Below, piece by piece: positions 1 through 64,000 of a stretch of DNA of 64,000 nt. This stretch comes from a virus. The position numbers and the translations under genes are program-made. Position 1 is the stretch's first letter; the number at the start of each line of letters is the position of its first letter. The notes beneath the pieces were generated by a model. It ran no database searches. It was not told where the DNA came from and saw only the letters and a list, made by a program, of their open reading frames with translations. The stretch covers positions 1-64,000 of the IMG/VR virus record IMGVR_UViG_3300040801_002923. One strand, 5' to 3'.

Positions 1-168
1 CATCGTATGGATCGAAGAGTTGGGTTCGTTAGCAAGTGCGCGGGCAAAAACTCGTGCCATATTCTGTGGATGAATGGCGTTGTCCTTATCAACAAGGACA
101 TTACCTAGATCATCTTCAATGTGGAGGTGACCGTGAATCTTCACTGGCATTACGTCGTGCAGCTGCAT
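1..168 (-). CDS. Virion structural protein, N-terminal fragment (runs off window)
   Basis: An open frame of 56 codons begins with ATG at 168 and continues past the window edge. An AGGAG Shine-Dalgarno lies at 176-180 and a late promoter core at 192-197 fixes the start. The visible N-terminus begins MQLHDVMPVKIHG and includes VLVDKDNAIHPQN. I believe similar N-termini occur in structural proteins of cyanophage-like T4 relatives, but this is from memory. No domain can be named from 56 residues. The late promoter and position downstream of the fibre genes suggest a virion or tail-fibre component. Confidence 0.7.
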   Translation of the reverse strand, partial: MQLHDVMPVKIHGHLHIEDDLGNVLVDKDNAIHPQNMARVFARALANEPNSSIHTM

Positions 169-190
169 TTACAAACTCCTGTTTATTCTA

Positions 191-199
191 CTATTTATG
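191..199 (-). promoter_or_regulatory. Late promoter (CATAAATAG) for the structural gene starting at 168
   Basis: TAAATA core at 192-197 on the minus strand. It overlaps the stop codon of the sulfotransferase gene and leaves a short leader carrying AGGAG. Confidence 0.7.
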
Positions 200-974
200 C
201 GAGTTTCTCTTGTTGACTGAATTGGTACCCGTACTTATTGATTATACCACCATCCTTAGCTGCAACCAACGCTGCTAGTTCGAAGTCGTAATGATCCTGA
301 TACGGAAACTTATCTTTACGCACACGCTCTGCCTGACCTTCTGTTGCATAGGTTATGTATTCTGGAGTCAGATCAACGTGCTTACCCACCAACCTTAAGA
401 AATCAGTTGTGAACTTCTCCATCTTCCCGATCGCGATTGAATCAGCTGGCTGCGGCTTAAAAATCCCGTACAGTACACTTCTAAACCACCAGGTGAAGTA
501 TCCTGCGCCGAACTCTCTAGCATAGCGCGTATAATTGTAAGGACACATGAACGACCGCTGTAGCGTTATTTGATCAACACGACTGTACATCGCTTCCATC
601 CGCTTGATTCTCCTAGTACTACCATCTGTACCATCGTCGATGGTAAGGAGACGCTTTATCGTATCGGTAAAGTAATGAGGAGTGCTAGGATCGAGTCCTT
701 CCGTGAACACAACACGTGTTGGTTGATCGCCAATGTGCATGCTCCAACTCAACCACGAAACATACCATGCCCATGGGTTACGCACGAAGCCGATTCTCGG
801 TAAATCAGCATATTGTTCCGGAAGAAACTGAATGTGCTTGTGGTATGTGTTTTCAAAACGCTTGAGATGCAAGCCGTATGCTCCACGCGACATGGCAGGA
901 AGCAGCTTTCGCATGACTGTTGTTCCAGCTGTTTTGGGGACATGAAGAAACACGAATTTATCTGTGACGTACAT
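195..974 (-). CDS. Sulfotransferase family protein
   Basis: Predicted 259-residue PAPS-dependent sulfotransferase, which would transfer sulfate from PAPS to a carbohydrate or other acceptor. Near the N-terminus is the 5'-phosphosulfate-binding loop (FVFLHVPKTAGTTV). A 3'-phosphate-binding segment (RIGFVRNPWAWYVSW) follows about 50 residues later. The frame is open back to 1007, but that longer start lies inside the terminator hairpin at 995-1019, so the ATG at 974 is chosen. The late promoter core at 980-985 is only 5 nt from this ATG, with no Shine-Dalgarno. It is a separate late unit behind the fibre gene and may modify the virion surface or host glycans. The substrate is unknown. Confidence 0.8.
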   Translation of the reverse strand: MYVTDKFVFLHVPKTAGTTVMRKLLPAMSRGAYGLHLKRFENTYHKHIQFLPEQYADLPRIGFVRNPWAWYVSWLSWSMHIGDQPTRVVFTEGLDPSTPHYFTDTIKRLLTIDDGTDGSTRRIKRMEAMYSRVDQITLQRSFMCPYNYTRYAREFGAGYFTWWFRSVLYGIFKPQPADSIAIGKMEKFTTDFLRLVGKHVDLTPEYITYATEGQAERVRKDKFPYQDHYDFELAALVAAKDGGIINKYGYQFSQQEKLA

Positions 975-979
975 AGCTT

Positions 980-985
980 TATTTA
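980..985 (-). promoter_or_regulatory. Late promoter core (TAAATA) abutting the sulfotransferase start
   Basis: Minus-strand GCTAAATAAAGCT then ATG. There are only 5 nt between the core and the start codon, predicting a leaderless or near-leaderless transcript. Confidence 0.65.
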
Positions 986-994
986 GCGCAAACG

Positions 995-1019
995 AAAAGG
1001 GGGCCAAAGGCCCCCTTTT
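995..1019. terminator. Bidirectional rho-independent terminator
   Basis: AAAAGGGGGCC, loop AAA, GGCCCCCTTTT: a GC-rich stem with A and T tracts on both sides. It ends the fibre transcript on the minus strand. Confidence 0.85.
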
Positions 1020-1041
1020 CGTATCTTACTCAGGCTATCGA

Positions 1042-4000
1042 TTAGACGCCTGGAACACCCGTCACAATTGCAGTGATGTTTGCCGAGGAGCTCAACGTCA
1101 CTGTTACTGTGTTAGCATCTGTGAACGTGATCGACTGTGGAATGATTACCTGGTCGGAAGTGTCCGCAATCGTTACGTTTACGTACTGCTGGTTGAGGTT
1201 GTGAGTGATCGTGTGGCTTGTTCCCGCAACCGCTGTTGTCTCCACGTAGTGGATTTGAACATCACGGAAGTCATTGTTGCCACCGTCCCAGACGAGAACG
1301 TCGCCTGCTGCCGACGCGCCGCTTAGCGTCACATCGTTCAGATCGCCAACCGAAGCGTTCAGGCTTACCGTTACCGTATCTGTTGCACCAGCAACGGTGT
1401 CAATGCCTGTGCCACCTGCGATCGTAACCGTGTCGACGCCCGTGGTGATCGTCTGAGGCGTACCTGTGTCGCCTGCGACATCAAACGTTGCTGTTACGCC
1501 TGTCAGGCCACCCTGCGTGTTGAGCATGGTAACCATCTGTGCTGGCGTGAAGTTGCGCCATGATTCAGTAGTCGTATCCCAACGTGCAAACACTGCGGTT
1601 GCGCCTTCTGCGCCTGACCAGGCAGCCCCTGTGTACGCATAGTGATCAGCTGCTGTTGGCGCAAAGTAGCTTCGGTTCGCTTCCCACTCATGGAATGCAC
1701 CCAAGCCAGAAGCATTTAGCAGAGAATCGGACCATGCAGACGTCCACTGACCATACTCATCATCAGCACCAGGTGTGCCCGTTGCTGCACTTGTGTCCCA
1801 CACGAGGATTTGTGCACCGCGATGGAGACCTGGCGTAACCAACCCTGCCGAGAACGGCGTTGGGTTAACATTGTATGGTACAAGGTTACCATCGGATGGA
1901 CGAACGAACCAGTCGTCGTATGCTGCGCCGATCAGGTCACGCGTGCTAACTGGTGCAGTAAACTCACCGCCGCCGTATGGTGCCAAATCACCACTAACAT
2001 CGTTGAGATCAGAAAGTACAGCATTCAAATCAATGTCGATTGTGGATGTGCCAACTGTACCAGCAACTGTCAGTGTTGTGGAGTTGATGTTCAGCGTGTC
2101 TGTCGTACCTGTGAGGACAATGTCGTCACCGGTGATTGGAGAGAACGTGAACGAAACGCTTTCCTGAACACCTACTGGGTTCAGTTCAACGAAGCCAGAC
2201 GTGACCGAGAAATCGGTGCCGAAGAACTCGGCAACACCAAGCGTACCCGCACCCTGCGATGCAGCTGTCGTTGCTGTTGCGACATCGATCTGAACATTGT
2301 TCGTTGTGACCGTTGTGCTGATAGCGTTTGCACCTGCGAACGTAATCGTCTCACCTGGCAGGACTGTTGCGTCGGATCCTGTGTCACCAGCAAATGTCGT
2401 TGCTGCAACAGACAGGCCACCTGCGCCCTGGACAAGGGATGCGTTGCTGTCTAGAAGTAGATGCAGCTGTGCACCCGTTCCTGATGTGCGAGCCGTTCCA
2501 TCTGTCGTGAGGATCAGAGCACCTGTTGCGGCATCGAACAGATCGATACCAACTTCGTCAGATGGTAGATCAACGATACCAGCACCAAGGTTGACGTTGA
2601 GTGTTGTGCCGGTTAGAGACAGACCAACGCCAGCGTTGATTGCGCCGGAACCGGAGAACTGCACCCAATCGATATCGTCTGTGCCAACAACGAACGTTGT
2701 TGGGTTATCGACAGATGCTGCCCAACCCGTGTTACCGTATGTTGTACCCTGCTGGACAAATACGAACGCAGAAGGAATCTCATCTGCTTCATCGCATGTG
2801 CCGCAACGTGTTAGTACCCATGGTGTACCAGCGGAACCGAGGTCAGAGATGAAGTAACGACCGTTCTCGAATGCGTTAGTCTGGTCCTTAACAAGAATGC
2901 CGTCGTTGAGAGCAAACCCTGTTGTTACACCGTCGAGGCCTGGCCATGCACCGTTTGCGGATGCTGTCAAAGTTGCACCAACACCGGAAGTTCCGTTGTC
3001 GTACGTTGCAGCAAGGTTAGCTGTCGTTGCTACTTTAACCGCAGCCTTAACGGACAGACCTGTTGCAATGTTGTCAACGTAAGCCTTGTTTACCGCATCA
3101 GCACCCGAAACCGGATCGCCAACGTTAACGATCAGGTTGGAATCCATGTTGAGGTTGCCAGACATCGTGTCGCCAGCTTTCTCAACCCAGATGTCGCCCG
3201 CACCGCCCGCGATCAGACCAAGGTTAGAACGTGCACCAGCTGGATCAACGTTGTGCCACTCGGGCGCAAGAGCCGTCAGGTTGTTGGTTCCTGGCGTCAG
3301 TGTGAAGCCCGTACCCACTCCAGACGTGGAAGCCTGGCTGCGTGTTACAGAATCACCTGTTGGGAAGTTGCTTGGTGTTGTAACCGTGAACTGTGTGATT
3401 ACACCACCGGAGACAGCATCAACGGTAACAACCGTTCCTGGGTTGGCGGAACCATCATCGTCCAGTACGATTGTGTCTGCCACCACATAGCCTGTACCAC
3501 CCGTGAATGTACCGTTTGAACCAACACCGTCAAAGTTAGTTTCATCCTGAGACGTGATGAACGCGGAGCCTGCCGAGACATACTGCAGCGTGTCGTTGGA
3601 TACTGGTGTAACGAGTGTCGTGTCTGTCAGCAGGTCGAGAGATGTTGCACCAACACCCGCAACGATCTGGTCGTCAACGTACTTCTTGTTAGGAATATCA
3701 TCGTCGTCTGTTACGAGGTTTTCGTAAGCGACGGTGTCGCCAACATTCAGTGTGCCGTTTTCCTCAACGTTCAGGCGAGTGGTGCCGTTCGTAACGAGCG
3801 ACAGCTGGTTAGCGAGTGAGCGGAACATACCTGTGTCAGGATCGACCGAGAACGAGAACGCTGGGTTAGCGGCAGAACCAGCTGGAGCCAGGATTTCCTG
3901 GGAAGCTGTGATTTCTGTTGCTGTGAGTGTCAGCAGCGCTGTACCACCTGCGGAGAGCACGAGCTCGTTAGCAACCGCTGCCGACATACCTGTATCAGTG

Positions 4001-5391
4001 TCACCTGTGAATGTAACAGACGGTAGAGCAGCTGTACCAAGCTCAGCCTGAATAACAGCGCTATTAGACATGACGAGATCACCCGTCATTGTGTCGCCTG
4101 CTTTCTCAACCCAGATGTCACCAACACCACCTGCGTTCAGGCCAAGTGCTGTGCGTGCTTCTGCAGGCGTAAAGTCTTGCCACTCGCCTGGCGTTGTGTT
4201 GTAAACGAGGAAGTTGTTGTTTGTTGGAGATGGTGTGTTTACATCACCGATTTCGTCTAGGTTGTTGATCGAAGCAGCTGCGATAGCGTTGTCAACGTAT
4301 AGCTTGTTAGGAATCGCATAATCTTCGCCGTTTGCAACATTGGTCTCGTACGTAAGTGCGTCCCAGATTCCGTTTCCGTTAGGATCGTTGTGCGCAAGGT
4401 AACCCGTTTCGCCACCAAATGCGCCGAAGATTACACCACCGTTGGCATCCTTGAAGCCCATGCCAACAGCTTCGCCTCCACCAAGGAAGTCGGAACCGTA
4501 GAATACACCTGCCGCATTGCCGGAAGAGTTACCAAATGATAGACCTGGTTGACCGTCTGCATTGGACAGCGGACCAACAATTTGACCACCATCGCCCGCG
4601 ACGACATAGCCATTAACACCAACGCCACCTACCTGGAGAATGTGGTCACCAAGAACGTCACCCCAGAAGTTGCCACCAGTATTACCGATACTAACACCGA
4701 TGGCGTTAGGACCGAGTTGGTAGAAACCTGTGTCTGTGTCGCCGCCAAAGTGGATAGCCGGATCCGCTGCTGTACCAGCCTTAGCTGCAATATCCTCGCT
4801 GAATGTAGCGACGGCAGAGAATGTCTTTGCACCGGAAATCGTTTGTGTGCCTGCTAGCGTGACAAGCCCAGCTGCGTTTGGCGTAGCGTTAACGAATGTG
4901 GAACCATCAGCGGAATAAAGAACGTCGCCAGCAGCAAGACCAGCAAGTGTGACGTCTGTTAGTTCACCAAGCGTATCAACACCTGCAGCGTTTGTGATGG
5001 CCGCGTCAAGTTGTGTTAGAGCATCAACGAGAGTATCGCCGCCCGTTAGGCCTGTAACATTTGATAGAGCGTTAAGAGTAGATGCGTTAAAGGTACCGTC
5101 AGTATTGACGTATCCCATCGACGCCTGTGTGTCATCTAGCTCTGCCTGGATACCAGCGGCACCACCGCCCGTTCCTACTTCCTGCCACGTCGTACCGTTG
5201 TAGAAGTAGAAAGCGTTGTCGTCTGTGTTGTAGACAAGACGACCGGCGCCTGCTGCCCCGGTTGCTGCACCACCGTTAAGTGGTAGACTTACACCACCTA
5301 CGCCGCCAGCTACGCGCTCGAAGAAAGCATTCTTGATAGAGTTAGCTGCTCCATCGATCGCAAAAAATTCTAAATCACCATTGATTCTCAT
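1042..5391 (-). CDS. Large modular tail fibre protein
   Basis: 1449 residues, low in Cys and rich in Gly, Thr, Asn and Asp, as in fibrous phage proteins. The N-terminus (MRINGDLEFFAIDG) is followed by a short W-box module (LVYNTDDNAFYFYNGTTW). Two copies of GDIWVEKAGDTM then M(T/S)G(D/N)L occur, the second pattern being typical of trimeric phage fibres. Internal repeats include a DTDTG(F/M) unit near residues 215, 465 and 515. A GTGY...VDAV module is shared with the gene at 7109-8584, and the C-terminal tip resembles the gene at 5765-6091. Start: ATG at 5391 preceded by AAGGAG. The late promoter lies about 90 nt upstream. Its likely role is host receptor binding. Confidence 0.85.
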   Translation of the reverse strand: MRINGDLEFFAIDGAANSIKNAFFERVAGGVGGVSLPLNGGAATGAAGAGRLVYNTDDNAFYFYNGTTWQEVGTGGGAAGIQAELDDTQASMGYVNTDGTFNASTLNALSNVTGLTGGDTLVDALTQLDAAITNAAGVDTLGELTDVTLAGLAAGDVLYSADGSTFVNATPNAAGLVTLAGTQTISGAKTFSAVATFSEDIAAKAGTAADPAIHFGGDTDTGFYQLGPNAIGVSIGNTGGNFWGDVLGDHILQVGGVGVNGYVVAGDGGQIVGPLSNADGQPGLSFGNSSGNAAGVFYGSDFLGGGEAVGMGFKDANGGVIFGAFGGETGYLAHNDPNGNGIWDALTYETNVANGEDYAIPNKLYVDNAIAAASINNLDEIGDVNTPSPTNNNFLVYNTTPGEWQDFTPAEARTALGLNAGGVGDIWVEKAGDTMTGDLVMSNSAVIQAELGTAALPSVTFTGDTDTGMSAAVANELVLSAGGTALLTLTATEITASQEILAPAGSAANPAFSFSVDPDTGMFRSLANQLSLVTNGTTRLNVEENGTLNVGDTVAYENLVTDDDDIPNKKYVDDQIVAGVGATSLDLLTDTTLVTPVSNDTLQYVSAGSAFITSQDETNFDGVGSNGTFTGGTGYVVADTIVLDDDGSANPGTVVTVDAVSGGVITQFTVTTPSNFPTGDSVTRSQASTSGVGTGFTLTPGTNNLTALAPEWHNVDPAGARSNLGLIAGGAGDIWVEKAGDTMSGNLNMDSNLIVNVGDPVSGADAVNKAYVDNIATGLSVKAAVKVATTANLAATYDNGTSGVGATLTASANGAWPGLDGVTTGFALNDGILVKDQTNAFENGRYFISDLGSAGTPWVLTRCGTCDEADEIPSAFVFVQQGTTYGNTGWAASVDNPTTFVVGTDDIDWVQFSGSGAINAGVGLSLTGTTLNVNLGAGIVDLPSDEVGIDLFDAATGALILTTDGTARTSGTGAQLHLLLDSNASLVQGAGGLSVAATTFAGDTGSDATVLPGETITFAGANAISTTVTTNNVQIDVATATTAASQGAGTLGVAEFFGTDFSVTSGFVELNPVGVQESVSFTFSPITGDDIVLTGTTDTLNINSTTLTVAGTVGTSTIDIDLNAVLSDLNDVSGDLAPYGGGEFTAPVSTRDLIGAAYDDWFVRPSDGNLVPYNVNPTPFSAGLVTPGLHRGAQILVWDTSAATGTPGADDEYGQWTSAWSDSLLNASGLGAFHEWEANRSYFAPTAADHYAYTGAAWSGAEGATAVFARWDTTTESWRNFTPAQMVTMLNTQGGLTGVTATFDVAGDTGTPQTITTGVDTVTIAGGTGIDTVAGATDTVTVSLNASVGDLNDVTLSGASAAGDVLVWDGGNNDFRDVQIHYVETTAVAGTSHTITHNLNQQYVNVTIADTSDQVIIPQSITFTDANTVTVTLSSSANITAIVTGVPGV

Positions 5392-5482
5392 TGGTAACTC
5401 CTTTGATCAAAGTTGTTGTCGTTTGTTCGTAAAACTCGAGTTTATATGTAGCCCGGCGGCTGTATTGATATCTGTTGATTGG

Positions 5483-5488
5483 TATTTA
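5483..5488 (-). promoter_or_regulatory. Late promoter core (ATAAATA) for the large fibre gene
   Basis: Minus-strand CCATAAATACC, about 92 nt upstream of the fibre ATG. The leader region 5392-5521 contains no other gene. Confidence 0.6.
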
Positions 5489-5521
5489 TGGGGTGATGTA
5501 ATTTTTGGGTGAACCGCGCGA

Positions 5522-5755
5522 TTACGCGGCCGGGATTCTGCGAACGCTGGTTGTTAGTTGACGAATAGTATTGTTGAAAGCAACAGGCTCGACGCGTGCA
5601 TTACCGAGGTCGTAGTCATTAACGGCTTCGTCCGTCACGCTGCTAAACACGAACGTTCCTTTGTTGCCATCTTTTGTGATTTCTGTCAGGGTGAAACCAG
5701 ACAGACGGAGGTAGGAAGCAAGTACAATATCGCTAGTCTTGAATACTGGTGTCAC
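5522..5755 (-). CDS. Small conserved phage protein, DUF5659-like
   Basis: 77 residues starting at GTG (5755), with an AAGGAT Shine-Dalgarno overlapping the end of the upstream gene. The sequence (FKTSDIVLASYLRLSGF...FVFSSVTDEAVNDY) resembles the small DUF5659 family seen in phages, from memory only. It lies between two fibre/structural genes in one transcript. The function is unknown; a small fibre accessory or chaperone is possible but is inference. Confidence 0.6.
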   Translation of the reverse strand: MTPVFKTSDIVLASYLRLSGFTLTEITKDGNKGTFVFSSVTDEAVNDYDLGNARVEPVAFNNTIRQLTTSVRRIPAA

Positions 5756-5764
5756 TCGTAATCC

Positions 5765-6091
5765 TTACGACGCATCAAAGAAGATAATGTGTGCGCGTCC
5801 TGTTGTTGGTGTACCAAAAGTAATCTCGACAGTATTTATATCGATGATCGAGATTTCGTCAGGAATAACAACGTCATTAGTTGCCGTAAACACCTGAACG
5901 AGCAGAAGATCTGAACCCTGACCGTGCGTGATTGTCCATACGTCCGTTGCTAGACCTTGGATGTGTAGGTATCCAGCTGCCCCGTCACCGCCACCGCCGC
6001 CAGGCGGCGCGCCGCCGCCAATCCCCGGATTGCGTGTTGCAACAAGCTCGCCTGTATCTTTATCAATGTGAAGTGGTACTAGGTTAGCCAT
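5765..6091 (-). CDS. Small structural protein with fibre-tip-like C-terminus
   Basis: 108 residues. The N-terminus (MANLVPLHIDKDTGELVATR) is followed by a glycine-rich linker (GGGAPPGGGGGDG). The C-terminal 65 residues (WTITHGQGSDLLLVQVF..VVIPDEI...NTVEITF) align by eye with the C-terminal tip of the 1449-residue fibre (HTITHNLNQQYVNVTI..QVIIPQSI..ANTVTVTL). It is probably a short fibre or tip adaptor with an interchangeable adhesive domain. It is co-transcribed with the gene at 6096-7064, with a 4-nt gap. Confidence 0.75.
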   Translation of the reverse strand: MANLVPLHIDKDTGELVATRNPGIGGGAPPGGGGGDGAAGYLHIQGLATDVWTITHGQGSDLLLVQVFTATNDVVIPDEISIIDINTVEITFGTPTTGRAHIIFFDAS

Positions 6092-6095
6092 GCGT

Positions 6096-7064
6096 TCATC
6101 CCTGGTATCGAATCAACGACTTAACGTCAACGTAAATTGAATTTCTTGTAACAACTTCACCAACTTGCTGAATGGAAAACTGTTGCGGTGGAATTGTTGT
6201 GAGGTTTCCTGTGGTACCGACAAATACCGGATCACCTGGCTCAGCGTTTCCGAAGTCAATAGAAGATGAAGTAAAAAAGCCACTGGTGATAATACGAACC
6301 ACCTCACCCGGAACAGCATCTTCGTTAATGAGGCCCACGGCAGGAGCGCTTGGAACAGAGTTAGACGCTAGACCAATTTGACGAGGTCCCTTGATTGCTA
6401 CGGCGTGCCACGCGGGCACGTTTTCAATAGCTTCGGCACGCGAGAGCAAACCTTCGATCTGGAATTCAGCAGAGCCGCTAAATTGCGTAGCTAGCGCGCT
6501 GGCCGTTGTCAAGAAGCGCCGTTGGCGTAGAGGTCCCTGGCGCTGTACAGCTAGGTCATTCTCATCGAAGACGATGAAACCAGATTCTGTTGGCGTCCAC
6601 AGACCTGCCTGAGAACCGATAGCGTATGCTTGTGGATTCGACGTAGACCCTGACGGTAGGAGTGCTGTGAACACTCTTAGTACACGAACCCATCTATTGT
6701 TGGTGCGAACCTTTTGAACGTTTTCGTTTCTATCAAACCAATGCTGACCCTCAACGGCCGGTGGAGGGTTGAAACTGACAACAGGTTCGATCGTTGTTTG
6801 ACCAAATGTGCGAACACCCGTCTGTGTGTCGATGTCGATGTATAGCCAGTAGTTTGTTCCATTGATGAATGGCCCTGGCCACGCTGCGGGAACCGTCTGA
6901 CGCTCTTCAATTGTGTAATCTTCTGTACCGTCAGCGAACGTCGCTATGGTTGGATCAGGTGAAACAACCAGATCGATATCACCGTTGGATCCTCGAATGA
7001 ACGTCGGAGTTCCTGCTGTATCGGTTTGATATCGTACTAGGCCTTGTCGAAAATCTATGCGCAT
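6096..7064 (-). CDS. Virion structural protein, function unknown
   Basis: 322 residues starting MRIDFRQGLVRYQTD, with ATG at 7064 and an AAGGGA ribosome site after the late promoter at 7089-7094. The composition (aromatic-rich beta strands, many T/V/G) fits a beta-structured virion protein. Segments such as TNYWLYIDIDTQTGVRTFG and HWFDRNENVQKV are characteristic of fibre-associated proteins in T4-like marine phages, though I cannot name a family. It is the first gene of the transcript leading into the fibre cluster and is probably part of the baseplate periphery or a fibre. Confidence 0.7.
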   Translation of the reverse strand: MRIDFRQGLVRYQTDTAGTPTFIRGSNGDIDLVVSPDPTIATFADGTEDYTIEERQTVPAAWPGPFINGTNYWLYIDIDTQTGVRTFGQTTIEPVVSFNPPPAVEGQHWFDRNENVQKVRTNNRWVRVLRVFTALLPSGSTSNPQAYAIGSQAGLWTPTESGFIVFDENDLAVQRQGPLRQRRFLTTASALATQFSGSAEFQIEGLLSRAEAIENVPAWHAVAIKGPRQIGLASNSVPSAPAVGLINEDAVPGEVVRIITSGFFTSSSIDFGNAEPGDPVFVGTTGNLTTIPPQQFSIQQVGEVVTRNSIYVDVKSLIRYQG

Positions 7065-7088
7065 AGTGAGTCCCTTCGGTCTTTATCC

Positions 7089-7094
7089 TATTTA
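7089..7094 (-). promoter_or_regulatory. Late promoter core (AATAAATAGG) for 6096-7064
   Basis: Minus-strand GAATAAATAGG, 24 nt upstream of the ATG at 7064, with a Shine-Dalgarno between. Confidence 0.65.
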
Positions 7095-7108
7095 TTCGTG
7101 GGTCAAAG

Positions 7109-8584
7109 TTAGGAAGGGACGATCCAGCCGGTACGACTCGTTAAAGGAACGTTTGCCACTCCAATAATTGTTCTATTGGTAACTGGGTTAAACGTGGCAC
7201 TAGTGGCCGTATAAGATCCATTATTTCCATCAACCAACGGATCACCAACGTTCTGCGCGCGTGGAACTAGTGCGAATCCAGTACCGCCGCCTGACGTAGC
7301 TTGTTGTTCAACTGACGTATAGACCGACACACCATCACCAGCGCTGGTGATGGTGAATTCCGTTACCTCACCAGCGTTGACAGCGTCCACAGTGATTACA
7401 GCTCCAGATCCCCCCTCACCTGTGTTGTTCAGAGTGATTGTGTCAGATACAGCATACCCACTGCCGCCAGTGAAAAAATTGAGAAGAATGGGTGAACTCA
7501 CATTTGTTGTTGCCCCCGGGGGGAGAGGAGGGCTGAGTGGTACCTCAAACTCGTCAATGTAAGCGCTCTGATCTTGGAGTTGCAGAGGCGTTGGCGCATG
7601 AATGACATTAAATGCTTGACCGTTGATGAAGGTTGCGTTACCTTCAACGGTAAACGTATTTCCGATACTGTCGGCCTCTAGTATGAAGTATTGGAACAAC
7701 TCTGTTGTATTAGTCTGATCGAATGTACGAATGCTTAGTTTGTCTAGTACCGCAGGTCGAACAACTGTTGGATCGCCAGTGTTACAGAACGTTGGCTCAT
7801 CATAACCATATCCTGCCGTCAACAATTCCGCTGGTGCCGCAAGCGTTTCATCCGCTGTGATGATGGTCGTCGTAAGCAATAGCACTTCTGTACCAGACAA
7901 CTGCTGCGAAAGAATGATACGGTACTGGTTGTTTACCGAAGCTGGTGCGTCTCGAATCTCGAGAGCTAGACCCGAAATAAAGTATTCTGCGAGCGGCGGA
8001 TTTGCGGCGATTCCTTGTCGAATCACAATCGTGTTGCTGGACTCCGTCAGTTCGACTTCGTACCCATCCGTCAATCTGTAGAGCGCGTATGCTTCTCCAG
8101 CTGTGTTCGTGTTGTCTACAGGAGGTGCGTTGGGAATCCATAGCACCGGTGCAAACGGATCAACCGTGACAGCTGTGCGATCCGTCACCGCATCGTATAC
8201 GGAAGACTGAACTGTGAGCGTGAGCAGACCCGGTCCACCATCCGGCTCCTGCACTTCGAACACAGCACCATTAATCAGAATTTCTGTCACATCACCACGA
8301 ATGTAAACAACGTTGCCAGAGTTCCAGATTACTTGGAACTGGCCTGGTTGATCCCACAGTTCACCGAAAGCGCGCGGACACAGTTCAACAATCGACTCCA
8401 AGTCTCCTGAATCGTCAGACAGCTTCGTATCGAATACCAGACCAATCTGAAACGCAACCTGTTCCAGCACACTAGCATCAATCTGGTCTTCGTGCACGTA
8501 GTTGACCAGAACATCCAGAATCTTTGTGTGATAAGGCTTCTGCGCTAGAACAAAGTCTAGCAAACCCTGGATTGGATTAGCCAT
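7109..8584 (-). CDS. Baseplate/tail structural protein, function unknown
   Basis: 491 residues starting MANPIQGLLDFVLAQKPYH, overlapping the end of the giant gene by 8 nt, so the two are translationally coupled. The N-terminal 130 residues look alpha/beta; the rest is beta-rich. Residues near 370-450 (FTGGSGYAVSDTI...VITVDAV) form a module also present in the 1449-residue fibre. In T4 the gene after gp6 and gp7 is gp8, but I see no convincing gp8 signature, so only a baseplate or fibre-attachment role is proposed from position. Confidence 0.7.
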   Translation of the reverse strand: MANPIQGLLDFVLAQKPYHTKILDVLVNYVHEDQIDASVLEQVAFQIGLVFDTKLSDDSGDLESIVELCPRAFGELWDQPGQFQVIWNSGNVVYIRGDVTEILINGAVFEVQEPDGGPGLLTLTVQSSVYDAVTDRTAVTVDPFAPVLWIPNAPPVDNTNTAGEAYALYRLTDGYEVELTESSNTIVIRQGIAANPPLAEYFISGLALEIRDAPASVNNQYRIILSQQLSGTEVLLLTTTIITADETLAAPAELLTAGYGYDEPTFCNTGDPTVVRPAVLDKLSIRTFDQTNTTELFQYFILEADSIGNTFTVEGNATFINGQAFNVIHAPTPLQLQDQSAYIDEFEVPLSPPLPPGATTNVSSPILLNFFTGGSGYAVSDTITLNNTGEGGSGAVITVDAVNAGEVTEFTITSAGDGVSVYTSVEQQATSGGGTGFALVPRAQNVGDPLVDGNNGSYTATSATFNPVTNRTIIGVANVPLTSRTGWIVPS

Positions 8585-11500
8585 TAATCAGTGCCTCCGT
8601 CTGCAAACGCTGTCTTCCTTCAAGTGTTACGAACGATGTTTTGAACACACCCGGATATCTATCTTTCGTTGACAAAGCGTCGAGCAAGACTTTGAAGAAG
8701 ATTCGATTGACAGTCTTGACCGTAAACGTGTTGTAGATAGTATCGAAGAACGATATCAAGCCACCTTCCGTCAGCGTTTCGTTGTTCTGGAAGAACACGT
8801 TGATATCAATCGGAGCAAAATCATTCGTCGGATCTGTTAGATCGTCAAGTACCGTCGCCAAAGCTAGTCTTCCATTAACAAACGCCTGCTGATCTTCCAG
8901 ACCAAAGCGCGTCTGTGTGCCAAATTCAGCATCGTATGCTTCGCGTGCAAACGAAGGTACACGGATAGTAGGATCGTTGAGCTTACGTCCAATAACAGCT
9001 TCAGTGATCTTATCCCACAAGCTTCGAGGAATCTTTGTTGGCTGTCCCGGTCGTAGAAGCGTCCACTCCGAGTGCAGTGTTTTGAGATCGAGAGGTTGCT
9101 GACCGATCACCGGCGCAGCAGCTGGCAACTCCGCTGGATTACTACGCGGGAAGAACTCATCACGCAATGTGAAGTCATGAGTGAACCTCAACACGTACCT
9201 GTCGTCATCATCAACGATGCCCGCAAGTCCGCGAATGATACATTGTGTATATCGCCGCGGGAAGTACACATTGGGTGTTCCGTTGATTGTTTTGGTTTCC
9301 TGATCAACGTATCCCGCCGGAACAATAAATGGCGTTGGAATCTCACGCAGCGTTTGCTCGGCGCTGGCCAGTGATGGGTTTGTCCCACTGCGTGTAGTTT
9401 TGCGACGAACCCAGAAGTAGTAGCGCTGCGCCGTCTGGTTAAATTCATCGACAACATTTCGAACAGTATAGTTGTAATCGCGGCGCTTCTGCGTCAAAGT
9501 AGAACTTGACGGAGTAACGGTAGGATCAAAATCCTGCTCATCATCTGTTGGTTCCACAATCTCCTTAACGATTGTTACGAGATCTGTGTCTTGCGTCGCA
9601 GGGATGACAACATTTCCGGCGCCATTAACAGTGTAAGTGCCTACTGAGAAACCGTTAACATAAACACCCACACTGTCGCCAACAGCGATGTTGTTAGGCG
9701 CGATGCCAGTGATTGCAGCAAACGTTGTGTTGCCAACATTACCTGTGGCACCGGGGGTATGTTTTGTGATCACACGCTCTAATTGCACCCAAAGACCGTC
9801 GTCAAATGGTGGAATTAGTGTGCTGCTCGTGCCTGTGGTTGTTATGTTGACCGCAGGACCATTCTCCACGGAGGCCACACGAAGACGACGGTTGGCGCTT
9901 GGCGCATCGATGTCAATAACGTAGTAGAACGTGTCTTCCTGAAGAGGAGCTGCTAGGTCGTCCCCTGCAAACAATACCTGGTCACCAAGAGAAATCACAC
10001 CGGCGCTATCATTGATGAAGATATCGTTGGTGGATGTGCTTTCGCTGACCACTGTCAGAGGCGCGCGAGTGCGAGTGAACACATCTGCTTTTGCTGTGCC
10101 GGATTTGCGAATCCGCGGATCACGCGTGATGTCAACCCCTTCGCGCTCGGCGGCCGCATCGTATTCTTCGGGCGGAACATCCGATTCTGTCCACTGATAG
10201 AGGACAATATCTGCCCACTCTGACAATTGACCCCAACGACGCGAGCGTGTATCTACGTCTGGAAAAATCACTGTATCGTGGTATGGTACGTATTCACGCG
10301 CAGAGGTGTCCCACCACGTCTCGCCCACCTGCGGCTCTACCCATGGACCATTGCTGACATTGGCAGGATCAAGCGATGTGCCGTAAGTCGCCGGATCGTT
10401 CGGCGACTCAATTGTAACTACATTTTCCGCAACGGCATAGTGACTGTTGCGTCGAGGATCCCACAACGGAACGTCGCTGATTACGATGTTGTCAACCGTA
10501 TCAATTACCTTAGCAGGATTCTGCGCATTTTTATGCGGGTTGATTGCGTAGAGGCGGAATACCGCACCCGGATCCAGCGCAAGCTCGGCAGCCGGATCTG
10601 TTGAGCTCACAACATGCTGACTATTGAAGTATGTGAATGCAGTCGTAGGCGTCTGTGGAGTACCATCCGAGGCGATCTTGATTACAACAGCTGCGTCGAA
10701 GAATACATCATCTTCGAATCGAATGAAGTACTGTCCACTTGTGCCCAAGAAACCAGTAGTGAATTCGTGTACGCCTGTGATGTCCGTGTCAAAGTAGAAC
10801 GTCGTACCGTTGTCCGCAAGCGAAACTACTTGATCAGGCTGATCAGCCCAGCGCGCTTGATCTGAGAGGAAGATCCCTTCAAACGTCGCAGGTGTATCAG
10901 CCACACGGTCCTGTGTTGGATCAAGAAACTGGATACGCTTCTCAACGCGGCGACCATCGCTTTCGATTAATCGAAGTGGAATGTACTCCTGCTCGCGGTT
11001 TGAACCAAACTCAGCAATCTTAAACGCCCACACCTCATCCACTTCAGCGCCATCAAACGTGCGAGAGTTCGCGAACGCATTCAAACCTTGCACAGCACCC
11101 TTAGAAGCAATGAATCCTGTCCAGAACGCAAACTGAGACTTAGGACTTACGTTAAGTTCCGTCAGGTATGGTTGAGTACCCGCACCAGGATATCCGATTG
11201 ATTTCCGACCTTCGCGGATCATGTCTGTGGATTCAAGAGAGCGATACTTATCGTAAGCATTCTGCAAATCTAGCGTAGACGATTCAATGTTGCGAAGCAG
11301 CTGCTGGTCTTGAGTTAGATAATAGCCACCAACTACCGGACGCTGTGTGAACTCTCGCTGCCTGAAGAACAGCAGCTCAAAGCGCGAGGTGTTCAACCCG
11401 ACGAACGGATCGTAGATTAGGAAGCCTTCGACTGAATTATCGTTAAACAGTACAACATGTTCCGTACCGTTGACAAAGAGGTTCGCACTTGCAATGTGTA

Positions 11501-14500
11501 GCGAGTCTCTCGTTGGATTCTGCGTTGCGGCCGGAAGCTCTGGATTGCGCTGTTGTTTCTGTACGTTGATTCTCGCGAGGCGATCAAGGCGGAATACCGC
11601 TAGCTGCTCCGTTGTTAGTTGGTTGCCGTTCTGGTCAGTGATTAACTGAATACCTCGAAGATCAGCAGCCGTAGCTTTGGAAATATCCGCCAGAATCCCT
11701 CGAGGCGTTTCCACCCAGAGATTCGTACGAGCTGGGTTAATCTCATACGAAGGAATTGTGTACTTACCACGCGTGAACTCTGCAAGATACTGTGGACCCG
11801 ATCCACCCGCCGTCAGCGCAATCGCATTACCAAGCAAAGCATCAGTGCGCGTTAGTGCCAACTTAACACGCGTCGGATCGTCTGTTGTGATCAAGAAGTA
11901 AGGGTTGTTTGGCAACAACGGCGTTGGGACAGTGCCGTTCAGCACGCCTGGTTGCACCAGTTGTCCTGTAACCCAGTTAGGTACATCTCCGGAGAACACA
12001 TACTCATCGGTCAAGATATCAACACTAGCTTGGAACGTTTCAGGCTGTGCCTGACGGAAAGACCGCAACCGGAAGATGCTGTCAATAAAGCGCTCGGTTT
12101 CCGTCTCCCACGAAATTGGAGTACGAAGATCCGGATCTAGCTCAACATGATCACTGTTGAATACGAAGCCCTCTTCACGCTCGACCGCCGCATACCCATC
12201 CACAATATTGATTAGGTTCTGGACACCATTGATCGAAGTTGGTGGCGTAATCGTTAGTAGACTATCGTGGTCGAGGACGAAGTGCTTCCACTCACGGTCT
12301 GTCGCTTCGCCGTCGAGAGCCACGAATCGATAGCTAATCTGACCGACTTCAATGCGACCTTGCCCGCGTGTAGTTACGTCAAGGGCCACACCCTCGTGTG
12401 CCAAGTGCTGGGACTCTGCCAGCTGGAAAGATGTATCCGACACCGGGATCACGTAGTATGTTGTGTTCGCCTGCAGTGGTACCGGAACGCCGATCGTTGA
12501 TGAAATCTCGACAGGATCACCCACCTGCCACTGCAGTTTACGGTAGTCGGCAACCAACACCCCGTCAACAGCAGGACTTGGGAATGATGTGCCTATCGAC
12601 ACGTATGTTACATCGTTACCTGAATCATACACGACGTTTGTAGCCGTGTATGAACCGTTATTACCTGCCGACTGTGTGATTGTAAAGTCGTTGTTCAGAG
12701 AGAATGCTTCCGTCTGATTACCGAGGAGCGTAATCACACCGGTGATCTGATCAAGTGCTGTAATGTTGTACTCGTAGATCGAAAAGATACTACTTCCTGT
12801 CGTTGGTGTGGTTGCTACACGAACCGGATAGTTGCGTACGTTATAGTACGAAAGCTGGCGTACATCCGGTGCGAACGTATCAAGCTGGAAGTTCCACAGC
12901 GACTCCGTATCTTGGCTGATCAAGCGATTAGGAACTCTCAGAACGCTAACTTTTAGGGCATCAAACGTTAGATTGTCAATCCCGATAGAATTCTTTAGAA
13001 CAACACGATAATCGCGAGCATTAACATCAAAGTTTGGCGTATCGACAGTAAACGTGTTGGTGTCGATCACGGAGCCGAACTGATACGCCAGCAGTGGATT
13101 CCAGTTTGTCCACAGTGGTCGGAAGTTCGATGCAACTGTATCGAAGCCCGAGCTACGATTGAAGTTCACATACCACTGGTTCAACCCCTCGAAGCTCAGA
13201 ACTTGGTTAACGTTCTGGATATCACCATGAAAGCGTACATCCTTATGGCTATACACCTTCTCAAGATCGACGTTGATGTTCAGACCACCAACGTCGATAA
13301 ACTCTTCACCGAACGTTGCATGGAAAAATCTCACAGGGTCCATGCGGAAGCCAACAGTGAGATCATCATATAGACGCTGTGCTGTTTGTGTCCATTCAAA
13401 CTCCACCGGTCCACGATCACCGAAAGCGTAATCTGCAGACGGTGCTACAATTTCGCTGATAGATTGGTACAGAGAACGAACCACAGCAGAACCACCGTTT
13501 GCAACATAATCCCAATATGGTGGGAACACATCGTCCGGTGCATAGCCGTCCAGAACACTGTCGTCAATGTTGACAGAGAAATAGTTGTATGTAAATGGCA
13601 CATCACCAGCAAGACCCGTACCAACGCTTACGCCGTCTGGAAGCAGCTGACCGGCGGGAACGGCCCCAACGCGGATATTTTCCCACATACCGGATGCAGT
13701 TGCATGATCATAGATCCATCGGCGGGCACCAGATGTGTCGAGATACTCATCGTCCCACCACGCAGGCTTTTCATCATATCCCTGCAAGCGCCATGGCTCC
13801 AGGTGCGGGTAAGGAGTGTTGTAGAGGCGGTTGTACAGATCTAGCCACCATCCACCGGTTCCCGTCTGGCCTGTTCGCGGATACTGTATTGGAATCGATT
13901 GCTTATAGTTCCACGTAAACGGATCCGCTGGATCGTAGAATTGAGCCGAAGAGAACGCTTCGTCAATTTCTTGCGTTCGCAGCCACGCAACAAATGCGTC
14001 CTGCAGATACTGATTAAACGTGTCCGCTTCAGTAATTGTCGGGTTGACATCAGGGCATGAGATTTCACTTGTTGCGAGAGCTGGTACATCGAAAGCAAGC
14101 TCTTCGAGCTCTGGCGCGAAATCATACAAGCGTGTTTCGACCTCAAGTAGCAGCTGCGCAAGTGTTCGATCTAGATCAACTTCCTCCCATGCATCACCAA
14201 TCAGACCGTCCCCAACAGCTGTAACCGGCTGCCATACTGATGATGTGTCGAGACGACGCAAGGTATTCGTCGAAGTATCATACCACAGGGCGCCGACGCC
14301 AACATCGATTGGAGCCAGCGCGCTGACAGCTGTTGCCGCAAAGCGGAACAGCGTACGGTTAGACCCGACTGCTTGATACCAATAGATGCCCGCGCGCGGC
14401 GTAGTAGCATTGCTCAGGTCCACAAACGTAGTAGGTGGAGCCGACGACGACTGAATCCCCCAACGCTCATTTTCCAGAGAGCGTGGGTCGAATGCATTGA

Positions 14501-17500
14501 TTGTCGTTTGAATTAATGCTTCGCGGGTGGTCTGCGTCAAAGCTGGCGCTGATCTGTGCCCATCGTGGTGAATCAGCTGCAGCAGGCTTAATTCAGTATC
14601 CTCTATCAGATGCGGGCGACGCGCAAATGCCATTCGAACAAAAGGAAGCGTAGCTGGCCAATTGCGCACACCTTGATCAGTTGCAGCATCGTATGCGTTG
14701 CTATCGCCGTACAGTACTGCGAGATAATCATTCGTTTCATAACGTCGGATAACGTCCTCGGTGATCGATGCACCAAGCTCACTAATGAACCCCACGTCTG
14801 GGTTTGTGAGGTACGAGACCACATTATCACGGTAAATCTCTTTCAGAGTGCTGAGAGAGTTGAGATACTGTTGGTGTGCGAAATCAATAACACCACGCGG
14901 CGTGACATTGTCAACAAACAGAGCCGACAGTAACGTATCGTAGCTGAAATTATGCTCCTTGATCAGTCCACCGAGACCGTAGTTAGGGTTAAGCAGCAGA
15001 TAGAAAGTGTTGCCTGGGTTAACGATACCCGGTAGAGATGCCTGCTCTGCGATGATCGAAGAGAAGTGTGACACTATCTCTCTAAGATTTATTTCACGGC
15101 GATTCTCGTGCTCGCTGTTAAAATACAACTGATCAGGAATCTCCCAGAATCCCTCGGGATCATTAACAGGAAGTGGGTTACGGTTGGTGTCAACATATTC
15201 AGGAACATACACCTCTCCATTAAGACCTTCGCGCCATATCGTTTGCGGAGTACCGTTCAAGAGGAAGGCTAGCATACGTTCGCCGTCATCTTTTAGCAGC
15301 AGCTGTTCAAAAACGTAATTACCGTTAGGTCCAATTTCCAAACGAAAGCCTGTCAGCGGGTTGACAGGAGAATCTTGTGATGTCTTAAACCTGAACAACG
15401 AGTTTGCTTGGAAAGCGTCAGTGCCGTCGACGTTGACTACATCGAACAACGGATACTGGGTTGTTGCTGTTTTCACTTGCTCACTGCGACGATACTCGAC
15501 CAGCGACCGAAGCTCAGGACCGTCAGTGCCAAACTGCGTCTCGTCTTCAATCGTTCGAACTTCAATGGAATCAAATCCAAGATCAAGAGCACTAGGTGGA
15601 CCGACTTCAATCCGAACGTTGGAATTTGCGGGGATATCATTATCGAAGATCACACCCACTACGTAGCTGCTTGTACCCCCGTTATCATCCTCAACGAACT
15701 GACCGTACTGACGGATGCCGTCGACAAACACACGAATATCATTCTGACCAACCACTGCCCGTTGGTCCATGTAGATGTTCTGCACTGTTAGCGTAGGATC
15801 TGCAAAAACAGAATCTATAGGGAACGATGTGCCTGCAGGTACGCCCCCAGGCTGTGTGATTGTGTACTCAACGGCGTATCGATACACCGAATCACCAAAT
15901 GCCGTTGGGTCAACGAGTGAGCTCAGCAGCATCTGTGCCGAATACACGGAGTCGATAAGAATTGGCGTTACCGTCGATGTAGGATCAATATTCACATCTG
16001 GATTCGGTAGCTTAGGTGTTACAGGCACTGTATCGAGCGTATCCGATAGCAACCAGTGCTCATTGTAGTTGCGCCACGGATCACCGAAAGATGTGAACAC
16101 CGGGATAATGCGACCTGGTCCCGCAAGCGTTGGGAAGGTAGCAAACGTACCATTGATCGTAATTTTAGTGACGGCTTGGCCAGTAGGGACCAGACCTGGG
16201 TCAGATACAAATTCTGACGAGGACACTACGTAATCAATATTGTTCCCAGCGGCTGGACTACCTTCGATCGCAAACTCAAAACCAGGGACGAACGTTGCTG
16301 TTTGATCACCAAGTTCCGGCGGAAGAACTATTGTGGTCGAATCGGTAATGAGATACTTGAGAGGCTCAAGCTCAACGATCGACGGCTTCAGCGTCGATTC
16401 TGCAAATGCTGTGAACTGACTGGCACGATACTTCCAGACGTACTGACGGAAGTTCCACTCGTTAAGCTGCACCTGCGCGCTGTATTCAATAATTGGTTGC
16501 GTCGCCTGACGCGCTGTTGCTGTATTGTTGACAGCATTCTTGTGTACCCAGCGATTCTGCTCGATCCACTGGTTTGTCTCTGTCTCGCAGCTTCCAGCAC
16601 GATCCCAGAACAGTTCACCGAACTCCGATCGTGACTGTATGTAATCGAGGATATCTTGGAAGTTCGCAACGACTACAACCCAGTTTGCTCCGTCGAACTG
16701 CTTCAGTGATCCATCCGTCAGGTCATACCAAATGTCTGTCAGCTCAGGCGGCTGACCACCATTACCTGCAGTTACCCAGTCCCCGTCCAGTCTACCTGGT
16801 GCGGATTCGCCCGCGGCATTCTGATTCTGACTGATCGCATTAAAAGTACCGGTAGGAGCTCCAACGAGGAAGCCGAGGAAGCCCAAGTTGTTGCCGTCCC
16901 AAACGCCCTGATCCCAACCAATGTCACCGTCACATAGACACGTGCGCTCGAGGAAGAATAGCGTGAGAAGCTCTGTGAGAGAAACTACACCGTCGACTGG
17001 CGACGCGGAAGCAATCGCTTGATCCACAACGATTATCGTCGTTTCCGTATCCGGGTCAAAGGATGAGGAAAGGGTGGTAAAGAATGTGTTGTTGATTGAG
17101 CTGTTAGTTGACCCACGAACGAAAAATCTGAACTGCGAACGGAACAACTCCGTTTGATCTCCACCAACAGTAATCGTATTATCTGCGGCGCTCAAATCTA
17201 CAACGTCAAACTCAGTGCCGAAGAGATCGAGCGTTTCTTGGTACGCAGCCACAAACTGTTGTGCTCGAGTGCAACGATTTTCGATCGTGACATATTGCTG
17301 CGGTGACGAAGGATCTACCGGATCAACCCAGAAGTAGTCACGGAAGTTGATTAGCTTGTCAAGATCGATAGGTGGAATCCAATTGAAGCTCTTGGCACTA
17401 CCCCAAATCTTTTGGCGACACAGGTCTACACCTAGCCGGTCGAGCTCGTTGAGGAGATCTACGTAGGAAGCAGTGAAATTCTGACCGCCAATGCGTGTGT

Positions 17501-17741
17501 TGAGCAACGGCTGCAGCTGGAACGCCTGACGGTGCGGCGTCGGCTCTTCGATTTGTCGATTCTGAAGCGCTGGCGGAATGTTACCAACTAGACCATTGGC
17601 GCGCTCGATCTCAGGCTTCGAAAATAGACGGTTGAAAGCGTTGTTAAACACACTTTCATTCGTCGAGGACCGAAAAACCTCTGGTAGGAATTCAAATAGA
17701 TCCGAAAACTCTTGACTGAAGTCACTGTTTTTGTTAGGCAC
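8577..17741 (-). CDS. Giant baseplate-associated structural protein (3054 aa), positional gp7 analogue
   Basis: One uninterrupted frame of 9.2 kb starting at GTG (17741) with GGAG upstream. It directly follows gp6 and takes the place of T4 gene 7 (about 1030 residues in T4), so it is three times larger than expected. The N-terminus (SDLFEFLPEVFRSSTNE) and the C-terminal 150 residues (FFDTIYNTFTVKTVNRIFFK) look like assembly domains. The middle is beta-rich with at least two W-box modules (IWYDLTDGSLKQFDGANW, LWYDTSTNTLRRLD). It is probably a wedge protein with fibre-like or peripheral arms. The family is not recognised with certainty. Confidence 0.75.
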   Translation of the reverse strand: MPNKNSDFSQEFSDLFEFLPEVFRSSTNESVFNNAFNRLFSKPEIERANGLVGNIPPALQNRQIEEPTPHRQAFQLQPLLNTRIGGQNFTASYVDLLNELDRLGVDLCRQKIWGSAKSFNWIPPIDLDKLINFRDYFWVDPVDPSSPQQYVTIENRCTRAQQFVAAYQETLDLFGTEFDVVDLSAADNTITVGGDQTELFRSQFRFFVRGSTNSSINNTFFTTLSSSFDPDTETTIIVVDQAIASASPVDGVVSLTELLTLFFLERTCLCDGDIGWDQGVWDGNNLGFLGFLVGAPTGTFNAISQNQNAAGESAPGRLDGDWVTAGNGGQPPELTDIWYDLTDGSLKQFDGANWVVVVANFQDILDYIQSRSEFGELFWDRAGSCETETNQWIEQNRWVHKNAVNNTATARQATQPIIEYSAQVQLNEWNFRQYVWKYRASQFTAFAESTLKPSIVELEPLKYLITDSTTIVLPPELGDQTATFVPGFEFAIEGSPAAGNNIDYVVSSSEFVSDPGLVPTGQAVTKITINGTFATFPTLAGPGRIIPVFTSFGDPWRNYNEHWLLSDTLDTVPVTPKLPNPDVNIDPTSTVTPILIDSVYSAQMLLSSLVDPTAFGDSVYRYAVEYTITQPGGVPAGTSFPIDSVFADPTLTVQNIYMDQRAVVGQNDIRVFVDGIRQYGQFVEDDNGGTSSYVVGVIFDNDIPANSNVRIEVGPPSALDLGFDSIEVRTIEDETQFGTDGPELRSLVEYRRSEQVKTATTQYPLFDVVNVDGTDAFQANSLFRFKTSQDSPVNPLTGFRLEIGPNGNYVFEQLLLKDDGERMLAFLLNGTPQTIWREGLNGEVYVPEYVDTNRNPLPVNDPEGFWEIPDQLYFNSEHENRREINLREIVSHFSSIIAEQASLPGIVNPGNTFYLLLNPNYGLGGLIKEHNFSYDTLLSALFVDNVTPRGVIDFAHQQYLNSLSTLKEIYRDNVVSYLTNPDVGFISELGASITEDVIRRYETNDYLAVLYGDSNAYDAATDQGVRNWPATLPFVRMAFARRPHLIEDTELSLLQLIHHDGHRSAPALTQTTREALIQTTINAFDPRSLENERWGIQSSSAPPTTFVDLSNATTPRAGIYWYQAVGSNRTLFRFAATAVSALAPIDVGVGALWYDTSTNTLRRLDTSSVWQPVTAVGDGLIGDAWEEVDLDRTLAQLLLEVETRLYDFAPELEELAFDVPALATSEISCPDVNPTITEADTFNQYLQDAFVAWLRTQEIDEAFSSAQFYDPADPFTWNYKQSIPIQYPRTGQTGTGGWWLDLYNRLYNTPYPHLEPWRLQGYDEKPAWWDDEYLDTSGARRWIYDHATASGMWENIRVGAVPAGQLLPDGVSVGTGLAGDVPFTYNYFSVNIDDSVLDGYAPDDVFPPYWDYVANGGSAVVRSLYQSISEIVAPSADYAFGDRGPVEFEWTQTAQRLYDDLTVGFRMDPVRFFHATFGEEFIDVGGLNINVDLEKVYSHKDVRFHGDIQNVNQVLSFEGLNQWYVNFNRSSGFDTVASNFRPLWTNWNPLLAYQFGSVIDTNTFTVDTPNFDVNARDYRVVLKNSIGIDNLTFDALKVSVLRVPNRLISQDTESLWNFQLDTFAPDVRQLSYYNVRNYPVRVATTPTTGSSIFSIYEYNITALDQITGVITLLGNQTEAFSLNNDFTITQSAGNNGSYTATNVVYDSGNDVTYVSIGTSFPSPAVDGVLVADYRKLQWQVGDPVEISSTIGVPVPLQANTTYYVIPVSDTSFQLAESQHLAHEGVALDVTTRGQGRIEVGQISYRFVALDGEATDREWKHFVLDHDSLLTITPPTSINGVQNLINIVDGYAAVEREEGFVFNSDHVELDPDLRTPISWETETERFIDSIFRLRSFRQAQPETFQASVDILTDEYVFSGDVPNWVTGQLVQPGVLNGTVPTPLLPNNPYFLITTDDPTRVKLALTRTDALLGNAIALTAGGSGPQYLAEFTRGKYTIPSYEINPARTNLWVETPRGILADISKATAADLRGIQLITDQNGNQLTTEQLAVFRLDRLARINVQKQQRNPELPAATQNPTRDSLHIASANLFVNGTEHVVLFNDNSVEGFLIYDPFVGLNTSRFELLFFRQREFTQRPVVGGYYLTQDQQLLRNIESSTLDLQNAYDKYRSLESTDMIREGRKSIGYPGAGTQPYLTELNVSPKSQFAFWTGFIASKGAVQGLNAFANSRTFDGAEVDEVWAFKIAEFGSNREQEYIPLRLIESDGRRVEKRIQFLDPTQDRVADTPATFEGIFLSDQARWADQPDQVVSLADNGTTFYFDTDITGVHEFTTGFLGTSGQYFIRFEDDVFFDAAVVIKIASDGTPQTPTTAFTYFNSQHVVSSTDPAAELALDPGAVFRLYAINPHKNAQNPAKVIDTVDNIVISDVPLWDPRRNSHYAVAENVVTIESPNDPATYGTSLDPANVSNGPWVEPQVGETWWDTSAREYVPYHDTVIFPDVDTRSRRWGQLSEWADIVLYQWTESDVPPEEYDAAAEREGVDITRDPRIRKSGTAKADVFTRTRAPLTVVSESTSTNDIFINDSAGVISLGDQVLFAGDDLAAPLQEDTFYYVIDIDAPSANRRLRVASVENGPAVNITTTGTSSTLIPPFDDGLWVQLERVITKHTPGATGNVGNTTFAAITGIAPNNIAVGDSVGVYVNGFSVGTYTVNGAGNVVIPATQDTDLVTIVKEIVEPTDDEQDFDPTVTPSSSTLTQKRRDYNYTVRNVVDEFNQTAQRYYFWVRRKTTRSGTNPSLASAEQTLREIPTPFIVPAGYVDQETKTINGTPNVYFPRRYTQCIIRGLAGIVDDDDRYVLRFTHDFTLRDEFFPRSNPAELPAAAPVIGQQPLDLKTLHSEWTLLRPGQPTKIPRSLWDKITEAVIGRKLNDPTIRVPSFAREAYDAEFGTQTRFGLEDQQAFVNGRLALATVLDDLTDPTNDFAPIDINVFFQNNETLTEGGLISFFDTIYNTFTVKTVNRIFFKVLLDALSTKDRYPGVFKTSFVTLEGRQRLQTEALING

Positions 17742-17765
17742 TTGCTGATATCTCCGCGTTCGAGA

Positions 17766-17771
17766 TATTTA
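17766..17771 (-). promoter_or_regulatory. Late promoter core (GATAAATATC) with SD-masking hairpin, giant gene
   Basis: On the minus strand the core runs straight into ATATCTC, which pairs perfectly with GAGATAT covering the GGAG ribosome site before the GTG at 17741. RNA started at this promoter would lack most of the 5' arm. Confidence 0.65.
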
Positions 17772-17805
17772 TCGCGGGCGTTCAGGGGTCAACTACCGGA
17801 CCCCT

Positions 17806-20619
17806 TTATGGATCGAGGCGAAGGTTTTCGTCCGTGTAAGCAGCTACAATCACAATGTCGTCAACAGTCACATCCGGCTGCACCACTTCATCTTCGCGAA
17901 CGGCTACCTGGAACAGATCACCAAATTGATTATCCGTTAGCGTTGGAACCACAACAACTGACGAGATGTCAGCAGGTAGACGCTGGTGGATAGCAGCCGC
18001 AAGTTCTGTAAAGTAGAACGTCTCGCCGAACTCCCAAAGATCAATCGCAAAGAATTCATTAACAACATCGACGATCTCTGTCTTGATGCGGTTATCTGTC
18101 AATGTCGAATTGGGCGACTTGATCACCTTGAGCTGGGCCTGAAGCTCTGGAGCTGCCTTGTCCCCAAACAACAAACGAATAAGGCCTGGGCGCAATACTA
18201 CCGTGTCGGAGATCATCTTCTTAGTTAGAATATCTCCATACGATCGGCGCAGATCCAGGGGTGTAGGAGCAACCGGTTCGATAGCTGTGTCACCGGCAAC
18301 CCAGTCCGCCACCGCACTAATATACCCCTGCGTAAGAATAAACATGTCAATAATGTTGGAGGCCGCCGGATCCACAAGGTTGAGTCGTGGCGTGTAATGG
18401 AACCAGGCGAAGTTGAAAGGAGTCGACCCCGCTACTCCACCAGTTGGTGCCTGTGTTGGATCCAGCGCTTCACTACGGTTTCGGGCAATGATGTTATTGA
18501 CGCTCATATCAGGGTTGCCATCATTGTCAAAATCGATGTCGAAATCTGGAACACCATCACCATTACGGTCCTCTGGGATCACCACCAGCTTAGTGATATC
18601 TGGTAGCCCGCTAGCGTCGTTGGCTTGCTGGAGGACACGAAATGTAACGTTACCCTGCAAGATGCCCGCTGGAGACGGCGAACCATCAAACTGCGGATTA
18701 ACATTGGCGTTCAAGATCACAATTTCATCTTGAAGTGTTGTAAGCGTTTCGAGGGACACAACGTTATCACCGCCATTTGTGTTCCAGAAGCGCGTCGATG
18801 GACTTTCGGCAATAATCCGACGAGTGTCTCGTGTAATGGTCCAGATGTTGTCTTGGAACCTAGCATCAATCTGATACTGGAACACCGGTGGTGGTGTTCC
18901 AGTACTGAGAATAGCTGTCCACGTATCAGTGTTTGCATCGTAGTACAACGACGCTGTTTCTGGTGGGAACGCTGCTACGTCACCAAGAACTGCCAAAATA
19001 TCTGAGCGCTCCGTAGGCGTGAATTCCGTTCGAACGGATTCCAGAGGTACAATGCCAGCGATCGACAACGCAAAATCTGATGTCGACAAAATTGGTTCAA
19101 TATACGTATCGAGAATCTGAGTAGTCGTTACAGATTGGGTTACCGTTTGAAACACTGTGTCTGTGTCGTAGTACAGTAGAAGGTCGTTACCAAAGATTTT
19201 GACATTCTCGTACGTCTCACTTGGGTCATACCATGGAATGTACTTACTGTCTCCTGCAAATGTGCGATTGAGTGCTCGGAGTTTAGCAATTGAAGGATCT
19301 TGCAGCGGGAATGTGTTGTAGTCTTCACCGCTAACCATTCTATCCTGGGCGAAGTACGTCGATGGTGCTGTACGACGGATATGATCAATCGATTCAGAAG
19401 CAGCAGCATTCTGAAGAGAGTTGATGAGCGAGAACGTAAACGTCACGGTTTGAACGTTGCCAGCGACGTCAAGATAGTTGAACGATACGGGACGGTTAAC
19501 AACCGAGTTCTGAGGAATGACTAGCGGATCTTCCAAAGATACACGATGCCAGATATCAAACGTGCCCGATGGAATATTCGCAAACTCCCCGTCGCCAAAG
19601 ATTAGACGAACACCATCTCGATCCAACGTTTCAATTTCGTACTTGTTGCGCTGGTTAAGTGTGTTGAATACGATGTTTTCTGTGGCAACGGTGTCAACTT
19701 CTGCCCAACGACCTTCAGCGTTAACAAGCTCACCGGTGTCCGGATCGACGTTGTTTAGATATACGTCCGTATTGTTGATGCCTGTGTTAGCGAGGTCAAA
19801 CGTTTGGTTGGGTGTGATGCCATCAAACGCTGCACGTTGAATGTTCATCGTACCTTGCTTGGTGAACATTAAGAAACCGGTGGTGCTCGACCCATCGCCT
19901 AGACCATCGTTCGCAAATACAAGCGAGAACGGGCGGTTGCGCTCAGGGTGACGCTCGACCGGACCAAGCAGTTCATCTAGAACCACGGGCACAAGTTCCA
20001 TCTGTACATTCGTACCTGAAACGTTTGTGCTGTATCCTTGCACACCGAGAGCGGTCGGCGTGTTCTCAAGCTGATACAGCTCGAATACCACATCTTCAAC
20101 CTGAATGCGATCCTCTGGTGAAACGGAACCAAATGGCTGCTCAAGCAGCCGATTCATAATCAGTAGGAACTGCGTTTTCCAGTTTACATTGTTTGGATCA
20201 TTCCAACGAATTTGACGATTCGCAAGGTTTGTGCCATTGGTGTCAAATACGTTTTCTGTAGTGCGGATGCTACCGATCTTAACAAAGCCACGTGCGGGAA
20301 TGTTGCGAGAGGCCTTGTACGAAATTAGTTTGGCGAGACGAAGGACAGATTCTTTTCTCTGCGCTTGGGTAATGAAGTTCTCGTGAGCATTGATATCCAA
20401 ACGATACGAAATAAGCTCAGCCATATAGGCGAACAGCTCGAGGACCGCAATGAACTCCGACGACTCGATGTAGTCGTTGAAGTCTTCTGGGAAGTAGGCC
20501 TTAACATACTCGATCATACTTTCTTTGACAGTGACGAAGTCAAAGGCTGAGAAGTTCACCTGTTGGAAGACTTCGTATGCTCTCTCGAAAGATTCAGCTC
20601 GTGATACAATGCGGCTCAT
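17806..20619 (-). CDS. 6: Baseplate wedge protein gp6
   Basis: 937 residues; T4 gp6 is 660. gp6 forms the dodecameric ring that holds wedges around the hub and triggers sheath contraction. The N-terminal 150 residues are diagnostic: FNDYIESSEFIAVLELFAYM, LISYRLDINAHENFITQAQR, then LAKLISYKASRNIPARG. The C-terminal part (QAQLKVIKSPNSTLTDNRIK...FYFTELAAAIHQRLP) is also typical of gp6/BplB-like proteins. The start ATG overlaps the stop of gp25 (TAATG). The extra length lies in the beta-rich middle. Confidence 0.93.
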   Translation of the reverse strand: MSRIVSRAESFERAYEVFQQVNFSAFDFVTVKESMIEYVKAYFPEDFNDYIESSEFIAVLELFAYMAELISYRLDINAHENFITQAQRKESVLRLAKLISYKASRNIPARGFVKIGSIRTTENVFDTNGTNLANRQIRWNDPNNVNWKTQFLLIMNRLLEQPFGSVSPEDRIQVEDVVFELYQLENTPTALGVQGYSTNVSGTNVQMELVPVVLDELLGPVERHPERNRPFSLVFANDGLGDGSSTTGFLMFTKQGTMNIQRAAFDGITPNQTFDLANTGINNTDVYLNNVDPDTGELVNAEGRWAEVDTVATENIVFNTLNQRNKYEIETLDRDGVRLIFGDGEFANIPSGTFDIWHRVSLEDPLVIPQNSVVNRPVSFNYLDVAGNVQTVTFTFSLINSLQNAAASESIDHIRRTAPSTYFAQDRMVSGEDYNTFPLQDPSIAKLRALNRTFAGDSKYIPWYDPSETYENVKIFGNDLLLYYDTDTVFQTVTQSVTTTQILDTYIEPILSTSDFALSIAGIVPLESVRTEFTPTERSDILAVLGDVAAFPPETASLYYDANTDTWTAILSTGTPPPVFQYQIDARFQDNIWTITRDTRRIIAESPSTRFWNTNGGDNVVSLETLTTLQDEIVILNANVNPQFDGSPSPAGILQGNVTFRVLQQANDASGLPDITKLVVIPEDRNGDGVPDFDIDFDNDGNPDMSVNNIIARNRSEALDPTQAPTGGVAGSTPFNFAWFHYTPRLNLVDPAASNIIDMFILTQGYISAVADWVAGDTAIEPVAPTPLDLRRSYGDILTKKMISDTVVLRPGLIRLLFGDKAAPELQAQLKVIKSPNSTLTDNRIKTEIVDVVNEFFAIDLWEFGETFYFTELAAAIHQRLPADISSVVVVPTLTDNQFGDLFQVAVREDEVVQPDVTVDDIVIVAAYTDENLRLDP

Positions 20620-21008
20620 TACAGACTACCTTCCCCAAATTGGATGTTCAGATTCATTAGATCTGTTACGTCAAGTTCGATGTAGCGTAGTAGTGCGGAC
20701 GCTACTACTGTCCCCTCGTCTGGCGTTGGTATGACGGTTAGACTGATCAACTCAACACGAGGATCAAAGTCAAATACGCCGCGCAGCTCCGATTCCAACG
20801 TGTCGAGTGTGTCCTCATCAAGCGGCTCAAACGCCAGATCTGGGATAATCGTACCAAAACGTGGAAGGCGCAGACGTTCTCCGCGACGCGTGAAGATGTG
20901 GTTGAGGAGGTCCATCTTCACGAGTTCTACGTCGCGGAGTTGGAATGTTCCGTTACGCTCGTATTCGAACGATGAGTAGCCTCTGTACAAGTTTTGGCGC
21001 GTTGTCAT
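20619..21008 (-). CDS. 25: Baseplate wedge protein gp25
   Basis: 129 residues, close to the T4 length (132). The gp25/W-like fold is recognised from the line LVKMDLLNHIFTRRGERLRL, then PRFGTIIPDLAFEPLD, where the EPR-type core is replaced by RFG/PLD residues. gp25 joins gp6 and gp53 at the inner wedge and helps nucleate the sheath. The late promoter core at 21015-21020 lies 6 nt from the ATG without a Shine-Dalgarno, so its late mRNA should be leaderless. Confidence 0.93.
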   Translation of the reverse strand: MTTRQNLYRGYSSFEYERNGTFQLRDVELVKMDLLNHIFTRRGERLRLPRFGTIIPDLAFEPLDEDTLDTLESELRGVFDFDPRVELISLTVIPTPDEGTVVASALLRYIELDVTDLMNLNIQFGEGSL

Positions 21009-21014
21009 AACCGA

Positions 21015-21020
21015 TATTTA
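21015..21020 (-). promoter_or_regulatory. Late promoter core (GATAAATA) abutting the gp25 start
   Basis: Minus-strand TGATAAATATCGGTT then ATG: 6 nt from core to start codon and no ribosome site. Confidence 0.7.
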
Positions 21021-21039
21021 TCAGGGGGTCGGGGAACCG

Positions 21040-22596
21040 TTAGCGGCGCCACCGTGGATTGCGTTGAACCTCAAACGTATCACTCGTAAGGCCATCATCG
21101 CCAGTCGCTGCGAACTGAATACCGACCTGCTCATTATCATACGGAATCAGCACAGGCTCACCGGTGTCATTCAGGTCTATACGAGCCCACGGCTCGTGAG
21201 CCGGCTGACGGTTGGGGACGTGAGCTGGATCTGTAACTGGATTAGCTCCCAACCCCTCATCGTTGATTTCGAGGACAGCGGGCGTGTCAGCTTCCGCGCC
21301 TGGGAAAGGCGGTGGGACTGATCCACTATAATGGTGGTGACTGTTGTACTTGTCGCGGAACTGATTAACTTCTCCAACGAACTCATCGAGGAAGTCCATG
21401 AGATCATTTACAGTGGTGTCTTTACCCGAAACACGGAAATCTACGTTCGGAGCATCATTGAAGATACCTGTGCCAGACGTTGCTCGAACATCACTGGCAG
21501 CGTCGACGCGAACGCTCCCCACTGTCTTGACCTGAATGTCCTCTGATGCCTGAACCCGCATCTCCTTACCACTCTTCAAGTGAATGCCTTTTTTGGCTTC
21601 AACTCGGAAAGAACCGTTGGTCTTAAAGTTTACATCACGGTCTGCCGTTGCGCTTAGTTTTCCCGACGTATAGATGTCAATGTTACCAGCTTCATCAATC
21701 TCAATCCAATTGTTACCTTTTGCCGTGCTGATGTAAATCCGCTCGTTTGTGTCATCGAGAATCACCTGATGTCCCGCAGCAGTCCTGAAGCGCATGCGAG
21801 AATTCTCAGGGCGGTCATCCATCGACATAGCATGGAAACCTGGTGAAACGATCGACGTGACCATGTTGTCAAGGTTTGGCTTAGTCGTTTGTTCACGGTC
21901 ATCTGTCTGGATGTTTGGATCCTGAAGAATGATGTCTTCAGGACAGATCAAACTGGTGCGGTAACCTTGATCCGCATCATCAGCTAGCGCCGAGAAGGCA
22001 TCGATCTGCAGTTGATTTTCCCGCACTCGTGCAACCTGGTAATCAGCCGCGCGTGTTAGGAATTCGAAGTTGATGTTGCCCGATGGCGGTTCACCGAATG
22101 CCTGCTGCTGATTGGTGTGCAGTGGTTCAATTGAAGATTCAAACGTGTCAAACGGGCCAGCGATTGACTTCTGATCGTCGTCAGCTCGTGCTCCGGATTC
22201 TTCGTTGTAGCGACCGTGCGGCATTGTGTGAGCTGTGAGTGGAGTGTATACACAACCAAGCCACAACCTATGCGAGGGATTACCATCGAGACACATCACA
22301 AGAACTTGCGCGCCGACCTTGGGAATCGCCCACATACCGTATGAAGTAGGTCCTCTTACAGGAGAATCGTTGGGACCGCGTGTGCCGACCTGAACATTGC
22401 CACCGAACGGGGAAACATACTCCGCCCATGGAATGTCGGCGAGTGCAATATCGTCGCGATCACCGAACGCAGGGCATTGCACTCGGAGGCGACCACTCTG
22501 CATGGGATCGGCTGTATCCACAACCACACCCTGAGTGATACCCGTGTTGAATGGTTGCTGAGGTGTTAACTGCTTTTGTCGCTCATCGCTGGCCAT
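21040..22596 (-). CDS. 5: Baseplate central spike/hub protein gp5-like, without an evident lysozyme domain
   Basis: 518 residues. Residues about 20-130 match the gp5 OB-fold (GVVVDTADPMQSGRLRVQCP, IPKVGAQVLVMCLDGNPSHR, WLGCVYTP). Residues about 265-380 form the triple-stranded beta-helix spike (HQVILDDTNERIYISTAKG, EIDEAGNIDIYTSGKLS, VRVQASEDIQVKTVGSVRV). T4 gp5 has a lysozyme domain between these parts. Here the intervening region shows no lysozyme-like E/D/T catalytic pattern that I can identify, so peptidoglycan cutting may be supplied elsewhere. The start overlaps the stop of the upstream hub gene (TAATG). Confidence 0.88.
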   Translation of the reverse strand: MASDERQKQLTPQQPFNTGITQGVVVDTADPMQSGRLRVQCPAFGDRDDIALADIPWAEYVSPFGGNVQVGTRGPNDSPVRGPTSYGMWAIPKVGAQVLVMCLDGNPSHRLWLGCVYTPLTAHTMPHGRYNEESGARADDDQKSIAGPFDTFESSIEPLHTNQQQAFGEPPSGNINFEFLTRAADYQVARVRENQLQIDAFSALADDADQGYRTSLICPEDIILQDPNIQTDDREQTTKPNLDNMVTSIVSPGFHAMSMDDRPENSRMRFRTAAGHQVILDDTNERIYISTAKGNNWIEIDEAGNIDIYTSGKLSATADRDVNFKTNGSFRVEAKKGIHLKSGKEMRVQASEDIQVKTVGSVRVDAASDVRATSGTGIFNDAPNVDFRVSGKDTTVNDLMDFLDEFVGEVNQFRDKYNSHHHYSGSVPPPFPGAEADTPAVLEINDEGLGANPVTDPAHVPNRQPAHEPWARIDLNDTGEPVLIPYDNEQVGIQFAATGDDGLTSDTFEVQRNPRWRR

Positions 22597-24761
22597 TACT
22601 CTTGTTCCTCTTGCGGTGGCGCCTGCCGCTCCCTATCCGCGGGGCGCGGAACCACTGCTTTTGTTTTAGTTCTCATATCTAACGCCGTTCTCGGTTGGTT
22701 AGAAGCCCTGGGAGTCGAGCTCTCTGCAGATGCCGTCTCACCACTAAGTGCTTCCGTTTCAGCCGTCGTTGTAGACGCATCTACAACCTGCGGCTGTGCC
22801 GCAACCTCTCGAGATGAGTTCTCCCCACTCTGTTGGAATAGATCATCTGAAGGGGTTGCAATCGCACCAATATCCTGCGTAAACAACCCACCTTCAAATC
22901 TATGCACAATCTTGACGATGTTGTAAAACCCCGTGTACCAGAAATCGATCAAGCGCGCCTGGTCGCCTTGGTTGATTAGTGCTGCGGACGGTGAGTTGTT
23001 GTCAATTGGCATCTTGATGTTCACCTTCGCAATTGCGGGAGTTCTATCCCAGTTCAATAGCACACGGCGTTCGTCCGGGGGTTGATCATTTCCCTCGTCG
23101 GTCTTGTCGGAGATTGGAGTGTTAGTTACGGCCAACAGATACGGGTTACCTCGAATGGTGAAGTTTGTCTCTATCTGCTCGTAGGCAGCAAATCTTGCCA
23201 GTGCAGCGTTGAATGCCATAGTAGATAGCGGGTTACCAATGTTTCGCACCAACGGGTTTTGTACATCCGTCGATGGGAATATAGGCGTACGGGCGCGCCG
23301 TGAAAGCTCGCTGGCGGGGCGTTGCGTTACACCTGTAACAGCCAGCTCTGTATTGGCGGAACCGCCCGCAACTTGGTCTTCTGCTGCTCCCGGTGAATTG
23401 TTTGTGGTTCGCAGAATCTGCAGAAACGCCAAGCCCTGTTGCATATTGATGTCGAATTTCACGATATCAATGCTGCGGCCGGTAAAGAAATAATCGAACT
23501 CGATGATGCTATTTCGTAGATCGCCTACCCCCTCAACAGATGTTTCTATAGGCTCTTCGGTGGACTCCTGTGTTAGATCTCGATTGATAAACTCAAGAAG
23601 TTCCTCGTTGGTCGTTTCTAGGCTGCGTTTAATCGTGTAACGGAACAAAACACCATCGTTATCGCCCGTTGCTGTATCACTCCCCGGCTGTTCGGTAGAC
23701 TTATCTACCATCGTCATCTCGGAATGAATCTTGTACCGGTACCTGTTTCCGATAGCATCGGGTTTCAGAAGATCATCCTGGATCTTCTGACAGCGCTGAA
23801 GAATCTCTTGGAGCGCCTGATCGACAGTGTACTGGCGACCAAAGTCAAATGCTGCAGCTTCCCCTGAGTCGTTCCGCAGTCTCGGATTGTACAGGTTAAC
23901 CAAGTAATCGTCGGATTGATATGGCTCCGCTAATACGATGTCAAAACTGATCTTGCGGAACAGCTCGTCAACGTTAACATTGTTTGTAGGATCAGCCTCT
24001 ACGCGTCGCCTCGCGGCTTCACGAACGTCACGAAACGTTTGACTAGATTTGTTGTTAAGTGCATCCTTGAACGCATTCATCACGTCCTTGAGAATCAACG
24101 TACGCGGCGTGAACTTCACATTCTGCGCTGCACGTGCGACCTGTGGTAACCTTGTCGCACCGTTTGTAAGTGACACAAAGTCAAGGTTGTATATTCCACC
24201 TTCAGGACTAAAAGATCCCTTGACATCAAGCAGAAGGAACTGAAGAGGCTTCAAGTCTGCAATGATCGTTGGTGATTCGGGTGTGCCTTGAGCAGTGTTC
24301 GCCGTATGCCCAACAAAGAACGTCTTGAGTAGGAATACTATACCGGTCGGCTCTGTTCGAAACTCATCAGCGATCCGATCCAGCGTGTTCAAGAACAGAA
24401 AGCCGCGTGCTTCGCGAATCTTCATGCTACCTGTCACGGAGATCGAATTAGAGTTGTCCGTGAGGTTCACAGAGCCTGACAATAGCGTCTCCCACTGTAC
24501 CGTTTCCACGGTATAGACGGAGTCCTTGAATCCATTAACAACAACATAGTACTTGCCCGCTGAATCATCATCCGACTCTACACCATCGCTTTCTTGATCA
24601 ATCGGAATTGATCCGAACGAACGGATGTCTTCATAGCGCGAAAGATCGTTTCCGTACTCAGAAGTCAGTTTGTTAACTACAGCTTGGTTGCTGCAGGCTA
24701 TCAAGACGTGGTGGTAGCTATAAGTGTTAAATCTATCGAGTATGTTAGGAGGTGTTGACAT
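22596..24761 (-). CDS. Putative baseplate hub protein (gp27 analogue by position)
   Basis: 721 residues, immediately upstream of gp5 and downstream of gp53. It has beta-rich N-terminal domains (YYVVVNGFKDSVYTVETVQW, SISVTGSMKIREARGFLFLN) and a long charged, low-complexity C-tail (residues about 650-721, rich in A, E, S, T and Q). T4 gp27 is the hub ring that binds gp5. This protein is larger and I cannot show sequence homology, so the assignment rests on neighbours. The tail could be a flexible tether. Confidence 0.7.
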   Translation of the reverse strand: MSTPPNILDRFNTYSYHHVLIACSNQAVVNKLTSEYGNDLSRYEDIRSFGSIPIDQESDGVESDDDSAGKYYVVVNGFKDSVYTVETVQWETLLSGSVNLTDNSNSISVTGSMKIREARGFLFLNTLDRIADEFRTEPTGIVFLLKTFFVGHTANTAQGTPESPTIIADLKPLQFLLLDVKGSFSPEGGIYNLDFVSLTNGATRLPQVARAAQNVKFTPRTLILKDVMNAFKDALNNKSSQTFRDVREAARRRVEADPTNNVNVDELFRKISFDIVLAEPYQSDDYLVNLYNPRLRNDSGEAAAFDFGRQYTVDQALQEILQRCQKIQDDLLKPDAIGNRYRYKIHSEMTMVDKSTEQPGSDTATGDNDGVLFRYTIKRSLETTNEELLEFINRDLTQESTEEPIETSVEGVGDLRNSIIEFDYFFTGRSIDIVKFDINMQQGLAFLQILRTTNNSPGAAEDQVAGGSANTELAVTGVTQRPASELSRRARTPIFPSTDVQNPLVRNIGNPLSTMAFNAALARFAAYEQIETNFTIRGNPYLLAVTNTPISDKTDEGNDQPPDERRVLLNWDRTPAIAKVNIKMPIDNNSPSAALINQGDQARLIDFWYTGFYNIVKIVHRFEGGLFTQDIGAIATPSDDLFQQSGENSSREVAAQPQVVDASTTTAETEALSGETASAESSTPRASNQPRTALDMRTKTKAVVPRPADRERQAPPQEEQE

Positions 24762-24770
24762 GAGTCCCTC

Positions 24771-25124
24771 TTATCGTGGTGCTGGGACTCCACCTGTCGA
24801 ATTCGTCAGAATTGATAGAAGAACGCGTTGCGGCGCCGGGAGTCTAATTTCTGCTCCCTCGAGGAGTTCCACATTGTCATCAACGATGTTGTTGTATTGT
24901 AATACAAGCCAGGCAAGATCGGAGTTGCGGAAATAGTCGAACGCAATCAGATCTGGACGCTTAGCTTGTCGCGCGTTGACAGTAATAAACAGGTCATCGT
25001 CGCGTTGGTTGATTGTACGACGTTCCCACCACCCAAGTCTACGGGGGAATCGGACCGTCGCACCACCTTGTGTGTATCTGGAGGTCTCTTTATCCGTGGA
25101 GCGAGGTCGTAGTTGCCTAGCCAT
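24771..25124 (-). CDS. 53: Baseplate wedge protein gp53
   Basis: 117 residues. The central stretch FDYFRNSDLAWLVLQYNNIV and the following DDNVELLEGAEIRLP are the conserved LysM-like signature of gp53-type baseplate proteins (W.vlQYNNi...l..G..i.iP). It is shorter than T4 gp53 (196), as in many cyanophage-like relatives. It binds gp6 and gp25 in the inner baseplate. The stop is 9 nt before the next start, and the ATG overlaps the stop of the upstream gene. Confidence 0.85.
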   Translation of the reverse strand: MARQLRPRSTDKETSRYTQGGATVRFPRRLGWWERRTINQRDDDLFITVNARQAKRPDLIAFDYFRNSDLAWLVLQYNNIVDDNVELLEGAEIRLPAPQRVLLSILTNSTGGVPAPR

Positions 25125-25816
25125 TAGAATCCTCCCAGCTTGCCAGAGCGATAATCCGCAAGGGAGAAGCGATTGAAGTCTGCCGGCGACTGCGTCTCGA
25201 ACAACTGGATATCAACCGTCATTACAGTCGGAAACGGTTCCCCCGCATTCACAACGATCGAATCACCTGAATCGCCAATAGGAAATTCATCCGCGGCCGT
25301 AGGAATGTAGTCGATATCACTTGGGTAGGTGATCTGCAGGTTGTTGATCACCGTAGGAATGTTGTGGAGATTTGTGATACCCGCCGGCGTTCGGCGGATT
25401 TCATCAGCTGACGTTAGTGTCTGAGGACCAGGCGTTGTCGACTTGGAGTCCGATGACTGACTACGGACAGAAGGTCCACGCGCAAACGCAAAAAATGATA
25501 GCACATCGGGTGGTAGACCGAGATAGTTTGCTTGAGCGTTGCCGAAGTACGGCAACGTCCAGCTGCGTAGAATCTGGAGTTTCGCTAGGTTTCGCGCTGC
25601 TTCTTGTGGTGTGCGTGAGATCAGGCGCGCGTTGTTAACAGCGATTACACGCGATGCGCTGTGTGAGAACGTATAGATCGTACCTGGACCGTGAATTGGA
25701 TTGTACGCCTTGTATTCAACGTTCCGTTGTTCAGATACGTCAGGCACAATGTCAAACGTCACGGTGACATTTGTCAACCGTGACCGCAATTTGACCTTGT
25801 ATAGATTCTCAGCCAT
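25124..25816 (-). CDS. Baseplate tail-tube cap protein, gp48-like
   Basis: 230 residues starting MAENLYKVKLRSRLTNVTV. Conserved-looking segments are NPIHGPGTIYTFSHSASRVI, LQILRSWTLPYFG, LGLPPDVLSFFAFARG, IPTVINNLQITYPSDIDYIP and FNRFSLADYRSGKLGGF. From memory this is the protein preceding gp53 in cyanophage genomes, usually labelled gp48 (tail-tube cap), which starts tube assembly on the hub. The assignment rests on order and recall. It overlaps the nucleotidyltransferase stop by 1 nt (TAATG). Confidence 0.65.
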   Translation of the reverse strand: MAENLYKVKLRSRLTNVTVTFDIVPDVSEQRNVEYKAYNPIHGPGTIYTFSHSASRVIAVNNARLISRTPQEAARNLAKLQILRSWTLPYFGNAQANYLGLPPDVLSFFAFARGPSVRSQSSDSKSTTPGPQTLTSADEIRRTPAGITNLHNIPTVINNLQITYPSDIDYIPTAADEFPIGDSGDSIVVNAGEPFPTVMTVDIQLFETQSPADFNRFSLADYRSGKLGGF

Positions 25817-26409
25817 TAGTTGAGATGTTCCTTCATCAGCGCAATCATCTCACGGGCATCCTCATCGTTGAGGCCCGTCATCGCACGCACTTTTGTGACG
25901 TTGTCGTCCGCGGCGGCCTCGCGCACTTTAGTTGCGCTAACACCAGCTACATCCGATGAGTCAGAGTCGCGAAACAACACTACAGCTTCGTATCCGTCTT
26001 CAACGTCCTTACCATAGATGCGACCTACCATGCTCTTATAAGAGCCAGCTCGATCTGAACCACAACAACCGCCAACTGGGACATACCCACTTTCCTTGAG
26101 TTGCTCGACAGCATCATACGGATTCTTCGCAATACACATGCGAACCCCTGGTTGCATCTGCTGTAAATACTTCTTACGGACTTCCCCATCAAGAGGGTTC
26201 TTTTCGTTCCTTTTACCCGAATCGACAATTACGACAACTGGCTCAGCGCCTTTGCGCTCTGCGAGCTTTTTCAGCTCGTTGATCATCGATTTGTGGCCAA
26301 GGTGGGGCGGATTGAAGCGTCCAGGACTTATCACCACCGGCTTAAGGTCGGATGCATTAACTTGCTCAGCGTCTTTCGACTCTGCAACGAACTGACTAAA
26401 ACCTGCCAC
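25816..26409 (-). CDS. Nucleotidyltransferase (cytidylyltransferase/NMNAT-like) with a capsid-targeting-like N-terminus
   Basis: 197 residues from GTG at 26409. That start is chosen because AGGAG (26418-26422) and a late promoter (26433-26438) lie just upstream. The frame is open to 26487, but that extension spans the promoter. The HxGH motif of nucleotidylyltransferases is present (VVISPGRFNPPHLGHKSM) and the second motif near the C-terminus reads SATKVREAA. Such enzymes join NMP to nicotinate/nicotinamide mononucleotide, phosphopantetheine or similar substrates; the substrate is not determined. It sits first in the baseplate operon, odd for an enzyme. Its N-terminus (FSQFVAES) resembles the T4 internal-protein capsid-targeting signal (YQEFIAE). 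Confidence 0.8.
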   Translation of the reverse strand: MAGFSQFVAESKDAEQVNASDLKPVVISPGRFNPPHLGHKSMINELKKLAERKGAEPVVVIVDSGKRNEKNPLDGEVRKKYLQQMQPGVRMCIAKNPYDAVEQLKESGYVPVGGCCGSDRAGSYKSMVGRIYGKDVEDGYEAVVLFRDSDSSDVAGVSATKVREAAADDNVTKVRAMTGLNDEDAREMIALMKEHLN

Positions 26410-26432
26410 GTATGTATCTCCTGACGTCCATA

Positions 26433-26438
26433 TATTTA
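26433..26438 (-). promoter_or_regulatory. Late promoter core (TGTAAATATA) of the baseplate operon
   Basis: Minus-strand core 23 nt upstream of the GTG at 26409, followed by AGGAG. It is the first promoter of the minus-strand structural block. Confidence 0.65.
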
Positions 26439-26446
26439 CATAGGTG

Positions 26447-26476
26447 TGGACCTTGGGGGATCTGGTTGGGTATACT
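26447..26476 (+). promoter_or_regulatory. Sigma70-type (early/middle) promoter of gp55
   Basis: TGGACC, an 18-nt spacer, and TATACT at 26471-26476. It is located 24 nt before the gp55 start and is back to back with the late promoter on the other strand. Confidence 0.5.
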
Positions 26477-26499
26477 GTAACCCTCACTATGGAGTAACT

Positions 26500-26985
26500 A
26501 TGTCTACCACACCAACTAAAAAGCCACGCAAGACCAACTACCTGAATAACCGCGATCTTCTAGCTGAAACAATCAAAAGCAAAGAGCAGGGTCGGATGAC
26601 TGACAAGCTCGCACGAATGCTTCAGATGCTGTGTAAGCGCTACGGAAGTCGCGCGAACTTTGCAAACTACACCTACAACGAAGACATGCAAGCATACGCA
26701 ATGATGTCCTTGGCGAAAACGTGGAGTGCATTTAACCCCGAAAAAAGCAGTAACGCTTTTGCGTTCTTTACTCAGTGCGTTAAGAACTCATTCATCCAAT
26801 ACCTAAAGCAAGAGAAAAATCAACGTAAAATTCGCGACAAAGCCCTTGTTGAAGCTGGACTCAATCCATCATATACTTACCAACTGGAGTACGCAACTGA
26901 GCATGGGTATGGTGGCGAGGGGAGCGATTACGCACACCAATCATCAGTACCTGCTGACGAGGAAGCCGATTCCGTAGAACAATAA
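26500..26985 (+). CDS. 55: Late-transcription sigma factor gp55
   Basis: 161 residues from ATG at 26500 (GGAG 9 nt upstream); the upstream in-frame extension overlaps the promoter. The N-terminus (TNYLNNRDLLAETIKSK) matches the T4 gp55 pattern NYVNNKELL. The core (YAMMSLAKTWSAFNPEK, NAFAFFTQCVKNSFIQYLK) corresponds to sigma region 2 that reads the TATAAATA-type promoter. T4 gp55 ends with a sliding-clamp-binding motif (SLDFLYE). Here the C-terminus is acidic (DEEADSVEQ) with no such motif, suggesting clamp-independent late transcription. Many late promoter cores in this window fit its presence. Confidence 0.92.
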   Translation: MSTTPTKKPRKTNYLNNRDLLAETIKSKEQGRMTDKLARMLQMLCKRYGSRANFANYTYNEDMQAYAMMSLAKTWSAFNPEKSSNAFAFFTQCVKNSFIQYLKQEKNQRKIRDKALVEAGLNPSYTYQLEYATEHGYGGEGSDYAHQSSVPADEEADSVEQ

Positions 26986-26999
26986 CAAAAAGGATAGGT

Positions 27000-28058
27000 A
27001 TGGCCGAGCTGAATAAAGGTGCCTTCTGCACCGACATCCACTTCGGCAAGAAATCCAACTCCAAGCTTCACAACGAAGACTGCATTCGCTACCTAAAATG
27101 GTTCCGCGATCAGGTTGAAGAGCTTGGTGATGTTGATCACATTGGATTTCTTGGCGATTGGCACGAAAACCGCGCTGCAATCCACATCGAAACACTAAAC
27201 TACTCGTACGACGGGGCTAGAATCCTCGACGGTATGGGTAAGCCCGTCTATTTTGTGGTTGGTAACCACGATCTGGGTCGTCGACACACAAGAGACGTGC
27301 ATTCAATTGTGCCTTACAGTGAACTCAAGCATTTCCAGATCATCGATGAACCTACGGTGTCCGAGAACATCGGGAATGGGATGCTATGGTCTCCATACCT
27401 ATTCCATCCGGAATATCCGGATCTGCAGAAGTATCTTGACATCCCAATTTGGGCGGGTCATTTTGAATTTCGCGGTTTTGTGATCACCGGCTATTCAATC
27501 ACAATGAACGTCGGACCCGACCCGAAAGATTATCAAGGACCCAAGCATATCTTCTCAGGGCATTTTCACAAGCGCCAAGCACACGATCAAGTAATTTATA
27601 TGGGCAACTGCTTTCCCATGGACTTTGGTGATGCTGGTGATTCGCAGGGTCGCGGAATGATGACGTATGACCACGAAAAGGACGAGGTTGTATTCATTGA
27701 CTGGCCAGATGCTCCCAAGTACATCAAAACCACCCTTTCAGCTCTGCTTGAGGATGAATCGCAATTAGCACCCGGCGCAAACGTCAAGTGCGTAGTTGAC
27801 ATCCCAATTTCGTATCAGGAGAGTCAACAGCTGCGCAACATCTTCCTTGAACGTTACGAGCTGCGTGAGTTCAAAATGGAAGAGTCGCGAGAGATTGTTG
27901 AAGCCCTTACCGGTACTGATTCATCAGTCACTTGGGACGAAGCTACGAAACTCAAGAGCGTTAACGAGCTTGTGGTGGACATGCTTGCGGACATCGACAG
28001 TCAGCATATCAACAACGATATGTTGGTGGAAATTTACAGAGGTCTAAAGGTTAGCTAA
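27000..28058 (+). CDS. 47: Recombination endonuclease subunit gp47 (Mre11/SbcD-like)
   Basis: 352 residues; T4 gp47 is 339. The calcineurin-like phosphoesterase motifs appear in order: CTDIHFGKK (D12, H14), FLGDWHENR, VVGNHDLG and FSGHFHKRQ. They supply the two-metal nuclease site. gp47 pairs with gp46 to resect DNA ends for phage recombination and recombination-dependent replication. The start ATG follows AAGGATAG, 14 nt after gp55. gp46 begins 38 nt downstream, so the pair is expressed together. Confidence 0.95.
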   Translation: MAELNKGAFCTDIHFGKKSNSKLHNEDCIRYLKWFRDQVEELGDVDHIGFLGDWHENRAAIHIETLNYSYDGARILDGMGKPVYFVVGNHDLGRRHTRDVHSIVPYSELKHFQIIDEPTVSENIGNGMLWSPYLFHPEYPDLQKYLDIPIWAGHFEFRGFVITGYSITMNVGPDPKDYQGPKHIFSGHFHKRQAHDQVIYMGNCFPMDFGDAGDSQGRGMMTYDHEKDEVVFIDWPDAPKYIKTTLSALLEDESQLAPGANVKCVVDIPISYQESQQLRNIFLERYELREFKMEESREIVEALTGTDSSVTWDEATKLKSVNELVVDMLADIDSQHINNDMLVEIYRGLKVS

Positions 28059-28096
28059 CCATAACGCACCACTTTGAAAAAGTTGAACAACAGGGT

Positions 28097-30910
28097 ATGA
28101 TTCGATTTACATCGCTCACAGTCAGAAACTTCCTCTCGTATGGGGCGGAGCCTACGGTTATTCCGCTCGAGCGCGTCGGAACGACTCTGATCCTTGGTGA
28201 GGACCTCGATAACACATCAGGAGGCACAGGAGCGAATGGCGTAGGGAAAGCACAACCTCTATACTCAAGAATCAAAACCCCTCGCGGCTGGACCACAATG
28301 GGTGAGATTGCTGTTGGTGATCTAATTACAACCCCCAGCGGCGACGTAGCGGCTGTATCTGGTATCTTTCCTCAAGGAAAGCGACCTGTATATCGGTTAA
28401 CGTTTGCAGATGGGAGAACCGTGGACGCCGATGAAAACCACATTTGGAAAGTCCAATCGCACCGGTGGGGCGGACAAGACACCCGCGGCGAGAAGTTTCT
28501 TACTACAAAACAGCTGATTCGTTTTGTTGAAGAGGCTAAAGAAAAGAAAAAGGCTTGGTACAACATCTCTGTACCGCGGATCAAGCATTGTGATGTACTT
28601 GGAGATGCCGAGCTACCACTCGATCCTTACGTCCTCGGAGCATTACTGGGCGACGGCTGCCTCAGCACACAACAACCCAGATTTTCTACCATGGACCCTA
28701 GCATAGTACAGCTCATGAAGGAGGGGTTAGCTGATACCGATGCGAGTTTCTACAAAGAACAGGCTCAAGCTGATTACAGAATCAACGGCATCGATCTGAT
28801 CGAGATATTGGAAGACCTGTCTCTTCGAGGGACCAAAAGCAACACGAAGTTCATTCCCAGCACATACCTTGAAGGTCCTTCGCTCCAGCAGAAACTTCGC
28901 TTACTTCAAGGATTGTTAGATACCGATGGTACTGTCGGTAAAACCAAAAACATTAGCTTCTCGACGGTCAGTAAACAGCTTGCCGAAGATGTTCAGTACT
29001 TAGTTCGAAGCATTGGTGGGGCAGCGAAGATTACAACACGAGCGCCTCGCTACACGTATAAAGGAGAAGTCAAGCAGGGACAGCTCGCGTATAACGTATC
29101 GATCGACTACCGGTCACCACGGGATCTGTTTACCTTAGATCGCAAGCTTGAGCGGCTAAGTGAAGTCAGTCAGTATGCTGATGCGGGTTTGCGCATCACC
29201 GACATTCAACGCGTCGATGATGTGGAGTGCCAGTGTATTATGATCAATCACCCTGATCATCTATACATCACCGATGAGTTTGTTACGACACACAACACCG
29301 TAATTATCAATGCTCTCACTTATGGTGTATACGATCGACCCGTTTCCAACATCTCCAAAGACAACCTCGTCAATAACGTTAACAAAAAGCACATGGAGGT
29401 GGTTGTTGAGTTCTACAAAGGCGATACCCACTACCTGATCCGTCGCGTCCGTAAAGCTAAGAGCTACGCCGCTGGTAACTATGTAGAACTGTTCGAAAAC
29501 GGCGAGGATATCACTCCCGACAGCGTTGCAAACACAAACAAGCACATTGAGTCGATCATCGGTCTCCCCTATGAACTGTTTGTGCGGATCGTTGTGTTTT
29601 CTGCAACGAATGTTCCTTTTCTCGATCTGCCGGTTCGCAGCCAGACCGGTCCGAACCAGATGGATATCATCGAAGAGCTATTCGACCTGAAGCAACTTGC
29701 TGCACAAGCGAAGGTGCTTAAGGATCAGATCAAAGCCGTCGAGACAACCATCACAACTAAGCAGGAACGTAACGATCTGCTTGAGGCGGAAAAGGCCCGC
29801 CACGATAAACAGCTGCAGTCAGCTAAGACACGCGTCGAGAATTGGGAGAAGGGGCGAACCGCTGATATCGCCGAGCTGCAGCGAAAGCTAGCACGGGTCT
29901 CCCAGGTAGATGTGGACGAGCAGCGACAGCTCCACGAACAACTAATCGAAATTGACGATGAGCTTGAACAAGCCCTGAAGCGTCAACGGGAGCTCGAACG
30001 TGAATTCAAAAAGGTTAGAAAGACCAAATCAACCGCCGAGCATGAGCTTGATCACTATCGCGATGATCGCTGCCCAACGTGTTTGCAGCAGTATGACGGT
30101 GCTAAGGAAAAGATCCACGTCTGTGAAGAGCAGTTAACACACGCCAATGCTGATCTAGAAGGTCTCACAGAGCAGATCGCCAACATCGATCAGCTTGTGG
30201 CAGAATGGGAAGCTAAGCGGACAGAAGTCAAGAATCAGATCACCGTAAGTGATCTGCAGGAGCTGATGGAAACTAAGAGCAAGAGCTCTGAATATCTACG
30301 CCGAATCGAAGAACTTCACAGCGCCGGTAATCCATTTGAAGAACCACTACAGGAACTCCAGGAGGTCGAACTACCCCCTGTAGATCACGACGAAGTCGAT
30401 AAACTAATCACCCAGCGTGATCACATGAAGTTCTTGCTCAAACTGCTAACGCGGAATGATAGCTTCGTGCGTAAGGTCCTACTCAACAAGACTCTACCGT
30501 TCCTCAACAAGCGGCTGCAGCACTATCTGACCAGTCTGGGTCTTGCACATCAGGTTGAGTTTACACACGACATGACTGCGAAGATTACGGAGTTCGGTAG
30601 AGAGATGGACTTCGGTAACCTCTCGAATGGACAACGAGCACGGGTTAATATTGCGTTGTCGTTTGCTTTCAGAGACGTAGTGCAGAGTATGCATACCCGA
30701 ATTAATATCTGTATGCTAGACGAAGTACTAGATGTAGGTTTGGATTCTGTTGGGGTTACAGCTGCAGCTAGGATGATTAAACGAAAGGCACGCGACGAAC
30801 AAATGAGCCTATATATCATCAGCCATAGAGATGAGATTGATAGTGCGTTCGACAGCGTGATGACTGTACAAAAACGAGACGGATTTAGCAGGATTTTTGA
30901 CAATGAATAA
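28097..30910 (+). CDS. 46: Recombination endonuclease subunit gp46 (Rad50/SbcC-like) interrupted by an intein
   Basis: 937 residues in one frame; removal of the 349-residue intein (residues 52-400) leaves 588, close to T4 gp46 (560). Extein motifs: N-terminal Walker A GANGVGK ending at K51, continuing with T401 after the intein; long coiled coils with the zinc-hook CPTC in DDRCPTC; ABC signature LSNGQRARVN; Walker B INICMLDEVLD; H-loop IISHRDE. gp46 is the ATPase of the gp46/gp47 end-resection complex. Because the intein splits the P-loop, the protein cannot bind ATP until splicing. Confidence 0.95.
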   Translation: MIRFTSLTVRNFLSYGAEPTVIPLERVGTTLILGEDLDNTSGGTGANGVGKAQPLYSRIKTPRGWTTMGEIAVGDLITTPSGDVAAVSGIFPQGKRPVYRLTFADGRTVDADENHIWKVQSHRWGGQDTRGEKFLTTKQLIRFVEEAKEKKKAWYNISVPRIKHCDVLGDAELPLDPYVLGALLGDGCLSTQQPRFSTMDPSIVQLMKEGLADTDASFYKEQAQADYRINGIDLIEILEDLSLRGTKSNTKFIPSTYLEGPSLQQKLRLLQGLLDTDGTVGKTKNISFSTVSKQLAEDVQYLVRSIGGAAKITTRAPRYTYKGEVKQGQLAYNVSIDYRSPRDLFTLDRKLERLSEVSQYADAGLRITDIQRVDDVECQCIMINHPDHLYITDEFVTTHNTVIINALTYGVYDRPVSNISKDNLVNNVNKKHMEVVVEFYKGDTHYLIRRVRKAKSYAAGNYVELFENGEDITPDSVANTNKHIESIIGLPYELFVRIVVFSATNVPFLDLPVRSQTGPNQMDIIEELFDLKQLAAQAKVLKDQIKAVETTITTKQERNDLLEAEKARHDKQLQSAKTRVENWEKGRTADIAELQRKLARVSQVDVDEQRQLHEQLIEIDDELEQALKRQRELEREFKKVRKTKSTAEHELDHYRDDRCPTCLQQYDGAKEKIHVCEEQLTHANADLEGLTEQIANIDQLVAEWEAKRTEVKNQITVSDLQELMETKSKSSEYLRRIEELHSAGNPFEEPLQELQEVELPPVDHDEVDKLITQRDHMKFLLKLLTRNDSFVRKVLLNKTLPFLNKRLQHYLTSLGLAHQVEFTHDMTAKITEFGREMDFGNLSNGQRARVNIALSFAFRDVVQSMHTRINICMLDEVLDVGLDSVGVTAAARMIKRKARDEQMSLYIISHRDEIDSAFDSVMTVQKRDGFSRIFDNE
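28250..29296 (+). mobile_element. Class 3-type intein with LAGLIDADG homing endonuclease in gp46
   Basis: 349 residues between K51 and T401 of the precursor. Its first residue is Ala rather than Cys or Ser, so the usual N-S/N-O acyl shift is impossible. The class 3 WCT set is visible: W117 in block B (ENHIWKV, with H115), C380 in block F (CQCIMINHPDHLY) and T398 just before the terminal His399-Asn400. The +1 extein residue is Thr. The splicing-domain start LYSRIKTPRGW, then MGEIAVGD, is typical of inteins. Two LAGLIDADG helices (VLGALLGDGCLS at 179-190; LLQGLLDTDGT at 269-279) mark an intact-looking homing endonuclease. Confidence 0.9.
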
Positions 30911-31238
30911 GAACGCACGCAAAATTGTGTATCGTGATATCAACCAGGGCGATATCCTTCCCGGTGACGAGATCCTCGAAGGCAAACGGTACAAACAAAC
31001 CGGGTTCATGTACGCTGGTCTCGATAAAAATGAGTATTGGCTAGAGCGAATACCAGGCACCGAAACTCGCCAGGAGTTTTGGAACTACAACAGTTTCACC
31101 CTCGAAGAACACGACGCTGCGTTGTTTGAGATTCACATCAAGAACCCCACAACAGGTGATTGGGAACTGATAGCTGCAGGACCTCTGCCAACCGATGCGC
31201 AGGTGTGGCGTGACATGGGTGAGTATTTCCTGCCGTGA
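30903..31238 (+). CDS. Hypothetical protein
   Basis: 111 residues starting at ATG 30903, overlapping the gp46 stop by 8 nt. Sequence features: NKNARKIVYRDINQGDILPG at the N-terminus, a Tyr/Trp-rich middle (FMYAGLDKNEYWLERI) and WRDMGEYFLP at the end. It is the first of a chain of small overlapping genes. No family is recognised. Confidence 0.75.
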   Translation: MNKNARKIVYRDINQGDILPGDEILEGKRYKQTGFMYAGLDKNEYWLERIPGTETRQEFWNYNSFTLEEHDAALFEIHIKNPTTGDWELIAAGPLPTDAQVWRDMGEYFLP

Positions 31239-31465
31239 GCGATAGCGAACAGCCCATCCTAATCGATAGAGATAAAGAGCTGCTCGATCATGTTATCGAG
31301 CACATCAATATCGATCATGTCAAGTACTATGAGACGGATGAGGATGGTAGGATCAAGATAGTCGTCGAAGGAACATTCGACGACGAAGAACAAGCCGAAG
31401 CATTTTTGAACGGCACAGATAAAGAAGCGCTCGATGCATACGATCGAGCGATGAAGGGGATCTAA
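31235..31465 (+). CDS. Small acidic hypothetical protein
   Basis: 76 residues starting at GTG within a GTGA overlap with the preceding stop. It is strongly acidic (HVIEHINIDHVKYYETDEDG; FDDEEQAEAFLNG) and ends AYDRAMKGI. The RAM-containing C-terminus recurs in neighbouring genes. Function unknown. Confidence 0.75.
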   Translation: MSDSEQPILIDRDKELLDHVIEHINIDHVKYYETDEDGRIKIVVEGTFDDEEQAEAFLNGTDKEALDAYDRAMKGI

Positions 31466-31872
31466 TGGATACGACTACACTAGGACATCCAAACATTCAA
31501 CAGTACTGCGTCGACGATTTGAAGGACCATCTCGACAAAAACCGCACATATGAAGCAACACAAGAATTGAACTACATGTTGCAGCAAGCAGTGCACAGCA
31601 TGCTGTCTACTCTACCGGATCCAGAAGCGCAAAGTGCTGTGCAAGCTATTGAACTCAGCGAGCGCATCGACAAACTAGAGCATTGGGTTGAAAGCATGCA
31701 GAACGTACTTTCGATTCTCCAAGACATGCACCGTACCGACGGTAACCACGTTCCGACGATTGTCACGACCCCAGCAGAGTTAGAAGCACTCGCGGTTAAA
31801 GAAGAGCTGAGTGGCTCCAGTCGTGTCGTCGTCGAAACGTCTTATGAAAGAGCCATGAGAGCTCTAGTGTAA
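31465..31872 (+). CDS. Hypothetical helical protein
   Basis: 135 residues; ATG overlaps the previous stop (TAATG). The middle (SERIDKLEHWVESMQNVLSI) has heptad-like spacing and may form a coiled coil. The C-terminus is SYERAMRALV, sharing the YxRAM ending of its neighbours. Function unknown. Confidence 0.75.
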   Translation: MDTTTLGHPNIQQYCVDDLKDHLDKNRTYEATQELNYMLQQAVHSMLSTLPDPEAQSAVQAIELSERIDKLEHWVESMQNVLSILQDMHRTDGNHVPTIVTTPAELEALAVKEELSGSSRVVVETSYERAMRALV

Positions 31873-32054
31873 TGGCGTTTATTGACAACACCACCGATTG
31901 GGGGACTGAAGGCCCTCCAAAAGGTGAGCTTCGTGACGAGGTAGAATTCCAACCCTATACGGTTGCTGAATTTGTATTTCTTACTGTGTCGGTTGTCAAC
32001 GATTCGCATGAGCGCTACCTGCGCGCGATGGAGGTAGTTCATGCGAAGCCTTGA
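31872..32054 (+). CDS. Small hypothetical protein
   Basis: 60 residues; ATG overlaps the previous stop (TAATG). The sequence contains FQPYTVAEFVFLTVSVVN then HERYLRAMEVVHAKP, again an ER..RAM ending. Tight coupling to both neighbours supports a real gene. Confidence 0.65.
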   Translation: MAFIDNTTDWGTEGPPKGELRDEVEFQPYTVAEFVFLTVSVVNDSHERYLRAMEVVHAKP

Positions 32055-32244
32055 GGAGCTCGGTCAGCTCGAAAGTATGGACCAAATGACTGACGAAGAG
32101 CGCGCTTGGGCTGAACAAGAAACACGCGAGTGGTTCGCAGCGATTGGGAAGCTATTCAATAACGATGAGCGCTCTCGATCAATCGATCTCTCGCCTAAAG
32201 CGTTCGTGAAACACATAAGGACGAAAAATGAACAGCGAAGTTAA
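32041..32244 (+). CDS. Small hypothetical protein
   Basis: 67 residues, overlapping the previous gene by 14 nt. It is acidic and helical at the N-terminus (LEELGQLESMDQMTDEERAW) and basic at the end (KAFVKHIRTKNEQRS). Its ribosome site (GGAGGTAG) lies inside the upstream gene. No family recognised. Confidence 0.65.
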   Translation: MRSLEELGQLESMDQMTDEERAWAEQETREWFAAIGKLFNNDERSRSIDLSPKAFVKHIRTKNEQRS

Positions 32245-32515
32245 AAAGCTACCGAACGGTGACTTTGAAGTAGTGAACCCCATAAGCAAGATGAGTGATC
32301 TGAGGTATTTTCAGTACAGGGTACAGAACGCCGCTGATCGTACATCTCGCGCGAAAGCTAAAAAGCAACAAGCACTGATGCAGGATGCCATCGAACTCTA
32401 CCGCATCGCACGTCTTCCGGAAACAAATCCGTTTCTTGAGGAGCTCAAGCGAGCCGACCGCGCAATTGCTAACGAGCGCTATGAGCGCGCAATGATGGTG
32501 GTGGACCGTGTCTGA
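32228..32515 (+). CDS. Small hypothetical protein
   Basis: 95 residues, overlapping the previous gene by 17 nt, with AAGGACG upstream of the ATG. Basic and helical (RTSRAKAKKQQALMQDAIEL). The C-terminus NERYERAMMVVDRV repeats the RAM ending of neighbouring proteins. Function unknown. Confidence 0.7.
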   Translation: MNSEVKKLPNGDFEVVNPISKMSDLRYFQYRVQNAADRTSRAKAKKQQALMQDAIELYRIARLPETNPFLEELKRADRAIANERYERAMMVVDRV

Positions 32516-32795
32516 AGATAACTGGGTCGATCCCAGCCTCGCCGAGGACTATATGTCAGCGCTGATCGCTGAGGTCAACAAATCTCGCAACGAGCAGCAC
32601 ACCATCGATACAGGACGAGTCGAGATCGTAAAGTCCCTGGCCGATGCTCTGGCTGACGAAATCAGCAAACTTACAACGTTCGAGCTCACAGCTGTCACGA
32701 AGAGCGATTGCTTCGCGGCGGTCATGCTCGCACACTCAGAACTTCATCGACGATTCGAGGAAGCCACAAATGTACTATACATCGGGAACGACTGA
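32508..32795 (+). CDS. Small hypothetical protein
   Basis: 95 residues starting at GTG, overlapping the previous stop by 8 nt. Mostly helical and acidic (VDPSLAEDYMSALIAEVNKS); the end reads ELHRRFEEATNVLYIGND. No family recognised. Coupled translation with both neighbours. Confidence 0.65.
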   Translation: MSEDNWVDPSLAEDYMSALIAEVNKSRNEQHTIDTGRVEIVKSLADALADEISKLTTFELTAVTKSDCFAAVMLAHSELHRRFEEATNVLYIGND

Positions 32796-32925
32796 CCCAT
32801 ATAAACGGAAAAATAAAAAGGGCGGAGATTGGGGTGACTTCGAGTCAAGTCTAATCGCCGAAGAGATCAACAATGCCAAGCAGAAGCAAGACGAAAGGAA
32901 ACAAGTTCGAGAACGACATCGTTAA
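32770..32925 (+). CDS. Very small basic hypothetical protein
   Basis: 51 residues starting MYYTSGTTDPYKRKNKKGG, with GAGGAAG 7 nt before the ATG at 32770. It overlaps the genes on both sides (26 nt and 53 nt). The longer in-frame form starting at 32644 would lie entirely on top of the upstream gene and is not favoured. The basic, Lys/Arg-rich ends suggest nucleic-acid contact, but this is a guess. Confidence 0.5.
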   Translation: MYYTSGTTDPYKRKNKKGGDWGDFESSLIAEEINNAKQKQDERKQVRERHR

Positions 32926-33493
32926 GGCGTTCAACGACCTACACGAGACCGAAGAGTTTCGTCGCACACCAAACTCCGGTGCAATGATGGGACGCTCGAA
33001 TGCAGCGAAGTACGCAGGCCTCTCTGAGGGTGTGCAGCGCACACTGAGCTCGGACATCATCACGCCCGAATGGTATCCTTTCGCTATTGAGTGCAAGCAT
33101 TACGGCGACAAACCCAACTACGCCGCGATCATCAAAGAGAATGATACGAAACTAGATCATTGGTTAGCTGAAGCTGTTTTTGATGCTGTCAATCAAGACT
33201 TGCATCCGATGCTTTGCTTCAAGACTGACCGAAAAGGAGCTCACGTTGCAATCCCTCAGTACTGGATTAGCGAGCTTCAGATTTATCCGACGTACTATCT
33301 TCAATACGCCAACTCGTTCACAATCATGGGGCTCGAGCAATGGTTGCGCTTCGGTCCTTCGATGATCGAAGAGTCTGGTTATCGTGAGCAAACGCAGCTA
33401 AACAAGCTGACGTGGAAACGACTAGAAGAACTGCGAATGGGGTTCACCGACGTGCATAACGTTGCGGTGATGCTCCAACAACTAGAGAAGTAA
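32873..33493 (+). CDS. PD-(D/E)XK family nuclease (Holliday-junction-resolvase-like)
   Basis: 206 residues. The N-terminal half carries the PD-(D/E)XK core: GNKFENDIVKAF (helix with E), RRTPNSGAMMG, then SSDIITPEWYPFAIECKHYG, giving the catalytic D...E-x-K triad (D in SSDII, ECK). The arrangement resembles archaeal Hjc-type resolvases and VRR-like phage nucleases. Its place after gp46/gp47 suggests a role in recombination or debranching of replicating DNA. The C-terminal half is not recognised. Confidence 0.8.
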   Translation: MPSRSKTKGNKFENDIVKAFNDLHETEEFRRTPNSGAMMGRSNAAKYAGLSEGVQRTLSSDIITPEWYPFAIECKHYGDKPNYAAIIKENDTKLDHWLAEAVFDAVNQDLHPMLCFKTDRKGAHVAIPQYWISELQIYPTYYLQYANSFTIMGLEQWLRFGPSMIEESGYREQTQLNKLTWKRLEELRMGFTDVHNVAVMLQQLEK

Positions 33494-33870
33494 TACGGAC
33501 CGACTCCCCGGCTATTCAATTAGCGGGGTTGCGAAACTGGGTAGCGCCAGATAGGGCAGTGATGTCCTGGGATCCGTGAGCCTTGAAGCTGCTCGAAAGG
33601 TAACGCGTAAACCGCCCACACTACGAGGTGATGCCTGTAGTTCCATAGTAGTTGTGTGGGAAGCCAAAGGGTGACCGTTTCCTTCAGTACTCGAAGTGTG
33701 TCTGTAAAATAGGGTTTTAATGCGGTACCTCACCGTTAAAGTTTCCCGGTTCTCTGAACCAAAAACTGGGGGGAATTAGAACTGTGTCTGTATTAAGCAA
33801 ATTTTGAAAGACATCCGGATATGCGTATCAAGTGAACGAAGTGAACTGGTACGCATATCGCGAAGCTACT
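33494..33870 (+). ncRNA. Candidate structured non-coding RNA between nuclease and helicase genes
   Basis: 377 nt without a convincing ORF but with a dense set of local helices. 33506-33528: CCCCG/CGGGG with a one-base bulge and inner extension. 33537-33550: CTGG/CCAG. 33553-33568: AGGGCA, GTGA loop (a GNRA tetraloop), TGTCCT. 33615-33660: CCCACAC/GTGTGGG closing an inner TAC/GTA. 33716-33740: TTTAA plus CGGT paired with ACCG plus TTAAA. 33748-33760: GGTTC/GAACC with a 3-nt loop. 33818-33859: 10 perfect bp plus a wobble and a C-G pair, loop containing AAGTGAAC twice. No tRNA or recognisable group I intron core. Could be a regulatory RNA or a leader of the helicase gene. Confidence 0.45.
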
Positions 33871-33871
33871 G

Positions 33872-33901
33872 TTGCTTTGTCCACCCGATTGGCGTTATAA
33901 T
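33872..33901 (+). promoter_or_regulatory. Sigma70-type promoter at the helicase gene
   Basis: TTGCTT, an 18-nt spacer, and a consensus TATAAT at 33896-33901. The A of the helicase ATG (33908) is where transcription would be expected to start, and no Shine-Dalgarno is present. Confidence 0.5.
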
Positions 33902-33907
33902 CTCTCT

Positions 33908-35518
33908 ATGTCTGATATCCTCTCGTACTGGCCTATGCCAGAATTTACCCCTCGTCCTAACCAGGTTCGTGCACTCGAATGGCTGGCGGAGAACCATGAC
34001 AAGAAATACTTGTTTCTCCAAGCACCGGTTGGTGCAGGTAAATCCCTAATTGGTACCACATACGCTGCCTATCTGCAGGCACAGGCTGGAACCAATCACG
34101 GTAGCTTTATCCTGACACCACAACGGATTCTGCAAGAGCAATATGAGAAGACGTTTGAACGACACTTCGCCGCATCCCTTTACGGTAAAGGGAACTACCC
34201 TTGCAGCAAGGTGAAGTCGACATGTGATGTTGGATCCGTATTGGACAAAGCATGCCCTTCATGTCCGTACAAGCTGGCTAGGGAACAAGCGAAAGCATCA
34301 CAGAACGTCATTCTCAATTACAAGATTGCATTGTTGATGTTCCATTACACAGACGTATGGAAGCCACGCCCTCTCTGTGTACTCGATGAATGCCACACCG
34401 TCGAAGAGTACCTCACCGAGCTAGATGCAGCTGACATTAACCAACACCGTGCAGAGAAATATGGTGTTAAGTGGGCACCACAGACAGATATGCTCGAAGC
34501 AATGGCATGGGTCAAATCGGAATACATTCCGAGAGCTCAGACGTACTACGATGAGCTGTACGGTGAAGTCCAACACCTAATCGAAGGGTATGGAGACGCA
34601 CCGTCAGCTACAGAGGCACGTAAGCTCAAAGAGCTTGGCAGTCTTGGTGAACACCTCGACAACATGCGCGGTATTGTGTATCTCAGTCCGGAAGCTGTCA
34701 AGGACACTTTCGTCATGGTGGCCGACAAGGTATCATTGAAATTCAAACGCATCCACGGCGGCCCTACTTTCCACCAGATCCTAGCACCACAGGCAGATAA
34801 GTTCTTGTTCATGTCGTCGACGATCCTCAACTACAGAGGGTTCTGTAACGATTTGATGATTGACGAGGAGGATGCAGCTTATCTCGACCTCACATCTGAA
34901 TTCCCGGTGGAAAGTAGACCTGTATTCTACATGCCGCAGATGAAGATGAACGCTAAGTGGAAGGATCCCGAAAACGCAAACAACCGCAACAAGATGCTTA
35001 CGCAGATCATCGATCTGTGCAAGATGCACACTGACGAAGATGGTACTCCCCAAAACGGAATCATCCACAGTGGTAACTTCCAGATTGCACAGTGGCTGGT
35101 AGAAGGCCTTGAAGGGAACATTCCTCAGAGAATCTGGCACCATAACCCGGGTAGTGACTTCGATCGGAATGACATCATTAATGGCTTCCAGCGCGCTAGC
35201 GAGCCTTCGCTTCTAATATCGCCGTCCATCACGGAAGGCCTCGACTTGAAGCATGACCTAGCTCGATTTGCTATCTTCGTTAAGATTCCGTTTGGATTCC
35301 TAGGAGATCAGTGGATCAAGAGACGGCTCGAGATGTCACAAGAGTGGTATCAGCGACGGGCACTGATTGATGTTATTCAGGGCGCAGGCCGTGTGGTGCG
35401 CGCCGATGACGACTGGGGGCAGACGTTCATCCTCGACGCATCGTGGGGTTATCTATATCGCTCGACGTCGAAGTACATCCCCGACTGGTGGAAGGATGCA
35501 TATCTCGTTCAAGGCTAA
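33908..35518 (+). CDS. XPD/DinG-like superfamily 2 helicase with predicted Fe-S cluster
   Basis: 536 residues from ATG at 33908; the longer frame from 33872 would overlap the promoter. Motif I is PVGAGKS (40-46). Four cysteines (99, 106, 116, 119, pattern C-x6-C-x9-C-x2-C) lie between motifs I and II, as in the XPD/DinG iron-sulfur domain. Motif II is DECH (160-163). The C-terminal helicase domain has SSTILNYRG, SPSITEGLDL and QGAGRVVRADDD (motif VI). Probable 5'-3' DNA helicase acting with the neighbouring recombination proteins. It meets the minus-strand gene at 35515 tail to tail. Confidence 0.88.
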   Translation: MSDILSYWPMPEFTPRPNQVRALEWLAENHDKKYLFLQAPVGAGKSLIGTTYAAYLQAQAGTNHGSFILTPQRILQEQYEKTFERHFAASLYGKGNYPCSKVKSTCDVGSVLDKACPSCPYKLAREQAKASQNVILNYKIALLMFHYTDVWKPRPLCVLDECHTVEEYLTELDAADINQHRAEKYGVKWAPQTDMLEAMAWVKSEYIPRAQTYYDELYGEVQHLIEGYGDAPSATEARKLKELGSLGEHLDNMRGIVYLSPEAVKDTFVMVADKVSLKFKRIHGGPTFHQILAPQADKFLFMSSTILNYRGFCNDLMIDEEDAAYLDLTSEFPVESRPVFYMPQMKMNAKWKDPENANNRNKMLTQIIDLCKMHTDEDGTPQNGIIHSGNFQIAQWLVEGLEGNIPQRIWHHNPGSDFDRNDIINGFQRASEPSLLISPSITEGLDLKHDLARFAIFVKIPFGFLGDQWIKRRLEMSQEWYQRRALIDVIQGAGRVVRADDDWGQTFILDASWGYLYRSTSKYIPDWWKDAYLVQG

Positions 35519-35793
35519 CGCTTCTTGTTGACCTGTTGAACAGCCTTCTTTTCAGCCTCGTAGTGACGCTCGAGGAAGCGTGTGATAATATCGCGCTCGG
35601 CAGGACACAGGTCCAACGCTTCCTCGTACGTCAGACCACCTTTCATGTGAAATGCTAGCTCGACGGCTGAATTCAACATCGCCTCAGCCTCGCGCTGCAT
35701 GTCTTCCACTGCTTTCCTGAAGGCTTGTGGGTCGCCTGACTTCAGGATTACGTAAAAAACGTGATTGGGTTCGTAGGAACGTCGATTTGCCAC
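35515..35793 (-). CDS. Tail-chaperone-like protein, gp51-like by position; candidate -1 frameshift partner
   Basis: 92 residues if started at GTG (35793). It overlaps the upstream minus-strand gene by 46 nt in the -1 frame. Mostly helical (AFRKAVEDMQREAEAMLNSA; YEEALDLCPAERDIITRFLE). No good ribosome site precedes the GTG, whereas a slippery GTTTTTT, 7-nt spacer and 7-bp stem-loop join the two frames. It is therefore likely made mainly as a C-terminal extension of the upstream protein, as in tail assembly chaperones next to tape-measure genes. It ends in TAG followed one codon later by TGA. Confidence 0.7.
   Translation of the reverse strand: MANRRSYEPNHVFYVILKSGDPQAFRKAVEDMQREAEAMLNSAVELAFHMKGGLTYEEALDLCPAERDIITRFLERHYEAEKKAVQQVNKKR
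35716..35760 (-). other. Candidate -1 programmed frameshift signal
   Basis: On the minus strand: G TTT TTT in the reading frame of the upstream gene (35754-35760), a 7-nt spacer, then CCTGAAG (35740-35746) pairing perfectly with CTTCAGG (35716-35722) around a 17-nt loop. The upstream frame stops at TAA (35748-35750) right after the slip site. The first base of the heptamer is G rather than T, so the first tRNA re-pairs imperfectly. Confidence 0.6.
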
Positions 35794-36521
35794 TCAGTAC
35801 CGCAGTCGGGGCATTCAACGGCTTTCTTCGGCATCATACCCCAGTCGCTGAGATCAATCATTTGATCAGCGAGAAGCGTGATCCAGCCGGCTGGAATCTC
35901 CGATACCCACTCTTCAATCATCTCGCGATCGTCGACGTCGTCGACCTTGAGAATCATGCTAGCAACGTTGCGAATCACAATTGTAGCTGCTTCTTCGTTT
36001 GTCATCTCTGAGAAGTCATCACGCGCCTGGAACATCGCCACAACGTCTCGATACTTCGGTGGACGCATCTCTACGACCTGCTCGTTCGGAAGATTGACGA
36101 TGAACTTCTTGGTTGGGTCCATCTCTTTTGTTGCACGAAGAATCTCACGAGGATGAATCAGGTACTTGTGTGGTTCTGCGTTCTCGCAGTCGTGGGTGAT
36201 CGTCAGCTCCATGTTCTCCCCGTACGACACCAGTCTCAAGCACATCAGTAGATAGTCGACGTCCTTCGATAGAAGATCCATTGGCTTTTCAATCTGAGGG
36301 ATTCGTCTACGAAAGACCTCTTCCACTGCTTTACCTGTGTACAGCTTATCTGGGGACTTCATCACAAGCTCATCAATCGTTGTGATTGGTGTCACTTGTA
36401 CCTCGCCGTCGACGACGTCTTCACTAAGCTCACCGTTGGTGTAGTACTTTCCGCGCGAAGGTAGTCGAAACGTTTCGCCGGGGATTTTTATCCGGCCAAG
36501 CAAAGGGTTTACGTTGTTCAT
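35748..36521 (-). CDS. 26: T4-type baseplate hub/tail assembly protein, gp26-like
   Basis: 257 residues from ATG 36521, chosen because GGAG lies 7 nt upstream; an ATG 12 nt earlier overlaps that GGAG. The N-terminus KIPGETFRLPSRGKYYTNGE and middle ELVMKSPDKLYTGKAVEEVF, then DVDYLLMCLRLVSYG, match the T4 baseplate family (gp26-like) found next to tape-measure genes in cyanophage relatives. The C-terminus has CPDCGTEW, a possible half zinc site. It is transcribed divergently from the tape-measure gene and is continuous with the gp51-like frame through the slip site. Confidence 0.8.
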   Translation of the reverse strand: MNNVNPLLGRIKIPGETFRLPSRGKYYTNGELSEDVVDGEVQVTPITTIDELVMKSPDKLYTGKAVEEVFRRRIPQIEKPMDLLSKDVDYLLMCLRLVSYGENMELTITHDCENAEPHKYLIHPREILRATKEMDPTKKFIVNLPNEQVVEMRPPKYRDVVAMFQARDDFSEMTNEEAATIVIRNVASMILKVDDVDDREMIEEWVSEIPAGWITLLADQMIDLSDWGMMPKKAVECPDCGTEWQIDVPTNPITFFT

Positions 36522-36546
36522 ATGATTCTCCATGATGATCGCGAAC

Positions 36547-36552
36547 TATTTA
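36547..36552 (-). promoter_or_regulatory. Late promoter core (CTAAATAG) for the gp26-like gene
   Basis: Minus-strand core 25 nt before the ATG at 36521, with GGAG in the leader. Confidence 0.65.
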
Positions 36553-36608
36553 GAAACTAACCTAAACCGGGAGGTTCACTGGGCCCCATCGCGCGAGGAA
36601 CCACAGAG

Positions 36609-36614
36609 TAAATA
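36609..36614 (+). promoter_or_regulatory. Late promoter core (GTAAATAC) for the tape-measure gene
   Basis: Core 24 nt before the ATG at 36639. It forms a divergent pair with the core at 36547-36552. Confidence 0.65.
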
Positions 36615-36638
36615 CATCGTCCGCGCGGATAGAGAGCT

Positions 36639-38849
36639 ATGGCTGAAAATATCGACTACGTAAAGATTGGCAGAGAGATTGTACGGGGCATGCAAGAAGC
36701 GGGCCTCGGCTCCTCATTTGGCAATTCTTTTTCTCCTGCCAATCCAACCGCATCTGGTGGTAGCGATGGCGTACAGGAGATGTCAGATAAAGCAGCCATC
36801 GCAGCATCTCGAATGGAGAAGTTCGAAAAGGCTGTCGCCGGCACGCAGACGGGGCTTACGCGTGCAGAACGAGCACAGATTAAGCGCTATAGAGACCTTG
36901 AACTGGAACAGCGCCGTGCTGCTGCTACAATGCAGAACGCACGCAAGATATCTATGCAGTACCAAGAGGGTACTGAGGAAGGAATTAAAGCCCAACAGAG
37001 GTATCTCGACACGCAACGCGAGCTCGAAAAGGCTACTGAAAACTTAGCACACGCGACCAACGAATTTATCGATCTCCAGGAGAAAGCAAACGATCAGCAA
37101 CGCCGAGAGTTGTTCCCGACGTTTGGTAAGTTTGGTACTCTTCTCAAAAAGAACGCTGCGGCACTTGGAATGCTTGCCGTCAGTATCGGCACCGTTCTGA
37201 CTGAAGCGCTTGCAAAAGATGTAGTGCAACAGCTGAAAGCCGGATCGCAGCTAGCAGCGCTGGAGATGCAAGGGTTTAGTACTGTTCTTGGTATCTCTAC
37301 CGAAGAGATGCTGCAACTCGAAACCGCAAACCGTCAAGCAATCAACGCAATGGGTGGTTCGAGTGTCGTGTTCGGAGATCTCCGCTCGGAGATCATGTCC
37401 ACGATCCCCAACATCAACGGCCTTGCGAGAACTGTAGGTGGAATCGATGAAGCGTTCAAGTTCGTCGTCAACAGTACGGGTGACCTTGCGAAAGCTGGTA
37501 TCTCTGGTGATCAGGCTATTGGAAACTTCACAGCTCAGATGGATGAGTTCCGAACAATTTTTGGAACATCTCCGGAGCAATTCAGAGAGCTAAACAATCA
37601 GCTAGCACAAAACGTTGACATCAGACAATCGCTGCGCGGTCTTGACCGCGACGAACGTCGCCGCCGCATGGAATCGCTTCGTCTGCAGATCCAGCTGAAC
37701 GGCGCCATGGGTATGACTGCCGAACAGGCGGTCGCAGCTGCAACAAGACTGCAAGAACTTGCGGGCGGTAGCGCTAAGGATCGTATCGGGCAAGCAGCTC
37801 GACTACAGACAATGGCCGCCGCGTTTGGTATTCAAGGCGGAGCTGAAGCCGCCTCCGCTCTAAGAGCGGGTCGCCGAGCTTCGCCTGAGCAACAACGTAT
37901 CCTACAACAAGTACTCGACCAGCTATCACAAACAGGGGCGAGATTAGAGACAGGCGGCTCAATCGGTCAAGAGATACTATTTCAACAGATGGCTGAGTCG
38001 CTCAACCTGACAGATCTTGTTGGGAAAGGTTCCGACTTTAACAGCGCACTAACGGACGCGTCGCGTGTTCAGCAAGATGCGAATCTCACTGAAATGGAAC
38101 GTCGTGATATTCTTCTCAAGACCAACAGTGAGTTCTCAACACTGAACAATAACGCAAAAAAGTTGAGTGAGCGCGCGGGTGCTGCCGCAGTCGCCATTGA
38201 TGGTCTTTCAAACTCTTTAAGTGAGAAGTTTGGACAAATTCTAAGATCATCGGCGGGTCAAATATTTGGAGCCTTGGGAGGAGCGGCCATCCTTAGAGGC
38301 GGTCTTCGCGGTCTACCAGCAGCGGCGGGAGCAGCAGGAGCTCAGGGTGCAGGTGCCGCGGGCGCCGCTGCAGCGGGAGCTCGGGGTGCAGGTGCCGCGG
38401 GAAGATTAGCAGGCGCGGGGTCTCGATTGCTCGGCGCAGGCATGGGAGCTCTTCGATTTGCAGGCCCAATAGGTCTAGCGGCGGGGGCTCTGTATGGTGG
38501 ATACAATCTCTACAAGGATTGGGACAACATCGATAGCTTTGGTGACGGTGTGAAATCATTCTTTGGCTTCGGACCGGATGGAGACAATCTATCGGATGCA
38601 GCTTCAGTACCTACATTCCAGCCAATGTTTGCTGGTATGGAAATGATGGAAACCAATATTCCAATCATTACAGAGAACCTCACCAACCAAACATCACTAG
38701 CAGAAGCTGGCCTCGCTGTAATGCGCGAGCAGCGCGATCTTCTTCAGCAACTGGTTGAAATCCAGCGTAGTCTTCAAACAGCAGGACCAACGCCAACTGC
38801 GTCTGTAGACACGCCGCCCGCCAGTGGGGTGTATCCATTGTTCGCCTAA
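36639..38849 (+). CDS. Tail tape-measure protein (gp29-like role)
   Basis: 736 residues. The N-terminal 160 residues are charged and helical with coiled-coil character (ERAQIKRYRDLELEQRRAAA). A hydrophobic segment (NAAALGMLAVSIGTVLTEAL) lies near residue 180. Further amphipathic helices follow. Residues about 545-625 are Ala/Gly-rich and hydrophobic (GALGGAAILRGG; RFAGPIGLAAGALYGGYN), as in tape-measure proteins that enter the membrane on DNA injection. It is located next to the tail chaperone pair. A 26-bp direct repeat lies in the Ala/Gly region. Sequence similarity to T4 gp29 is not visible by eye. Confidence 0.8.
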   Translation: MAENIDYVKIGREIVRGMQEAGLGSSFGNSFSPANPTASGGSDGVQEMSDKAAIAASRMEKFEKAVAGTQTGLTRAERAQIKRYRDLELEQRRAAATMQNARKISMQYQEGTEEGIKAQQRYLDTQRELEKATENLAHATNEFIDLQEKANDQQRRELFPTFGKFGTLLKKNAAALGMLAVSIGTVLTEALAKDVVQQLKAGSQLAALEMQGFSTVLGISTEEMLQLETANRQAINAMGGSSVVFGDLRSEIMSTIPNINGLARTVGGIDEAFKFVVNSTGDLAKAGISGDQAIGNFTAQMDEFRTIFGTSPEQFRELNNQLAQNVDIRQSLRGLDRDERRRRMESLRLQIQLNGAMGMTAEQAVAAATRLQELAGGSAKDRIGQAARLQTMAAAFGIQGGAEAASALRAGRRASPEQQRILQQVLDQLSQTGARLETGGSIGQEILFQQMAESLNLTDLVGKGSDFNSALTDASRVQQDANLTEMERRDILLKTNSEFSTLNNNAKKLSERAGAAAVAIDGLSNSLSEKFGQILRSSAGQIFGALGGAAILRGGLRGLPAAAGAAGAQGAGAAGAAAAGARGAGAAGRLAGAGSRLLGAGMGALRFAGPIGLAAGALYGGYNLYKDWDNIDSFGDGVKSFFGFGPDGDNLSDAASVPTFQPMFAGMEMMETNIPIITENLTNQTSLAEAGLAVMREQRDLLQQLVEIQRSLQTAGPTPTASVDTPPASGVYPLFA
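38337..38401 (+). repeat. 26-bp direct repeat inside the tape-measure gene
   Basis: Copies at 38337-38362 and 38376-38401 differ at one base. They are 39 nt apart, so exactly 13 residues are duplicated in frame within the Gly/Ala-rich segment. Confidence 0.85.
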
Positions 38850-38877
38850 TCCGGGGGAGCTGGTTCTGGTACGTCAA

Positions 38878-38883
38878 TAAATA
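38878..38883 (+). promoter_or_regulatory. Late promoter core (AATAAATAG) for the portal gene
   Basis: Core 28 nt before the gp20 ATG; the leader has no clear Shine-Dalgarno. Confidence 0.65.
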
Positions 38884-38911
38884 GAATTTAGACGTATATG
38901 GATCACTTTAC

Positions 38912-40570
38912 ATGGCTGATACACCAAAATTCAAGGGGTTCTACAAAGTAGTACAACCCTCTCCGGAGACTGCTAGACTCACCGACAGTCAATCCCTATC
39001 GGATGCTGGCATCTATGGTAACTACTCTTGGTACCAGAGACTAATCCAGGGATCCGGCTCTCGGATCACGCGATACCGTGAGTATGACCTCATGGATAAT
39101 GACGTTGACGTCTCGCGAGCTCTCGACACGATCGCCGAAGAGATATGCGGTAACGACGAGTACACCGACGAACCGCTGATCGTGAACGTTGTCGCTGAAG
39201 ATGACTCGATGATATCTGATACGGAAGTGTTTACACTCCGCACAGCTCTTCGATCTTGGATCGATCTACACAATCTGCGTACACGCCTGTTCAATATCGT
39301 GCGCATGACTATCAAGTATGGAGATGTATTTTTCCGTAAGCGCAAAGAGCACGGTGGTTGGGAATTCATTCATCCTAAGCACGTTGTTGGTGCCATCGTA
39401 GATCGCGAAGATATCACAAAGATTGTCGCGTGGCAGGTGCGTACGCAAATCAAGCACGCTAAGCAGACGTACGGCGTTGCTTTGACCTCTAGCAATGCAC
39501 AAGACGCTACAGAAATCATTCCTGTAAACGAAATCGTTCGGTTCTCGCTAAACGACGACATGTCCGATACCGCTCCTTTCGGTGAGTCGGTGCTCCGCCC
39601 TGTGTACCGCTCTCACAAGCAAAAGGAACTGCTCGAAGATTCTGTCGTCATCTATCGCATCCAACGTGCGCCCGAGCGCCGTGTATTTTACATCGATGTT
39701 GGTAAGATGCCACCGCAACGTACCAAGCAGTATCTCGAGCAGATTAAGAACGAGATCAAGCAGAAGAAGGTGCCAACGTTTAACGGTGGAACTAGCGAGG
39801 TTGACTCCGTGTATAACCCGCAGTCCATGTCTGAAGACTTCTTCTTCGCTCAGCGCGCAGACGGCCGCGGTTCCCGCGTAGATACGCTTCCTGGTGGAGC
39901 TGGTCTTGGCGAACTATCGGACCTCGAGTACTTTATGGACAAAGTACTCCGTGGTCTTCGTATTCCTTTGTCGTACATGTACCAGGATCAAGATCAACCA
40001 GGCGGTATCTTTAATGATGGTAGAACTGGTGTCGCTTACATTCAGGAGCTTCGCTTTGCCCTGTATGTTGAGCGTCTCCAGCGCTTCTTCGAAACAGTTC
40101 TTGACGTTGAGTTCAAGAAGTATCTGCGATTCTGTGGAATCATCATTAAAGATGAAGACTGGGAAGTCAAGCTACCCGCACCGCAGAACTTCGGTAAGTA
40201 TCGCCAGCAAGAGCTCGACGCCGCCCTACTCAACGGCTTTGCGCAGGCAGATCAGATTCCTTATCTGTCGAAGCGCTTTATCATGGAACGCTACCTGCAG
40301 CTTGAGGATGAGGAAATCATTCGCAACGAGCAGCTTCTCCGTGAAGAGAAAAATCTACCACCGGACGAGAAGAATCTTGATCCAGATCTTCAGCAGCTTT
40401 ACCGCCCCGAAGACGCAGCGATGGGTATGGAAGGTGACATGGGCGGTGGAGATCTCAGCGGGATGACAGCTGGAACACTTGGTGCTGACGACCCACTAGG
40501 TGGCGGTGACGCTGCGGGAGATGCCGACGGTGATACAGGTGCCGATGCAGCAGCAACCGCCGAAACATAA
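38912..40570 (+). CDS. 20: Portal vertex protein gp20
   Basis: 552 residues; T4 gp20 is 524. It forms the dodecameric DNA gate at one capsid vertex and nucleates head assembly. Conserved portal segments: YREYDLMDNDVDVSRALDTI, YGDVFFRKR, DSVVIYRIQRAPERRVFYID, GNMPP-like VGKMPPQRTKQYL, EYFMDKVLRGLRIPLSYM and GRTGVAYIQELRFALYVERL. The C-terminal 60 residues are acidic and Gly/Ala-rich. It is followed by core, protease, scaffold and capsid genes in T4 order. Confidence 0.96.
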   Translation: MADTPKFKGFYKVVQPSPETARLTDSQSLSDAGIYGNYSWYQRLIQGSGSRITRYREYDLMDNDVDVSRALDTIAEEICGNDEYTDEPLIVNVVAEDDSMISDTEVFTLRTALRSWIDLHNLRTRLFNIVRMTIKYGDVFFRKRKEHGGWEFIHPKHVVGAIVDREDITKIVAWQVRTQIKHAKQTYGVALTSSNAQDATEIIPVNEIVRFSLNDDMSDTAPFGESVLRPVYRSHKQKELLEDSVVIYRIQRAPERRVFYIDVGKMPPQRTKQYLEQIKNEIKQKKVPTFNGGTSEVDSVYNPQSMSEDFFFAQRADGRGSRVDTLPGGAGLGELSDLEYFMDKVLRGLRIPLSYMYQDQDQPGGIFNDGRTGVAYIQELRFALYVERLQRFFETVLDVEFKKYLRFCGIIIKDEDWEVKLPAPQNFGKYRQQELDAALLNGFAQADQIPYLSKRFIMERYLQLEDEEIIRNEQLLREEKNLPPDEKNLDPDLQQLYRPEDAAMGMEGDMGGGDLSGMTAGTLGADDPLGGGDAAGDADGDTGADAAATAET

Positions 40571-40591
40571 CAGACTATATACATAGCCCCA

Positions 40592-40597
40592 TAAATA
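40592..40597 (+). promoter_or_regulatory. Late promoter core (ATAAATAG) for the small core gene
   Basis: Core 12 nt before the ATG at 40610; GGAG sits between, so the RNA would start just before its ribosome site. Confidence 0.6.
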
Positions 40598-40609
40598 GAA
40601 GGAGAAACC

Positions 40610-40774
40610 ATGTCAGATCGTACAGAAGAACTCAAGCAGTTCCTTGATAACATGATCGACGGCAACGCTGAACAGGCTGAAGTGCATCTGCACTCATATG
40701 TTGCAGACAAGATGCGGTCTATTGTTAAACCGCCTGTCGAGCCTGATCAGGAAGCTAACACAGACGACGAATAA
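40610..40774 (+). CDS. 67: Small prohead core protein, gp67-like
   Basis: 54 residues, MSDRTEELKQFLDNMIDGNA at the start and an acidic end (EPDQEANTDDE). AAGGAG lies 7 nt before the ATG. It sits between portal gp20 and protease gp21, where T4 has genes 67 and 68. T4 gp67 is also a small protein with an acidic tail that is degraded during head maturation. The assignment rests on position, size and acidic tail. Confidence 0.65.
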   Translation: MSDRTEELKQFLDNMIDGNAEQAEVHLHSYVADKMRSIVKPPVEPDQEANTDDE

Positions 40775-40784
40775 CGGAGGCAGT

Positions 40785-41426
40785 ATGAGCGGCGACATTG
40801 TTCTACTCGAAGAAGAGCTGAGCCCAGCAACGGCAAACCTGATTGAAGAATCATCTCGCGACGGTAAGAACGTCTGGCTGAGTGGTGTCTACATGCAGGC
40901 TGAGCTCAAGAATCGCAATGGCCGCGTTTACCCGCTCCAAGAAATTGCAAACGCCGTAAATGTAGCGAACGAACGCATCAAAGATTCCAATGGGATCCTG
41001 GGTGAGCTTGATCACCCACAGACACTCACAATTAACCTGGATCGTGTGTCCCACGTGATCACCGAGATGCGCATGGAAGGAAACAACGCATATGGTAAGG
41101 CGCGCCTGATGGACACCCCAATGGGTAACATCGCTCGTGAGCTTGTCAATGCAGGTGTTCGTCTTGGTGTTTCCAGCCGCGGAGCTGGATCGGTAGGGAC
41201 AGATGGCGGTGTTCAAAGCTTCCAGTTTGTCACTGTTGACATCGTTGCCCAACCATCGGCTCCGGGTGCCGTTCCTGACAGCATTTACGAATCTCTGATG
41301 CATAATCGCCACGGAGCTGAAGCTGTTTCACTAGCTGAGCAAGTGCGTCATGACCCCGCTGCTCAGAAGTATTTCAAACGCGAATTTCAAAGATTTCTCT
41401 CCGAGAATCTGTTCGTTAAGAAGTAA
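40785..41426 (+). CDS. 21: Prohead maturation protease gp21
   Basis: 213 residues from ATG 40785 (GGAGG 5 nt upstream); T4 gp21 is 212. The serine protease cleaves scaffold, capsid and internal proteins after (L/I)xE. The catalytic His is in ILGELDHPQT and the Ser in RLGVSSRGAGS, the two conserved blocks of herpes-assemblin-like prohead proteases. The N-terminal GKNVWLSGVYMQAELKNRNG is also conserved. Confidence 0.95.
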   Translation: MSGDIVLLEEELSPATANLIEESSRDGKNVWLSGVYMQAELKNRNGRVYPLQEIANAVNVANERIKDSNGILGELDHPQTLTINLDRVSHVITEMRMEGNNAYGKARLMDTPMGNIARELVNAGVRLGVSSRGAGSVGTDGGVQSFQFVTVDIVAQPSAPGAVPDSIYESLMHNRHGAEAVSLAEQVRHDPAAQKYFKREFQRFLSENLFVKK

Positions 41427-41455
41427 CGGTTCATAAAAAGTCCAAAAATTATGTA

Positions 41456-41490
41456 AAAGGACATCGATGTGTAACCCCGCATAAACTGCG
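41456..41490 (+). other. Strong hairpin in the gp21-gp22 gap
   Basis: CCCCGCA, loop TAAAC, TGCGGGG: a 7-bp GC-rich stem about 50 nt after the gp21 stop. No T tract follows, so it is more likely an RNA-processing, stabilising or attenuating element than a full terminator. Confidence 0.5.
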
Positions 41491-41540
41491 GGGGCCCACT
41501 CACACCGCTCTAAAAGTGTCCCGCATCAATCAAACCACCA

Positions 41541-41548
41541 TATAAATA
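41541..41548 (+). promoter_or_regulatory. Full-consensus late promoter (TATAAATA) for gp22-gp23
   Basis: Exact T4 late consensus, 70 nt before gp22. It drives the scaffold and major capsid genes. Confidence 0.8.
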
Positions 41549-41618
41549 TCTTTATCGGGTAATACCGAGTTTTGGCGTACCCGTAAACACAAACGTGAGC
41601 ATTAAGGAGAAATCACCA

Positions 41619-42548
41619 ATGGATGAACTGCTTCAAAAGCTGTTCGAAGCAAACGTTCTTTCTGAGGACACAAAGAAAGAACTGCAGGAAGCATTCGGTC
41701 AGCACCTATCTGAGGCTGTTGAAGCAGCGAAGGCAGAAGCCACAGCGGATGTTCGTGCCGAGCTGACTGAACAGTGGGTTAATGAACGCGATGCTCTACT
41801 TGAGGCTATTGACAACAAAGTTGGCGATGTCCTTGATGCAGAGATGAGCGAACTCAAGGAAGACATTGAAGGCTTCCGCGATCTCAAGGCTGAGTTCGCA
41901 GAGAAGGAAGTTGAGCTGAAGGCAGCTCTCGCAGAGGAAGTCAAGCAGGACCTAGCACAACTGGTCGAGCAACTTGACGCATTCCTTGAGATCCGCCTGA
42001 CAGCAGAGCTGGATGAGCTCATGGAAGACATCCAGGAAGTCAAGAAGAACGATCTCGGTCGCCGCATCTTCGACGCAGTTGTTGAGGAGTATCAGGCTGA
42101 GTTCGCTGATGACGAGTCCGTCGCCGGCTCACTTCGTGAGACAGAGGCCCGACTCGAAGATACAACAGCACAACTCGAGGAAGCGGTTGCACGTGTAGCC
42201 GAACTTGAGCGTGCACAAAAGCTTGACGAGGTTCTTGCACCACTATCTGGCCGTCAGCGCGAGGTAATGGAAGCAATCCTTAAGCACGTAGACACAGCAC
42301 ACCTCGAAGAGGGTTACAAAACCTTCATCGGTCGTGTTCTAAAAGAATCTGATGGAGCTGAATCAGAGAAGGAAGATTCAGTACTGGCTGAAAACGCTTC
42401 GGAAGATGGTAAAGAAGAGGTCCAGGGCAACCTGGTAACAGGTGACGACGAGACACGTCTCGACGAAGAAGCAAAAGCTGATCAGCAGGCAGGTAACACA
42501 CTGACTGAATCTCAGCGTGAGCGTCTAAAGCGCCTGGCAGGTATCTAA
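41619..42548 (+). CDS. 22: Prohead scaffold core protein gp22
   Basis: 309 residues from ATG 41619 (AAGGAG upstream, chosen over an in-frame GTG at 41595 that overlaps the ribosome site). Almost entirely charged alpha-helix (Glu, Lys, Ala, Leu), for example DELMEDIQEVKKNDLGRRIF. The C-terminus ESQRERLKRLAGI matches the conserved end of gp22 scaffolds. It contains several LxE sites for gp21 digestion. T4 gp22 is 269 residues. Located between gp21 and gp23 as in T4. Confidence 0.92.
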   Translation: MDELLQKLFEANVLSEDTKKELQEAFGQHLSEAVEAAKAEATADVRAELTEQWVNERDALLEAIDNKVGDVLDAEMSELKEDIEGFRDLKAEFAEKEVELKAALAEEVKQDLAQLVEQLDAFLEIRLTAELDELMEDIQEVKKNDLGRRIFDAVVEEYQAEFADDESVAGSLRETEARLEDTTAQLEEAVARVAELERAQKLDEVLAPLSGRQREVMEAILKHVDTAHLEEGYKTFIGRVLKESDGAESEKEDSVLAENASEDGKEEVQGNLVTGDDETRLDEEAKADQQAGNTLTESQRERLKRLAGI

Positions 42549-42549
42549 G

Positions 42550-42565
42550 CCTTAGGTATCTAAGG
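42550..42565 (+). other. Intercistronic hairpin between gp22 and gp23
   Basis: CCTTAG, loop GTAT, CTAAGG: a perfect 6-bp stem just after the gp22 stop. It may mark an RNA processing point or tune the high expression of gp23; no T tract follows. Confidence 0.4.
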
Positions 42566-42607
42566 ACTACCATTTAACCATTCCATTATTCAAACAAGGA
42601 GAAAACA

Positions 42608-43996
42608 ATGGAAGAGATGTTTGAAAACTGGGGCGAAGCGAAAGAAGCACTGATGGAAGGCCTAACGCCTCGTCAGCGCAAGGTCGTAGCTCCTATTCTG
42701 GAGAACCAGAAAGAGTATTCGATGCTCGGTGAGACAGCTGCAGCTGGTGCTACACAGGCTCACGACATCGCAGGATTCCGTAAGATCCTGATCCCAATGA
42801 TCCGTCGTATCATTCCTGGTACAATCGCTATGGAGCTGGTTGGTGTTCAGCCAATGCAAGGTCCAGTCGCGCAGATCTACTCCCTCCGCTACCGTTACCG
42901 TGAGGCAATGACTCACAACGCTGCGAACTCGCCATTCGGTGGTTTCGACATCGCAGACGGTGACGAGGCATTCGGTAACCAGGAGAACGATCCAACGTCC
43001 AAGCCAATCCGTGCATTCTACTCCGGTGGTGTCGGTGGCCCACAGAACCCAGGCGCATCCGGTATCGGTGCAGGCTTCGACTCCACAACTGACATCGCTG
43101 CTGCTACTGCAGATGGTGAAGCATTCGGTTCCTCTCAGTCTGCTCTGTCTGGCTGCACAACAGGCGGTTCCGGTTCGCACATCGAAGGTTCCGGTGGTCG
43201 TAAGATGTCTCTTGACGTCGTCGCGCAGGTTGTTGAGTCCAAGACTCGTAAGCTGCAGGCAGGTTGGACAGTCGAAGCAATGCAAGACTTCCAGTCCCAG
43301 CACGGCATGGACATCGAAGGTGAGATGACTCAGGCTCTGTCCGCAGAGATCGTTCAGAACATCGACGCAGAGATCATCACAGACCTTCTGACACTTGCAG
43401 GTACGGTTCAGACCTTCGACGGTTCCTCCCCAGGTACCTACGGTGGTCCTACATACCAGCCAGCATATGTCGGTGATCGTCTTGCAAACCTCGGCGTAAT
43501 CATCAACTACGTTGCTAACGAGATCGCACGTCGTACTCGTCGCGGCCAGGGTAACTTCATCGTGGTGTCTCCACTGGTTGTTTCTGTTCTGCAGACAGCA
43601 GCTAAGTCGGTCTTCGCACCAGCTGTTGAAGGTTCCTTCCGTGGTCCTAACAACACAGCTCTCGTCGGTACACTCGGCGGCCAGATCAAGGTCTACAGCT
43701 ACCTGTGGAACACAGCTGGTTCCGGCATCGACATGGGTGTTGCAGCACCTGGTACGGATGACGTCATCCTCGTCGGCTACAAGGGCGGCAACGGTGAAAC
43801 GGATACGGGTTACTTCTACTGCCCATACATCCCACTGATGTCCTCTGGTGTGGTCATGGATCCACAGACGTTCCAGCCTGTCTTCTCTCTGATGACTCGC
43901 TACGGTAAGACGTTCTTCACAGACGTCAACACGTCTCTGGGCAACTCCGGTGACTACTACGGTAAGATCAACGTGACGGACCTGTCCTTCGCGTAA
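42608..43996 (+). CDS. 23: Major capsid protein gp23
   Basis: 462 residues; T4 gp23 is 521 before cleavage. Conserved T4-type segments: LTPRQRKVVAPILENQK, RKILIPMIRRIIPGTIAMEL, VGVQPMQGPVAQIYSLRYRY and the C-terminal TRYGKTFFTDVNTSLGNSGD. A probable gp21 cleavage site is after E42 in YSMLGE/TAAAG (LxE). AAGGAG precedes the ATG. The codon choice is notably uniform (gtc, ctg, cca, tcc, aag), as expected for the most highly expressed gene. Confidence 0.97.
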   Translation: MEEMFENWGEAKEALMEGLTPRQRKVVAPILENQKEYSMLGETAAAGATQAHDIAGFRKILIPMIRRIIPGTIAMELVGVQPMQGPVAQIYSLRYRYREAMTHNAANSPFGGFDIADGDEAFGNQENDPTSKPIRAFYSGGVGGPQNPGASGIGAGFDSTTDIAAATADGEAFGSSQSALSGCTTGGSGSHIEGSGGRKMSLDVVAQVVESKTRKLQAGWTVEAMQDFQSQHGMDIEGEMTQALSAEIVQNIDAEIITDLLTLAGTVQTFDGSSPGTYGGPTYQPAYVGDRLANLGVIINYVANEIARRTRRGQGNFIVVSPLVVSVLQTAAKSVFAPAVEGSFRGPNNTALVGTLGGQIKVYSYLWNTAGSGIDMGVAAPGTDDVILVGYKGGNGETDTGYFYCPYIPLMSSGVVMDPQTFQPVFSLMTRYGKTFFTDVNTSLGNSGDYYGKINVTDLSFA

Positions 43997-44020
43997 TCGA
44001 AACCGAAGTCAGCAGTATCG

Positions 44021-44047
44021 AAAAACCCGGCCTAGGCCGGGTTTTTT
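44021..44047. terminator. Strong rho-independent terminator after gp23
   Basis: AAAAACCCGGCC, TA, GGCCGGGTTTTTT: a perfect palindrome with flanking A and T tracts, usable on both strands. Confidence 0.92.
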
Positions 44048-44119
44048 GTTGCCTTACGAAAAGTGACCCAGTATTATAGTTAATTCCTTGCGTTTTAGTA
44101 CGGCCCAATAGTAAGACCG

Positions 44120-44127
44120 TATAAATA
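44120..44127 (+). promoter_or_regulatory. Full-consensus late promoter (TATAAATA) for the 44153 operon
   Basis: Exact T4 late consensus 25 nt before the ATG at 44153, with AAGGA in the leader. Confidence 0.75.
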
Positions 44128-44152
44128 TTCATAAACGTCAAGTAAGGAACCA

Positions 44153-44482
44153 ATGGAAAAGCTCACATTCAAACGGTATCTAGAGACTAAGGCAGAACTC
44201 GTTGAAGCACTTCAGCGTACGCCTGAACAGGAGATCAGCTATGTTGTGCGTAAGTACTGCAAACTGCCTCTTGGTGAGTCTAAAGATTCTCGCGAGTATG
44301 TTTCGCTGAAACCAAAGCAGCGCATTGTCGTTCGTTGGTTGTATGAAGACATTGAAAACCCAACCCCTTTGAGGGTTCGGTTCGAAGGTCTTGGTGAACA
44401 AGACGAGCATGTGTTCGAAACATTCTGGTCTGGTGAAAAACTTGATGGGTGGCTATCACGTAACGCAAGGGAGTTGATTTAA
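44153..44482 (+). CDS. Hypothetical protein with capsid-targeting-like N-terminus
   Basis: 109 residues starting MEKLTFKRYLETKAELVEAL. The N-terminus resembles the T4 capsid-targeting sequence (T-Y/F-x-x-F/Y-I/L) and LVE/A at residues 17-20 fits a gp21 cleavage site. The middle (SYVVRKYCKLPLGE) and end (WSGEKLDGWLSRNARELI) look globular. It lies directly after the capsid gene with its own late promoter. It is possibly an internal head protein; the enzymatic function, if any, is unknown. Confidence 0.75.
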   Translation: MEKLTFKRYLETKAELVEALQRTPEQEISYVVRKYCKLPLGESKDSREYVSLKPKQRIVVRWLYEDIENPTPLRVRFEGLGEQDEHVFETFWSGEKLDGWLSRNARELI

Positions 44483-44946
44483 TGTTTACCCTGATTAACG
44501 AAATTCAAGGGGATGTTGAGCATCAACGTCGCCTTCAAGAGAATATCTCTGTAATCTTCGACAACGAAGAGCAGGCAGCTCTGTTCGAACGCGCTGACAA
44601 GTATATTGGCAAAGCGATTGCAAGTCTCCGTGCTTCGAAGAACCCCGTCGAGCAGGGTACTGTAGATCCAGATATCCTTGCAGCGCTTGATGGTCTTGGG
44701 GATCCAGATCTTCAAGATGCTCTTGTTCCGAACGAACGCAAGCGAGCTCGGGCACTAAGTGTTCTCGATCGTAATGCACAGGTGCAAAAGGCTCTCAAGG
44801 ATATGGGTGCAACCCGCATGAAGAGCCGTGCTGCCGCAATTCGCAAACAAGCTGCAGAAAACCCAAAGGAGCTAGCGAGCCATCTCGAAAAGCTCCAGAT
44901 GCGTATGAGCCAGGCGCAGCAAGCTGCTGCGGGTAACCAGGAGTAA
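44482..44946 (+). CDS. Hypothetical helical protein
   Basis: 154 residues; ATG overlaps the previous stop (TAATG). Nearly all helical and charged (EEQAALFERADKYIGKAIAS; KSRAAAIRKQAAENPKELAS), with basic C-terminal helices. It sits between two proteins with capsid-targeting-like N-termini, so a head-internal or assembly role is possible. No family recognised. Confidence 0.7.
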   Translation: MFTLINEIQGDVEHQRRLQENISVIFDNEEQAALFERADKYIGKAIASLRASKNPVEQGTVDPDILAALDGLGDPDLQDALVPNERKRARALSVLDRNAQVQKALKDMGATRMKSRAAAIRKQAAENPKELASHLEKLQMRMSQAQQAAAGNQE

Positions 44947-44949
44947 CAC

Positions 44950-45564
44950 ATGATCACTTTCACCGAACATCTAATTCTCGAAAGCACGGCTTCCGACCCT
45001 AAGCAGCTGATTCGAAGCAATCTCAACAAGATCATGCGCCTCGACACAGGAGGTAAGCGCGATCTGGATGCTTTTGACTTGATCGAAGCTCTTGAGGTGC
45101 TCCGCAAGATGTTTGCTCAAGCGGTGAAAACTTCTCAAACAACCGTGGTAACTGATCGTGGTGATGAAGTGGATCTCAGCAACGGTCACCGTAAGGGCGA
45201 AGACAAGTTTGATATGGTCGCTGATGTTAAAGGTGCCGTTGAAAGCTATTTCATGGACGGCAAAACAGAAACTGAGAGCATGCTCAATCGTCGCAAATAT
45301 CGTGCTCTAGTTACACTGATCCTCAAACCTATCGCAAACTCTTTCCGTGGTATGTCGCACGAAGAGATCGCTGAAACCTACAACAACAGAATCGATCAGC
45401 TGATTGAATACATCAAAGACAGTAACATCGTCGCAAGCTCGTCAGAGGCTGATGTTGCCAAAGAAGCCATCGCTCGCTCGGTTCGACAAGCTACTCAAGT
45501 GCAGAAAGCAGCTGATGCAATCATGAAGCTGCGCAAGAAAGCCAAGAAGAAAAGAAGCAACTAA
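44950..45564 (+). CDS. Hypothetical protein with T4-like capsid-targeting N-terminus
   Basis: 204 residues. The N-terminus MITFTEHLILE is very close in pattern to the T4 internal-protein signal MKTYQEFIAE, and ILE/S is a gp21-type cleavage site. The body is helical (DAFDLIEALEVLRKMFAQAV) and the C-terminus very basic (MKLRKKAKKKRSN), as expected of a DNA-binding protein packaged in the head and injected with DNA. The function after injection is unknown. Confidence 0.75.
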   Translation: MITFTEHLILESTASDPKQLIRSNLNKIMRLDTGGKRDLDAFDLIEALEVLRKMFAQAVKTSQTTVVTDRGDEVDLSNGHRKGEDKFDMVADVKGAVESYFMDGKTETESMLNRRKYRALVTLILKPIANSFRGMSHEEIAETYNNRIDQLIEYIKDSNIVASSSEADVAKEAIARSVRQATQVQKAADAIMKLRKKAKKKRSN

Positions 45565-45587
45565 CCCTCCCGGGAGTACCTCACCTC

Positions 45588-45595
45588 TATAAATA
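45588..45595 (+). promoter_or_regulatory. Full-consensus late promoter (TATAAATA) for the neck operon
   Basis: Located 30 nt before the ATG at 45625; its last bases form the 5' arm of the hairpin at 45590-45621. Confidence 0.75.
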
Positions 45596-45621
45596 CCTCC
45601 ACATTCGTGTGGAGGTATTTA
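45590..45621 (+). promoter_or_regulatory. SD-sequestering hairpin overlapping the late promoter
   Basis: A perfect 14-bp stem (45590-45603 with 45608-45621) closed by a TTCG tetraloop. The 3' arm contains the GGAGG ribosome site at 45611-45615, 10 nt before the ATG. RNA starting at the late promoter (about 45601) lacks the 5' arm and leaves GGAGG free; readthrough RNA from upstream would be folded shut. Confidence 0.8.
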
Positions 45622-45624
45622 AGT

Positions 45625-48621
45625 ATGGGTGTTTTCGATCCCCATGGTGATTCGCCGGAACGCATTCTTCGTGAAGGCGAGACAATCAGTCTCAAGGTAG
45701 AACGACTAACCGAGTCGACGGCACGGGTTAGCTGGAATATCCCAACGCCTGCAGATGGCTGCAATTCCAGTAACCAAGCGTACAACGGCATGGTTGTTGT
45801 TCTAAACACCGTCGCTAACAAACCAACTGATCGTCCAGTCAACGGCATCCGATACACTGCAGATCCAACTGGCAACGCAGACCTCCACGCCGGCGACCGC
45901 GTTGGTGACGCCCTCATTGTTGGTGCGTTCTACAACGACAAGACAACCAACTCGTTCACGATTACCGATCTTGTTGACGGCGCAGCGTACTTTATCACAG
46001 GTCACGCCGTCGATGCGCAAAATCGGTACCACGGCAACGGTGCTAGTGGTTACTCACTCCCGTTGACTCTGAACGAAAAGCAGCCTGACACACAGGCGTT
46101 CCACGAAATCACTCTAAGTGCAAGTGGTGCTGATATCATCGGTAGCGATGCTACCGAGCTTGTGGTCGGCGAGATCTACAATTTCTTCATTGTCATTGAC
46201 GGCGCTAAGCACGAAATTCTAATCGATGGTGGCGTCGCGCAGACATACGACGAGCTGGTGGCTGAAATCGACCGCCAGCTGCAGCAGATCGGTGGACCAT
46301 TTACAGGTCCTCTAGCCCCAAACACTGGCGGATATTTCTACAATTCAACAACCAATCAGCTGTTCCAGTGGGATGGCACTCAGAACGTTGAACTACCTGT
46401 AATCAATCACCCCACGGATCCTTCAGCTGTTGCAGCTGGTGATTTTTGGCTAGACAGCGACTCGGGGCTGAATGAGCTAAATCTTCGAGATGCGACAAAC
46501 ACGACCTGGAATATCCAGACTCCGCAGATTGAGACAGGGTATGATGTAACTAATCCGCCGTGCGATGCCTATTGGTACAACGATGGCCCATGCTTGATGT
46601 GGAAGTGGAACGGGTCCACGTGGTGTTCCAAGTCACCGGTGTTTGTACAAGAAACTGATCCATCGATACCACCTTTGCTGTCCTGTGGAACATACTGGCT
46701 GGATCAGGACGGCCAGTTGTTTGTGTGGAGTACTGTAAACGGGTGCAGTCAGTGGGTACAAGTCGAAGCAATCTCATGGGATCAAGCTCCTACACTGATC
46801 GTAAACGGTACATACTGGTTCAATGACAGTACAAATGAGCTCAATCTTCGCATTGGTGGAGCATGGGTTGTACAAACTGATGTGTTTGTACAGGATGAAC
46901 AGCCAATCACTAATATTGTCGGTGCACAATGGTACGTGCCGACAACAGGTCAGCTATTTGTACTGAACAATCAGGACATCTGGGAAGAGCAGCCTGTCCT
47001 AATCTTCGGTACAGATCCAACCTCTGTTGAATCGTGCGATCTTTGGTTTAACACTGCCAACGATCAGCTGTACACGTGGGATGCTGTTAACGGTGAGTGG
47101 GACCTCGTTGCGCAATTCTTCGATCAGGAAGCAGATCCGTCGGAGGCATCAGTCCTGGACGTCGGTGCAATCTGGGTCGATTCTGTAAACGAAACATATT
47201 ACGAATGGGATGGTGGTCAGTTCGTACTGATTAGCCAAGATACTCTAGTGGTGTGGCCGTCGGACCCAACGCAAATTCCGATTGATACAATATGGCTCCA
47301 AACCACATCGGGTGCGTACTTCCTGTGGGACGGCACGATGTGGAATATCATCGATCAGATTGTTGCTCCAAACGATCCGGCACTACCACAGCCCGGTGAT
47401 TTTTGGTTCAACACCTCGACGCAAATTCTCAACCAGTGGAATGGTGTCGCATGGATTCCGGTTGCCTACAGTAGCACACCATTAGCTCCAGCTGTTGGTG
47501 ATGTGTGGTACAGCACGGTAGATCAAACGCTTCTTACATGGAACGGTTCAGAGTGGGTGCAAGCTGATCGACAGGTCACCATAGCACTCAATCAATCAGA
47601 ACCGGCAGCAAACATCTGCGAACCTGACAGCAACATTGTTTTCACTCGTACTGCAGCTGGCAGTGAGAGATCCGTACGGATCGGCCAACAAACCGCCACA
47701 GCGTTTGCAACCAACTTCCCGACAGTTCAGTACCAGTTCGAGGGCACTCTGTTTAACAGCCTTGGGGCAACAGCTTCCCTAAAGCCTCCTGTGTTGGGTG
47801 GCGACGGACTCGAGGCTACGCCGATGTACGAGCAATTGGGTGTCGGCACTGACGGTACTCCCGACGAGCGCCGAGAGTTGGCTGACAGTATTCGCCGCCA
47901 GCTTGGCTATCCAACAATTGAAATCGAGTTAGACACGCGTCAGCTGGACGAAGCAATTCAGAGCGCTATCGAAGAGTTGCGCCTTCGAAGTTCTTCGGCG
48001 GTTCGTCGTGTGTACTTCATGATGGATTTGCAACCAGGCAAGCAGCGTTATGTCATGACTAGCAAAGCAACTGGATTCAATACGATTGTCAGTATCATGG
48101 GGATCTGGCGCGTAACATCAGCTTTCCAAAGCACCGCCTATGCATCGGGAGTGTACGGCCAGACAGTACTCCAGCACCTGTACCACATGGGTACGTTTGA
48201 TTTGGTGAGCTACCACCTGATATCGCAGTACATCGAGGAGCTCGAGCAGCTATTCGCAACCCGCGTAACATACACGTTTGACGAGGCGCGCCGGCAGCTT
48301 GACATTTTCCAATCTGTGACTCGACAAGAACGAGTATTGCTCGATGCTGTTGTTGAGCGCACAGAACAAGAGCTTCTGACCAATCGTTATACGAAGAACT
48401 GGATCGAGCGCTGGGCTCTGGCACAGGCGCAGCTTACTCTCGCATCAATTCGAGGTAAGTTTGCAACTCTACCTGGCGCCGGTGGTGGTGTATCGCTGAA
48501 TGCGGCTGACCTGGAAAACCTCGCTCGCGAGAACATTCAATGGTGCCTCGATGACATCGACAACTTTGTTGTGAACGATATCGAAAACCTAGGCATCGGT
48601 TCGGAGTTGATCATTGGCTAA
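45625..48621 (+). CDS. 13: Neck protein (gp13-like C-terminus) fused to a tandem W-box repeat region
   Basis: 998 residues from ATG 45625 (GGAGG site; an upstream GTG at 45607 is inside the hairpin loop). Residues about 1-150 include a fibronectin-like start (VERLTESTARVSWNIPTP). A segment near residue 175 (GVAQTYDELVAEIDRQL) matches the sheath insertion repeats. Eleven short repeats follow (pattern xWxxxxxxxLxxWxGxxW). The last 330 residues (ELADSIRRQLGYPTIEIELD; GAGGGVSLNAADLENLA) look like the conserved neck/structural protein following the capsid gene in cyanophage-like relatives. T4 gp13 is 309 residues, so this is a large fusion. Confidence 0.8.
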   Translation: MGVFDPHGDSPERILREGETISLKVERLTESTARVSWNIPTPADGCNSSNQAYNGMVVVLNTVANKPTDRPVNGIRYTADPTGNADLHAGDRVGDALIVGAFYNDKTTNSFTITDLVDGAAYFITGHAVDAQNRYHGNGASGYSLPLTLNEKQPDTQAFHEITLSASGADIIGSDATELVVGEIYNFFIVIDGAKHEILIDGGVAQTYDELVAEIDRQLQQIGGPFTGPLAPNTGGYFYNSTTNQLFQWDGTQNVELPVINHPTDPSAVAAGDFWLDSDSGLNELNLRDATNTTWNIQTPQIETGYDVTNPPCDAYWYNDGPCLMWKWNGSTWCSKSPVFVQETDPSIPPLLSCGTYWLDQDGQLFVWSTVNGCSQWVQVEAISWDQAPTLIVNGTYWFNDSTNELNLRIGGAWVVQTDVFVQDEQPITNIVGAQWYVPTTGQLFVLNNQDIWEEQPVLIFGTDPTSVESCDLWFNTANDQLYTWDAVNGEWDLVAQFFDQEADPSEASVLDVGAIWVDSVNETYYEWDGGQFVLISQDTLVVWPSDPTQIPIDTIWLQTTSGAYFLWDGTMWNIIDQIVAPNDPALPQPGDFWFNTSTQILNQWNGVAWIPVAYSSTPLAPAVGDVWYSTVDQTLLTWNGSEWVQADRQVTIALNQSEPAANICEPDSNIVFTRTAAGSERSVRIGQQTATAFATNFPTVQYQFEGTLFNSLGATASLKPPVLGGDGLEATPMYEQLGVGTDGTPDERRELADSIRRQLGYPTIEIELDTRQLDEAIQSAIEELRLRSSSAVRRVYFMMDLQPGKQRYVMTSKATGFNTIVSIMGIWRVTSAFQSTAYASGVYGQTVLQHLYHMGTFDLVSYHLISQYIEELEQLFATRVTYTFDEARRQLDIFQSVTRQERVLLDAVVERTEQELLTNRYTKNWIERWALAQAQLTLASIRGKFATLPGAGGGVSLNAADLENLARENIQWCLDDIDNFVVNDIENLGIGSELIIG
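46325..47570 (+). repeat. Eleven tandem W-box repeats in the neck protein
   Basis: Degenerate protein repeats of about 35-50 residues. Examples: FWFNTSTQILNQWNGVAW, VWYSTVDQTLLTWNGSEW, IWLQTTSGAYFLWDGTMW. Each is probably a small beta-hairpin unit. Confidence 0.75.
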
Positions 48622-49081
48622 CGAAACAACAACAGCATCAACGGATACAACAGTTGCAACTGTACCGTCGGGTTGCATTCTCCTTGGCGACGGTACGATC
48701 AAGTGCCCCGACACAGCTGCATCGGAGGTATGTAAGCCGTGGAAGCTCCAAGAGTCGCGTGATGCATGTATTCAAGAGGATTACGCCAACGAGGCTCTTA
48801 ACATTGGTGGTGCCACGGCGAACGTATTCAAACTACTTGGTGTTCACGAACAAACCAAGCTAGTCGATCAGACAGGTCGCGGTGTCGCGATCTCCGGTGG
48901 CGATATGGGCCAATTCTCTGCCGCAAACGCATTTACGAGCGAATGCACGGTGTGGAGATCAAAGCAACGTGGAGCAAATGTAGTCAGTAAGGCGTACATC
49001 GGCTATGACTTTGGTCCAATTAAAATCACAACAGGTCGTCAGCGCCATGGCGATGCTCGCCCGGAGACCCAGGATGTTTAG
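48614..49081 (+). CDS. 14: Neck/structural protein, N-terminal part before an in-frame amber codon
   Basis: 155 residues starting at TTG (48614) with GGAG 7 nt upstream, overlapping the preceding stop by 8 nt. It ends in TAG at 49079-49081 after RPETQDV. The same frame continues without another stop to 50242, and the sequence just after TAG (TIRIKQLSSAANRATRIRVE) reads as a discoidin-like strand pattern completing a domain begun before it. It is therefore one gene of about 542 codons (48614-50242) split by an amber codon. By order it corresponds to T4 gene 14. Confidence 0.75.
   Translation: MANETTTASTDTTVATVPSGCILLGDGTIKCPDTAASEVCKPWKLQESRDACIQEDYANEALNIGGATANVFKLLGVHEQTKLVDQTGRGVAISGGDMGQFSAANAFTSECTVWRSKQRGANVVSKAYIGYDFGPIKITTGRQRHGDARPETQDV
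49079..49081 (+). other. In-frame TAG within the gp14-like gene
   Basis: GTT TAG ACG in an otherwise open 1629-nt frame. A single C-to-T change from CAG (Gln) would explain it. ATCCGC (49085-49090) can pair with GCGGAT (49126-49131) just downstream. Either a readthrough site, a mutation or a sequencing error. Confidence 0.8.
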
Positions 49082-49180
49082 ACGATCCGCATCAAACAGT
49101 TATCCTCTGCAGCAAACCGTGCGACGCGGATTCGTGTTGAACGATCGCAGGACGGAGAGAGCTGGTTTGGAGTTGAAATT

Positions 49181-50242
49181 GTGGACCTTGATGATAACGA
49201 TTCGCTACAGACTGTCCACATTCGTCGATCCGTGCCATCACGATTCTGGCGCATTCGTCCTCTGGCGTTTAACGGAGGCGATGGGGACTTTTGGGGTGTT
49301 ACTGCATTAGAACTATCCGACTATGAAGCGACGCGCCTCGACAATATTCAAGATCGTTTGCTGCTAGAAAACCGCAATCGTGATTACAACACCAGTCCCA
49401 TTGTGGTTAAGGTATTCTACGATCTAATCGACGTGCAAACGGAACTGTCGCGATTTGGTATTGAGTTGCCTAGCCAGTCGTACTTCATGACAGCAGGCTT
49501 CAATTCAGTTGTTGAAGCCCTTGGCCGTCCTTTTGTGATTGGTGATATCATTGAGCTACCAAGTGAAACGCAATATTCGGCATCACTTGAACCTGTCAAG
49601 AAGTATCTTGAGGTAATCGACGTTGGTTGGAGCACGGAGGGGTATACGCCAGGGTGGCGCCCAACTCTTCTCAGAATTGTTGCTCAGCCTATGCTGGCAT
49701 CTCAGGAGACGCAGGATATCGTTGGCGACTTTGTGCGCCGGGTCGACGGTGATGGACTATTCAACATCGACGATGGCAACCATCCAATCTTTCAAGATTA
49801 CTCCGAATCGGCTCAGACGATTGATGCTATCTCACGCAACGAACACAACGTACCACAGCGCGGTGCTGATGCGAGTAACGAGCTTCGACAATTTAGTCAA
49901 GAAGAGCTCCAAAAAGCTGAGGATGCTGGCATTAACATTCAGAAGCTTTCATACAACCCGAACAGTGTGTACATCGAAGATGCGGTCCCACCAAATAACG
50001 AAGATTTCACCATGGGGGACACATTTCCGGAAAATCCTTCCGATGGTGATTATCACCGCCTAACTTTCAGCGGGGTTGAGGATCCACCTCCCGCGCAACT
50101 TTGGCGGTATTCAGCACAGAAGATGCGCTGGGGTTGGCTCGAGACAGATCGCCGTGCAGAGTTTGATGGTACGCGTAAAAAGCTCCAGGAGTTTATCACC
50201 CACCCGAATGCGGTTCCTGTAAACAAGAATCTTGAAGACTAA
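49181..50242 (+). CDS. 14: Neck/structural protein, C-terminal part (gp14-like)
   Basis: 353 residues if started at GTG 49181, which has GGAG 8 nt upstream. The frame itself is open from 49082. Segments LLENRNRDYNTSPIVVKVFY, FGIELPSQSYFMTAGFN, VIGDIIELPSETQYSASLEP and LLRIVAQPMLASQETQDIVG match, from memory, the neck protein before gp15 in cyanophage-like T4 relatives. A DYHRLTF...PPAQLWRYSA segment near the end resembles the W-box units elsewhere. It may be made as a readthrough product of 48614 or by independent internal initiation. Confidence 0.78.
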   Translation: MDLDDNDSLQTVHIRRSVPSRFWRIRPLAFNGGDGDFWGVTALELSDYEATRLDNIQDRLLLENRNRDYNTSPIVVKVFYDLIDVQTELSRFGIELPSQSYFMTAGFNSVVEALGRPFVIGDIIELPSETQYSASLEPVKKYLEVIDVGWSTEGYTPGWRPTLLRIVAQPMLASQETQDIVGDFVRRVDGDGLFNIDDGNHPIFQDYSESAQTIDAISRNEHNVPQRGADASNELRQFSQEELQKAEDAGINIQKLSYNPNSVYIEDAVPPNNEDFTMGDTFPENPSDGDYHRLTFSGVEDPPPAQLWRYSAQKMRWGWLETDRRAEFDGTRKKLQEFITHPNAVPVNKNLED

Positions 50243-50251
50243 ATAGTCTTC
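50234..50251 (+). promoter_or_regulatory. Late promoter embedded in a hairpin before gp15
   Basis: GAAGACT (50234-50240), loop AAAT, AGTCTTC (50245-50251): a perfect 7-bp inverted repeat directly abutting the ATG at 50252. The TAAATA core (50240-50245) is in the loop and overlaps the upstream TAA stop. Late RNA would begin near the ATG itself. Confidence 0.65.
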
Positions 50252-51028
50252 ATGACAAACGTTGCACAAGACCCAACATTCTTCTACGACGAGCAGATTC
50301 GCCGTAATGTACTGCAGTTCATGGCGATCTTCTCCAACATGTACGTTGAGTTCGGCGCCAAGGGCGATCGCGAACCTGGACTAGTTCCTGTATTCCTCAC
50401 ATACGGCCACCGCGATCGGGTTGTCGCTCATATCAAAAGTGACAACACTCAGAACAAACCTTTACGTTTGCCAGCTATGGCTGCAAATCTAACTTCAATC
50501 AGCATGGCACCTGATCGAGCTAAGGGGCAGCAGTCAACAAGACGAGATACGTATCTCAAGAATCAGGGTGTACTTCCTGATGATGTCAGAACGATATACC
50601 AGCGCATGCCTGTTCCGTATGATTTCAACTTTGAGTTGTCCATCTACACAACGAACTACGACGAGCACTGGCAAATACTAGAACAGATTCTAACGATTTT
50701 CGATCCCTCGCTTTCGATTCAGACCAGCACCGATACGTTCGACTGGACGAAGATCAAACAGGTTGATCTCGTTGGAATTGGTCCAGAGCAAAATTACCCA
50801 TCAGGACCAGAACGTCGAATTATCGTGACGACACTTGCGTTTGTTGTGAAAGGTTGGCTGTCGTTGCCTTCGAATGTTCGTGATAACGTTATCCGAAGTA
50901 TTCAACTTCGTGTTGGAATCGTTAGCGATCTTGATGCTCCATCATCCGATATCATAGCGGAAATCGATGCTGGTGGCTTTGACTACAACAGCCAATTCGA
51001 TTTCAGCGAAGACGTTGATTTGCAGTAA
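50252..51028 (+). CDS. 15: Tail sheath terminator/completion protein gp15
   Basis: 258 residues; T4 gp15 is 272. gp15 caps the finished sheath and tube and joins them to the neck. Conserved features: FFYDEQIRRNVLQFMAIFSN, VPVFLTYGHRDRVVAHI, QRMPVPYDFNFELSIYTTNY, then HWQILEQILTIFDPSLSIQ and ERRIIVTTLAFVVKGWLSLP. No Shine-Dalgarno; the late promoter core ends 6 nt before the ATG, predicting leaderless translation or reinitiation from the gp14 stop 9 nt upstream. Confidence 0.93.
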   Translation: MTNVAQDPTFFYDEQIRRNVLQFMAIFSNMYVEFGAKGDREPGLVPVFLTYGHRDRVVAHIKSDNTQNKPLRLPAMAANLTSISMAPDRAKGQQSTRRDTYLKNQGVLPDDVRTIYQRMPVPYDFNFELSIYTTNYDEHWQILEQILTIFDPSLSIQTSTDTFDWTKIKQVDLVGIGPEQNYPSGPERRIIVTTLAFVVKGWLSLPSNVRDNVIRSIQLRVGIVSDLDAPSSDIIAEIDAGGFDYNSQFDFSEDVDLQ

Positions 51029-51044
51029 GTTTTGTATGGTGGCA

Positions 51045-51050
51045 TAAATA
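51045..51050 (+). promoter_or_regulatory. Late promoter core (CATAAATAC) for the sheath gene
   Basis: Core 54 nt before the gp18 ATG; the leader has CAGGAG. Confidence 0.65.
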
Positions 51051-51104
51051 CTCACGTTATACAGTCGCAGTATACAGTTTTGGAAGTAACCAGGAGAAAC
51101 AAAG

Positions 51105-53897
51105 ATGGCTCTAGTTAGTGCAGGTGTAGAAGTTACGATCATCGATGAGAGTTTCTTCGTCCCAGCTCAGGCTGCAACAGTACCGCTGATCTTCGTAGCT
51201 ACGGCTGACGAAAAGACACAGCCAGATGGTACTACACCAGCCGCTGGTACGTATGAAAGCAACGTCGTCCGCACCGTGACCTCTCTTAACCAAAGTCAGG
51301 CACTTTATGGTAACCCACGATTCCTCGAGGATTCTAGTGGAAACCAGCAACATGGCGATGCTCGTAATGAATATGGACTGCTCGCGCTTAACTCATTCCT
51401 CGGCGTCGGTAACCTCGCGTACGTAGTACGTGCAAACGTTAACCTCAACGATGACCTTGAGGACATCCGCGCAATCTGGGATCGCAAGATGGAAGAAGCA
51501 GCGATTGTTCTCGAAGCAAACGTTACGTCGTTTATCACAGAATACAACGAAGTGAACAACCTGGTTCCTTCAAACCCGAACTTCAAGATCACGGTAACTA
51601 AAGACGAGTTCCTCTCTTTGGCTCGCGAATCGACAGATCCTGTGTTTGCTGCGTTCTCCTTCCAGAACTCCGAAGAAAACTTCTACGATGACAACACAAC
51701 GCCTGTATCTGCGACGGCTGGTTACCAAGTCATCGACATGGACGGATCGGTAAACCAAGGTCAGCAATTCCTAGACTTTGGGGGTTCGATCGCTTCCGCA
51801 TCCCAAGTAATCAACGTTGGTGGTACGATTTCTGGTGCTTCCGCAACAGGACTTGCGCCCGACGCTACAGTTTACGATTTCCGCGTGTTTGTCGAAGGCA
51901 CACTGAACACCATTCAAGTAACTGGATCCAATGCGCAGACGTACGCAGACCTCATCACAGAGATCAATGCTGACCTAACAGGGGCAACAGCTGAACTACT
52001 CGGCGGCAATGTGCGTATCATCTCTGATGATACTTCAGCGACGTCCTCTATTAGTGTTACTGAAGGTACTCTAACAGATCCTCTACTGGCCGCGTTGACG
52101 GACTTCGTTGGCATCGAATCAGCTACGAAGAACGGTGCAAACCCAACCGGACTGCTCGACGACTCGACCTCGTATACGGTAAACGTTGCAGTGAATGGTG
52201 GAGCTCCACAAGCACTAACCGTTCAGGGGCAAAATGCACAAACGTTTGGTGAGCTGGTAGTTCAACTCAACTCGCTGCTAACCGGCGGCACGGTTGAACT
52301 GTTTGAAGACGGTAACATCCGCATCTTCTCATCACTATCTGACGCGTCGTTGTCAGCCATTGCGACAACCGACACTACGCTGCTGGCTGCTCTATCAGGC
52401 TTTGTTGCAGCCGTACCAGCGACAAACAACATCACAAATCCAACGGGTCTGCCTAACACAGGCACACTGTTGCAAGCGACGGTCACAGTTGATGGTGTCC
52501 CTAACTCCGTGCAGATTGCTGGTAACGCAGCTCAAACTTTCGGAACGCTGGTTGCTGAGCTTAACACCGACCTCGGCCCAGTGGCGACGGCGGCAATCGG
52601 CGATGGTGTTACGACAACAAACGGCTACGTTGTTCCAAACGGTCAGCTCGCAATTGTCAGTGCAACCACAGGCGCGGCATCTACGGTTTCTATCGCCGAT
52701 GTGAACATCTTCTCAGGCCTTCGCGGCTTTGTTACGCTGGAGACGCCGGTTGTTGGTCTACCAGCAAACGCAAACCTGCAGGTGTTCGGTAATGGCTACG
52801 ATCAGCCATCAACAGGTACGTACCTTGGGCTGGAAGGTATCGCATCCGAGTGGGAAAACAACGCCCTCGGTTCTCTGGTTGCGGGTGAGTTTACCGCCGA
52901 AGAGGCTGCTGCTACACTTCTAGCAGCAGCCGACGATTACAAGTTCACGGTTGAGTTCCTAAACGAAACAAGCCTTGGTGCAAACGACGCAGCGCGTCGT
53001 GTTGCAATCACAACAGCGCTGCAGGCTTCAATCAACAGCAACACGGAAGTTCGATCCGAGAACTTCGAATTCAACCTGATTCTCTGCCCAGGATATCACG
53101 AATGTGTAGATGAGCTGATTGCTCTGTCCGTTGATATCAACGAAGAAGCTTTTGTCATCGCTGACACCCCAGTCAACCTTGGCGCCGACGAGGTTGTGAA
53201 CTGGTCTGCAACCACGCAGCGATTCCGCTCTCCGGGTGTGGCTTACTACTACCCGTGGGCTCTGCAGTCGAATCTTGACGGTACAAACGTGGTGGGAGCG
53301 CCTTCCGGTGTAGCCCTGCGTACGTATGCATTCAGCGACAACACTGCTGAGCTATGGTTTGCACCAGCTGGTACACGCCGCGGACTGGTTTCAGGCGTGT
53401 CGCGTCTCGGCCACGTTCGCGGAACGCTTGGCACCGCAACCACATTTGTTGAGACAAACCTGAACCAAGGTCAGCGCGACAACATGTACAAAGATCTGAC
53501 AAACCTGAACCCTATTGCGTTCTTTGTTGGTCGTGGGTTCGTGATCTGGGGTCAGAAAACGTCTTCACCAGACATCAGTGCACGCAACCGTGTAAACGTT
53601 GAGCGTCTGCTTCGCTTCATGAAACGTCAGTTCCGTAAGAGTCTGCTGTCGTTTGTGTTCGAGCCAAACGATACGCTCACACGGGACAACGTCAAGGCTC
53701 TGGCTGATAACTTCCTCGGCGATCTCGTTGTTCGTCGAGCACTGTTCGACTTCGCTACGGTGTGTGATGAGTCCAACAACACACCAGACCGTATCGATCG
53801 TAACGAGCTGTATCTTGATATCGCAATCAAGCCTACGCGCGCCGCAGAATTCATCTTCGTGCCAATTCGTGTAGTTGCAACGGATGCAGATATCTAA
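51105..53897 (+). CDS. 18: Contractile tail sheath protein gp18 with a repeat insertion
   Basis: 930 residues; T4 gp18 is 659. The N-terminus MALVSAGVEVTIIDESFF and C-terminal domain (ARNRVNVERLLRFMKRQFRK; AIKPTRAAEFIFVPIRV) are typical of contractile sheaths. About 300 extra residues in the middle (nt 51838-52770) are three tandem copies of a beta-rich unit (TGL...YxxxVxVxG...AQTxxxLxxxxNxxL). In contractile sheaths such insertions face outward, so the tail surface is likely decorated. CAGGAG precedes the ATG. Confidence 0.95.
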   Translation: MALVSAGVEVTIIDESFFVPAQAATVPLIFVATADEKTQPDGTTPAAGTYESNVVRTVTSLNQSQALYGNPRFLEDSSGNQQHGDARNEYGLLALNSFLGVGNLAYVVRANVNLNDDLEDIRAIWDRKMEEAAIVLEANVTSFITEYNEVNNLVPSNPNFKITVTKDEFLSLARESTDPVFAAFSFQNSEENFYDDNTTPVSATAGYQVIDMDGSVNQGQQFLDFGGSIASASQVINVGGTISGASATGLAPDATVYDFRVFVEGTLNTIQVTGSNAQTYADLITEINADLTGATAELLGGNVRIISDDTSATSSISVTEGTLTDPLLAALTDFVGIESATKNGANPTGLLDDSTSYTVNVAVNGGAPQALTVQGQNAQTFGELVVQLNSLLTGGTVELFEDGNIRIFSSLSDASLSAIATTDTTLLAALSGFVAAVPATNNITNPTGLPNTGTLLQATVTVDGVPNSVQIAGNAAQTFGTLVAELNTDLGPVATAAIGDGVTTTNGYVVPNGQLAIVSATTGAASTVSIADVNIFSGLRGFVTLETPVVGLPANANLQVFGNGYDQPSTGTYLGLEGIASEWENNALGSLVAGEFTAEEAAATLLAAADDYKFTVEFLNETSLGANDAARRVAITTALQASINSNTEVRSENFEFNLILCPGYHECVDELIALSVDINEEAFVIADTPVNLGADEVVNWSATTQRFRSPGVAYYYPWALQSNLDGTNVVGAPSGVALRTYAFSDNTAELWFAPAGTRRGLVSGVSRLGHVRGTLGTATTFVETNLNQGQRDNMYKDLTNLNPIAFFVGRGFVIWGQKTSSPDISARNRVNVERLLRFMKRQFRKSLLSFVFEPNDTLTRDNVKALADNFLGDLVVRRALFDFATVCDESNNTPDRIDRNELYLDIAIKPTRAAEFIFVPIRVVATDADI
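51838..52770 (+). repeat. Three tandem domain repeats inserted in the sheath gene
   Basis: Units of about 100 codons starting near 51838, 52139 and 52437. Signature lines: NAQTYADLITEINADL, NAQTFGELVVQLNSLL, AAQTFGTLVAELNTDL. A diverged single copy is in the neck protein near 46200. Confidence 0.8.
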
Positions 53898-53932
53898 GGT
53901 CTAACGCAAGCGTAACTTAAAGGGAAAGTAAT

Positions 53933-54520
53933 ATGGCAACCATTAACGACATCGGAATTCCTGGAGTAGGTACAGGTATCCTGCAGCCAAAGCAGAAGAA
54001 CAAGTGGCGCGTCACTTTCGCTAATATTGGCGGCGGTGCTGACTCCCAGCCTCTTTCGCTTCAGGCTGTGACGGTAACCCGTCCATCCATTACATTCGAT
54101 GAGATTCAGCTCGATCGTTACGTCTCGCGCGCGTTCGTGGCTGGTAAGTACACGTTCGAACCGATGACAATTTCCTTTGAGGATGATGTTACTGGTCTCG
54201 CTTCTCAGGTACTGCAGGATCAAATTCAGTCGCAACAATTCCTGACGGGTGCTGAAGGCGCTTTCCTTGCTACATCTGGCGAAGGTTCGTTGTACAAGTT
54301 CATCACGTATCTCGACATGCTGGACGGTAACGATCAGCAGATTGAGCGCTGGACGGTCGAAGGCTGCTTCATCTCTGGCATTGACTACACAGATCTAGAT
54401 TTTGCGACAGCAGATCAGGTCCTTATCACAGTGACAATCCGTTACGACCACGCGCGTCAAGTTCTCGGTGGCTACGACCAGGGTCAGGGTGTTGCACTTG
54501 GTGGTGCTGGTCGAGAGTAA
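53933..54520 (+). CDS. 19: Tail tube protein gp19
   Basis: 195 residues; T4 gp19 is 163. Forms the inner tube through which DNA passes. Recognised from KNKWRVTFANIG, then QAVTVTRPSITFDEIQLDRY, KYTFEPMTISFEDDVTGLAS and WTVEGCFISGIDYTDLDFA. A ribosome site AAGGGAAAG precedes the ATG. It follows the sheath gene by 35 nt without its own visible late promoter and is ended by the terminator at 54587-54605. Confidence 0.95.
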   Translation: MATINDIGIPGVGTGILQPKQKNKWRVTFANIGGGADSQPLSLQAVTVTRPSITFDEIQLDRYVSRAFVAGKYTFEPMTISFEDDVTGLASQVLQDQIQSQQFLTGAEGAFLATSGEGSLYKFITYLDMLDGNDQQIERWTVEGCFISGIDYTDLDFATADQVLITVTIRYDHARQVLGGYDQGQGVALGGAGRE

Positions 54521-54586
54521 GGTTAGCGTCCGTCGGAAGACAAGGAAGTCTAACACATCTAACAGGAAGTTTACTTTCTGGACGCA

Positions 54587-54612
54587 GGGGGGCCTTTTGG
54601 CCCCCTTTCTTT
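54587..54612 (+). terminator. Rho-independent terminator after gp19
   Basis: GGGGGCC, loop TTTT, GGCCCCC, then TTTCTTTATTT. It ends the sheath-tube transcript. Confidence 0.88.
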
Positions 54613-54643
54613 ATTTGTTAGAACACGCTTTTTTACTGAACAC

Positions 54644-54649
54644 TAAATA
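54644..54649 (+). promoter_or_regulatory. Late promoter core (CTAAATA) abutting the gene at 54655
   Basis: Only 5 nt (ACCGC) separate the core from the ATG; no ribosome site. There is no upstream gene to reinitiate from, since a terminator intervenes, making this the clearest leaderless case. Confidence 0.7.
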
Positions 54650-54654
54650 ACCGC

Positions 54655-55773
54655 ATGGCTCTAGATCCTCGCTCATTTCTCACTAATCCTGTGGTCCGCC
54701 AGGTAGCCAACGCTGTGCCTGGCGGTGACCTAGTTATTCAAGCCGTAGACACAGTCCAGGACTTCCGTGATAACGGGGTGGACTTTAAGAACGGACGCCT
54801 GACAATCGGCAGTCCGTCACCATACGCAGTTGATTTAGTGGCTAGAGCTCCTAAGCACAAGTTCATGTTCGTACTGCAAGTGGTTATCGATGGGCCGTTT
54901 CAGCAACTGTTCCCTGAATCGCTGCTTGAAGAGATGGCCTTCGTGGTTAAGCGAGCAGGTCGTCCTAATGTTTCGTTCGACTACGAGGAAGTAAACTTCT
55001 ACAACCATCGATCCAAAGTACTGAAGCGGATTGAATACCAACCAATCACAATCGGCTTCTACGATGACATGAACAGCAACGTTCTTTCGTTTCTTGAGCG
55101 GTATCTTGCAGTAACGTCTCCGATTTCACGTCTTGGCGATAAAGGGCAAGTATACAAGCTGTTTGAAGAGAGCGGTATGAACTCACCGAACGACTTTGCG
55201 TCCGCATCTACGGATGGCTTCGCTCGTGTGCCCGGCGTTACGGATACTGACACATCGATCATCAGCTATATCAATCTCTTTCATATCTATAACGGTGGCT
55301 CGCTAGTGGATCAATACACGTTCGCTAAACCCAAGATCACAGAAATTCAGTTGGATGATGTTGATATGACAATGTCTGGAGACGGCACAGAGGCTGCGTT
55401 TACCTTCTCATACGAAGCACTTGGAATCCAGACACGCATTCGAGCTGCTGAGCTTCGCAATCGAATTCAAGATTACACGGATGCAGGCCTACATACGCTC
55501 AATCTACCACGCTCGCTCAACACACCCCTATCTACTGGTGGTGTATTCGGTGCAGCTGGTCCTGGTGACGTCATTCGCGAAACCGCCCGTGATATTGCTT
55601 CTGATGCGCTATCCGGTGCGGCGCTAGGAGGTGCAATTGGCGGCGCTATTGGAGGTGTCGGTGGTGCTATCCAGGCTGGGGTTGGTACAGCAACCAACGT
55701 CGTAGGAAACGCTGTTTCAGATCTTCTTGGTATTGGTGGCGACGATCAAGCCAACTCGGATAATTTCGACTAA
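54655..55773 (+). CDS. Tail-tube-like protein, candidate baseplate tube initiator (gp54-like)
   Basis: 372 residues. The middle has tube-fold-like strands: KHKFMFVLQVVIDGPF, AGRPNVSFDYEEVNFYNHRS, KRIEYQPITIGFYDDMNSN and FAKPKITEIQLDDVDMTMSG. The C-terminal 80 residues are Gly/Ala-rich (GGAIGGAIGGVGGAIQAG), possibly inserting toward the tape measure or membrane. T4 gp54 (320) and gp48 (364) have related tube folds; which of these it equals cannot be told by eye. Encoded between gp19 and gp4. Confidence 0.7.
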   Translation: MALDPRSFLTNPVVRQVANAVPGGDLVIQAVDTVQDFRDNGVDFKNGRLTIGSPSPYAVDLVARAPKHKFMFVLQVVIDGPFQQLFPESLLEEMAFVVKRAGRPNVSFDYEEVNFYNHRSKVLKRIEYQPITIGFYDDMNSNVLSFLERYLAVTSPISRLGDKGQVYKLFEESGMNSPNDFASASTDGFARVPGVTDTDTSIISYINLFHIYNGGSLVDQYTFAKPKITEIQLDDVDMTMSGDGTEAAFTFSYEALGIQTRIRAAELRNRIQDYTDAGLHTLNLPRSLNTPLSTGGVFGAAGPGDVIRETARDIASDALSGAALGGAIGGAIGGVGGAIQAGVGTATNVVGNAVSDLLGIGGDDQANSDNFD

Positions 55774-55776
55774 ATA
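55771..55776 (+). promoter_or_regulatory. Late promoter core (CTAAATAG) abutting gp4
   Basis: The core starts at the TAA stop of the upstream gene and ends 8 nt before the gp4 ATG; no ribosome site. Confidence 0.6.
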
Positions 55777-55784
55777 GACTCGCT

Positions 55785-56219
55785 ATGGCGAGATCATATA
55801 AGCAAGGTGTATTCACACCGCGACATCCAGAGAAATATGTAGGCAACGCGAATAATATCGTGTTCCGCAGTTCATGGGAGCTTTCCATGAACCAGTTTCT
55901 AGATAACAACCCCAACATTCTTCGCTGGAGTTCCGAAGAGATCGCCATACCGTACGTTAAACCTACCACCGGACGCGTGCACCGCTACTTCCCTGACTAT
56001 TGGATCGAGTATAAGGACCGTGATGGCAATTTGCTTCAGGAAATACTCGAGGTAAAGCCAAGTACGGAAGTTAACCCTAATCTCAAGAAACGCAAATCCA
56101 ACTACGATAAGCTCACCTATGCAATCAACCTTGCAAAGTGGAAAGCAGCCTCTCAGTTTTGCGAGAAGCGGAACATGAAGTTTAGAATCCTAACCGAAAA
56201 CCAGTTGTTCAGCCGCTAG
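55785..56219 (+). CDS. 4: Head completion protein gp4
   Basis: 144 residues; T4 gp4 is 150. The nuclease-like head completion protein is recognised from KYVGNANNIVFRSSWELSMN, NPNILRWSSEEIAIPYVKP, VHRYFPDYWIEYKDRDG and ILEVKPSTEV (D...ExK, a PD-(D/E)XK-type core). It is needed to finish filled heads before tail joining, probably trimming or protecting the packaged DNA end. It ends with TAG directly followed by TAA. Confidence 0.92.
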   Translation: MARSYKQGVFTPRHPEKYVGNANNIVFRSSWELSMNQFLDNNPNILRWSSEEIAIPYVKPTTGRVHRYFPDYWIEYKDRDGNLLQEILEVKPSTEVNPNLKKRKSNYDKLTYAINLAKWKAASQFCEKRNMKFRILTENQLFSR

Positions 56220-56225
56220 TAAATA
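56220..56225 (+). promoter_or_regulatory. Late promoter core (GTAAATAC) abutting gp16
   Basis: The core follows the gp4 TAG and is only 4 nt from the gp16 ATG, the shortest spacing in the window. Confidence 0.6.
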
Positions 56226-56229
56226 CAAC

Positions 56230-56706
56230 ATGAGCAGCAAAAAAGAAATCGAAGTACCTACATCGCATCCTCTAGAGGCTGTACTTAACGTAGAGGAGGG
56301 GACTACTATGGTCCCTAAAACCATCATCCAGGGTGATGTTGAGCCGCACCAAACCTATGACGAGAAAGACATTGAGATCGATAAGCAGTTTCAAGAGATT
56401 TACGATCTAGCGTTGACTGCGTTCGAAGATCAAACAGAAACGGCTGAAATTGTAGACCCCCAGTACAAGGCCCGCACAGCTGAAGTTGCAGCAGCTTATC
56501 TAACCACCGCTCTCAACGCCGCGAATTCCAAAATGGCACTCAAGCAACAACGCGAGAAGCTAGAGGTGTCCAAGTCTCGTATTACCGGTGGCATCACAAA
56601 CAATGGCAACATGATTGTCACCAATCGTAATGACCTCCTGCGATTGATGGAAGAAAGGGACGGCGAGCGCGACGCAATCGAAGGTGAGTTTTCCTCCGAC
56701 GAGTAA
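56230..56706 (+). CDS. 16: Terminase small subunit gp16
   Basis: 158 residues; T4 gp16 is 164. It regulates packaging by gp17. N-terminus SHPLEAVLNVEEGTTMVP, then a helical core (IDKQFQEIYDLALTAFEDQT; AAAYLTTALNAANSKMALKQ) suited to ring formation, and an acidic tail. Encoded 30 nt before gp17 as in T4. Confidence 0.9.
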   Translation: MSSKKEIEVPTSHPLEAVLNVEEGTTMVPKTIIQGDVEPHQTYDEKDIEIDKQFQEIYDLALTAFEDQTETAEIVDPQYKARTAEVAAAYLTTALNAANSKMALKQQREKLEVSKSRITGGITNNGNMIVTNRNDLLRLMEERDGERDAIEGEFSSDE

Positions 56707-56725
56707 CCCCTTGGTTTTGGGTATG

Positions 56726-56731
56726 TAAATA
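56726..56731 (+). promoter_or_regulatory. Late promoter core (GTAAATAC) abutting gp17
   Basis: Core 5 nt (CTCAC) before the gp17 ATG; no ribosome site. Confidence 0.65.
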
Positions 56732-56736
56732 CTCAC

Positions 56737-58290
56737 ATGTCACGAGCATTCAAAGATCCGCAAATCAAACGCGCCGGAACCGAGACGGAATATACCGTCG
56801 AGCAGATCCGTGAGTTAAAGAAGTGCATGAACGATCCGGTGTACTTTATCCGGACATACTGCCGAATTCAGCACCCCGTCGAAGGCGCTATTCCGTTTGA
56901 GCTCTACGACTATCAAATTGAGATGGTCGAGAACTTCCACAATCACAGAAACAACATCGTTCTTAGTGCACGGCAGACTGGTAAGTCGACTGTCTCTTCG
57001 ATGTACCTGCTGTGGTTTGCTATGTTCAATTTCGACAAGACAATTCTCATTGCGTCGAATAAGAACAAAGGTGCGATGGAAATGATCGCTCGTATTCAGT
57101 ATGCATACAAGAACCTCCCGCACTGGCTAAAGCCGGGAGTAACTGACGATGGTTGGAACAAGCACTCACTAAAGTTTGACAACGACAGTGAAATTCAGTC
57201 TGAAGCGACGTCGGAGAATTCTGGTCGTGGTATGTCTATCTCCCTACTCTACCTCGATGAGTTTGCGTTTGTTCCCCCAGCTGTAGCTCAAGAATTCTGG
57301 ACAGCCATTGCGCCTACGTTGTCTACAGGTGGTGCTTGTATCATTTCTTCTACACCAAACGGCGATCAAAACATCTTCTCTGAGCTGTGGAACGGTGCTG
57401 AAATGGGAGTAAACAACTTCCATCCTTCTCATGTGCGCTGGGATCAACCACCGGGGCGCACTAAAGCGTTCAAGGAAGACATGATTGCGCAGATTGGTGA
57501 AACGGCCTGGCTGCAAGAATACGAGTGTGAGTTCCTATCATCCGATGCGCTGCTGATCGACACACTTGTTCTTCAGAACTTGACGCCTGGCATATCCAAG
57601 ATCAAACCAGACTTCGAGATCAATGATGTTAAGTTCTGGAAAAGACCACAGAGTGGTGTGCAATACCTTGTTGGAGTTGATCCAGCTACTGGTACCGGCG
57701 AAGACTTCACTGTGATTACTGTTTGGGAATTTCCAGCGATGGAACAAGTGGCTATGTATCGTTCGAATACGATGTCGTCGGCCAAAGTGTATCCGATTCT
57801 CAAGAACCTACTGAAGTTCTTGGAGCGCACTGGGTCGCAGGTCTACTTCTCAATCGAAAACAATGGTGTTGGTGAGGGCCTTCTAGCACTGTATGAAGCA
57901 GACGAAAACCCACCTCTGATGTCCGAAATGATTTCTGAAACGGGCAAGAATCGTCAAGGCGTAACTACGACGGGCAAGTCTAAGATGCGTTGCTGTCTCA
58001 ATCTCAAGGAATTGATTGAGAAGCGAACGATGACAATTAAAAGCGAGCTGATGCTCAAAGAGTTGAAGAAATTCGTTCGTCGCGCGGCTGGGTATTCAGC
58101 ACAAAACGGGGCAACCGACGACATCATTTCTTCAACACTAATCGTCCTTCGAATTCTCGAAGAAATCTCCTCGTATGACCAAGCGGCCTTTGATACGCTC
58201 CGTGCAGTTGAGGACAGTCCGTGGTCCGAAGCTGACGTCATTCACTACGACGAAGAAGACCCTGATCACGGACCTATGCCTTTCATCTAG
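56737..58290 (+). CDS. 17: Terminase large subunit gp17
   Basis: 517 residues; T4 gp17 is 610. It is the packaging motor and headful nuclease. Adenine-binding Q region at YDYQIEM; Walker A SARQTGKST (77-85); Walker B LLYLDE (170-175); motif III SSTPNGD. RNase H-like nuclease domain: VGVDPATGTGEDFTVITVW with the first Asp, ENNGVGEG, and GATDDIISS with the last Asp. It ends TAG CGT TGA. Separated from the accessory genes by 56 nt. Confidence 0.97.
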   Translation: MSRAFKDPQIKRAGTETEYTVEQIRELKKCMNDPVYFIRTYCRIQHPVEGAIPFELYDYQIEMVENFHNHRNNIVLSARQTGKSTVSSMYLLWFAMFNFDKTILIASNKNKGAMEMIARIQYAYKNLPHWLKPGVTDDGWNKHSLKFDNDSEIQSEATSENSGRGMSISLLYLDEFAFVPPAVAQEFWTAIAPTLSTGGACIISSTPNGDQNIFSELWNGAEMGVNNFHPSHVRWDQPPGRTKAFKEDMIAQIGETAWLQEYECEFLSSDALLIDTLVLQNLTPGISKIKPDFEINDVKFWKRPQSGVQYLVGVDPATGTGEDFTVITVWEFPAMEQVAMYRSNTMSSAKVYPILKNLLKFLERTGSQVYFSIENNGVGEGLLALYEADENPPLMSEMISETGKNRQGVTTTGKSKMRCCLNLKELIEKRTMTIKSELMLKELKKFVRRAAGYSAQNGATDDIISSTLIVLRILEEISSYDQAAFDTLRAVEDSPWSEADVIHYDEEDPDHGPMPFI

Positions 58291-58346
58291 CGTTGATCTT
58301 CCTGTTGAGCTCAGTGATAACTAAGACTCACAGGAGGAAAATAGCA

Positions 58347-58550
58347 ATGGCTGACCCTAGATATCGATGGCGCGTTGACATCTTCGAATATGAGCGTGGG
58401 TGGGGCAGACGTCACGAAGGCGCGAAGTTTTTCGACGATGAAAACGAAGCGTACCAATTTGTCCGAGACTACAATTCTGAAAACACAGAAACGGTAGTCC
58501 CTGATTGGTATATGGCTGCTTCTGCCCCCCAAAAGGTGCAGGTGGCCTAG
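58347..58550 (+). CDS. Small hypothetical protein
   Basis: 67 residues from ATG 58347, with a perfect AGGAGG 9 nt upstream. Aromatic and charged (DPRYRWRVDIFEYERGWGRR; FFDDENEAYQFVRDYNSEN). No family recognised. Its TAG stop overlaps the GTG start of the transporter, so the two are translationally coupled. Confidence 0.75.
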   Translation: MADPRYRWRVDIFEYERGWGRRHEGAKFFDDENEAYQFVRDYNSENTETVVPDWYMAASAPQKVQVA

Positions 58551-59488
58551 TGGGTATAGATGTTGTAGTTGCGTTCTTCGTATTGGGCGCTGTTTCTGTA
58601 CTCATTCGTTCACCAATCAATTTCCCCGAGGGGCTCTACCAAGGGTTGAGCCTCTTCCTGATGTTGGCTATTGGTCTGAAGGGCGGCGTGGCTTTAGCTG
58701 ACCACTTTACAGCAAATGTCCTGCTCCAATCAGCCGGAGTGCTGACCTTGGGGCTGGTGATACCCATCATAGCCTTTCTGATACTGCGAGGGGTCGGAAA
58801 CTTTGATCGCATAAATGCTGGATCGATAGCGGCACATTATGGCTCTGTTAGTGTCGGAACTTATGCTGTTGCTATGTCTGTGTTGCAGAGTATGAACATC
58901 TCTTACGAAGAGTACTTCCCGATGTTTGTTGTTCTGCTGGAGATGCCGGCAATATTGGTGGGGTTGTGGCTTGCAAACCTGGGTGCTGGTGAGCTCAATA
59001 AGAAAGCGCTCCTACACGAAATGACTTGCAATCAGGGCGTTACGTTGATGCTCGGTGGTCTCATTATTGGTGCAATGGCCGGGCATGAAGGTACGGAATC
59101 AATTATGCCCCTGTTCAAAACCCTATTCAGCGGCGCACTAGCGTTATTCCTCCTCGAAATGGGGATCGTCGCAGCCAAGCGGGCTAGAGACATCGGTAAC
59201 CGTCTGATGTTCTTGTTACCGTTCGGGATGACGATGCCAGTGATAGGCGCCGTGTTGGGGATGTGGATGGGTGATGTGTTGCACTTCTCTCAAGGTGGCG
59301 TGGTTCTACTCACTGTTTTGGCGGCAAGTTGTTCTTACATAGCGGTACCTGCTGTAATGCGCGCTGCTCTGCCTACAGCGGATCATGGGATGGCGATAGC
59401 CACATCGCTTGCAATCACATTCCCATTCAACGTAATTGTTGGAATTCCAATGTACATCTGGTTCATTCAACGCTTGCACTTGGGTTAA
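58550..59488 (+). CDS. SbtA-family sodium-dependent bicarbonate transporter homologue
   Basis: 312 residues from GTG 58550 (AGGTGG upstream, overlapping the previous TAG). Family signatures of Sbt_1: FLMLAIGLKGGVALA, GSIAAHYGSVSVGTYAVAMS, FVVLLEMPAILVGLWLANLG, FKTLFSGALALFLLEMGIVA, AASCSYIAVPAVMRAALPTA and SLAITFPFNVIVGIPMYIWF. About ten hydrophobic segments are visible. Length fits bacterial Sbt_1 members (cyanobacterial SbtA is about 370), and both inverted-repeat halves appear intact. It would import bicarbonate with sodium into the infected cell. No SbtB-type regulator is encoded nearby. Confidence 0.88.
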   Translation: MGIDVVVAFFVLGAVSVLIRSPINFPEGLYQGLSLFLMLAIGLKGGVALADHFTANVLLQSAGVLTLGLVIPIIAFLILRGVGNFDRINAGSIAAHYGSVSVGTYAVAMSVLQSMNISYEEYFPMFVVLLEMPAILVGLWLANLGAGELNKKALLHEMTCNQGVTLMLGGLIIGAMAGHEGTESIMPLFKTLFSGALALFLLEMGIVAAKRARDIGNRLMFLLPFGMTMPVIGAVLGMWMGDVLHFSQGGVVLLTVLAASCSYIAVPAVMRAALPTADHGMAIATSLAITFPFNVIVGIPMYIWFIQRLHLG

Positions 59489-59502
59489 ATCCTCTGTATC
59501 AT
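59474..59502 (+). promoter_or_regulatory. Sigma70-type promoter for the HD-Pnk gene
   Basis: TTGCAC, a 17-nt spacer, and TATCAT, lying across the end of the transporter gene. It suggests early or middle expression of the repair enzyme. Confidence 0.45.
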
Positions 59503-59528
59503 GCGACTCAACTTCTGAGGATAGAAAC

Positions 59529-60653
59529 ATGTACACAGATCAAGACAAATTCATTCACTGGTACAATGAAGTGTTCCGGTACGATCCACTCTACGCAGCT
59601 ATGTGGGAGACGGTCGAGGGTTCACCGTGGCACCGTGAGGCCAACGTCGGCGTTCACACCGATATGGTAGTCAGTCAATATCTAATGCTGTCCAACAGCG
59701 AAGGGCCGGGCATGCTGGATAGTGAGTGCTTTAACGTCCGCGGCGCTCTCGGATGTGCTTTCCACGACGTTGGTAAGCCGCCCGCTATGCAGATCAAATT
59801 CAAGGAAGATCGTGGGGAGTACAAAGCATTCCATGGTCATGAATTGATTTCAGCCCGCATGTGGGAAAATTGGGCTGTTGGTAACTGGAGCTTTTTGCAA
59901 CGTGAGTTCGGCTTCGAACCCATCGACATCTACACTGTGGGTTGGATGATCGAACATCATGTACCCTGGGCAACCAAGAAGGATGAAAAGCTCGACGCAT
60001 TTGCTGCAACAGCTTACACGACGCTGGGGCATTCATGTGCATGGACCGATATGTTAATGGCTGATCAGCGTGGACGAATCTCTGATTCGAGCCACCAGCG
60101 GTTTGAAGAGGCGCAGATCTGGATTTACGATCATGAAGAGCGTCGTGCTAAGGCTGAGTGGGGGTTCGAGCTGGTCACCGACAAGACGGTGTACATGCTT
60201 ATCGGCGCCCCAGGAGCTGGCAAATCGACGTACCGCCAGAAGCTGCTAGCGGAAAATCCCGGTGCAGCGGTTCTAAGCATGGACGATCTTCGGATCGAGT
60301 TCTATGGTGAGCCGTATGAGAATGCGTTTGCCAAAGCCTCGAAGGACAGCTCTTTCAACGCCAAAGTGGATGCACGGTACATCGACACACTTCGCCAGAA
60401 TGAAGTTGTGATTCTCGACAATACCAATACGGCGGCACGCGCACGTAAGCGCTGGCTCGCTCCGGCACGGGCTCGTGACTTTCGAATTGTTGCGGTGTTG
60501 TTCCCTGTGCAATTGCAGACGGTGCTTGACCGACAGCGGTCGCGAACCGACAAGACAATCCCGGATCAGGTTGTATCCGATATGTACAACCGTATGTCGT
60601 TGCCTATGATCGGCGATTTCGATGAGATTATCGTTCACGACGGCAACCTCTGA
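59529..60653 (+). CDS. HD-Pnk: HD phosphohydrolase fused to polynucleotide-kinase-like P-loop domain
   Basis: 374 residues from ATG 59529 (GAGGATAG upstream). The N-terminal HD domain has HREANVGVH, CAFHDVGKPP (HD 79-80), FHGHE (His 102, 104) and IEHH. The C-terminal kinase has P-loop GAPGAGKS (226-233), MDDLR (251-255) and a lid-like DRQRSRTDKT. The order matches bacterial HD-Pnk end-healing enzymes, which phosphorylate 5'-OH ends and remove 2',3'-cyclic or 3' phosphates. T4 does this with Pnk, built the other way round (kinase plus DxD phosphatase). Likely role: repair of tRNA or DNA cut by host defence nucleases. No ligase gene is in this window. Confidence 0.85.
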   Translation: MYTDQDKFIHWYNEVFRYDPLYAAMWETVEGSPWHREANVGVHTDMVVSQYLMLSNSEGPGMLDSECFNVRGALGCAFHDVGKPPAMQIKFKEDRGEYKAFHGHELISARMWENWAVGNWSFLQREFGFEPIDIYTVGWMIEHHVPWATKKDEKLDAFAATAYTTLGHSCAWTDMLMADQRGRISDSSHQRFEEAQIWIYDHEERRAKAEWGFELVTDKTVYMLIGAPGAGKSTYRQKLLAENPGAAVLSMDDLRIEFYGEPYENAFAKASKDSSFNAKVDARYIDTLRQNEVVILDNTNTAARARKRWLAPARARDFRIVAVLFPVQLQTVLDRQRSRTDKTIPDQVVSDMYNRMSLPMIGDFDEIIVHDGNL

Positions 60654-60656
60654 GCA

Positions 60657-60678
60657 AGCCCCCTTCTGGGGGCTTTGC
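60657..60678 (+). terminator. Rho-independent terminator after HD-Pnk
   Basis: AGCCCCC, loop TTCT, GGGGGCT, then TTG. It overlaps the region just before the next late promoter. Confidence 0.75.
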
Positions 60679-60680
60679 GC

Positions 60681-60686
60681 TAAATA
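60681..60686 (+). promoter_or_regulatory. Late promoter core (CTAAATAC) abutting the gene at 60693
   Basis: Core 6 nt (CGATCC) before the ATG, immediately after a terminator; no ribosome site. Confidence 0.7.
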
Positions 60687-60692
60687 CGATCC

Positions 60693-61241
60693 ATGGAACT
60701 CAAAGTAATCCGTGGTGACCGTCTACTGACTCAATTCAACGAAGACTCTACGTACAACCAACTATACACTGGGATTGTTCAGGCTTTCCCCAACACACGA
60801 AAGCGGCAGAATGCCACAGCTCCGGTTGTGGTTAGTCGTATTGAATATGTCCCGTATGTGAACAACGGTGTGCTACGGGTTGAAGCCGAAGCCCGCAATG
60901 GTCCCGGTCGATATCAACCCGTTATACAGTTTCGTGAAGTGAGCTTTGCAGAACAGGGAGCTAGTAACACCGTCACATTTAGAGCAGCAGACGGTCAGGA
61001 GTATGGCATCGTACCTATCCGTCTAGCGGGGTCAAATATCAAAGTTCGTTGCACGTGTCTCGACTTCTATCACAGATTCAGCATGCACAACCACTCTGAC
61101 GGTAGTTTAGCGGGCAATCCCCCACCTCCGTACGTTCCGAAGGGTGGGCGGCCATCGGTTAATCCAACGCAAACGCCCGGTGTGTGCAAACACATAATTA
61201 AGCTAGTAGAGCAGCTCAAGCGAGCTAGAATCGTTACTTAA
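60693..61241 (+). CDS. SWIM-like zinc-binding structural/accessory protein
   Basis: 182 residues. The C-terminal half has C-x-C (VRCTCLDF) and C-x-H (GVCKHIIK) separated by about 50 residues, the spacing of a SWIM-type zinc site, with a Pro-rich loop (GNPPPPYVPKGGRPS) between. I believe similar proteins are encoded among structural genes of cyanophage-like phages. Expressed late from a promoter abutting the ATG. Its end overlaps the end of the minus-strand gene by 8 nt. Exact function unknown. Confidence 0.75.
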   Translation: MELKVIRGDRLLTQFNEDSTYNQLYTGIVQAFPNTRKRQNATAPVVVSRIEYVPYVNNGVLRVEAEARNGPGRYQPVIQFREVSFAEQGASNTVTFRAADGQEYGIVPIRLAGSNIKVRCTCLDFYHRFSMHNHSDGSLAGNPPPPYVPKGGRPSVNPTQTPGVCKHIIKLVEQLKRARIVT

Positions 61242-62169
61242 CGACCTTACCGCCTTTCTTAAACGCGGCAGTGCTGGGCTTCGCAGGTTCTGCTTTGAAA
61301 CTCTCGAGAACAGCCTTCGCGCGCGCGTCAGCTTCCGCATCAATTTGAACTGAGGCGGCCTTGGGGGCACCTTCGGTAATTACAGGTTTGGCTGGAGCAG
61401 CCTTTTTGGCTTCTGCATTTTTCCGCTCAAGTTGAATCTCGCGGCGCTTTTTCTTCTCAGCTTCCTGTCGCTTGTGCTCACGAATAATTTGCTTAACGTC
61501 TTTATCGCTAGTTTTGGCTAGGGCAGAATCACCTGTCTTCTCTTCAGCAGCTAGCAGCTTCTTGGCAACGCGGCGCGCTTCCGTTAGAGCATCTTGATCC
61601 GCAAGCGGTTTAACATCTACCGGCTTTTTAGCTGGTGCTGGTTTGGCGTCCTCAATAATAGTCTCCGAAGACGTCAGACGAGAGATAATGTCCTTGACTT
61701 GATCTTCTGTGACATTATCTCCTGGTCGCGCTGGCCGCTGTACTACCCGCTTCTCAGGCACATGATCTTTGGCCTTTGGTTTCACCGGTGTGGTTGGCGC
61801 CGGCTCTTCGGTTACAGGCTTCGGTGCATCCGCCGCCCGCGACTCGACACGCATTTGCATGTCTTCGCGCTTTACGTAAATCTCCGGGGACTTACTAACG
61901 GTGATTTCGCCTCTATGGGCTTCGAAATAGTAGCCCGTGATCACAGCCGTCACAGTGAATGTGTATGTGGTAGGTACAAGGTATTGCATCTTCGGTAGGT
62001 CAACGCCCCATTTGCCGGGCTTCACACGCTTACACTCAAAACACATGTCAAATGGCTGAGACAAGATGTTGAAGCACACTTTAGCGTCACTATCATCTAG
62101 ACCTTCAACAACAAGGTCGAATTCAAAATAGTGCTCGCGGCTGTTGACGATAATCAGTTGTTCGCTCAT
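61234..62169 (-). CDS. Virion-associated protein with beta-rich head and long charged tail
   Basis: 311 residues. The N-terminal 110 residues look like an Ig-like or beta-sandwich domain (HYFEFDLVVEGLDDSDAKVC; PTTYTFTVTAVITGYYFEAH). The remainder is an extended Ala/Lys/Glu/Pro-rich tail (PVKPKAKDHVPEKRVVQRPA; EHKRQEAEKKKRREIQLERK) that may form a helix or tether. I recall similarly built structural proteins in cyanophages; a capsid-decoration role is possible. Start ATG 62169 follows AAGAGGATC and a late promoter at 62191-62196. Confidence 0.7.
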   Translation of the reverse strand: MSEQLIIVNSREHYFEFDLVVEGLDDSDAKVCFNILSQPFDMCFECKRVKPGKWGVDLPKMQYLVPTTYTFTVTAVITGYYFEAHRGEITVSKSPEIYVKREDMQMRVESRAADAPKPVTEEPAPTTPVKPKAKDHVPEKRVVQRPARPGDNVTEDQVKDIISRLTSSETIIEDAKPAPAKKPVDVKPLADQDALTEARRVAKKLLAAEEKTGDSALAKTSDKDVKQIIREHKRQEAEKKKRREIQLERKNAEAKKAAPAKPVITEGAPKAASVQIDAEADARAKAVLESFKAEPAKPSTAAFKKGGKVVK

Positions 62170-62190
62170 GAGATCCTCTTGTACAGAGCG

Positions 62191-62196
62191 TATTTA
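62191..62196 (-). promoter_or_regulatory. Late promoter core (CATAAATAC) for 61234-62169
   Basis: Minus-strand core 21 nt before the ATG at 62169, with a ribosome site between. Confidence 0.65.
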
Positions 62197-62204
62197 TGGG
62201 AGCC

Positions 62205-62660
62205 TTACCTCTTCTTCCTGAAGTTGAGGGCCTTAACGATGTTCTTGGAGATGCGTTGGATGTTCTGAGCAGCCACTCTCATTCGTTCTTCTGTCATATT
62301 CATGAAATTGGCCACACGAACAATCGTCTTCGCACGCTTAGCAGAAACAATGTATTCCTTTTCTGTGGTGGTTTCACCTATCGTGATTCGAAGGGTAACA
62401 TGATTCTTTTCACGGAAGATGTCAGGATACTCGGGGCGAACGTACCCTGGGTGATCCACAGGCTGATACAGGTTGCCAATCTCCCCAGGCGCCATGGGGT
62501 GGCTACCACCGCCGCCCGGGCGGACAATAACTTCGATCTTACCCGCTAGATGGAAAATGTGAGCTGTAATCAGTCCACCACTACATGCAGGTAAGCAACT
62601 GATGCCGCCTGTAATGATTTGGGTACAAACCTGCGACTCGGTAAGGGTCGTTTCTGACAT
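62205..62660 (-). CDS. Hypothetical virion protein
   Basis: 151 residues; ATG overlaps the stop of the upstream gene (TAATG). N-terminal half with Cys pairs and Gly-rich loops (ITGGISCLPACSGGLITAH; VRPGGGGSHPMAPGEIGNL). C-terminal half basic and helical (RMRVAAQNIQRISKNIVKAL, FRKKR). Function unknown; cotranscribed with a probable structural gene. Confidence 0.7.
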   Translation of the reverse strand: MSETTLTESQVCTQIITGGISCLPACSGGLITAHIFHLAGKIEVIVRPGGGGSHPMAPGEIGNLYQPVDHPGYVRPEYPDIFREKNHVTLRITIGETTTEKEYIVSAKRAKTIVRVANFMNMTEERMRVAAQNIQRISKNIVKALNFRKKR

Positions 62661-63238
62661 TACGGTTGTGGATCTCTCTCACAAACCTCAGCTGTGCTTG
62701 GTGTTCCGGTGCGATCTCTGAGCGTGAAGACAGTCAGAGGTGTCACCCCATCATCGTCAAACACAGTCAGGGTTTTAGCAGTGGTGTCAATGCGAGTACG
62801 GTTTGTGTGGTATTTGCGAACAAGATCAATTAGAGCTTCTATGTCCACAAGATCCAGCAAAATCTGTTCAGTATTCGAGAAAGTCGCGTTCGCCCGCCCG
62901 CCCATCGTAAAGACATCTGTATAAGCAGATTGATCAGCTTCCCATACGCCATCGGCAATCACCTCCGGCTCCGAGGCACAGCAGGCACCCTCTTGAAAGC
63001 GCTCAAATGGGCTGGAAATGCTACTGCCTCCGTCGGCGTCATATACGAAATCCTCACGAGGGTCAAAACCATCTACGTCAGTGAATTCATATTTGTACCA
63101 GCCGTTCGCTACCTCAACCATGGCACCATCATTTACAACTAGCGCATCGTCACTGAGTCGATAGATGTCGATAGTTGGTGTAAGACCTGTTTGTGGCGTG
63201 CCATTGTTTCGAAATCTGGCAGCGATGACTTTTGCCAT
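62660..63238 (-). CDS. Probable virion structural protein
   Basis: 192 residues from ATG 63238, chosen because AGGAG and a late promoter (63271-63276) lie just upstream; the frame is open to 63289 but that extension crosses the promoter. Beta-rich start AKVIAARFRNNGTPQTGLTP, then TIDIYRLSDDALVVNDGAMV and GWYKYEFTDV, a pattern seen in phage fibre- or capsid-associated proteins. A CC pair (EGACCASEP) lies mid-protein. Function unknown. Confidence 0.72.
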   Translation of the reverse strand: MAKVIAARFRNNGTPQTGLTPTIDIYRLSDDALVVNDGAMVEVANGWYKYEFTDVDGFDPREDFVYDADGGSSISSPFERFQEGACCASEPEVIADGVWEADQSAYTDVFTMGGRANATFSNTEQILLDLVDIEALIDLVRKYHTNRTRIDTTAKTLTVFDDDGVTPLTVFTLRDRTGTPSTAEVCERDPQP

Positions 63239-63270
63239 AACCCTTTGTGCTCCTGACGACGTTCGACTCG

Positions 63271-63276
63271 TATTTA
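63271..63276 (-). promoter_or_regulatory. Late promoter core (TATAAATACG) for 62660-63238
   Basis: Minus-strand core 32 nt before the ATG at 63238. Forms a divergent pair with the core at 63300-63305, 23 nt away. Confidence 0.7.
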
Positions 63277-63299
63277 TATCACCTTCCAAACGCGCTTCA

Positions 63300-63305
63300 T
63301 AAATA
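63300..63305 (+). promoter_or_regulatory. Late promoter core (CATAAATAAGG) for 63341 and 63601
   Basis: Core 35 nt before the ATG at 63341. Confidence 0.65.
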
Positions 63306-63340
63306 AGGCAAACACGTATACACAGGTTTCGGAGCGCTGA

Positions 63341-63586
63341 ATGAGCATGTTTTCCCTTCTTTCGGGTCTAGATCGAGACGCTAAAGCTGCAGCGGCGCTC
63401 GACCCCAATGCACCCAGTATCACATATCAGCAGTACGATATTCCGGTGAGCGGTGAGGAGACATGTGTCCTTATTCCAGAGCGAGAATGTAATAACTTTG
63501 AGAACGCCGTGATAGAAGCCGGTGAGCTCTCACAAATCAAACTGAAGAAGCTGGTGAGGGAACACCGCGGCATCTTCTCACAATAA
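63341..63586 (+). CDS. Small hypothetical protein
   Basis: 81 residues starting MSMFSLLSGLDRDAKAAAAL; CGGAG precedes the ATG. Two Cys in a short loop (EETCVLIPERECNNF) and a basic end (KLKKLVREHRGIFSQ). Expressed late with the next gene; function unknown. Confidence 0.65.
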   Translation: MSMFSLLSGLDRDAKAAAALDPNAPSITYQQYDIPVSGEETCVLIPERECNNFENAVIEAGELSQIKLKKLVREHRGIFSQ

Positions 63587-63600
63587 CCATAAGGTAGAAT

Positions 63601-64000
63601 ATGTCAGGAGTAGTCCTACTAAGACCAGTTGGTGGCGGCGGATCAGGAACGTCAAATATCACGATCAGTACGATTAACGGCCAGCTGGTACCTACATTTC
63701 AGGACACCACACGTTCAAAGCAGCTTAGCGTTACAGATCACCCAGTTGTGTGGTCTGAAAATAGGCTACGCGACCGCGATTGGCTAAATATTGGTAATGC
63801 CGTCGATGCTGTGAGTGGTTATATTGCTGACCTCAATGGAACAATTGTGAGTGCCGTTGCACAATGTGAGAGCACAGGAGTTGCGGAAAAGGAAATCCAC
63901 GTGTTCGTAAATGGCACAGATCAGGGAAGTTTGGGTATTTTAGGTCCGGGAACTGGAGTGACCTTTATAAATACATCAACAGACATTGACTTTAACCAAG
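63601..64000 (+). CDS. Virion structural protein, N-terminal part (runs off window)
   Basis: An open frame of 133 codons starting MSGVVLLRPVGGGGSG, with AAGGT upstream. The Gly-rich start followed by beta-rich sequence (NITISTINGQLVPTF; WLNIGNAVDAVSGYIADLNG) is typical of tail fibre or spike N-termini. No stop before the window ends. Probably a fibre or adhesin gene. Confidence 0.7.
   Translation, partial: MSGVVLLRPVGGGGSGTSNITISTINGQLVPTFQDTTRSKQLSVTDHPVVWSENRLRDRDWLNIGNAVDAVSGYIADLNGTIVSAVAQCESTGVAEKEIHVFVNGTDQGSLGILGPGTGVTFINTSTDIDFNQ

What the first reader, a model, noticed from the sequence alone, without database searches (positions are those of the whole stretch)
58550..59488. A phage-encoded SbtA-family bicarbonate transporter
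The 312-residue membrane protein carries the conserved blocks of the Sbt_1 sodium/bicarbonate symporter family and appears full length. It is flanked directly by the terminase gene and an RNA/DNA-repair gene, so it is part of the phage genome, not a host fragment at an edge. I know of no well-characterised phage SbtA. Inference: it raises inorganic carbon (or a related anion) supply for nucleotide synthesis or carboxylation during infection.
Basis: partly seen in the sequence, partly recalled or inferred. Interest (0 to 1): 0.8.

Follow-up and report, generated by a model that had tools for sequence, protein, structure and literature searches.

The report
Phage-borne bicarbonate transporter beside terminase
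A large T4-like virus of bacteria carries an intact copy of a bacterial sodium-driven bicarbonate transporter, taken from marine gammaproteobacteria in which the same gene often sits next to bicarbonate-using purine-synthesis genes, so the virus probably uses it to feed DNA-building-block synthesis during infection; no such virus gene was found in the literature or annotated phage genomes I could search.

Summary
Window 58550-59488 (+) encodes a full-length 312-aa Sbt_1 (PF05982) protein: 351 bits, E 6e-105, model positions 2-308 of 308. It keeps all 45 near-invariant family positions and folds like SbtA (pLDDT 95, TM-score 0.91 to PDB 8zor). It is a real phage gene: it overlaps by one base the stop of a phage-family ORF, lies between terminase and a phage HD/kinase gene, and has the phage's GC and codon usage. 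A related viral contig (L100) has the same locus without it. None of 50,697 annotated phages encodes a recognisable relative, and only seven IMG/VR contigs were found, on a different branch. The tree places the protein among marine gammaproteobacterial transporters. In 8 of 14 of those relatives sbt is followed directly by purE-purK; PurK consumes bicarbonate. Most of these genomes hold a second purE elsewhere. Two reservations remain. This clade lacks two of the four modelled SbtA bicarbonate ligands (Y140 to V, S327 to A), and its only studied member, Shewanella SO_3758, was linked to formate tolerance with bicarbonate transport unproven. Substrate and direction need an assay.

The parts
58550..59488 (+). 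Sbt_1 (PF05982) sodium/bicarbonate-transporter family gene, 312 aa, GTG start
58540..58545 (+). AGGTGG, Shine-Dalgarno-like, 4 nt before the GTG start
   Evidence: read directly
58347..58550 (+). 67-aa phage ORF whose TAG stop overlaps the sbt GTG start by one base
   Evidence: Caulobacter phage Cr30, Synechococcus phage BUCT-ZZ01; phrog_14410
56737..58290 (+). terminase large subunit, T4-like
   Evidence: best Xanthomonas phage XacN1, 50.5% identity
56230..56706 (+). terminase small subunit
   Evidence: phrog_445
55785..56219 (+). head closure protein, TnsA-like fold
   Evidence: phrog_218
59529..60653 (+). HD-domain/P-loop kinase-like fusion (AAA_33, phrog_6931), the downstream phage neighbour
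   Evidence: homologue directly follows TerL in L100

Best explanation
A large T4-like phage, probably of a marine gammaproteobacterium, acquired a host sbt gene as an auxiliary metabolic gene. During infection the protein would sit in the host inner membrane as an elevator-type, Na+-coupled transporter that brings bicarbonate into the cell. It would thereby relieve bicarbonate limitation of host PurK (purine synthesis), and perhaps of carbamoyl-phosphate synthase and acetyl-CoA carboxylase, while the phage makes large amounts of DNA. Shown here: family membership, intactness, predicted fold, phage location, origin from a marine gammaproteobacterial clade, and the sbt-purE-purK linkage in that clade. 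Inferred: substrate, direction, Na+ coupling, expression during infection and benefit to the phage.
For: Family and fold: 351-bit full-length Sbt_1 match; model pLDDT 95.2, TM-score 0.91 to SbtA 8zor and 0.84 to HCO3-bound 7egl. Function kept: 0 deviations at 45 near-invariant columns despite a branch of about 1 substitution per site. Phage gene: one-base overlap with a phage-family ORF, phage-like GC and codon usage, sbt-free version of the locus in L100. Origin: 100/99 clade with 14 marine gammaproteobacterial sbt genes. Context: purE and purK start about 20-550 bp downstream of sbt in L020-L024, L026, L029, L030, verified as AIRC and TIGR01161 purK in L021. Other arrangements of sbt with purE/K occur elsewhere: sbt-sbtB-purE-purK in L032, L042, L076; purE/K upstream in L087, L089, L099. 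Seven of eight linked genomes have another purE elsewhere, as expected for a dedicated cassette. In a drawn gammaproteobacterial sample, 2 of 26 Sbt_1 genomes other than the reference have purE adjacent, where roughly 0.02 would be expected by position alone (my estimate). SbtB-like gene next to sbt in 50 of 80 cellular loci; CbbR-like LysR divergent to sbt in the phage's clade. PurK uses HCO3- and purK mutants need high CO2 (PMC10880623); nucleotide synthesis is among the HCO3- demands of heterotrophs (PMC9894237).
Against: Of the four HCO3- ligands modelled and mutated in SbtA (PMC8352866), S114 and S324 are kept (S101, S262) but Y140 and S327 are V127 and A265, here and in practically the whole non-cyanobacterial clade. 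The studied clade relative SO_3758 was linked to formate tolerance, and its authors leaned to efflux (PMC12093963). The phage record encodes no PurE/PurK (ATP-grasp absent) and no SbtB next to sbt; the record may be a fragment. Only one phage of this lineage is known to carry it.
Confidence: 0.6

Rival explanations
1. It moves a different small anion, formate being the prime candidate, possibly outward, and protects or re-tunes the host's one-carbon metabolism during infection.
For: The only experimentally touched member of this clade, Shewanella SO_3758, changes formate tolerance through A269T, and its wild type improves formate tolerance of Zymomonas (PMC12093963). Two of four modelled SbtA HCO3- ligands are missing in the clade. 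Formate also feeds purine synthesis through PurT, which would fit the purine linkage (general knowledge).
Against: The specific neighbours are PurE/PurK, the HCO3- step, not PurT. SbtB and CbbR-like neighbours in the wider family point to inorganic carbon. SO_3758 docking scores favoured bicarbonate over formate for the wild type (PMC12093963).
Confidence: 0.15
2. It imports bicarbonate, but the benefit to the phage is not nucleotides: support of acetyl-CoA carboxylase or anaplerosis, or cytoplasmic pH buffering.
For: Bicarbonate has several obligate uses in heterotrophs (PMC9894237). Nothing in the phage record itself points to purines alone.
Against: The neighbour signal in the clade of origin is purE-purK. 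A distant viral Sbt_1 (L113) sits directly after an IMPDH/GMP-reductase gene, again purine.
Confidence: 0.2
3. It is a passenger: a recently captured host gene without a role in infection, or an assembly join of phage and host DNA.
For: Only one phage of this lineage is known to carry it; no transcription data; a single virus record.
Against: All 45 near-invariant residues kept on a long branch; one-base overlap with a phage ORF; GC and codon usage of the phage; phage genes on both sides in the order seen in L100.
Confidence: 0.05

Closest known systems
SbtA, Na+/HCO3- symporter of Synechocystis (Slr1512; PDB 7cye, 7egl, 8zor; TC 2.A.83)
   Same: Same Pfam family and same predicted 10-helix fold with two broken crossover helices (TM-score up to 0.91, 27-28% identity); S114 and S324 equivalents kept
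   Different: 312 instead of 374 aa; lacks the about 45-residue cytoplasmic loop (166-212); YGSVSV and SYIAVP in place of FGAVSG and SDISGP; Y140 and S327 replaced; no sbtB next to it
Marine gammaproteobacterial sbt of the LysR-small ORF-sbt-purE-purK cassette (Halioglobus, Pleionea, Kangiella, Marinobacter and others)
   Same: 49-56% identity; one clade at 100/99 support; same length, no SbtB
   Different: Chromosomal, with purE-purK and a divergent LysR; the phage carries only the transporter
SO_3758 of Shewanella oneidensis (putative Sbt-like transporter, PMC12093963)
   Same: Presumed same clade through Shewanella L025 (SO_3758 itself was not in my tree); same Ser-x-Ser-Tyr-Ile-Ala site residues
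   Different: Cys261 in the phage where SO_3758 has Ala269 (the residue whose change to Thr gives formate tolerance); host gene, function unproven
Sbt_1 genes of other viral contigs (L014-L018, L019, L113 in IMG/VR)
   Same: Sbt_1 family; two are in large contigs with a phage terminase (G001 518 kb, G002 121 kb)
   Different: 36-38% identity for those compared and a separate branch of the tree, so a separate acquisition; different neighbours (TerC, peroxiredoxin, QueD, IMPDH-like)

Membership tests
Sbt_1 (PF05982) | Full-length match above the curated cut-off (27 bits) | tested here: met
   351.3 bits, model 2-308/308
Sbt_1 (PF05982) | Ten-helix inverted-repeat fold with broken TM4 and TM9 | tested here: met
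   AlphaFold model pLDDT 95.2; breaks at 97-101 and 260-264; SbtA entries are the top five PDB hits
SbtA-type bicarbonate symporter | Four HCO3- ligands S114, Y140, S324, S327 (docking plus mutants, PMC8352866) | tested here: not met
   S114 and S324 kept, Y140 to V127 and S327 to A265, as in nearly the whole non-cyanobacterial clade. So it is filed as Sbt_1, not as SbtA proper
SbtA-type bicarbonate symporter | Regulation by the PII-like protein SbtB encoded next to it | tested here: not met
   No SbtB in the adjoining phage genes, nor next to sbt in the 14 cellular relatives of its clade
SbtA-type bicarbonate symporter | Na+-dependent HCO3- uptake | not testable with these tools
   needs an uptake or complementation assay
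Phage auxiliary metabolic gene | Intact host-derived metabolic gene inside a phage genome with phage genes on both sides | tested here: met
Phage auxiliary metabolic gene | Expression and benefit during infection | not testable with these tools
   no transcriptome or host at hand; no TATAAATA late-promoter motif within 58.2-58.6 kb

The most novel reading that the evidence does not exclude
Large T4-like phages have at least twice independently recruited Sbt_1 transporters to raise intracellular bicarbonate for purine nucleotide synthesis. That would be an inorganic-carbon-acquisition class of auxiliary metabolic gene serving infected heterotrophs rather than photosynthesis, drawn from an unrecognised bacterial low-CO2 cassette (LysR-sbt-purE-purK).
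Probability: 0.45. Interest if true: 0.8.

Novelty: new variant of a known kind. Interest (0 to 1): 0.62.

Why it matters
Phage transporters known from earlier work, as I recall it, bring in phosphate, ammonium or similar nutrients; inorganic carbon would be a new resource on that list, and in a non-photosynthetic setting. If right, bicarbonate supply is a bottleneck for DNA synthesis in infected heterotrophs. That is directly testable in carbonic-anhydrase-deficient E. coli. The sbt-purE-purK cassette, with a second purE copy elsewhere in most carriers, also gives a concrete lead on what the poorly understood Sbt_1 proteins of heterotrophic bacteria do.

Tried and rejected
Assembly chimera or host fragment: rejected on the overlap with a phage ORF, phage-like codon usage and the sbt-free homologous locus. 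Host two-gene capture: the phage small ORF upstream of sbt resembles in position the 66-75 aa ORF upstream of cellular sbt, but it is a soluble phage-family protein, not the two-helix cellular one. OxyR/TerC/peroxiredoxin link seen near some Sbt_1 genes (plasmids L010, L011; phages L015, L016): real, but outside the phage's clade. Close phage relatives with sbt: none found with P0001 or gamma-clade patterns in IMG/VR, or by tblastn in 50,697 phages. Viral structure library: no relative at E below 0.001. NCBIfam and PHROGs: no model. PurK in phage records with sbt: none. Promoters around sbt: no more than shuffles give. Papers: no report of a viral bicarbonate transporter in the held library; three searches gave no paper and one gave two unrelated ones.

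Full report
Observation. The ORF at 58550-59488 (+) is real: GTG start, 312 aa, TAA stop. It is an unambiguous Sbt_1 protein (PF05982, E 6.1e-105, 351 bits, model positions 2-308 of 308), and no other Pfam family matches. By sequence its only solved relative is cyanobacterial SbtA (with a profile, E 2e-92). An AlphaFold model built from 69 homologues has mean pLDDT 95.2 and ten-helix architecture with the two broken crossover helices. The five best PDB matches are all SbtA (TM-score 0.82-0.91 on the query), then bile-acid symporters of the same superfamily fold. No protein in the viral structure library resembles it at E below 0.001.

It is a phage gene. The window is part of a 118,481-bp virus record with T4-type portal, terminase, tail-tube and head-closure genes and an excess of the T4 late-promoter motif TATAAATA (6 against 0.7 expected). 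The closest cultured terminases are those of Xanthomonas phage XacN1 and Stenotrophomonas phages CM1/RAS14 at 47-51%; all are large phages of Gammaproteobacteria. The sbt start codon overlaps by one base the stop of a 67-aa ORF that belongs to a phage family. GC, GC3 and codon usage fall within the range of the neighbouring phage genes. A related IMG/VR contig, L100 (terminase 57% identical), has the same order head closure - small terminase - large terminase - HD/kinase gene, with the last two separated by only 36 bases and neither sbt nor the 67-aa ORF between them. So sbt is a lineage-specific insertion in an otherwise conserved locus.

Where it came from. Of 577 confirmed relatives in 85,000 bacterial and archaeal genomes, the closest are marine Gammaproteobacteria (Halioglobus 56%, Pleionea 55%, Kangiella 54%, Marinobacter 56%). 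A maximum-likelihood tree puts the phage protein in a 100/99-supported clade with 14 of them, on a branch of 0.97 substitutions per site. In spite of that branch it keeps every one of 45 near-invariant positions of the family, which argues that it has been under selection for function. Other viral Sbt_1 proteins are rare: none in 50,697 annotated phages, and seven IMG/VR contigs in three alignment-based scans, two of them large contigs with a phage terminase (518 and 121 kb). They are 36-38% identical where compared and the five in the tree lie on a different branch, so phages have taken up Sbt_1 genes at least twice.

What it probably transports. Neighbours of the cellular genes are informative. 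In 8 of the 14 clade members purE and purK follow sbt directly, and a CbbR-like LysR regulator is divergent to it. The purE and purK calls were checked with Pfam and NCBIfam on L021. Elsewhere in the family sbt is combined with purE/K in other orders (sbt-sbtB-purE-purK in L032, L042, L076; purE/K upstream in L087, L089, L099), and an SbtB-like PII gene is next to sbt in 50 of 80 loci. Seven of the eight directly linked clade genomes have a second purE elsewhere, whereas five unlinked genomes examined in the same clade have one. That is the pattern of a dedicated cassette. In a sample of 143 gammaproteobacterial genomes, 27 have a bona fide Sbt_1; leaving out the reference genome, 2 of 26 have purE immediately beside it, against about 0.02 expected by position (my estimate). 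PurK is a bicarbonate-consuming ATP-grasp enzyme, and cyanobacterial purK mutants need high CO2 (PMC10880623). Heterotrophs have an obligate bicarbonate requirement for nucleotide, lipid and arginine synthesis (PMC9894237). This makes bicarbonate the likeliest substrate and purine synthesis the likeliest sink.

Reservations. SbtA has four modelled HCO3- ligands, each needed for full activity (PMC8352866). The phage and its whole non-cyanobacterial clade keep S114 and S324 (S101, S262) but have V127 (L, V or M in the clade) and A265 for Y140 and S327. Na+ in SbtA is held by main-chain oxygens, so sequence says little about it. The only experimental work found on a close relative is on Shewanella SO_3758, where A269T gives formate tolerance and direction and substrate are unproven (PMC12093963); the phage has Cys261 there. 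Membership in Sbt_1 is therefore secure, membership in SbtA as a proven bicarbonate symporter is not, and working like SbtA is likely. The phage record contains no ATP-grasp PurK, so it would feed host enzymes.

Verdict. It is a new variant of a known kind: a known transporter family in a new role as a phage auxiliary gene. Shown: family, predicted fold, phage location, origin, conservation, purE-purK linkage in the clade of origin. Inferred: substrate, direction, expression and benefit.

Noticed in passing
L004:4774-5370 (G000 106273-106869): The phage record encodes a full-length Fe/Mn superoxide dismutase (Pfam Sod_Fe_N and Sod_Fe_C; closest NCBIfam model Fe-SOD), unusual for a phage and with no PHROG match.
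   Followed up: partly
L020-L024, L026, L029, L030; genomes G151-G157, G007: Marine gammaproteobacterial cassette LysR - small two-helix ORF - sbt - purE - purK; seven of eight carriers have a second purE elsewhere, suggesting a low-CO2 purine cassette.
   Followed up: partly
L113:4474-6575: A distant viral Sbt_1 gene (226 bits, with altered YGSVS and SYIAVP motifs) lies directly after an IMP dehydrogenase/GMP reductase gene.
   Followed up: partly
L016:943-4680 and L015:7255-10930: Viral contigs carry Sbt_1 near TerC, peroxiredoxin and class II aldolase-like genes; TerC and OxyR-like neighbours recur at some plasmid Sbt_1 genes (L010, L011).
   Followed up: no
window 28097-30910 and L003:234-2309: LAGLIDADG inserts (probable inteins) inside an SMC-like recombination nuclease gene and a helicase gene of the phage.
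   Followed up: partly
L004:2588-3679, L004:7467-8030, L004:16100-16582: The phage encodes a GTP cyclohydrolase FolE2-like protein, a dCTP deaminase/dUTPase-like protein and a phosphoribosyltransferase.
   Followed up: partly
L004:15555-16142: A protein with a type IV pilin-like hydrophobic start, after two large proteins that begin with signal-peptide-like stretches; no Pfam match for the pilin-like protein or the first large one.
   Followed up: no
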